Virus record (IMG/VR): IMGVR_UViG_3300027969_000462
Location: 1 to 21,692 of that record
DNA: 21,692 nucleotides
Source of the DNA: a virus
Strand: one strand, 5' to 3'
This document shows, in pieces, positions 1 through 21,692 of this stretch. How positions within the stretch are numbered: position 1 is the stretch's first letter; every line of letters begins with the position of its first letter. The notes below the pieces were generated by a model. The model was not told where the DNA came from. It worked only from the letters and a program-made list of their open reading frames with translations, and ran no database searches. The translations under genes were made by a program, and so were the position numbers.

Positions 1-1
1 A

Positions 2-43
2 GAAGGTAAAGACATTCAGATAAGCGTCCAATGGCAGAAGTAA
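2..43 (+). CDS. Probable terminase small subunit, C-terminal end only
   Basis: The frame starting at base 2 is open from the window edge and reads EGKDIQISVQWQK before a TAA at 41-43. It overlaps the terminase large-subunit start by 13 bases. The position directly upstream of the large subunit, the coupled overlap and the short beta-like tail ending in VQWQK are what one expects of a small terminase subunit, which recognises the packaging site on phage DNA. Only 13 residues are visible, so the identity rests on position; another small gene could occupy this slot. Confidence 0.5.
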   Translation, partial: EGKDIQISVQWQK

Positions 44-1293
44 TTGAGATAGCCTACAAACCCAGAGAACAACAACTTGCTATCCATGAACTAATGGACA
101 GTAAGCGTTTTGGCGTTGTTGTTGCACATAGGCGCATGGGTAAAACAGTCTCTGCGATTAACCACTTAATCAAGGATGCTTTGCTCAACCAAAAGGAAGC
201 CCCTAGATACGCCTACATAGCCCCTACATACGGACAAGCTAAGAGGGTGGCATGGGACTACCTAGTTAAGTATGCAGAGCCTCTGGGTGGCACTAGCAAT
301 ATTTCAGAACTAAGGGTGGACTTCTGGGGTAGGCGCATCCAGTTGTTTGGCTCAGACAATCCAGAAACACTCCGAGGTCAGTATTTCGATGGGGTAATCC
401 TAGACGAGATTGGTGACCAAAATCCTAAGATATGGACAGACATAGTAAGACCTGCATTAGCTGACAGGAAAGGCTGGTGTCTTTTCATTGGTACGCCAAA
501 GGGACACAACCACTTTAAAGAGTTGCGAGATAGGGCAAAAACTGAGGAAGGTTGGGGTTTGCTAGAGTTCAAAGCCTCTGAGACGGGTGTAGTGGATGAT
601 GTAGAACTGAAGGCTGCCAAGAATGAGATGGGCGAGGATAAATACCGCCAAGAGTTTGAGTGTAGTTTTGATGCTGCTGTAGAAGGTTCTTACTATGGTC
701 AAATCCTCAATGAACTGGAAGAAAAGAAGCACATGCAGGAAATTCCCAGAGAAGAACTGAGTAGAACCTTTACTGCTTGGGACTTGGGAATGGGTGACTC
801 TACGTCTATCTGGGTGGCTCAACTGGTAGGTACTGAGGTGCGACTAATTGACTATTACGAGAATCATGGTGTAGGTTTAGACCACTACGTTAAGTGGATT
901 AAGGACAACGACTATCTCAAAGCAGAGCATATTCTGCCCCATGACGTTAGAGTCAGGGAACTTGGCACAGGTAAGAGCAGAATGGAAATGCTTGAGGAAT
1001 CAGGGCTAGAGGTCAAGATAGCCCCAAGGATGGGACTAGACGATGGCATCCAAGCAGTAAGACGATTGCTTCCAAGGTGCTGGTTTAATGTTCCACAGGT
1101 ACAGATAGGGCTGAACTGCCTGAGAAATTACCGCAGAGATTACGATGAAAAGCGTAAGATATTCTATGAGCGTCCGTTACATGATTGGTCTAGTCATGGC
1201 TCGGACTCATTCCGCTACTTAGCCCTTGGATTGGATGAAGGACATTCAACATGGTCTAAGCCTATTAACCAACTACCGAAATGGATTGTGTAA
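31..1293 (+). CDS. terL: Terminase large subunit (DNA-packaging ATPase/nuclease)
   Basis: Motor that pumps phage DNA through the portal into the prohead and cuts the concatemer. A 420-residue protein with an ATPase half and an RNase H-like nuclease half. Visible motifs: an adenine-binding-type PREQQ at 11-15, Walker A AHRRMGKT at 32-39, Walker B VILDEIGDQ at 122-130 (D125, E126) and a coupling motif LFIGTPKG at 151-158. The nuclease half shows AWDLGMGDST at 249-258 (D251), a possible metal-binding PHD at 303-305 and a last acidic residue D392 in HGSDSF. An in-frame TAA at 7-9 limits the start; ATG 31 has no strong ribosome site and probably depends on coupling to the overlapping upstream gene. 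It is at the short end for the family but both domains appear complete. All packaging genes lie together at this end. Confidence 0.95.
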   Translation: MAEVIEIAYKPREQQLAIHELMDSKRFGVVVAHRRMGKTVSAINHLIKDALLNQKEAPRYAYIAPTYGQAKRVAWDYLVKYAEPLGGTSNISELRVDFWGRRIQLFGSDNPETLRGQYFDGVILDEIGDQNPKIWTDIVRPALADRKGWCLFIGTPKGHNHFKELRDRAKTEEGWGLLEFKASETGVVDDVELKAAKNEMGEDKYRQEFECSFDAAVEGSYYGQILNELEEKKHMQEIPREELSRTFTAWDLGMGDSTSIWVAQLVGTEVRLIDYYENHGVGLDHYVKWIKDNDYLKAEHILPHDVRVRELGTGKSRMEMLEESGLEVKIAPRMGLDDGIQAVRRLLPRCWFNVPQVQIGLNCLRNYRRDYDEKRKIFYERPLHDWSSHGSDSFRYLALGLDEGHSTWSKPINQLPKWIV

Positions 1294-1469
1294 TGTACGT
1301 TCAAATGCAGGGCATAAATTTAGCCCCAAAAGTAAAAGAACTTGAAAAACGACTCGAAATGCTCGAAAATATGGTAAAAGAGTTACAATCCTCACCAAGA
1401 CCGAAACTTGGTCGCCCTCCAAAGGATGCACATGGAAACGAACGACTTGAAGTCGATACTGCAAGCTGA
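1293..1469 (+). CDS. Small coiled-coil protein with GRPPK motif
   Basis: Unrecognised 58-residue protein. The ATG at 1293 shares a base with the terminase stop (TAATG), and the 3' end overlaps the portal start at 1432 by 38 bases in another frame. Residues about 14-33 form a charged heptad-like helix (VKELEKRLEMLENMVKELQ), followed by a basic proline-rich stretch PRPKLGRPPK resembling an AT-hook core, and an acidic end. Similar small helix-plus-GRPPK proteins are, as far as I recall, common beside phage terminase or portal genes, but I know no assigned role. An upstream in-frame ATG at 1281 lies inside terL; TAATG reinitiation makes 1293 more likely. DNA or packaging-complex binding would be a guess. 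Confidence 0.65.
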   Translation: MYVQMQGINLAPKVKELEKRLEMLENMVKELQSSPRPKLGRPPKDAHGNERLEVDTAS

Positions 1470-3564
1470 GATTGATGACGCTATTGGCTTTATTGAGAGT
1501 GAAACAGTAGAGCAGCGCAAACAGGCTTTAGAAGCGTATCTCCGTCAACCTTATGGGAATGAGGTAGAAGGTAAGTCTTCAATCGTTACAGGTGAAGTTG
1601 CAGAAGCCATTGATGGTGCTTTGCCTTCCCTAGTCCGTATCTTTACAGGCTCAGATGATATTGTAGTTTTTGAGCCTCAAGGCCCGAAGGACGAAGCATC
1701 TGCAAAACAAGCGACACAGTATTGCAATTGGGTTTTTAGCCGTGATAACGAAGGCGTAGCCATTCTCCATGATTGGTTCAAGGATGCTCTGCTTCAAAAG
1801 AACGGCATCATTAAAGCCTATTGGGAAAACAAAGAAGACATTACCAAAGAGCGTTACTTTGACTTGTCTAACGATGAGTTAGCAATGCTAATGAGCGATG
1901 AGACTATGGAGATTGTCGAGCAAGATACGACAGAGTTCCCAATATTTGACCCAATGGGACAGCCAGTTATAGACCCTATGGGTATGCCTGTAATGGGTGC
2001 TACTCATAACGTAGTTGTTCAGCAAAAGAAGAAATCAGGCAAAGTAACGATTGAGAATGTCCCTCCAGAGGAGTTCTTGATTAGCAAGAAGGCTAGAACT
2101 ATTGCTGACTCACCTTTCGTAGCCCACAGGCAGATGTTGACTCGTAGCACATTGATTGCTATGGGTTTTAACAAAGACCAAGTAGAGAGTTTACAGATGG
2201 GTGATGCTTTGGCTTATACGCCAGAGCGTGTGGCTCGTTATGCTGCTGGTGAGCAACCTTACCAAGTTCAGACTGATGACCCTTCAATGCAAGAGATTGA
2301 AGTCTTTGAGTGTTATGTCAAAACTGATATAGATGGTAAAGGCATTGCTTCTCTGACTCAAGTTTTCTATGCGGGAAATGAGATTCTTCAAGATGAGAAG
2401 GGTAAAGAGATTATTGAGGAAACAGACTATGTTCCGTTCCATTCAATTTGTCCTATACCAATTCCGCACAAGTTCTTTGGTAACTCATTAGCTGACAGAA
2501 CAGTTGACCTACAGTTAATCAAGACCACTATCACTCGTCAGATGTTGGATAACTTATATCTGACAAACAATGCTCGTGTCGTGGCTGTGGAAGGTCAAGT
2601 AAACCTTGACGACTTGCTTACATCTACTGCTGGTGGTGTTATTCGTGCCAAGTCACCTAATGCCGTCCAACAGTTAGTTGTGCAGAACGTGGCAAATCAG
2701 GCTTTTCCAATGCTTCAGTATTTGGACACAGTACAGTCTAAGCGTACAGGTGTTAGTGATGCTTCACAGGGTTTAGACCCTTCTATCTTGCAGAACGTGA
2801 CTGCTGCTGCCGTAGCTTCTATGCAACAAGCTGGCGCAGGTAAGATTGAACTTATTGCTCGAATCTTTGCTGAGACAGGTGTTAAATCTTTGTTTAAAGG
2901 TATCTTGCACTTGCTTTGTAAGTACCAAGACAAGGCTCGCATAGTGCGTATGCGTGGTGAGTTCGTAGAGTTTGACCCTAGAACATGGGCTAACCAATAC
3001 GATGTTTCTATCAATGTAGGTTTAGGTGCTGGGAATCGTCAAGAGCAGATGGCTATGTTGTCGATGGTTCTTGCTAAACAAGAGCAGTTGATTGGTCAGT
3101 ATGGCCCTGCTAATCCTTACGTTTCACCTGCTCAGTATCGTGGCACTTTGGGACGCATGGTAGAGATTGCAGGGTTTAAAGATTCTGCTGAGTTCTACAA
3201 AGCAATTACGCCAGAGCAAGACCAAGCATTGAGTAATCCTCCTCCACAGCAACAGCAAATGCCCCCAGAGGTTCAAGCGTTGATGGCTAGAACACAGGCT
3301 GAGATACAAGCTAACCAAGCTAAAGCACAAGCTGATATGCAGATGCAACAACAGCAACAGCAAATTGATATGCAGATGGCGCAACAGAAAGCTGGACTTG
3401 AGATGCAGTTATTGCGTGAGAAGGAAGGTGCTAAGTTGCAATTAGAGCGTGAGAAACAACAGGCTTACTTTGCATTGAAACAACAAGAGTTTGAAGCAGA
3501 AGCACAGTTAAAAGCAATGAAAATTGGTGCTGGCATTACATCCAACGTAGAGATTAGAGGTTAA
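1432..3564 (+). CDS. Portal protein (head-tail connector)
   Basis: Forms the ring at one capsid vertex through which DNA enters and leaves, and nucleates head assembly. From ATG 1432 it is 710 residues, as large as P22-type podoviral portals. The conserved-looking stretch SSIVTGEVAEAIDGALPSLV at 49-68 is typical of portals in such phages. A loop at 173-187 repeats DPMGxPVx twice. The C-terminal region from about 598 to 697 is Gln-rich coiled coil (QQQQ runs, then EMQLLREKEGAKLQLEREKQ), reminiscent of the portal barrel region. Alternative starts are TTG 1408 and ATG 1426; AAGGA at 1422-1426 is well spaced only for 1432. It follows terL and the overlapping coiled-coil gene and precedes the scaffold by two genes. 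Confidence 0.9.
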   Translation: METNDLKSILQAEIDDAIGFIESETVEQRKQALEAYLRQPYGNEVEGKSSIVTGEVAEAIDGALPSLVRIFTGSDDIVVFEPQGPKDEASAKQATQYCNWVFSRDNEGVAILHDWFKDALLQKNGIIKAYWENKEDITKERYFDLSNDELAMLMSDETMEIVEQDTTEFPIFDPMGQPVIDPMGMPVMGATHNVVVQQKKKSGKVTIENVPPEEFLISKKARTIADSPFVAHRQMLTRSTLIAMGFNKDQVESLQMGDALAYTPERVARYAAGEQPYQVQTDDPSMQEIEVFECYVKTDIDGKGIASLTQVFYAGNEILQDEKGKEIIEETDYVPFHSICPIPIPHKFFGNSLADRTVDLQLIKTTITRQMLDNLYLTNNARVVAVEGQVNLDDLLTSTAGGVIRAKSPNAVQQLVVQNVANQAFPMLQYLDTVQSKRTGVSDASQGLDPSILQNVTAAAVASMQQAGAGKIELIARIFAETGVKSLFKGILHLLCKYQDKARIVRMRGEFVEFDPRTWANQYDVSINVGLGAGNRQEQMAMLSMVLAKQEQLIGQYGPANPYVSPAQYRGTLGRMVEIAGFKDSAEFYKAITPEQDQALSNPPPQQQQMPPEVQALMARTQAEIQANQAKAQADMQMQQQQQQIDMQMAQQKAGLEMQLLREKEGAKLQLEREKQQAYFALKQQEFEAEAQLKAMKIGAGITSNVEIRG

Positions 3565-3566
3565 TC

Positions 3567-6197
3567 ATGGCTATTTCTAATGCTTTGACATGGCAGTTAA
3601 ATAATGGTGGTAGTGCTGCTGATTTGTATGACAACATTCGTACATTCTTAGCTGCTAGTCCTGATGCGGCTACCACTCAGGCTGCTATGGCTCAGTATGG
3701 AATCTCTGGTGAAGACGTAGCTAATGCAACTGGCGGTAAATCAGGGGGTTTGCTTGAGGGCAATATCTTGGCAGGTGCTAGTTGGAATAGCCTTAACACA
3801 ACTTTAGGTGACCAATTAACACAAGCTACTGGACAAGCCACATCTAACTATGCCGTAGGTGGTGCAACTACTGCTGACACTCTTAACCAGTTAAACACAT
3901 ATCTAGCAGGTGGTGGTCAGTTTGACCCTAATGCTACTGTTTACTTACAAACTGGTGGTGTTGACTTTATTACTGGTGTAGATAAAGACACTGTTAAAAG
4001 TAACATTAACCAAATTGTGAAGACTTTGGGTGACCAAGGCGTTAATGTTGTTCTTACTGGTTCTCCTTATGCTAAGTCTATTGATGATGTAATCAATAAC
4101 AACTTTGACACTAAAGTTGACCAGATTTTTACTGACATTGCTAAAGAAAACAAGAATGTTGCTTTGGTAGGTATTCAAGGTGAAATTCTGCAAAACAAGA
4201 ATTTGTTAGTTGATGCTTTGCACACAAATGCAGAAGGTACAGCAATATATAACCAAGCTGTTATTGATTCGTTATCTCAGTTTAAGAATGAAGTTCCATC
4301 TAGCACTCCGCAAGCAATTGCTCAAGTACAGAAAACAAATACTGTAGCTACAACTCCTTCAGTAATTACTCAGGCTGCTGCTAGTCCTGTTGTTGCTCAG
4401 TCATTATCTGCACAAATACAAACACCAAACATTCAAGATTTAATTGCCTCTGGTGCATTGCAACCAAACCAAGCAACATTGATTGGTGATACTTACTACC
4501 AACCAGTTTATTCTCAAACTGGTTCTGGCATGGATGCACAGCTAGGACAACTTGAGAATGTCATTACCTATAAAGCCAGTGAAAACAAGGCTGGTGGCGA
4601 CATTAAATATTACTCTCCTACTGGTGAATATCAACAAACTACACAACAACAGAAAGTACCTTCATTCTTAGGTGGTTTAGCTGAAGCGTTTAATGACCCT
4701 GTTGTTCAAGCAGTTTTCTTGGGTTTAGGTGGTGGTGGTTTCTTAGGAAGTCAATTAGGTCTTACAGGCTCTACAGCACAAGCAGTCGGCACAGGTCTTT
4801 TCAAAGGTGGTGCTGCTGCTGCTGGTGGCGCAGATTTAGAAGACGCATTAAAAACTGCAATTCTTAGTGGTAGTTTAGTTTATGGTGGTAATGAATTAGC
4901 TAACTATTTAAATACGGCTTCTGGTGCAGTTTTAGGCGATGCTAGTGATATTGCAATACAAATGGCAGATAGTGGTAAAACATTAGCAGAAATTGAAACT
5001 GCATTAACAAACAGTGGATTTAGTGCAGATGTTGTTACAGAGTCTTTAAAAGATGCTGCTAATTCATTAGCACCAAAAGCTATAAATATTCCATCTGATG
5101 TTTCTCAATTAACAGACGGAGTAAATGTTGTTAGTCAACTTGCTACACCAACATTAAACAATGTATTAAGCACTATTGCCGCTACTACGCCAGTGGCTGT
5201 ATCAACACCAGTTACAGATGCAGGGACTGTTAAGGTTGCTGCGCCTAAAACTACTGGCATGACTACCCAAGAAGTTATAAACTTAGTAGAAAGCCAAATA
5301 GCGGCTAACGTAAAAACACCCGCTAATTTAGCTACTCAAACAATTACTTCTCAGAAACCTGCTACGTCTCAAGAAATTATCAATGCTATTACAGCAACAA
5401 TTCCTGCAATAACATCTACTCAAGCACAGAATATTGCTCAACAGGTAATTACAAGCAATAAGCCAGTAACGACTCAAGAAGTAATTAACGCTATTACAGC
5501 TACGTTGCCAGCTTTGACTACTGGCACAAGTTTGCAAACATCTACGCTACCGACTTCTACATTGGCAACTCAAACAATTACTGCACCAAAGACAGTGACT
5601 ACACAAGACATTGTTAACGCTATTATTGCTACAACACCCGCAGTAATTCCAACTTCAACTATACCGACTGCAACAGTTACTGCTGCTAGACCAGTTGTAA
5701 CACCAGAAGCTATAAACACTATTGCATCTACGTTAACTCCTACTGCTGTAACATCTACGCCAACAACAACTACACCAACAAAAGAAACTGACCCAATAAA
5801 GGTTGCTCAGTTAGCATTAACTGCGGCTGGTTTACTTGGTGCTGGTAGTGTTTTGTCTAATAATGGAACAACTGGTTTTGACGTAGTTCCAATTCCTGCA
5901 AGTTTTGGTAATCCTCCAGCACCTAGAGTTGCACCATATACACCATTGCCAGCAATTAACTTTGGTAATCGTAATCTACTCATTGGTACACAATGGGAGA
6001 AGTTCCTAGACCCTAACTATGGTCAAGTTCCTGCACCTGTTCAATATTCACAACCATCTAACCTAAGTTATAACGATTTAATGGGAATCTTGGGTAGCCA
6101 ACAAGGTATGCCATCTAGGTCTAACCTAAGTATCAATGACGTTATCTCTGGAATACAAAACCAATATGGACAAACACCTACTCGCACAATGGGCTAA
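3567..6197 (+). CDS. Large virion-associated protein with degenerate SGNH esterase-like domain
   Basis: An 876-residue protein of uncertain function between portal and scaffold; AGAGG at 3556-3560 serves ATG 3567. Residues about 66-240 look like an SGNH/GDSL hydrolase: a block I-like GAS with S72 in place of GDS, glycines 98-99 in block II, GGVD at 130-133 where GxND is expected, and DALH at 216-219 matching the DxxH block V. The oxyanion Asn is therefore missing, though Ser, Asp and His are kept. Residues 365-460 are Gly/Ala-rich and possibly membrane-active; 560-725 are Thr/Ala repeats; 771-830 are Pro-rich; 831-873 are a duplicated tail motif. Composition resembles internal or ejection proteins, so I infer a virion protein that may act on cell-surface acyl groups or has lost activity. 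It could equally be a structural domain only. Confidence 0.7.
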   Translation: MAISNALTWQLNNGGSAADLYDNIRTFLAASPDAATTQAAMAQYGISGEDVANATGGKSGGLLEGNILAGASWNSLNTTLGDQLTQATGQATSNYAVGGATTADTLNQLNTYLAGGGQFDPNATVYLQTGGVDFITGVDKDTVKSNINQIVKTLGDQGVNVVLTGSPYAKSIDDVINNNFDTKVDQIFTDIAKENKNVALVGIQGEILQNKNLLVDALHTNAEGTAIYNQAVIDSLSQFKNEVPSSTPQAIAQVQKTNTVATTPSVITQAAASPVVAQSLSAQIQTPNIQDLIASGALQPNQATLIGDTYYQPVYSQTGSGMDAQLGQLENVITYKASENKAGGDIKYYSPTGEYQQTTQQQKVPSFLGGLAEAFNDPVVQAVFLGLGGGGFLGSQLGLTGSTAQAVGTGLFKGGAAAAGGADLEDALKTAILSGSLVYGGNELANYLNTASGAVLGDASDIAIQMADSGKTLAEIETALTNSGFSADVVTESLKDAANSLAPKAINIPSDVSQLTDGVNVVSQLATPTLNNVLSTIAATTPVAVSTPVTDAGTVKVAAPKTTGMTTQEVINLVESQIAANVKTPANLATQTITSQKPATSQEIINAITATIPAITSTQAQNIAQQVITSNKPVTTQEVINAITATLPALTTGTSLQTSTLPTSTLATQTITAPKTVTTQDIVNAIIATTPAVIPTSTIPTATVTAARPVVTPEAINTIASTLTPTAVTSTPTTTTPTKETDPIKVAQLALTAAGLLGAGSVLSNNGTTGFDVVPIPASFGNPPAPRVAPYTPLPAINFGNRNLLIGTQWEKFLDPNYGQVPAPVQYSQPSNLSYNDLMGILGSQQGMPSRSNLSINDVISGIQNQYGQTPTRTMG
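5259..5741 (+). repeat. Degenerate tandem repeats in the SGNH-like protein
   Basis: Within residues 565-725 the motif TTQEVINAITATLPAL recurs about five times (starting near residues 565, 600, 635, 678 and 712), spaced 34-43 residues apart. Copies 1, 2 and 4 are preceded or followed by ATQTIT or AQQVIT plus xxKPVT linkers. Codon choice differs between copies, so these are old, diverged repeats rather than a recent duplication. Each unit reads as a short amphipathic helix joined by Thr/Pro-rich linkers. Confidence 0.8.
6057..6185 (+). repeat. Duplicated C-terminal motif (SNLSxND) of the SGNH-like protein
   Basis: Two tandem units of 21 and 22 residues (831-851 and 852-873) begin SNLSYNDLMGILGS and SNLSINDVISGIQN and end PSR and PTR. 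At the DNA level the 12-mer TCTAACCTAAGT is repeated exactly at 6057-6068 and 6120-6131, 63 bases apart. The second unit overlaps the start of the next gene. Confidence 0.85.
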
Positions 6198-6405
6198 AAA
6201 CCTATTAAATGATGACTTTTTCAAAGAAGTATTAAATAACTTGAAAAATGAACAGATTAGTGTGATAATTAACACAAGTGCAAGTGAAATTAACAGGCGT
6301 GAAAATGCTTATCAGCACATAAAGACTTTAGAACTGATTACAGGACACCTAGAAGGCTTAGCCTCGGAAACTGTAATTAAGGAAAAGAAGTGGAAAATTC
6401 TGTAG
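6166..6405 (+). CDS. Small helical phage protein upstream of scaffold
   Basis: Unnamed protein of 79 residues if started at ATG 6166, overlapping the end of the preceding gene by 32 bases; ATG 6136 would add ten residues. Neither start has a good ribosome site, and the MDKHLLAQWAKNLLNDDFF opening of the shorter form looks like a natural N-terminus. It is predicted all-helical and charged, with FFKEVLNNLKNEQ, a NRRENAYQHIKTLELITGHL helix and a basic KEKKWKIL end. Small proteins with this layout are, to my recollection, frequent between portal and coat genes of phages, and none has an assigned role. A part in head assembly is inferred from position only. Confidence 0.7.
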   Translation: MDKHLLAQWAKNLLNDDFFKEVLNNLKNEQISVIINTSASEINRRENAYQHIKTLELITGHLEGLASETVIKEKKWKIL

Positions 6406-6424
6406 CCTAAAAGCTACCCTCCGT

Positions 6425-6439
6425 CCAGAAGGTTTCTGG
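6425..6439 (+). other. Hairpin in the leader of the scaffold gene
   Basis: Perfect 6-bp inverted repeat CCAGAA-GGT-TTCTGG in the 52-base gap before the scaffold gene. It lacks a following T-run, so it is not a standard terminator. It ends 18 bases before the scaffold ATG and could influence messenger processing or scaffold translation. Confidence 0.5.
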
Positions 6440-6457
6440 CGATTATTGAGATGACAA

Positions 6458-7372
6458 ATGGAAAACACCAACCCTAATGGGAGTGAAAGCCTAGATGTAA
6501 ACCAAGCCGCTTCAGCGTTTGAAAGTCTGATGGGTGATTCTGAGGAAGCTGATAACAGCCAAGCCGAGGGTCAAATAGAGGAAATTCAAGAGACTGATGA
6601 AGTTGAATACGATGATGAACCAAAGCCTAGATATAAAGTCAAGGCATCTGGTGAGGAAGTTGAGGTAGAACTTGACGAACTTATCAAGGGTTATCAACAA
6701 GGTACGGACTACACAAAGAAGTCTCAGGCTCTAGCTGAACAACGTAAAGCAATTGAAGCTGAACGTAGTCACTTAGAGTATGTTAAACAAGAGCGACAGG
6801 CATACGCCCAGAAATTGCAAGCGTTGGATAGCTTCCTTACGCAGCAACATCAGGGTGTGGACTTAGAAGTTTTAAAGGAAACAGACCCTATCGGTTATGC
6901 GGTAGCGGTAGCTGAACAGAGCCAACGTGAGAAGCAGTTAGCAGTAGTCAGGAATGAACAGCAACGCATTGCCCAACAGCAACAAGCCGAGCAACAATCC
7001 CAACTGCAAAACCATCTCCGTCAAGAATCTGAGAAGCTAGTTAGTCTGATTCCTGAGTTAGCGACACCACAGGGTGATGCGGTTCGGAAACAAATCCGTG
7101 ACTATGCGAAGTCTGTAGGTTGGTCTGACCAAGAACTCAGTTCCGTGTATGACAGTCGTGCTGTGCATACCTTGTATAAGGCGATGAAGTATGAGCAACT
7201 TCAAAAGAGCAAACCTGAGTTAAATAAAAAACTCGTGGCTGCCCCTAAGATGATGCGTAGTGGTACTTCTGCACCTCCTGCAAGGTCTGCACAAGATAAA
7301 CAGGTTATGCAGAGGTTGCGTGAGACAGGAAAAGTCTCAGACGCAGCTAAAGCATTTGAACGATTCTTTTAA
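6458..7372 (+). CDS. Capsid scaffolding protein
   Basis: Temporary internal core on which coat protein assembles. The 304-residue protein directly precedes the coat gene, the usual scaffold position. The N-terminal 60 residues are strongly acidic (IEEIQETDEVEYDDEP), followed by a KVKASGEEVEVELDELIKGY segment and a long Gln/Glu/Arg-rich coiled coil at about 84-200. The C-terminus is basic and helical (KQVMQRLRETGKVSDAAKAF), the type of segment that binds coat protein in other scaffolds. The ribosome site is weak (GAG at 6448-6450, 7 bases before ATG). I see no protease motif in it or nearby. Confidence 0.85.
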   Translation: MENTNPNGSESLDVNQAASAFESLMGDSEEADNSQAEGQIEEIQETDEVEYDDEPKPRYKVKASGEEVEVELDELIKGYQQGTDYTKKSQALAEQRKAIEAERSHLEYVKQERQAYAQKLQALDSFLTQQHQGVDLEVLKETDPIGYAVAVAEQSQREKQLAVVRNEQQRIAQQQQAEQQSQLQNHLRQESEKLVSLIPELATPQGDAVRKQIRDYAKSVGWSDQELSSVYDSRAVHTLYKAMKYEQLQKSKPELNKKLVAAPKMMRSGTSAPPARSAQDKQVMQRLRETGKVSDAAKAFERFF

Positions 7373-7387
7373 ATTTTGGAGTAATTT

Positions 7388-8332
7388 ATGGCTACCTATC
7401 AAACATACACCGCTATTGGTCAGCGTGAAGACCTTACAGATGTTATTTATAACATCTCACCAACCGACACGCCCATGATGAGTTCCATCGGCAAAACTAA
7501 AGCAACTGCTGTTTACCATGAGTGGCAGACTGACTCACTTGCGAGTGCTGCTTTAAATGTGGCAGTCGAAGGTGCAACGGCATCTGACATTACTATTTCT
7601 CCTACGACTCGTGTGGGAAATCGTTGCCAGATTTCACAGAAGACAATCAAGATTTCTAACACCTTGCAAGCTGTAGATAAAGCTGGTCGTAAGTCTGAAA
7701 AGGCTTATAACTTGGCTAAATCATCTGCTGAAATCAAGCGTGATATGGAATTGACATTGCTCAGTAACCAAGTTGCTACCAATGGTAACTCATCTACTGC
7801 TCGTGCTTTGGGTGGTTTGCAAGCATGGTTGGCTACTAGCTACTCTGGTGGTACTTCTGGCGTTGCTGGCGCATCTGGCACTACTGCTCGTACTAATGGT
7901 ACTAACCGCACTTTCACAGAAGCAATCTTGCAATCTGTTGTTAAGAGCGTTTATACCGCAGGTGGCAATCCTAAAATCTTGATGGTTACACCTGCTCACA
8001 AGCAAGTAGTCTCAGGCTTTGCTGGTATTGCTGCACAGCGTTACATGGCCCCAACAAATGCGCCTACGACTATCATCGGGGCGGCAGATGTTTATTTGTC
8101 AGATTTCGGTACTCTGAGCGTGGTTCCCTCGAGGTTCATGAACAGCACTAACTCTGCTGACGATGTTGCGTTCTTGCTTGACCCTGACATGGCTGCTGTA
8201 GCTTATCTGCGTCCCTTTACAACCAATGAGTTGGCTGTTACTGGTGACAACGAATCTACACAACTGTTGGCTGAGTTCACATTGGAAGTTCGTAACGAAG
8301 CTGCACACGGCATTATTGCTGACTTGACCTAA
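7388..8332 (+). CDS. Major capsid protein (DUF5309/SU10-like)
   Basis: Builds the icosahedral shell. The 314-residue sequence opens with the family-like stretch NISPTDTPMMSSIGK at 22-36, followed by EWQTDSL and a G(N)RCQISQKTIKIS region, matching the coat family typified by phage SU10 and DUF5309, an HK97-fold group. It lies immediately after the scaffold with a 15-base gap and has one of the best ribosome sites in the window (GGAG at 7378-7381, ATG 7388). A strong terminator follows, so the coat gene ends a transcription unit. Length fits unprocessed coat proteins of this type, and no maturation-protease gene is seen. Confidence 0.9.
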   Translation: MATYQTYTAIGQREDLTDVIYNISPTDTPMMSSIGKTKATAVYHEWQTDSLASAALNVAVEGATASDITISPTTRVGNRCQISQKTIKISNTLQAVDKAGRKSEKAYNLAKSSAEIKRDMELTLLSNQVATNGNSSTARALGGLQAWLATSYSGGTSGVAGASGTTARTNGTNRTFTEAILQSVVKSVYTAGGNPKILMVTPAHKQVVSGFAGIAAQRYMAPTNAPTTIIGAADVYLSDFGTLSVVPSRFMNSTNSADDVAFLLDPDMAAVAYLRPFTTNELAVTGDNESTQLLAEFTLEVRNEAAHGIIADLT

Positions 8333-8349
8333 TAGTTAGGTGACTCTCA

Positions 8350-8387
8350 AAATGCCTCAGACTAATCCTCTGGGGCATTTCTTTTTC
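8350..8387 (+). terminator. Rho-independent terminator after the coat gene
   Basis: An 11-bp stem AAATGCCTCAG (8350-8360) / CTGGGGCATTT (8370-8380) with one T-G wobble, a 9-base loop, and then CTTTTTCT. Strongest terminator in the window; it separates the head genes from the tail genes. Confidence 0.9.
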
Positions 8388-8399
8388 TAGCAAAACTGA

Positions 8400-8405
8400 T
8401 AGAAT
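8400..8405 (+). promoter_or_regulatory. Candidate -10 element, possible leaderless start
   Basis: TAGAAT, five of six matches to TATAAT, lies six bases before the ATG at 8412, so transcription would start at or next to that codon. No good -35 box is seen 16-19 bases upstream and the next gene has no ribosome site. Weak evidence, but a promoter is expected here because a terminator lies just upstream. Confidence 0.3.
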
Positions 8406-8411
8406 TAGTGT

Positions 8412-8726
8412 ATGCAAAACCCTGTTAAATTTAGAGATTCTGTAGTCCATTCTGATGGCAATGGCGGGATTGTCATTGAAACTCGTCAGGATGTAACTGG
8501 CATCATTGAGCAGAACAAAAAGGAATATAACTCCTTTGATGAACGTGCTAAATGGTCAGATGAGTTGTTTGGCAATAAGATAGCCTCAATTCCAATGACT
8601 GTGATTGATGAACTAAATAAGCAAGGAATTATGCGTGGCTTTGCTGTGCTTGATGACAAGCGTTTTAAAGCATGGCTAAACGAACGCAATAACAGAGTTT
8701 TTAGAACTCGGACAGGAGTTGTATGA
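8412..8726 (+). CDS. Conserved small phage structural-region protein
   Basis: A 104-residue protein without a firm name. It begins PVKFRDSVVHSDGNGGIVIE, continues with TRQDVTGIIEQNKKEYNSF, then a helical DELNKQGIMRGFAVLDDKRF segment and an RVFRTRTG end. This order (ETxQDV, EHNK-like, then NDxxNRxFRTR) is familiar from small proteins coded next to head-tail connector genes of many short-tailed phages. It lies between coat and adaptor genes and overlaps the adaptor by four bases (ATGA), indicating translational coupling. A virion or head-completion role is inferred from position. No Shine-Dalgarno sequence is visible before its ATG. Confidence 0.75.
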   Translation: MQNPVKFRDSVVHSDGNGGIVIETRQDVTGIIEQNKKEYNSFDERAKWSDELFGNKIASIPMTVIDELNKQGIMRGFAVLDDKRFKAWLNERNNRVFRTRTGVV

Positions 8727-9343
8727 GTTTTGCTACCTACTCTGATTTACAGACTTCAATAGCCAATTATTTGGCTCGGTCTGACCTGACTAGCGTTATC
8801 CCAGACTTCATTACTTTGGCTGAGAATCGTTTGCGTAGAGAACTGCGTATTCGTCAAATGTTAAAGTCTGTAACGACTGCAACTGTTAAGGATGACTCAA
8901 CTGTTGAGTTGCCTAGTGACTTCTTACAAGTGCGTGATTTTGTGGTGATGACAAACCCAATAACTCCACTAAGTTACTCCAGCCCTTCAGCTTTGTCTAA
9001 TGACCCCAAAGCATTGTGGGTAGGTGTTCCTAGGTCTTACACAATCTTGGCAAGCGAGTTTCAGTTATCTCCTATTCCTGATGCAGTCTATACAGTAAAA
9101 ATGTTGTACTTTGCTGCGCCAGCATATTTGTCTGCAAGTAATACAACAAACGTATTTTTAACTTCTGCACCTGATGGTTTGTTATATGGCGCATTAGTTG
9201 AAGCAGAGCCGTATCTAATGAACGATGCTCGAATCAATACATGGGGTTCTATGTACGACAGAGCAATCTCCTCACTCATCAAGTCTGACGAAGAAGGTCA
9301 GTATTCTGGTGTTCCGTTAGCAATGAAATTAACTGCAAGGTGA
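8723..9343 (+). CDS. Head-tail adaptor protein (SU10-adaptor-like)
   Basis: Probably the ring docking onto the portal and carrying the short tail. The 206-residue sequence has the features of phage adaptors of the SU10/P22 gp4 type: an N-terminal SFATYSDLQTSIANYLAR helix, the LAENRLRRELRIRQM helix near 27-43, a VELPSDFLQVRDF strand motif, a beta core with SYTILASEFQLSPIPD, and a C-terminal helical hairpin with LVEAEPYLMNDARI and WGSMYDRAISSL. AGGAG at 8714-8718 is well spaced for ATG 8723, and the start overlaps the previous stop. Its place between coat and nozzle genes agrees. Confidence 0.85.
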   Translation: MSFATYSDLQTSIANYLARSDLTSVIPDFITLAENRLRRELRIRQMLKSVTTATVKDDSTVELPSDFLQVRDFVVMTNPITPLSYSSPSALSNDPKALWVGVPRSYTILASEFQLSPIPDAVYTVKMLYFAAPAYLSASNTTNVFLTSAPDGLLYGALVEAEPYLMNDARINTWGSMYDRAISSLIKSDEEGQYSGVPLAMKLTAR

Positions 9344-9347
9344 AAAT

Positions 9348-9734
9348 ATGGCTGAAATGTCCAACTACTTAGAAAATGCTCTTATCAATGTTACGTTGAG
9401 AGCAACTAGCTACACAGCGCCAACGACTGTGTATTTGGCACTTTATACAACTGACCCAACAGATGCTGATACTGGAACTGAGTGTTCTGGTACTAGCTAT
9501 GCTCGTCAGTCTGTAACTTTTGGTGCGCCTTCTAATGGTGTTTCAACAAACTCTGCTGTGATAGATTTTCCTCAAGCTGGCGGTGCGTGGGGAACAATCA
9601 CACACATTGGGATTCGTGATGCTTTGACAGTAGGTAACCTGCTGTACCACACACCACTAGACACTTCTAAGACCATTGCAACTGGCGATGTGTTCCGTGT
9701 TGCTTCTGGTTCATTGAGCGTTACTCTAGCGTGA
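9348..9734 (+). CDS. Gp80-like beta-rich tail/virion protein
   Basis: A 128-residue protein resembling the phage Gp80 domain family: an N-terminal SNYLENALINVTLRATSY helix, then TTVYLALYTTDPTDADTGTE, SYARQSVTF, WGTITHIGIRDA and a closing FRVASGSLSVTL. The family is small, all-beta, and found in virion or tail-fibre-associated genes of many phages; its exact job is not established. AAGGTG just upstream serves ATG 9348; an in-frame ATG at 9357 is possible. It follows the adaptor by four bases and precedes the repeat protein with one base between. Confidence 0.75.
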   Translation: MAEMSNYLENALINVTLRATSYTAPTTVYLALYTTDPTDADTGTECSGTSYARQSVTFGAPSNGVSTNSAVIDFPQAGGAWGTITHIGIRDALTVGNLLYHTPLDTSKTIATGDVFRVASGSLSVTLA

Positions 9735-9735
9735 G

Positions 9736-10626
9736 ATGGCTGACTTACTGCCTCCGTGGACAATTGACTCGCTAGACAGTTTAAAGTCTAGCATTGATGA
9801 CTTAACACTCACACTCGATAGTTCACTCTACACAACTTCTGTAACCCTGTGGGATGCCTATGGGTCTGTAACTGCGTCTGCAAGCGTTACAGCAGATGGC
9901 ACGAGGATTCAGAGTGGTAGTGGGGCGGTAGATGGTACAGCGACTTTTGTGGCAGATGGCACAAGAATACAAAGCGCAAGTGCAAGCGTTACTTGTTCTG
10001 CTAGTTGTGTAGCTGATGCGACTAGAATTCAGTTTGTTTCTGGTTCTATTGATGCAAATGCTACTGTAACTGCTGACGCAATAAGAATTCAGTTAGCTAG
10101 TGGAAGTATTACTGCTAACGCTGATGTGGTGGCTGATGCTATTCGCATACAGACTGCAAGTGGTTCTATCACAGCAAATGCGGATGTAACTGCCCTTGGT
10201 GGAATCGTAGCAAATGCAGTAGCCTCAATAACTTCCAATGCGACTGTAGTTGCTGATGCTATCAGGGTACAACTAGCAAGTGGTGCAATTGATGGAAATG
10301 CAACAGTAACTGCTAATGGTGGTTTAGTTGTTGGCGCAGTTGCCAACATAGAAGCAAATGCTGATGTTATTGCTAGTGCATCTGCAATTTATGCAGGGGT
10401 AGCCTCGGTATCAGGTCTAGCTACAATTACGGCTTATGGTGTTATCTTGGGCGATAACTGGACTCCAGTACCACAAGACAATAACACTTGGACACCAGTT
10501 TCTACCGATAGCAATACTTGGACTACAGTTCCAAGTGATTCAAACACATGGACTCCAGTATCAGCTAACGATAATACATGGACAATTCAGACGCAAGGAA
10601 GTAATACATGGCTACGACAAAACTAA
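9736..10626 (+). CDS. Repeat-built virion protein (20-residue and 10-residue repeats)
   Basis: Function unknown; position between the Gp80-like gene and the nozzle suggests a tail or decoration component. The 296 residues have three parts. An N-terminal segment (13-32) is LDSLKSSIDDLTLTLDSSLY, and a related segment occurs in the nozzle protein. Residues 51-240 hold about nine and a half in-register 20-residue units of the kind VTADAIRIQLASGSITANAD. Residues 241-296 hold five and a half 10-residue units of the kind TWTPVSTDSN. The alternating small and hydrophobic residues suggest a beta-solenoid or stacked beta-roll. No signal peptide or membrane segment. The last codons overlap the next gene by 19 bases, and the next start codon lies inside the last repeat unit. 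Confidence 0.75.
   Translation: MADLLPPWTIDSLDSLKSSIDDLTLTLDSSLYTTSVTLWDAYGSVTASASVTADGTRIQSGSGAVDGTATFVADGTRIQSASASVTCSASCVADATRIQFVSGSIDANATVTADAIRIQLASGSITANADVVADAIRIQTASGSITANADVTALGGIVANAVASITSNATVVADAIRVQLASGAIDGNATVTANGGLVVGAVANIEANADVIASASAIYAGVASVSGLATITAYGVILGDNWTPVPQDNNTWTPVSTDSNTWTTVPSDSNTWTPVSANDNTWTIQTQGSNTWLRQN
9886..10455 (+). repeat. 60-bp (20-codon) tandem repeats
   Basis: About nine and a half consecutive units encode 20-residue repeats with no insertion or deletion, roughly VxADAIRIQxASGSITANAD. The central units, residues 111-130 and 131-150, are the most alike; units at 151-170 and 191-210 have a TALGGIV or TANGGLV variant. Constant length despite diverged sequence implies structural constraint. 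Confidence 0.9.
10456..10623 (+). repeat. 30-bp (10-codon) tandem repeats
   Basis: Five full units plus a partial one encode NWTPVPQDNN-like decapeptides: the conserved core is N-T-W-T with a variable VxxDS linker. The unit is exactly half the length of the preceding repeat. Later units use AAT-ACA-TGG or AAC-ACA-TGG for NTW, creating an out-of-frame ATG. Confidence 0.9.
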
Positions 10627-12047
10627 CTTTTGGTGAGTGGATGCCTGACCAACCTAGCGTGTCAGGTGCTTTGACTGATGCTAAGAACGTGGTTTCTCAA
10701 GCTATTGGTTATGGCCCATTTCCTACTCCTGTAACCTTCTCCACAAGTAATGCTGCTGAAAACTTAACTTCTTTGTATGCTGCCAAAAAGCCTAATGGTG
10801 ATACTGAACTATTTGCTGCTGGCGCATCTAAGATTTATACAGTTACTGGAGTAGGTGCTATTACTCAAGTTAAAACAGGAATGACAACTGGTGCTAACGA
10901 CAGAGTTCGTTTTACTCAGTTTGGTAAGACTGTAATCACTACAAATAATGCTGATAAGTTACAAGCATGGACATTAGGAACTTCTACATCATTTGCTGAT
11001 TTGTCAGCTACTGCGCCCATTGCTAAGTTCATTACTGTGGTGCGTGACTTTGTTGTTTGTGCAAATACGCTAGAAACTACACAACAACAGTATCGTGTTC
11101 GTTGGTCAGCATTAAATAACGAAACAGATTGGACTGAGGATGTAACCACTCAATCAGACTATCAAGATATTCCTGATGGTGGACAGATTGTAGGAATCCG
11201 TGGTGGTGAGTTTGGTCTTGTCTTTTTAGAGCGAGCCATTCACCGAATGACCTATGTAGGTACTCCGTTTATATTCCAGTTTGACAATATCTCTCGTAAC
11301 AAGGGATGTATGGTTTCTGGTTCAATTGCTCAGTACCAAGGCATTACATTCTTCTTGTCAGACGATGGTTTCTATATGTGTGATGGACAAAACGTCACGA
11401 CAATTGGTGCAGAAAAAGTAGATAGATTCTTTTTACAAGACGCTTCAGAATCTGATTACGGAACTATGTCTGCTGCGGTTGACCCAATTCGTAAACTTGT
11501 AATCTGGAATTACAAATCTGTTAATGGAACTCGCAATCTGTTAATTTATAACTTTAAGACTCAAAAATGGACTTATGGTGATGCGGGTACTGATTTCTTG
11601 TCTGAAGCCTCTACAGCAACTGTAACGCTTGAGCAATTGGACAGTCTTTCTGCTTCTATTGATGCCTTAACCACAAGTTTAGATTCGCCTTTATATATTG
11701 GTGGTAAGTATTTCTTAGGCGGTACTTTAGCTACTAGAGTGATGAGTTTTACAGGTGTTAACCAAACAGCCGTAATTTCTACTGGCGACTTAGACATTGG
11801 TGCTAACTCAGTAGTAACCCTAGCTAGACCTATTGTTGACAATGGCTCTGCGACTGTGGCGATTGCCTCTCGTACCCTTTTAAACCAAGGCGTAAGTTTT
11901 AATACTGCGGTGGCGGCTAGTACAGAAAATAGGGTATCGCTTAGAAGCGCAGGTAGGTATCACAGACTAAAAGTGACCCCTACAGGTGCTAACTGGAATA
12001 ACGCTATCTCTGTGGATGTGGATGTAACTCCACAAGGGGTTCGCTGA
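10608..12047 (+). CDS. Tail nozzle / stabilisation protein, probably beta-propeller
   Basis: Probably the tail tip or nozzle of the short tail (role comparable to P22 gp10 or T7 gp12). A 479-residue beta-rich protein without membrane segments. Recognisable stretches: FGEWMPDQPSVSG near the start, blade-like NGDTELFAAGASKIYTV, RVRFTQFGKTVITTNNADKL, RDFVVCANT, RVRWSALNNETDW, a central GEFGLVFLERAIHRMTYVG, then FLSDDGFYMCDGQNVTTIG and DPIRKLVIWNYKS. Residues 344-363, LDSLSASIDALTTSLDSPLY, are a linker seen in similar proteins. AAGGAAG at 10595-10601 serves ATG 10608, inside the preceding gene. It overlaps the next gene by one base (TGATG). Confidence 0.8.
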   Translation: MATTKLTFGEWMPDQPSVSGALTDAKNVVSQAIGYGPFPTPVTFSTSNAAENLTSLYAAKKPNGDTELFAAGASKIYTVTGVGAITQVKTGMTTGANDRVRFTQFGKTVITTNNADKLQAWTLGTSTSFADLSATAPIAKFITVVRDFVVCANTLETTQQQYRVRWSALNNETDWTEDVTTQSDYQDIPDGGQIVGIRGGEFGLVFLERAIHRMTYVGTPFIFQFDNISRNKGCMVSGSIAQYQGITFFLSDDGFYMCDGQNVTTIGAEKVDRFFLQDASESDYGTMSAAVDPIRKLVIWNYKSVNGTRNLLIYNFKTQKWTYGDAGTDFLSEASTATVTLEQLDSLSASIDALTTSLDSPLYIGGKYFLGGTLATRVMSFTGVNQTAVISTGDLDIGANSVVTLARPIVDNGSATVAIASRTLLNQGVSFNTAVAASTENRVSLRSAGRYHRLKVTPTGANWNNAISVDVDVTPQGVR

Positions 12048-12355
12048 TGTTTAGAAGCCTACCTGCTTTTGGTGGTGACCAGAGGGTTGTGGCTGAAGTC
12101 GTCCGTAATATCATGGACGGAAAGACCAATAACACAGGCTCAATTACTTTAGCTGTTGGTGCGGCAGTTACTACCACTTTGACAGACAGGAGGATAGGCC
12201 CAGACAGCGTGATTGTTTTTGTCCCTGCTTCTGCTGCGGCTAATGCGGATGCCACAAGAGTATACGCAAGCGCACAAGGACAGGGAACAGCAACAGTAAA
12301 CCATGCGGCCAATGTTACTGCCAATAAGACGTATAGATATGCAATTATTGGTTGA
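12047..12355 (+). CDS. Small beta-rich phage protein after nozzle
   Basis: A 102-residue protein of a type often found after nozzle genes but with no firm function. It starts MFRSLPAFGGDQRVVAEVVR, then has NNTGSITLAVGAAVTTTLTD, a DSVIVFVPASAAANADA strand, and ends with NVTANKTYRYAIIG. The alternating hydrophobic pattern and Thr/Ala content suggest an all-beta fold similar to small tail or decoration proteins. Its ATG shares a base with the nozzle stop (TGATG), and AAGGGG lies just upstream. It closes this transcription block: a candidate promoter overlaps and follows its last codons. Confidence 0.7.
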   Translation: MFRSLPAFGGDQRVVAEVVRNIMDGKTNNTGSITLAVGAAVTTTLTDRRIGPDSVIVFVPASAAANADATRVYASAQGQGTATVNHAANVTANKTYRYAIIG

Positions 12356-12376
12356 TTTTAATAATTTATGTATAAT
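12348..12376 (+). promoter_or_regulatory. Probable promoter for the internal-protein genes
   Basis: A perfect TATAAT at 12371-12376 stands in an AT-rich tract, with TTGGTT at 12348-12353 giving a 17-base spacer (TTGATT at 12352 would leave only 13). The -35 match is poor. Expected start of transcription is about 12383, some 40 bases before the ATG at 12425. Position at the only sizeable gap between nozzle and ejection genes supports it. Confidence 0.5.
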
Positions 12377-12378
12377 GT

Positions 12379-12408
12379 ATTCCGTGGATGACCCATCTCG
12401 GAATCCGA
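12379..12408 (+). promoter_or_regulatory. Inverted repeats at the expected transcription start
   Basis: ATTCCG (12379-12384) and CGGAAT (12399-12404) form an inverted repeat around an inner TGG/CCA pair, and TCGGAATCCGA at 12398-12408 is itself an 11-base palindrome. The arrangement could be an operator or, in read-through messenger, a hairpin. No T-run follows. Confidence 0.4.
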
Positions 12409-12424
12409 AACTCTAGGAGTAAAG

Positions 12425-13321
12425 ATGGCTACTACCACTACGTCACAAATTGACCCAACAATCCAACCATATTTAGGTTATGGATTGCAACAGGCTCAAC
12501 GTCTGTATCAAAGCGGTGGCCCACAGTATTATGGTGGCCCAACCTTTGTTAGCCCTACAACTACCACTCAAACAGGATTACAGGCTTTAGAGGCTCGTGC
12601 TTCTTTGGGTAACCCACTACTACAGTCTGCACAGAATCAGTTGCAGAACACAGTTTCTGGTGGCTTCTTGGGTGGTAATCCATTCTTTCAAGGTGCGTTT
12701 CAACCTGCTGCACAAGCGGCAGAGACTCAGTTTAAAACAACTTTAGGTGATATTGCATCTAAGTCTAGCCTAGCAGGGCGTTATGGCTCTGGTGCTATGG
12801 GTTCTTTGCAAGATAGAGCTACTGGTCAGTTTGGTCAGAATTTAGCTAATACGGCTGGACAGTTGGCTTATCAGAACTATGCTGATGAAAGAGCAAGACA
12901 GCAAGCGGCTACGATGGCTGCGCCTCAAATGGCTTCTGCTGATTACCAAGACATTCAAAATATGTTGCAAGCTGGTCAAATCCGTGAAGGTTACCAAGGT
13001 CAGCAAATGCAAGGTGACATTGCTAAGTTTAACTTCTTGCAAAACCAACCACAACAGAACTTACAGAACTATCTATCGTTGGTATATGGCAATCCATTAG
13101 GCCGAGTAGCTTCTTCTACAACTAGCGGTGCTGCTGATACATCTACATTGCAAAATGCTTTAGGTTTGGCTGCTGTTGGCGGTGGACTGTATAAGAATTT
13201 AGGTGGCTCTACAGGTATTAGCAACTTGTGGAATAGTGGTGCTAACTGGCTAACAGGTGGTTCTAATATGGGGACTATTGATGCTAGTTATCCTGCCCTT
13301 GGCTCTAACTGGTGGGATTAA
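12425..13321 (+). CDS. Probable internal virion / DNA-ejection protein A
   Basis: A 298-residue Gln/Ala/Gly-rich protein, the first of three of similar style. The N-terminal third has LGYGLQQAQRLYQSG, YYGGPTFVSP and GLQALEARASLGNPLLQSA; the middle is long amphipathic helix with AETQFKTTLGDIASKS and YADERARQQAATMAAP; the C-terminal part is Gly-rich with LGLAAVGGGLYKNLGG and an aromatic end SNWWD. Such composition is usual for podoviral proteins ejected into the cell. AGGAG at 12415-12419 gives one of the best ribosome sites in the window, consistent with high expression. The next gene begins three bases after the stop. Tail-needle or other tail function is not excluded. Confidence 0.65.
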   Translation: MATTTTSQIDPTIQPYLGYGLQQAQRLYQSGGPQYYGGPTFVSPTTTTQTGLQALEARASLGNPLLQSAQNQLQNTVSGGFLGGNPFFQGAFQPAAQAAETQFKTTLGDIASKSSLAGRYGSGAMGSLQDRATGQFGQNLANTAGQLAYQNYADERARQQAATMAAPQMASADYQDIQNMLQAGQIREGYQGQQMQGDIAKFNFLQNQPQQNLQNYLSLVYGNPLGRVASSTTSGAADTSTLQNALGLAAVGGGLYKNLGGSTGISNLWNSGANWLTGGSNMGTIDASYPALGSNWWD

Positions 13322-13324
13322 AAC

Positions 13325-14647
13325 ATGGCTGGACTATTAGACATTTTTGGTACTAGCGGTGCAGACACAATGGGTCTGCTTGGTATGTCACCTGCTGACA
13401 TTCAAAGCAATCGTGATGATGCACAAGCACAAGCACTCTACGCACTAGCTGGCAGATTATTTGCAGGTGGTAACACAGGACAGTCTATTGCTGAAGGTTT
13501 GCAAGCTGGTCAGAAAGCCTACAAAGGCGGTATGCAGAATGTTTTGCAAGAACAACTACAGAATGTTCAATTGCAAGACATGATTCGTAAGCGTAAGTTA
13601 GAGCAACAAGCATTGGCTGAACAACAACGTATTCAAGGTGTTATCCAAGGTGCTGTAACCAAACCTCAAGAGATGTATGGTGAGGACATGATGGGTCAGC
13701 AAGTTGGTCAAGGAATGACTGCTGGTGGCTTTGATTTGCAACGAGCGATTCCTCAATTGATGTCTTCACCAGAAGGACGCAAAGCCTTGAATGAGTTGAT
13801 TGCTTCTCAGAAAGCAATGACAGGTGAAACATTGAAACTTGGTAAAAATGAACAACTTGTCAGGATAAACCCAATAACTCAAGCGTTTGAAGTTGTTGCT
13901 GGTGGTCAGAAACCTGCACAAATTGCAGAAAACCCATTTGATATTTTTTCTAATGACCCCAATGTTCCTCCTGCTTTGAGGGCAACTGCACAAAGATATA
14001 GCAAGAGCTATGCAACTGGTGCTATTGACGATGAAACTGCTGACAAGCGTTTTGCAGAATTGTCAAATAGGATTCAATCGTCTGAGCAATTTAAATTAGC
14101 ACAAGCGCAAACCAAAGCAATATCAGAAGGAAGTCAAGCAACAAGCAGAATGTTGGCTGAATTTAATATTGGTCAGAAACAAGAAAAAGCACAAGAAAAA
14201 GCTGATACCAAAACTCAGGCTAAACAGCAACTGTCTGACATTGTTGGTCAACTAAAAACAAGTTATGACACACTTCTTGAAGGTGGTGGCATTACAAGTA
14301 CGGGTGCTGGTGGTCGTGAAAATCTTGGTGCAAAGATGGGTACTTCACCAGTTGGTCAATTTATGGGTAGTGCGCTTGGAACTAAAAACCAAGAACAACG
14401 TCAAGTAATTGAACAAACTAGACCTTTGTTATTGAACTTAATTAAAGAAGCAACTGGAATGTCTGCGTCACAAATGAATTCAAATGCTGAAATGCAAATG
14501 TATTTAAAGGCTGCTACAGACCCCAAACTTAGCTATGAGGCTAACGTAACTGCTTTGCAAAACTTAGACAAAACATTTGGCCTTGGTCTTTTGAAGGATA
14601 TTACTCCTCCTAAAAAGAAGCAACAAGCAACATCTAGTGGGTGGTAA
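13325..14647 (+). CDS. Probable internal virion / DNA-ejection protein B
   Basis: A 440-residue, largely helical protein. The start GLLDIFGTSGADTMGLLGMS is followed by QALYALAGRLFAGGNTGQSI and a Gln-rich coiled coil at about 70-108 (QNVLQEQLQNVQLQDMIRKR). A central region has AATAQRYSKSY-like helix around RATAQRYSKSYATGAIDDET, another Lys/Gln-rich helix at 280-305, and a conserved-looking EQTRPLLLNLIKEATGMSAS toward the end. No enzyme motif is seen. Composition, length and place between ejection-type genes and the fibre suggest a protein stored in the head and ejected with the DNA. Stop codon lies just before the next gene's start. Confidence 0.65.
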   Translation: MAGLLDIFGTSGADTMGLLGMSPADIQSNRDDAQAQALYALAGRLFAGGNTGQSIAEGLQAGQKAYKGGMQNVLQEQLQNVQLQDMIRKRKLEQQALAEQQRIQGVIQGAVTKPQEMYGEDMMGQQVGQGMTAGGFDLQRAIPQLMSSPEGRKALNELIASQKAMTGETLKLGKNEQLVRINPITQAFEVVAGGQKPAQIAENPFDIFSNDPNVPPALRATAQRYSKSYATGAIDDETADKRFAELSNRIQSSEQFKLAQAQTKAISEGSQATSRMLAEFNIGQKQEKAQEKADTKTQAKQQLSDIVGQLKTSYDTLLEGGGITSTGAGGRENLGAKMGTSPVGQFMGSALGTKNQEQRQVIEQTRPLLLNLIKEATGMSASQMNSNAEMQMYLKAATDPKLSYEANVTALQNLDKTFGLGLLKDITPPKKKQQATSSGW

Positions 14648-14649
14648 AC

Positions 14650-16278
14650 ATGGCTGATATTACAGTAACCTTTAATGATGGTACTTCTCATGTTTATAGA
14701 AATGCCCCAGAAAGTCTTACTAAAGACGATGTAATTTCTCGCATTGCTAAAGACTTTTCTGGTAAGCAGATTACTTCTCTTGATAGAGTTGCTGGTGGAC
14801 AAAAGTTATCTGGTGAAGAAGTTTTAACAGGTGCTGTTACAAACTTTCCTAGTTCTGTTGGCTCAATGCTTGGCGATATATACCAAGCTGTTACAAGTCC
14901 TATTCAAACAACTAAGGCTGTTTTAGACCTTGGTGCTGGCATATTGCAAAACGCATTACCAGAGCGACTTGTGCAAGCAGTAGGTGAAGACAAAGCAAGC
15001 CGTGACTTAGCTTCTAAAGTTGGTCAGCACTATGTAGAGCGTTATGGTAGCGTAGAAGGTGCTAAACGAGCATTGGCTACTGACCCTGCTGGAGTTATGG
15101 CAGACCTATCTACTGTTCTTACAGGCGGTGCTATGTTGCCTACAAGGGCTGCACCTGCATTGGCTACTGCTGCTCGTGCTGTTGACCCATTGATGTTAGC
15201 GGCTCGTGCTACTGGTAAAGCCGTAGATATTACTGGCTCTGTTGCAAAACCATTATTGGGTATGCAAACAGGCGCAGGTACAGAAGCTATTGGTCAAGCA
15301 TATAAAGCTGGAAAAGTAGGCGGTGAAACTTCTGAAATGTTTAAAGCAAATATGCGTGGAGAAGTTCCACAAATTGAAGTTTTAGATGCGGCTAAACAAA
15401 ACTTGTCAGCTATGGCTGAACAACGTCAGACTGCTTATCGTACAGAAATGGCAAATATTAGCAAAGATAAATCTGTTTTATCTTTTGATGGAATTGATAA
15501 AGCCATTGACAATGCTATGAACAAAGTTACTTATAAAGGTCAAATTGTTAATGAAGAAGCATTTGACAAAGTAGTTAAAGCAAAAGCAGAAATTGATGCT
15601 TGGAAGCAACTAGACCCTGCTGAGTTTCACACTCCAGAAGGTCTTGATAAGTTAAAACAAAAAGTTGGCTCTGTTCTTGAGAAAATTCCTTTTGAGCAAA
15701 AAACATCATTGACTGCTGTTAATGAGGTTTATAACGGCATTAAAAACGAGATTAAAAAACAAGCACCTACATACGCAAAAACAATGCAAGCGTATTCTGA
15801 GGCTACAGATTTAATTCGTGAAATTGAAAGAACATTGTCGCAAGGTAAAAATGCTTCTGTAGATACGCAAATGCGTAAATTACAGTCAATTATGCGTAAC
15901 AATGTAAATACAAACTTTGGTCAGCGTTTAAGTTTGGCTCAACAATTAGAACAAGCTGGTGGTAAACAAATGCTTCCAGCTTTGGCTGGTCAAGCATTAA
16001 ATACATATACGCCTCGTGGACTACAAGGTGCATCGTCAATTCCTACTTCTTTAATGGCTGGTAGTTTATTTGGTAATGTTGCTGTTCCGTTATCATTGGC
16101 TACTTCATCTCCTCGTTTGATGGGTGAAGCGGCTTATGGCGCAGGTCGTGTCGCTAAAGGCTTGCTTGACGTACAGAACAGGATGCCAAACATAGACTAT
16201 CCAACAATGTTTAACTTGCTTTATCAAGCTGAACAACCTAGAAAAATTGACCTAACTGGAATGGCTAACCCCGACTAA
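14650..16278 (+). CDS. Probable internal virion / DNA-ejection protein C
   Basis: A 542-residue protein from ATG 14650; the in-frame GTG at 14641 overlaps the previous stop and is less likely. The N-terminal domain, [20 protein letters not shown] then [14 protein letters not shown], is a small module I recognise from the front of several phage internal proteins, some of which continue into a lytic transglycosylase; here no such catalytic motif follows. The rest is helical with Ala-rich segments near 150-195 and Lys/Gln-rich coiled coil at 250-420. A hydrophobic Gly/Ala/Ser stretch near 465-510 ([16 protein letters not shown]) could insert into a membrane during ejection. Function is inferred from composition and context. 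Confidence 0.65.
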
Positions 16279-16286
16279 GGACTGAT

Positions 16287-17912
16287 ATGCCCAAGACAAA
16301 GATTAGTGAGTGGAGTTCGACTCCCGCAAATAATACAGACATTGACAGTATCAATATCGCAGAGGGTTGTGCGCCTTCTGGAATTAACGATGCTATCCGT
16401 GAGTTAATGTCACAAGTTAAAGACTTGTACGCTGGAACTAGCGGAGACATAATTGCCGTGGCTGCTGGCGGCACTGGTGTTGGAACAAGCACTGGCTCTG
16501 GCAATAACGTATTGTCAACATCGCCAACACTTGTTACTCCTGTCCTTGGAACACCTACTAGCGCAACTTTAACAAACGCTACAGGACTTCCAATTGCCAC
16601 AGGCGTATCTGGCCTAGGTACTGGTGTTGCCACTGCTTTGGCTGTGAATGTGGGTTCTGCTGGCGCACCTTTAGTCAATGGTGGTGTTCTAGGAACTCCA
16701 TCTAGCGGTACTGCTACAAACCTTACAGGCTTGCCAATTTCAACTGGTGTGTCAGGTTTGGGTACTGGTGTAGCTACATTTTTAGCCACTCCATCAAGTG
16801 CTAACTTAGCGGCTGCATTGACTGATGAAACTGGTAGCGGTGCTAATGTCTTTGCAACTAGCCCAACATTAGTTACGCCTATTCTTGGCACACCAACAAG
16901 TGCAACATTAACCAATGCTACAGGCTTGCCACTAAGCACAGGCGTAACTGGAACTCTGCCAGTAGCAAATGGTGGTACTGGACTAACAACAACTCCTGCT
17001 AATGGTGCTTTGGATATTGGTAATGGAACAGGCTTTACTCGTACAACATTGACAGCGGGTTCTAACGTAACAATTACAAATGCAAGTGGTGCTATCACGA
17101 TTGCGGCTTCTGGTGGTGGAACACCTGCTGGCTCAAACACACAAGTCCAGTTTAACAACTCAGGTGCGTTTGGTGCTTCTGCTAACTTAACATACGATGG
17201 TACAACATTAACAAGTACAACCGCAACTGCATCAGGTATTGCTTTAAATAGCACTACAGATGGTCGAGCAAACATCGTATTTAAAAGTGGTGGAACTCAA
17301 TATGGCATTGTCGGACTATCAGGCGCAGTTTTGGGAACTAGCGCAACAGATATGGCTCTGTTTGCAGAAACTGGTGGTGCAATCAAGTTTTTTACCAATG
17401 GTACATCCTCAAACGCATCGACTATTAATCGGTATGGTTTAGGCATTGGTGCGGCAGTTCCATCATCTGGTATTGGCATCACATTCCCCGCAAGTCAGTC
17501 AGATTCATCAAACGCTAATACGCTAGATGACTATGAAGAAGGCGATTGGACACCAAGCGCAGAATTTAGCGGTGGTAATGGAACACGAACAAATGTGGAC
17601 TGCCGAGGTAAATACACAAAGATTGGCAATCTAGTAACTGTCAATTTTTATACGCAAGTAACAAAAGGAAATGGTAGCGGTAACTTATCTTTTAGCGGTT
17701 TGCCATTTAGTTCTGCTAGTTTTGCTTTTGGCACTCCTATGTCAACTTGGAATATGACAGGTGTAAATAATGCTTTGGCATATGTTTCTGGAGGTACAAG
17801 TTTTACTTGTTACTTTAGTGGTTCTGGCTCATCAACATTGGCCTACATTACTAGTGCAGAAATGCAAACCACAAATGCTGTCGTTACTGGCAGTTTCTCA
17901 TACAGAGTTTAA
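16287..17912 (+). CDS. Tail fibre / receptor-binding protein
   Basis: Trimeric-type fibre that should contact the host surface. The 541 residues start with a particle-attachment-like domain ([20 protein letters not shown], then [15 protein letters not shown], 5-41). A Gly/Thr/Ser shaft with [20 protein letters not shown] repeats follows at 79-222. Then come [31 protein letters not shown] (284-303) and a head domain from about 411 with [15 protein letters not shown] and [23 protein letters not shown] at 16277-16281 serves ATG 16287. No intramolecular chaperone or hydrolase motif is seen. The large C-terminal part is the likely specificity region. Confidence 0.9.
16521..16952 (+). repeat. Shaft repeats in the tail fibre
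   Basis: Three related units (16521-16634, 16677-16778, 16860-16952) encode [20 protein letters not shown]-like sequence; the first and third also share SPTLVTP, and the first two share SGLGTGVAT. Codons differ at many synonymous positions, which argues for old repeats. Confidence 0.85.
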
Positions 17913-17915
17913 TTA

Positions 17916-17935
17916 ACTTGGTTGGATTACCAAGT
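17916..17935 (+). other. Hairpin between tail fibre and downstream genes
   Basis: Perfect 7-bp stem ACTTGGT / ACCAAGT with a TGGATT loop, starting four bases after the fibre stop. It is followed by GGGATACTTAAC rather than a T-run, so it is more likely an RNA-stabilising or processing hairpin than a terminator. Confidence 0.55.
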
Positions 17936-17961
17936 GGGATACTTAACTAAAGGAAATCAAA

Positions 17962-18222
17962 ATGTCTTTAACTAAAGAAACTGTAGTAGACCAAATCACA
18001 GTAACTGAGAATGGAATTATTCTTTATCGTGAGGCAACTCGCATTATGGAGAATGGCGTTCAATTGAGTCAAACTTACCATCGTTCAAGCCTAACACCCG
18101 CACAAGACTTAACAGGAGTTCCCGCTAATGTTGTTGCAATTTGCAATGCGGCTTGGACTGCTGAAGTAGTTGCGGCATATCAAGCGGCACAGGCTGCTGC
18201 TGAAGCTGCTCGAAATGCCTAA
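17962..18222 (+). CDS. Small protein after tail fibre
   Basis: Unassigned 86-residue protein with an AAAGGAA ribosome site at 17949-17955. Residues 1-45 look beta-rich (VVDQITVTENGIILYREATR, then NGVQLSQTYHRSSLTP), and the C-terminus is an Ala-rich helix (VVAAYQAAQAAAEAARNA). Small proteins of this plan commonly follow fibre genes in environmental phages. A fibre-assembly or attachment-tip role is possible from position only. The next gene starts two bases after its stop. Confidence 0.7.
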   Translation: MSLTKETVVDQITVTENGIILYREATRIMENGVQLSQTYHRSSLTPAQDLTGVPANVVAICNAAWTAEVVAAYQAAQAAAEAARNA

Positions 18223-18224
18223 TC

Positions 18225-18452
18225 ATGGAAGACCAAGTAACCCATAGTCAAATCTACGAGAGACTGCTTGCAGTTGAAACTAAGGTAGATAGCATAGACA
18301 AGAACACTAAAGGGCTTGTAGAGGCTTTTGATGCCTTGCAGGGTGCTTTTAAAGTCTTGGGATGGATTGCTTCTGCTGCCAAGCCTATTCTGTGGGTGGC
18401 GGGTCTAATCATGACGGCTGGTGCTGTTTGGCAGACTTGGATTAAAAAATGA
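18225..18452 (+). CDS. Small one-membrane-segment protein, possible holin or lysis protein
   Basis: A 75-residue protein with an N-terminal coiled-coil helix (IYERLLAVETKVDSIDKNTK, 10-29) and a C-terminal hydrophobic segment (ILWVAGLIMTAGAVWQTW, 55-72) ending in lysines. The layout recalls XhlA-type or class III holin-associated proteins, with a helical cytoplasmic part and one membrane anchor. No ribosome site of note; translation is probably coupled from the previous gene. Its stop overlaps the next ATG in an ATGA, making a coupled chain with the micropeptide and the secreted protein. The holin assignment is inferred from topology and neighbours. Confidence 0.65.
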   Translation: MEDQVTHSQIYERLLAVETKVDSIDKNTKGLVEAFDALQGAFKVLGWIASAAKPILWVAGLIMTAGAVWQTWIKK

Positions 18453-18541
18453 TGGATTGGCTAGAAGCTATTGTGGCTCTAGCCTTTCTTTTTTGTTTTG
18501 TCATGTTCTGTAGTCATGTCATTATTTGGGCTATGCCGTGA
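18449..18541 (+). CDS. 30-residue membrane micropeptide in the lysis region
   Basis: A short open frame of 30 codons beginning ATG-ATG. It overlaps the previous stop (ATGA at 18449-18452) and ends in a GTGA overlap with the next gene at 18538-18541. After MMDWLEA it is almost wholly hydrophobic (IVALAFLFCFVMFCSHVIIW) and ends AMP. One transmembrane helix is expected, with D3 and E6 at the N-terminal side. The head-to-tail coupled position without any gap between two frames is the main evidence that it is translated. No family is recognised; short membrane peptides of this kind act as pinholins or holin regulators in some phages, which is a hypothesis here. Confidence 0.5.
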   Translation: MMDWLEAIVALAFLFCFVMFCSHVIIWAMP

Positions 18542-18825
18542 GATGGCTAGTAGCACTTGTTCTAACTCTTGCACTTCAATCTACAGGAAAAGACCTATGT
18601 AGTGTGCGTGAGTTTTACTCAATAGCATACAAAATTCACAATCCTTCAGAACGGCATCAACAAATGTCTTTTTGGCTTAATAAACATCAAAACTTATGTT
18701 CAAGCAAAGACATGGTGGTTATTTGGAATAATTTATCAGAATGGGGTGGTAGTGCAGATAGCGCAGAATTAAGACACTTGGTAGTTAGTGCCTACAAAAA
18801 TGCACTTGAGCGTGAGAAGAAATGA
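18538..18825 (+). CDS. Secreted 95-residue Cys-pair protein
   Basis: Start taken as GTG 18538, overlapping the micropeptide stop by four bases; TTG 18526 is the only longer option. The N-terminus MRWLVALVLTLALQSTG looks like a signal or signal-anchor sequence (Arg2, hydrophobic 3-13). The rest is charged and soluble, with cysteines at 21 and 54 that could pair in the periplasm. Notable stretches are CSVREFYSIAYKIHNPSERH and VIWNNLSEWGGSADSAELRH, ending in a basic helix. I recall similar proteins in other phages without a named function. Position among holin candidates makes a periplasmic lysis regulator plausible, but no homology is claimed. Confidence 0.65.
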   Translation: MRWLVALVLTLALQSTGKDLCSVREFYSIAYKIHNPSERHQQMSFWLNKHQNLCSSKDMVVIWNNLSEWGGSADSAELRHLVVSAYKNALEREKK

Positions 18826-19055
18826 TAATCCCAAGCAAGTGGTATCCGATGGTTCAACCAAGATACGATTTTCAGACTGTTGTTTTTGATAAGGCTGCTG
18901 AAAAAGTAGATGAAGACTACAGACTAGCAATGAAGGCTCACAAGATTGAGTTAGTAATAGCAGAATTAGAAGTGGAACTGTATAACAAGAAGGCTCGGGT
19001 CAACCAGTTAGAGTTGGCAATGTTTAAAACTCGCAGATTAGACTTGTACGCATAA
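18822..19055 (+). CDS. Small coiled-coil protein, unknown
   Basis: A 77-residue protein starting in an ATGA overlap with the preceding gene; GAGAAG lies just upstream. Residues 1-20 contain IIPSKWYPMVQPRYDFQ, then a long charged helix (KAAEKVDEDYRLAMKAHKIE and ELEVELYNKKARVNQLELAM) with heptad-like spacing, ending RRLDLYA. No membrane segment or signal peptide. No function recognised. It sits inside the lysis region but nothing in the sequence ties it to lysis. Confidence 0.65.
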   Translation: MIIPSKWYPMVQPRYDFQTVVFDKAAEKVDEDYRLAMKAHKIELVIAELEVELYNKKARVNQLELAMFKTRRLDLYA

Positions 19056-19063
19056 GGATAAAA

Positions 19064-19324
19064 ATGGAACATAACCAAGATGTCGTGGGTAAATTAACCT
19101 ATTCTGTAACCTTGATGGTTGCTTCAACTCTTTGTTTATCAGTGCTTGGCATGGTTGCGGCTTTCCTACTTGGCTTATGGGCTAAGGAAGTTGATAATGG
19201 AGAAATCTTTGCTATGTTGCACCCTGCGTTTCAAACCATCATTGGAGGCTTTATTGGCCTCTTGGCGGGTGTAAAACTTTCTCATGGTGATAGTCACCAT
19301 AAATGCAAACATTGTGAGGACTAA
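19064..19324 (+). CDS. Two-membrane-segment holin-like protein
   Basis: An 86-residue protein with two hydrophobic segments: about 13-40 (SVTLMVASTLCLSVLGMVAA) and 55-71 (FQTIIGGFIGLLAGVKL), separated by a short acidic loop KEVDNGEIFAMLHP. The loop plus AFQTIIGGFIGLL resembles small phage proteins annotated as holins in marine and freshwater phages. The C-terminal tail carries HHKCKHC at 78-84, which could bind a metal ion. AAGGA shortly upstream serves ATG 19064. It is followed two bases later by a second holin candidate and then the endolysin. Confidence 0.7.
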   Translation: MEHNQDVVGKLTYSVTLMVASTLCLSVLGMVAAFLLGLWAKEVDNGEIFAMLHPAFQTIIGGFIGLLAGVKLSHGDSHHKCKHCED

Positions 19325-19326
19325 TC

Positions 19327-19821
19327 ATGCTTGATATTCTTAGTGGCGGTTTGTTAGGTTCTATCTTTGGCGGCATCTTTAGGATGGCTCCAGAGGTGCT
19401 CAAATGGCTTGATAAAAAGGATGAAAGGCAACACGAGCTTGCACTTTTTTCTCGCCAATGCGAATTAGAGCAAATGCGTGGCCAAATGAAACTAGCTGAA
19501 ATTGGCGCACAAAGAGAAGCTGCTATTGACGTAGGTGTGATGGATGCTTTCAACAACGCCATTACACAGCAAGCAGAGATGGTTAAAGCCGCAGGTGGAT
19601 GGGTAGCCTCACTTTCTGCTTCTGTACGTCCTGTGGTCACTTATTGGGTACTATTCGTATGGTCATTTATCCATGTTTGGTTTGCATGGAACGCTTGGTT
19701 AGCAGGTGCGCCAGCTACTGAAGTCTTCAAAACAATGATGACTCCAGACTTTTCTGCTTTGCTATCAGGAACAATTAACTATTGGTTTCTTGATAGAACT
19801 CTGTCTAAGCGTGGTTTATGA
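19327..19821 (+). CDS. Holin candidate, GTA 3TM-holin-like
   Basis: A 164-residue protein with an amphipathic or hydrophobic N-terminus (LSGGLLGSIFGGIF, 5-18), a charged coiled-coil middle (31-66), a strong hydrophobic segment at 102-127 starting RPVVTYWVLFVWSF, and a weaker one near 142-155 (FSALLSGTINYWF). The RPV-TY start of the membrane helix and the FSALLS...W end fit the 3TM holin family first described in gene-transfer agents. GAGGA at 19316-19320 serves ATG 19327. Its stop overlaps the endolysin start in an ATGA, the classic holin-endolysin arrangement. Holins make membrane holes that let the endolysin reach the wall. Confidence 0.75.
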   Translation: MLDILSGGLLGSIFGGIFRMAPEVLKWLDKKDERQHELALFSRQCELEQMRGQMKLAEIGAQREAAIDVGVMDAFNNAITQQAEMVKAAGGWVASLSASVRPVVTYWVLFVWSFIHVWFAWNAWLAGAPATEVFKTMMTPDFSALLSGTINYWFLDRTLSKRGL

Positions 19822-20261
19822 ACTTAGAACTGGCAGCAGAACTATGCAAAAGGTTTGAGGGCTTTCGTTCTAAGCCCTACCTTTGCCCAGCTAACGTGGC
19901 TACGATTGGCTACGGCTCTACCTACTATGCTGATGGGCGAAAAGTAACCCTGCAAGATAGCCCCATAGGTGAGGCTGTAGCTAGTGCCTTACTCATGCAC
20001 GAGTTAGAGCATACCTACCTACAAGGAGTTGTCAGAAACTGCCCCATACTTCTGACAGACGAACGTAAGTGCAACGCTATTGTGGACTTCTGCTACAACT
20101 TGGGTACTGGCAGACTCCAAACATCTACTCTCAAGCGAAAAATCAATGCCCAAGATTGGGAAGGGGCAAAAGAGCAACTCATGTTATGGAACAAGGGTGG
20201 TGGTAAAGTTCTAGCAGGTCTGACAAAGCGCAGAGTTGCAGAATGTGCCTTGTTAAATTAA
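19818..20261 (+). CDS. Endolysin, GH24 phage lysozyme
   Basis: Muramidase that cuts the beta-1,4 bond between N-acetylmuramic acid and N-acetylglucosamine. The 147 residues carry the GH24 catalytic spacing E14-x8-C23-x5-T29 (FEGFRSKPYLCPANVATIGY), with Cys in place of the T4-type Asp, as in P22-type lysozymes. The later DERKCNAIVDFCYNLGTG and GLTKRRVAECALL segments match the helical core and C-terminus of the family, and length is typical of a single-domain enzyme. No signal peptide or SAR segment, so release should depend on a holin. It is coupled to the upstream holin candidate by ATGA. No Rz/Rz1 spanin pair is recognised nearby. Confidence 0.93.
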   Translation: MNLELAAELCKRFEGFRSKPYLCPANVATIGYGSTYYADGRKVTLQDSPIGEAVASALLMHELEHTYLQGVVRNCPILLTDERKCNAIVDFCYNLGTGRLQTSTLKRKINAQDWEGAKEQLMLWNKGGGKVLAGLTKRRVAECALLN

Positions 20262-20291
20262 ACTGTAACAATTCTTGTATAAGGTGTTGAA

Positions 20292-20666
20292 ATGCCTAAC
20301 ATTCCTACGCCAGAACAAGCAGAACTGTTTGCACAAAGTGTCAGAAAGTGGCAGCAGGTGCTTAGTCTGGGTGATTGGAGAATTGAGAAAGGCATGAAGC
20401 CAGCTAAAGCGGCTATGGCTTCTGTTGAGTTTACACCTGCTGCAAGACTTGCTGTTTATCGTCTGGGAGACTTTGGTGCTGAAAAGATTACACCAGATTC
20501 ACTAGATAGAACTGCTTTACATGAGTTGCTTCACATTTTTCTGCATGACTTGATGTGTGTGGCTACAGACCCTAAGTCTTCTGATGAGGAAATAGAGATG
20601 CAAGAGCATAGAGTTATCAACTTGCTAGAAAACTTACTCTCTAAGGATTCCAATGGGTTCACATAA
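20292..20666 (+). CDS. HExxH metallopeptidase-like protein
   Basis: A 124-residue protein whose only clear motif is a zincin-type HELLH at 77-81 within TALHELLHIFLHDLM; a possible third metal ligand is E105 or H106 in MQEHRVINLLENLL. The N-terminus has FAQSVRKWQQVLSLGDWRIE, comparable to small SprT-like or phage metallopeptidase proteins. AAGGTG at 20281-20286 serves ATG 20292. Without a signal peptide it should act in the cytoplasm. Substrate unknown. It overlaps the following phosphoesterase gene by 14 bases, so the two may be co-translated and linked in function. Confidence 0.7.
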   Translation: MPNIPTPEQAELFAQSVRKWQQVLSLGDWRIEKGMKPAKAAMASVEFTPAARLAVYRLGDFGAEKITPDSLDRTALHELLHIFLHDLMCVATDPKSSDEEIEMQEHRVINLLENLLSKDSNGFT

Positions 20667-21639
20667 CGAAACGTGTACGGATATGGAATTCATCCAACTA
20701 TGGGAGAAACTTCAATCTGCTACAGAAATAGCCAAACATCTTGGAATTCCCAATAGAGCAGTTCATTTGCGTAGAAGGTGGATTGAGGAAAACCACAAGA
20801 TTACCCTTATAGCAAAAGACCATCGTGGTGCTAACTATGCTGCCACTAGACCAAAATCCTTCTCTCCTTTAAGACAAATAAAACTTGGGATGTTGGACTC
20901 ATGTGTGATTGTGTTCTCAGATGCCCATTTCATCCCAAGTCAGCGCACAACGGCATTTAAAGGGCTTCTATGGGCTATCCAAGAGTTCAAACCCAAAGCG
21001 GTGATATGTAACGGGGATGCTTTCGATGGTGCGTCTATATCAAGGCATGACGTAACTGACCAACCACAAACTTCTGTTATCCAAGAGTTAAAAGCTACGC
21101 AAGCTGCGTTGGGTGAGATAGAGGAAATAGCTAAAGCGGCAAGACACAATGTAAAGCTCTTGTTTACATGGGGAAACCATGACATTAGATTTGGCAATCG
21201 TTTAGCTCAACACGCACCACAATTTAAAGAAGTACAGGGCTTTAAACTAACAGACCATATCCCAGATTGGGACTTTTGTTGGGCAGTATGGCCTACAGAT
21301 AACGTCATTGTTAAGCACCGATATAAAGGCGGTATCCATGCCACTCACAACAATACTGTGAACGCTGGTGTGTCAATAGTTACTGGACACTTGCATAGCT
21401 TAAAGGTCACTCCGTTCTCTGACTACAATGGATGTAGATACGGAGTAGACACAGGGACTCTGGCTGAGACTGATGGGCCACAATTTACTTATGCTGAGAT
21501 AAATCCTAGCAATCATAGGTCAGGATTTGCGGTGCTGAACTTCTTTAACGGACAACTACTGACACCTGAGTTAGTCCAAAAATTTGATGAAGACCAGATT
21601 CAATTTCGTGGAGAAGTCATTGATGTAGGTGCATTTTGA
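20653..21639 (+). CDS. Metallophosphoesterase with N-terminal helix-turn-helix
   Basis: Calcineurin-like phosphoesterase of 328 residues. Motifs in order: DAH at 90-92, NGDxxD at 120-125, WGNHD at 173-177, H229 or H232 in ATHNNT, and GHLH at 245-248. These are the binuclear metal ligands and appear complete. Residues about 12-45 (LQSATEIAKHLGIPNRAVHL plus RRRWIEE) look like a homeodomain-type helix-turn-helix, suggesting nucleic-acid targeting; the substrate could be DNA ends or nucleotides. AAGGA at 20642-20646 fits ATG 20653; ATG 20683 is an alternative. Overlaps the metallopeptidase-like gene upstream and a small membrane gene downstream (TTGA). Confidence 0.88.
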   Translation: MGSHNETCTDMEFIQLWEKLQSATEIAKHLGIPNRAVHLRRRWIEENHKITLIAKDHRGANYAATRPKSFSPLRQIKLGMLDSCVIVFSDAHFIPSQRTTAFKGLLWAIQEFKPKAVICNGDAFDGASISRHDVTDQPQTSVIQELKATQAALGEIEEIAKAARHNVKLLFTWGNHDIRFGNRLAQHAPQFKEVQGFKLTDHIPDWDFCWAVWPTDNVIVKHRYKGGIHATHNNTVNAGVSIVTGHLHSLKVTPFSDYNGCRYGVDTGTLAETDGPQFTYAEINPSNHRSGFAVLNFFNGQLLTPELVQKFDEDQIQFRGEVIDVGAF

Positions 21640-21692
21640 GTGCATGGCTCATCATTGTTACAGGTGCTATCTATGCCTACATAGCAGGTGAG
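21636..21692 (+). CDS. Small membrane protein, N-terminal part only
   Basis: An open frame starting with TTG 21636 overlaps the phosphoesterase stop in TTGA and stays open to the window end (19 codons). It reads SAWLIIVTGAIYAYIAGE after the start, a hydrophobic helix like those opening small phage membrane proteins. TAGGTG at 21626-21631 is a fair ribosome site. Function unknown; the remaining part lies outside the window. Confidence 0.5.
   Translation, partial: MSAWLIIVTGAIYAYIAGE

Follow-up and report, generated by a model that had tools for sequence, protein, structure and literature searches.

What is a hydrolase-like domain doing in a very large protein encoded among the head genes of a phage, and is it a working enzyme or the remnant of one? 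The question is raised by a stretch of viral DNA from the IMG/VR collection (record IMGVR_UViG_3300027969_000462, positions 1 to 21,692; the whole 21,692-nt stretch is referred to hereafter as the window), in which an 876-aa protein was originally predicted, from the letters alone, to carry a degenerate SGNH esterase-like domain.

Gene context and domain layout

Family matches to the flanking genes (PF23899 and phrog_3927, Table 1) agree with the placement of the gene between portal and scaffold in the original prediction, and the capsid protein of the window is likewise of the SU10 type (PF17236, E 1.1e-98). The ORF starts with an ATG two bases past the portal stop codon, with an AGAGG-like ribosome site ahead of it. 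It was also described as no standard head-gene neighbour, and this agrees with the portal-related isolates Pseudomonas phage tf, Methylophilales phage Venkman and Pelagibacter phage HTVC106P, as well as with record MW202481, all of which lack the slot protein and show the order portal, small gene, scaffold. In records MW202710 and MW202462 (Manatee Spring) the slot is occupied by a hypothetical protein.

Table 1. Position of the 876-aa protein, its segments and active-site blocks, and the neighbouring genes in the window
Feature	Coordinates	Strand	Remarks
TerL	31-1293		upstream of SU10-type portal
SU10-type portal	1408..3564	+	upstream neighbour; PF23899, E 4.2e-216
Whole slot protein, 876 aa	3567..6197	+	between portal and scaffold genes
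N-terminal segment, residues 1-57, A-rich	3567..3737	+	common to relatives in other contexts
SGNH hydrolase-fold domain (type A), residues 58-245	3738..4301	+	Pfam, profile, AF2 model
Block I, G70-A71-S72-W73; S72 nucleophile candidate	3774..3785	+	S72 and W73 74/74; A71 73/74
Block II, Gly99; oxyanion backbone amide candidate	3861..3863	+	74/74
Block III, G130-G131-V132-D133; Val132 for canonical Asn	3954..3965	+	V132 73/74
Block V, D216-A-L-H219	4212..4223	+	D216 73/74; H219 74/74
Predicted small beta domain, residues ~289-360	4431..4646	+	pLDDT 82-93
Gly/Ala-rich predicted helical segment, residues 386-500	4722..5066	+	18% Gly, 17% Ala
Thr-rich degenerate repeats, residues 501-760	5067..5846	+	23.5% Thr; predicted largely disordered
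Conserved C-terminal region, residues 761-876	5847..6194	+	proposed virion docking region
Small ORF, likely start ATG 6166	6136..6405	+	downstream of slot protein; weak phrog_8161 match
Head scaffolding protein	6458..7372	+	downstream neighbour; phrog_3927, E 5.6e-54

The part of the protein that follows the SGNH domain had been described as 600 residues of repeats. This holds for the Gly/Ala-rich and Thr-rich segments, while the small beta domain and the conserved C-terminus had been missed. The Thr-rich repeats are degenerate, with a single short tandem array (5750-5781) detectable at the DNA level, and the A-rich N-terminal segment appears helical when judged by eye. The predicted structure of residues 246-876 has a mean pLDDT of 58 and gave no structural match above Z 6.5; matches to RecX were short and helical and were discarded. 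No recognised fold and no convincing structural match was obtained for the beta domain, and a structure search with the low-confidence model of residues 761-876 returned no fold match. There was no match of the protein to a PHROG ejection family, and Pfam matches up to E 1, a level that very remote homology could escape, included no MuF domain.

The last 10 codons of the gene overlap the likely start of the small downstream gene, whose ATG and ribosome site are encoded within the codons of the conserved terminal motif SGIQNQYGQ, an arrangement that suggests translational coupling. Because of this overlap, the invariance of SGIQNQYGQ is at most partial evidence for docking; two further conserved C-terminal motifs, GTQWEKFL and SYNDLM, lie upstream of it and are unaffected.

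The SGNH domain and its active site

The proposed SGNH-like fold, with Ser, Asp and His in the expected order, is borne out by three lines of evidence. Residues 71-227 score above the curated cut-off of Pfam Lipase_GDSL (28.0 bits, with 23.6 required; E 2.9e-6); SGNH esterases in the PDB are hit at E 3.2e-5 by a profile built from 41 homologous domains, which sets GGVD opposite the GAND of CrmE10; and an AF2 model of residues 51-245 (pLDDT 91.1) is predicted to adopt the fold of TesA (4jgg; Z 18.0, rmsd 2.5 Å over 162 residues, 19% identity). The likeness to TesA and lysophospholipase L1-like hydrolases (4jgg, 1ivn and CrmE10, 7c23) extends over the whole domain, at Z 14.8-18.0 among the matches listed, and includes the order of the Ser-Asp-His triad and the block II Gly. 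These enzymes, however, have GDS in block I and Asn in block III where the window domain has GAS and Val, and they are single-domain cellular enzymes, whereas the window domain is part of a large phage protein.

The domain is genuine and kept by purifying selection. Its median pN/pS is 0.185 at a median pairwise pS of 0.49, compared with 0.108 (pS 0.48) for the portal and 0.292 for the C-terminal region in the same contigs; since its pS equals that of the portal, the conservation does not simply reflect youth. Together with the Pfam score, the PDB profile match and the AF2 model, this rules out a chance match or a pseudogene.

Conservation of the active site was assessed in 74 distinct domains from IMG/VR, comprising 73 of type A, the window type, and the divergent L188, which is the exception wherever the one deviating domain can be identified. 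The motif positions originally given for G70-A71-S72, G130-G131-V132-D133, D216 and H219 proved exact, the unusual GAS and GGVD blocks are real, and S72, D216 and H219 do not vary freely (Table 1). G130, G131 and D133 are invariant (74/74), while Asn74, two residues past the nucleophile, and Gln128, ahead of block III, are found in 73/74 domains, being invariant in type A but different in L188.

The block III Asn that is absent from type A is present in three sister domains: L188 reads GDSW/GGND, and L277 and L278 read GASW/GAND, compared with GASW/GGVD in type A. This motif series, from L188 through L277/L278 to type A, implies that Asp71 was lost before Asn132, and suggests stepwise intermediates along a possible path to the type A active site. 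In type B, to which these sister domains belong, block V is longer as well (DESGFH). Canonical members of the SGNH superfamily employ the side chain of the block III Asn, and in the SGNH enzyme SaOatA its replacement by Ala abolishes activity, so Val132 may mark either a dead or a specialised site; the SASA, AlgJ/AlgX and PatB1 families of SGNH enzymes nevertheless work without this Asn (PMC9487903). Given their invariance in type A and their difference in L188, Asn74 and Gln128 are candidate replacement donors. The absence of the block III Asn may be tolerated with one of these side chains, or the two backbone amides alone, stabilising the oxyanion. A site in which Asn has given way to Val while the triad persists, with surviving intermediates (L188, L277), would amount to a natural experiment in replacing a residue usually deemed essential.

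The slot-protein family and the spread of the domain

The last ~116 residues of the 876-aa protein define a family of slot proteins between portal and scaffold. In 91 distinct members with the C-terminal region and an unbroken N-terminus, ranging from 421 to 1018 residues, an SU10-type portal lies upstream in 89 loci and a small ORF downstream in 87. An SGNH domain is carried by 36 of the 91, distributed over four lineages: 32 proteins have type A, two have type D (L033, L038), and types C (L192, Lipase_GDSL_2, E 1.5e-17) and B (L188) occur once each. At least four SGNH lineages are thus found near the same N-terminal position of a core protein that works without them, and the absence of the domain from 55/91 relatives indicates that it is not needed for a structural role. 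Pfam scans of the relatives without SGNH brought no further credible enzyme to light at this position. Five of these (L226, L236, L243, L245, L249) gave sub-threshold matches to DUF4214 at their N-termini, possibly another payload or an adaptor.

Type A was also encountered with three C-termini other than that of the window. A class of 23 type A proteins (class 1; 1015-1399 aa) ends in ...GLAYGNQDLGLFL. Their genes follow the tail genes and directly precede a homologue of the window protein encoded at 13325-14647 (L108, E 1.1e-22), in the very position taken in the window by gene 12425-13321, which belongs to a PHROG annotated as 'DNA ejection protein'. Comparison of the class 1 C-terminus with this ejection protein gave no profile similarity, both profiles being of low diversity, and homology to the window-type C-terminus was tested for and not found. 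Class 2 comprises eight type A proteins ending in ...RDWYTSQYGA, encoded between the capsid gene upstream and a tail fibre gene downstream. The contigs of class 1 (G001, and G003 via its identical relative L044) and class 2 (G006, G007) encode a phrog_267 capsid protein and gave no SU10_MCP match; the nearest named relatives of this capsid type are Anabaena phage A-4L and Pf-WMP3-like phages, at ~28-34% identity. By eye, sulfotransferase-like and adenylylsulfate-kinase-type P-loop ORFs are visible at 3364-4990 of L044, just upstream of its 1308-residue SGNH protein.

In L069 and L070 the type A domain comes after TerL, in one protein with ART-PolyVal (E 1.5e-11 and 3.1e-11, respectively), an ADP-ribosyltransferase domain typical of injected polyvalent proteins; TerS and TerL of L069 were identified by family search, and in L073 the ORF ahead of the type A domain has the length of that TerL. 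The idea that these ART-SGNH genes occupy the portal-scaffold slot was rejected, given their place behind TerL in a different group of phages. The type B sister domains of L277 (2387-7447) and L278 (2672-7444) reside in proteins of 1591-1687 residues that also match ASCH and GP88 and are encoded between TerL and a weakly portal-like ORF. The intermediate GAS/GAND active site is thus housed inside polyvalent-type proteins.

Mapping these contexts onto the SGNH tree requires at least 10 changes of context label, and the well-supported branches on their own require 3-4 in each of the three main contexts. Only the number of changes was used, because the root is unreliable owing to the long branches of types ART and B. 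Judged by these sequence relationships, the domain is one payload recombined among several virion-module proteins. The epithet "degenerate" does not fit a domain that is conserved, under purifying selection, mobile and accompanied by stepwise intermediates; having moved repeatedly between phage proteins that probably travel in the virion, it looks more like optional equipment delivered to the host than like a gene in decay. The profile search of genome contigs yielded no bacterial homologue of the domain, and hence no host origin or prophage context, while INPHARED contained a single weak homologue that matches the C-terminal part alone.

Possible roles and known counterparts

We suggest, with a probability of roughly one half for the whole chain of events, that an SU10-like podovirus carries the 876-aa protein as a minor component of its virion, docked in the particle and probably ejected with the DNA, and that the SGNH domain of the protein cleaves an ester. 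The esterase originally envisaged, borne in the capsid or ejected and altered in its oxyanion hole, is also the reading best supported by gene context and domain partners. Residues 761-876 would dock the protein to a conserved part of the head, the simplest candidate being the portal encoded upstream, as suggested by the strict gene order and by their conservation. The Gly/Ala-rich helical segment and the flexible Thr-rich repeats may tether this dock to the optional N-terminal payload, consistent with the disorder predicted for the repeats. The protein would then leave the particle with the DNA at infection; this step is suggested by the company the domain keeps, namely ART-PolyVal, ASCH/GP88 and internal-protein neighbours, such partners and positions being the criteria by which polyvalent proteins are inferred to be packaged and injected (PMC5512222). 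Catalysis by residues 58-245 is predicted from fold and triad, and the acyl- or acetyl-hydrolase would cleave an ester in an envelope glycan (O-acetyl), a lipid or the cell interior, aiding entry or takeover. Peptidoglycan or envelope O-acetyl groups, lipids and thioesters all fall within the known range of the fold and are candidate substrates. More tentatively, and with rather less confidence, the mobile SGNH domain with its rebuilt oxyanion hole can be seen as a virion-delivered effector of unrelated phages, loaded by lineage-specific tails either alone or with ADP-ribosyltransferase-type domains.

Many phage tail SGNH enzymes deacetylate host surface polysaccharide. An esterase exposed on the portal, neck or head and acting in this way at adsorption would agree with the SGNH-bearing tail fibre and esterase proteins among BFVD matches, with the annotation of an SGNH-type esterase in the tail spike of phage tf, and with the adjacency of type A genes to tail fibre genes in two contexts, which speaks against the ejected hydrolase insofar as it fits a surface role also. 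We nevertheless consider this unlikely: the window gene lies in the head module, between portal and scaffold, and not at a tail fibre or spike location, a separate fibre-like gene is present at 16287-17912, neither trimeric fibre nor depolymerase features could be recognised in the 876-aa protein, and the ART-fused relatives and ASCH/GP88 sister domains point to internal delivery.

Similarly improbable in our estimation is a catalytically dead fold retained as a binding or structural module, even though block III Asn has become Val and block I Asp has become Ala in all type A copies, and the protein that carries the domain is large, flexible and structural. Against it stand the invariance of S72, G99 and H219 and the near-invariance of D216 (73/74) at a pS of ~0.49 across at least four contexts, the many core proteins that dispense with the domain, and the activity of other SGNH families that lack the same Asn. 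Finally, the strict gene position would suit a factor aiding portal/scaffold assembly, in which the SGNH insert is a neutral hitch-hiker, but purifying selection on the domain and the presence of four SGNH lineages in one slot argue against neutrality and make this explanation very improbable.

The proposed ejected hydrolase has partial counterparts in several known systems. The gene of SPP1 gp7 occupies the same kind of position, in the order portal - X - scaffold/capsid. This order is common to the window and to MuF minor head proteins and polymorphic toxins, where an exchangeable enzyme domain is likewise mounted on a conserved virion part (PMC5576092); in the window protein, however, the payload sits at the N-terminus and the conserved part at the C-terminus, a MuF Pfam match is lacking, and no immunity gene was noticed beside it. 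Phage polyvalent proteins (Iyer et al. 2017, PMC5512222) are alike in their position in the terminase/portal module and, if the present reading holds, in their inferred injection, and relatives of the window domain are fused to their ART-PolyVal, ASCH and GP88 domains. Polyvalent proteins have at least two disparate enzyme domains, as is the case in L069, L070, L277 and L278, whereas Pfam and PHROG searches recognised the SGNH domain alone in the window protein. Ejection proteins of the T7/P22 type (PMC8954989), such as T7 gp16 with its transglycosylase domain, also place an enzyme on a large protein whose proposed ejection would aid entry, but no sequence or fold homology to them was found, and the window has candidate ejection genes of its own at 12425-16278. 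These are three consecutive genes, the first matching phrog_4287 'DNA ejection protein', and they seem to form an ejection-protein set distinct from the slot protein.

That phage tail proteins can contain SGNH domains, and injected phage proteins enzyme domains, was already known. What appears new, within the open-access literature, is an SGNH payload in head-module proteins that is distributed over several lineage-specific C-termini, together with its link to ART-PolyVal and the conserved replacement of Asn by Val. The main text of the polyvalent survey (PMC5512222) mentions neither SGNH nor lipase nor esterase, and in the accessible open-access literature the pairing of polyvalent proteins with SGNH led, by title and abstract, only to work on Pectobacterium phages and on a polysaccharide-deacetylating tail fibre. 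If correct, our reading would add an esterase to the known injected phage enzymes, in uncultivated phages of many metagenomes, and the C-terminal tails would become candidate signals for loading enzymes into a phage head.

Two further features of the window were noted. A tail-region protein encoded at 9736-10626 consists of ~20-residue repeats of the IRIQxASGSITANADV type, and a 336-codon open frame at 16265-17275 (-), antisense to the fibre-like gene, is probably a by-product of the repetitive sequence of that gene.

Follow-up and report, generated by a model that had tools for sequence, protein, structure and literature searches.

The window, by which we mean the whole stretch of DNA that was analysed, is the 21,692-base viral record IMGVR_UViG_3300027969_000462. 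On its plus strand, an open frame at positions 18449-18541 holds 30 codons followed by a TGA stop. Its translation is MMDWLEAIVALAFLFCFVMFCSHVIIWAMP, and a micropeptide with one transmembrane helix is predicted from it. The frame lies between a gene for a 75-residue protein (18225-18452) and a gene for a 95-residue protein (18538-18825), and it shares four bases with each of them. At the ATGA of 18449-18452 the upstream gene ends with TGA (18450-18452), and at the GTGA of 18538-18541 the stop of the micropeptide gene (TGA, 18539-18541) overlaps the GTG start (18538-18540) of the next gene. The 75-residue protein has a charged, helix-like N-terminal part and a hydrophobic C-terminal part, and gave no family match above threshold. 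We take its architecture to recall that of XhlA; the XhlA model was not matched by it in Pfam at E ≤ 1 or in NCBIfam at E ≤ 0.1. The 95-residue protein has a hydrophobic N-terminus, invariant cysteines at positions 21 and 54 and a predicted four-helix domain. A preliminary description of this DNA had given the same coordinates with ATGA at the start and GTGA at the end, and both the frame and the two overlaps were read directly. It had also placed the frame between a membrane protein and a secreted protein. The position is as described, while the word secreted reflects only the hydrophobic N-terminus of the 95-residue protein, from which its export is judged probable. The frame was said to be coupled on both sides; four-base overlaps with both neighbours are present, and they would be consistent with translational coupling.

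The genes which follow on the same strand belong to a lysis region, as the preliminary description had supposed. A gene for a 77-residue protein (18822-19055), conserved downstream in relatives, overlaps the 95-residue gene by ATGA. It is followed by a gene for an 86-residue protein (19064-19324) with two hydrophobic segments and a weak match to the holin family phrog_1527 (E 0.0012), and by a gene for a 164-residue protein (19327-19821) with a hydrophobic C-terminal part that belongs to phrog_6637, a family of unknown function; these two are the candidate holins of the cassette. The endolysin gene (19818-20261) matches PF00959 (Phage_lysozyme) with 117.9 bits against a cut-off of 22.3. Among relatives, 60 of the 63 contexts having at least 3.5 kb of flank carry an endolysin, either lysozyme or GH19, downstream, and in the other three only a relative of the 77-residue protein is found there. 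The GH19 cassette of one such locus (L130) contains an Rz-like spanin gene (phrog_1327, E 2.8e-11) and a PF00182 endolysin gene. On the other side of the lysis genes, another 86-residue gene (17962-18222; phrog_6228, unknown function, E 1e-20) separates them from a repetitive gene at 16287-17912. A 336-codon open frame on the minus strand (16265-17275) runs antisense to this repetitive gene and is probably an effect of composition.

The start of the micropeptide gene deserves a comment. In six relatives of the window's clade, codon 1 is ATA or GTA and codon 2 is ATG, so the start in this clade may be the second ATG (18452-18454) rather than that at 18449, which would give 29 residues. The exact ATGA/GTGA geometry is characteristic of near relatives; farther off, TAA or TAG frequently serves as the stop, beside the next ATG. 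The recurrence of both overlaps in relatives, proposed earlier as a check on the gene, was seen close by and was often lost with distance. GTGA is present in 207 of 240 contexts among the matches listed, a set which includes loci obtained with a pattern requiring GTGA, and in 116 of 123 loci seeded on the 95- or the 75-residue protein, plus the window (duplicates included).

Relatives were collected in five samples. These comprised the best 80 of 379 relatives of the 95-residue protein, the best 80 of 340 relatives of the 75-residue protein, the matches listed for a DNA pattern over the end of the micropeptide gene (the pattern that requires GTGA), the best, and hence nearest, 80 of at least 582 relatives of a 48-residue downstream protein, and the matches listed for a DNA pattern inside the gene of the latter. 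Only the second sample is independent of the downstream side; those seeded on the 95- or 48-residue protein or on a pattern are biased towards the downstream gene. In a first census, with a profile built from the first matches, the frame was found in at least 166 distinct contexts, and all 166 had exactly 30 codons with no indel or stop. A wider profile run over all loci gave at least 240 distinct contexts and at least 165 distinct proteins, 219 contexts having 30 residues and 21 having 31. Stops or frameshifts in relatives had been named beforehand as the observation that would speak against the gene. No broken full-length copy was found, in censuses which both begin from open frames, so that broken copies could escape them. 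The best independent test of the frame is the search with the 48-residue protein, since this protein is unrelated in sequence to the micropeptide: a 30-codon frame ending in an overlap was present in 73 of 73 distinct loci (the best 80 of at least 582 relatives, minus 7 duplicates).

Selection acts on the amino acids of this frame. Over codons 2-28, three clades of 25, 40 and 75 sequences gave pN/pS values of 0.157, 0.343 and 0.373 for this frame, and values of 0.70-2.19 for the two remaining forward frames. Of 27 columns at each codon position in the window's clade, 5 vary at position 1, 1 at position 2 and 14 at position 3. A chance frame is ruled out by the selection in frame together with the fixed length. 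A conserved RNA element was also considered and set aside: the window has no Rfam match, no repeats were found in 17900-20300, and the codon-position pattern is protein-like. The frame at 18449-18541 is a genuine protein-coding gene.

The micropeptide had no match above threshold in Pfam, PHROGs, NCBIfam or PADLOC, which agrees, together with the contexts and the selection described above, with the earlier claim of a real but unannotated gene of 30 residues. Matches to PHROG holins were weak (E 0.14 and 0.62, each for a single one of 19 members), and no holin model was among the Pfam matches. Scans of genome contigs gave no usable relative; an 11-residue match in one of them (L470) has stops in frame and was taken as chance. 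Among GenBank phages no match to the micropeptide was found below E 9, and the flanking genes were matched only distantly. No description of it was found in the literature searched. Fremin et al. 2022 reportedly predicted small genes in phage genomes, and the micropeptide gene resembles such short, conserved and unannotated frames of phage contigs. Judged by its sequence, the micropeptide appears to be a membrane microprotein of the lysis region that is new as a family relative to Pfam, PHROGs and NCBIfam.

The protein itself shows a uniform pattern. The AlphaFold2 model is one helix over residues 3-28 (mean pLDDT 91.8), and with its hydrophobicity this fits the membrane micropeptide that was proposed at the outset. 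The first census yielded 112 distinct proteins, with D3 conserved in 109, A7 in 110, C21 in 105, and I25, W27 and A28 in 109 each; a charge past residue 6 occurs in only one of the 112. The best 19-residue hydropathy window averages 2.62 over the census and reaches 2.71 in the sequence of the window. In 133 sequences (effective number 23.8), conservation over residues 5-28 shows the periodicity of a helix (permutation p 0.02), and a stripe of low variation, picked after the data were seen, runs through A7, A11, V18, C21, I25 and A28. Because of the periodic conservation and this stripe, it is most likely that the modelled helix packs against another membrane helix.

The genes upstream of the micropeptide gene are of many kinds. 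By reading, the upstream gene could be classed in 163 of 166 contexts among the matches listed, and 11 unrelated families were found, the family of the 75-residue protein being the largest with 86 of 163. In 73 of the 163, again by reading, the upstream gene is unlike a small membrane protein and is mostly a long late gene, so the micropeptide gene need not follow a holin. When the 75-residue gene was followed through 130 distinct contexts among the loci gathered at that stage, the micropeptide gene adjoined it in 82 and lay farther on in 18; the 95-residue gene without the micropeptide was found in 7, and neither in 23. In seven loci (L169, L175, L217, L218, L231, L252 and L254) the 75-residue gene stands before a gene of about 217 residues of another kind, and the micropeptide gene is elsewhere in the contig. 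The 11 upstream families and these seven loci exclude a unit tied to the 75-residue gene. Two of the 23 contexts with neither gene (L100, 342-353; L127, 644-655) have a three-codon stub, ATG AAA GAC TGA, in the place of the micropeptide and an unrelated gene after it, which looks like a recombination scar.

On the downstream side there is far less variety. Among the matches listed, the gene after the micropeptide is of the 95-residue type in 97 of 240 contexts and of the 48-residue type (..YRCVRWAWTGDVYNRKVVCLEW..) in 138, and five are cut; one or the other family of cysteine proteins therefore follows in all 235 readable contexts. These types were assigned by motif rules instead of profiles. 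Most of the samples had a downstream feature as their seed, and a fixed partner is judged more fairly from the contexts first met through the upstream 75-residue seed, where 43 of 43 readable contexts have either partner (20 and 23 by type; two more are cut). Micropeptides of the same subfamilies are found beside either partner family, and the two partner families have no visible similarity to each other. The 48-residue family is a very conserved small cysteine protein with the motif W.W.GDVYNRKV.C...W (L277-L356 and L357-L469; for example L324, 3001-3153). Viral contigs contain at least 582 relatives of it, and Pfam, PHROGs and NCBIfam gave no match above threshold; in some of its members the hydrophobic N-terminus is very short. 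The 95-residue protein was modelled as a four-helix domain behind an N-terminal helix (pLDDT 88.7). A fold search in the PDB gave 149 matches at E ≤ 10, the best at E 1.9, and T4 RI was not among the best 50 of the 149; in BFVD three matches were at E 1e-3 or better, all of them uncharacterised phage proteins. Homology to RI thus finds no support in these fold searches. A distant relative (35%) of the 95-residue protein occurs in a GenBank phage from Manatee Spring (MW202825.1; L161, 4001-4240), two genes before the lysozyme gene and without the micropeptide.

Both partners are also found alone. Since the micropeptide gene is missing from 53 of 89 contexts of the 48-residue gene and from 12 distinct contexts of the 95-residue gene, it is dispensable. 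In the 89 contexts, which are those among the matches listed, it is present in 36, with 30 residues in 16 and 31 in 20. In the 53 without it, the gene before the 48-residue gene encodes a coiled-coil protein with a hydrophobic C-terminus in 19, a 192-residue protein in 10, a class II holin in 7, a 59-residue type in 5 and members of a 213-residue group in 3; a pair accounts for 2 and singles for 6, and in one none was found. In the micropeptide-less loci of the 95-residue gene that were examined, the end of another gene, mostly one for a coiled-coil protein with a hydrophobic C-terminus, lies only a few bases from its start codon. Of the 12 contexts, 9 begin the 95-residue gene with ATG and 3 with GTG, as against GTG in 160 of 166 with the micropeptide, some of which had been selected for GTGA (Fisher p 2.5e-9). 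At the downstream start, Shine-Dalgarno-like pairing reached -5 or lower in 0 of 166 contexts with the micropeptide and 0 of 12 without, so that its absence is no special evidence of coupling.

The relation to known holins became visible in four loci (L303, L307, L324 and L442), where a class II holin homologue stands directly before the micropeptide gene. The three of these that were scanned match PF16080 with 45.9, 46.0 and 47.7 bits for L303, L307 and L324, respectively (cut-off 28.8), and the micropeptides of the four loci belong to three subfamilies. In L324 the holin gene (2703-2915) is joined by ATGA to the micropeptide gene (2912-3004), which is joined by GTGA to a gene of the 48-residue type (3001-3153). 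A 164-residue gene follows, and farther on there are small membrane and lipoprotein-like genes, an Rz-like gene and a GH19-like endolysin gene. Read base by base, the holin/micropeptide junction is an ATGA overlap in L303, as in L324, and a TAATG overlap in L442. In the 7 micropeptide-less contexts noted above a class II holin fills the slot of the micropeptide, and two representatives from micropeptide-less loci score above the cut-offs of the Pfam models PF16082 and PF16080. Class II holins (PF16080 of HP1 type, PF16082, and PF04971 of P21 type) resemble the micropeptide in being small late membrane proteins that head a lysis cassette, and they stand directly upstream of it in the four loci and in its slot elsewhere. 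However, they have about 67-74 residues and two segments, whereas the micropeptide has one helix in 30 residues and does not match these models.

The established classes of lysis proteins were considered in turn. With one helix (3-28) against two transmembrane segments, and with no Pfam or PHROG holin match, the micropeptide is not a class II holin or a P21 pinholin, and the word pinholin used in the preliminary description fails in the P21 sense. Class III holins of the T4 T type have one TMD and a large periplasmic domain, which a protein of only 30 residues does not have. An antiholin of the lambda S107 kind is the longer dual-start product of the holin gene, but in L324 the micropeptide has a gene of its own with a four-base overlap with that of the holin. 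It is also no spanin (i-, o- or u-), as 30 residues hold neither a periplasmic domain nor a lipobox cysteine, and an Rz-like gene lies elsewhere in the GH19 cassette.

Among characterised systems, the mycobacteriophages Girr and NBJ encode LysF1a, with two TMDs, and LysF1b, with one, both of which are needed for normal lysis (PMC13056207). The likeness is that of a two-TMD and a one-TMD membrane protein in one lysis cassette; the Gram-positive host and the architecture are different. In T4, RI is exported through a cleavable signal peptide and binds the holin T in the periplasm (PMC8385771). The likeness here is that of a membrane component with a small exported regulator, but T has a periplasmic domain, and RI was absent from the best 50 of the 149 fold matches of the 95-residue protein. 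In phage N4 a pinholin is paired with a lysis regulator (PMC12642591). These known pairs show that both outcomes, a brake and a helper, occur.

Taken together, the micropeptide is most likely a single-pass inner-membrane protein, of 29-30 residues here and 30-31 in relatives, that belongs to the late lysis region. Stop-start coupling would have it translated between the gene of a membrane protein and that of a small, putatively exported cysteine protein. Its helix would most likely pack against another membrane helix and tune the formation of the membrane hole, and it would act beside the holin as an accessory or antiholin-type regulator, possibly with the exported partner. To this reading of the sequences and the helix model, namely a single-helix accessory or antiholin-type regulator of the holin in lysis control, brake or helper alike, we give a probability of about 50%. 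It is favoured by the gene and its conservation, the helix model, the two fixed partner families, the lysis cassette and the four overlaps with holin genes; against it, a class II holin is the neighbour in only four loci, and position is an association, with mechanism a separate matter. The earlier proposal of an antiholin or small holin partner is likewise favoured as far as position goes, through the four loci in which the frame overlaps a class II holin gene. Because the partner is constant, the micropeptide and the putatively exported cysteine protein may well act together, although each partner is also found without the micropeptide. A wider idea, which we hold tentatively and consider rather improbable, is a transferable two-gene cassette for lysis control, in which the 30-residue helix and the exported cysteine mini-protein, translationally coupled, would be carried behind varied holin or holin-like genes in many uncultured phages and time lysis in a way that has no relation to T4 RI/T or lambda S107.

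It is unlikely, but worth stating, that the pair forms a two-part regulator, one part in the membrane and one in the periplasm, which senses, for example, superinfection and sets the time of lysis. This would resemble T4 lysis inhibition built from unrelated proteins, and the export and holin binding of RI are in its favour, as are the constant partner (235 of 235, and 43 of 43 in the upstream-seeded sample) behind 11 upstream families and the pairing of the same subfamilies with either partner. Yet each partner also occurs without the micropeptide, the two partner families are visibly dissimilar, and the 95-residue fold found nothing in the PDB better than E 1.9, with RI outside the best 50 of 149. 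The constant place beside lysis genes in two endolysin cassette types, and beside holins in four loci, tells against a late membrane microprotein that would act on a host membrane complex or exclude superinfecting phage and sit in the lysis operon for its expression only, and there was no PADLOC match. Bacteria have many proteins of about 30 residues that serve as subunits or modulators of membrane complexes, and the 73 of 163 upstream genes unlike a small membrane protein would suit such a role, but we regard it as quite unlikely. Equally, a hydrophobic single helix inside a lysis cassette, whose slot before the 48-residue gene is held by a class II holin in 7 of 53 micropeptide-less loci, might suggest a minimal holin, with the micropeptide itself forming the hole or pore. 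This too is quite unlikely, as the micropeptide lies beside a class II holin in four loci and its cassettes hold other candidate holins (the 86- and 164-residue genes); known holins are longer than 30 residues and have one to three segments. Finally, the frame could mainly be a relay that passes ribosomes to the downstream gene, with an inert peptide. It has overlaps at both ends, and the downstream gene begins with GTG in 160 of 166 contexts that have the frame (a set partly selected for GTGA) and with ATG in 9 of 12 that lack it. However, a relay does not need conserved A7, C21, I25 and W27, and the purifying selection on amino acids and the helical periodicity make it highly improbable.

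The micropeptide represents a widespread family of membrane microproteins of nearly invariant length, which a large group of uncultured phages carries in the lysis region. It also offers a rule for practice: where a frame overlaps each neighbour by four bases and keeps a fixed length in relatives, it can be recognised as a real gene even though gene finders miss it for its shortness. Should the micropeptide act as a holin regulator, few regulators of lysis would be smaller, and it would provide a compact system in which one helix tunes the formation of a hole in the membrane.
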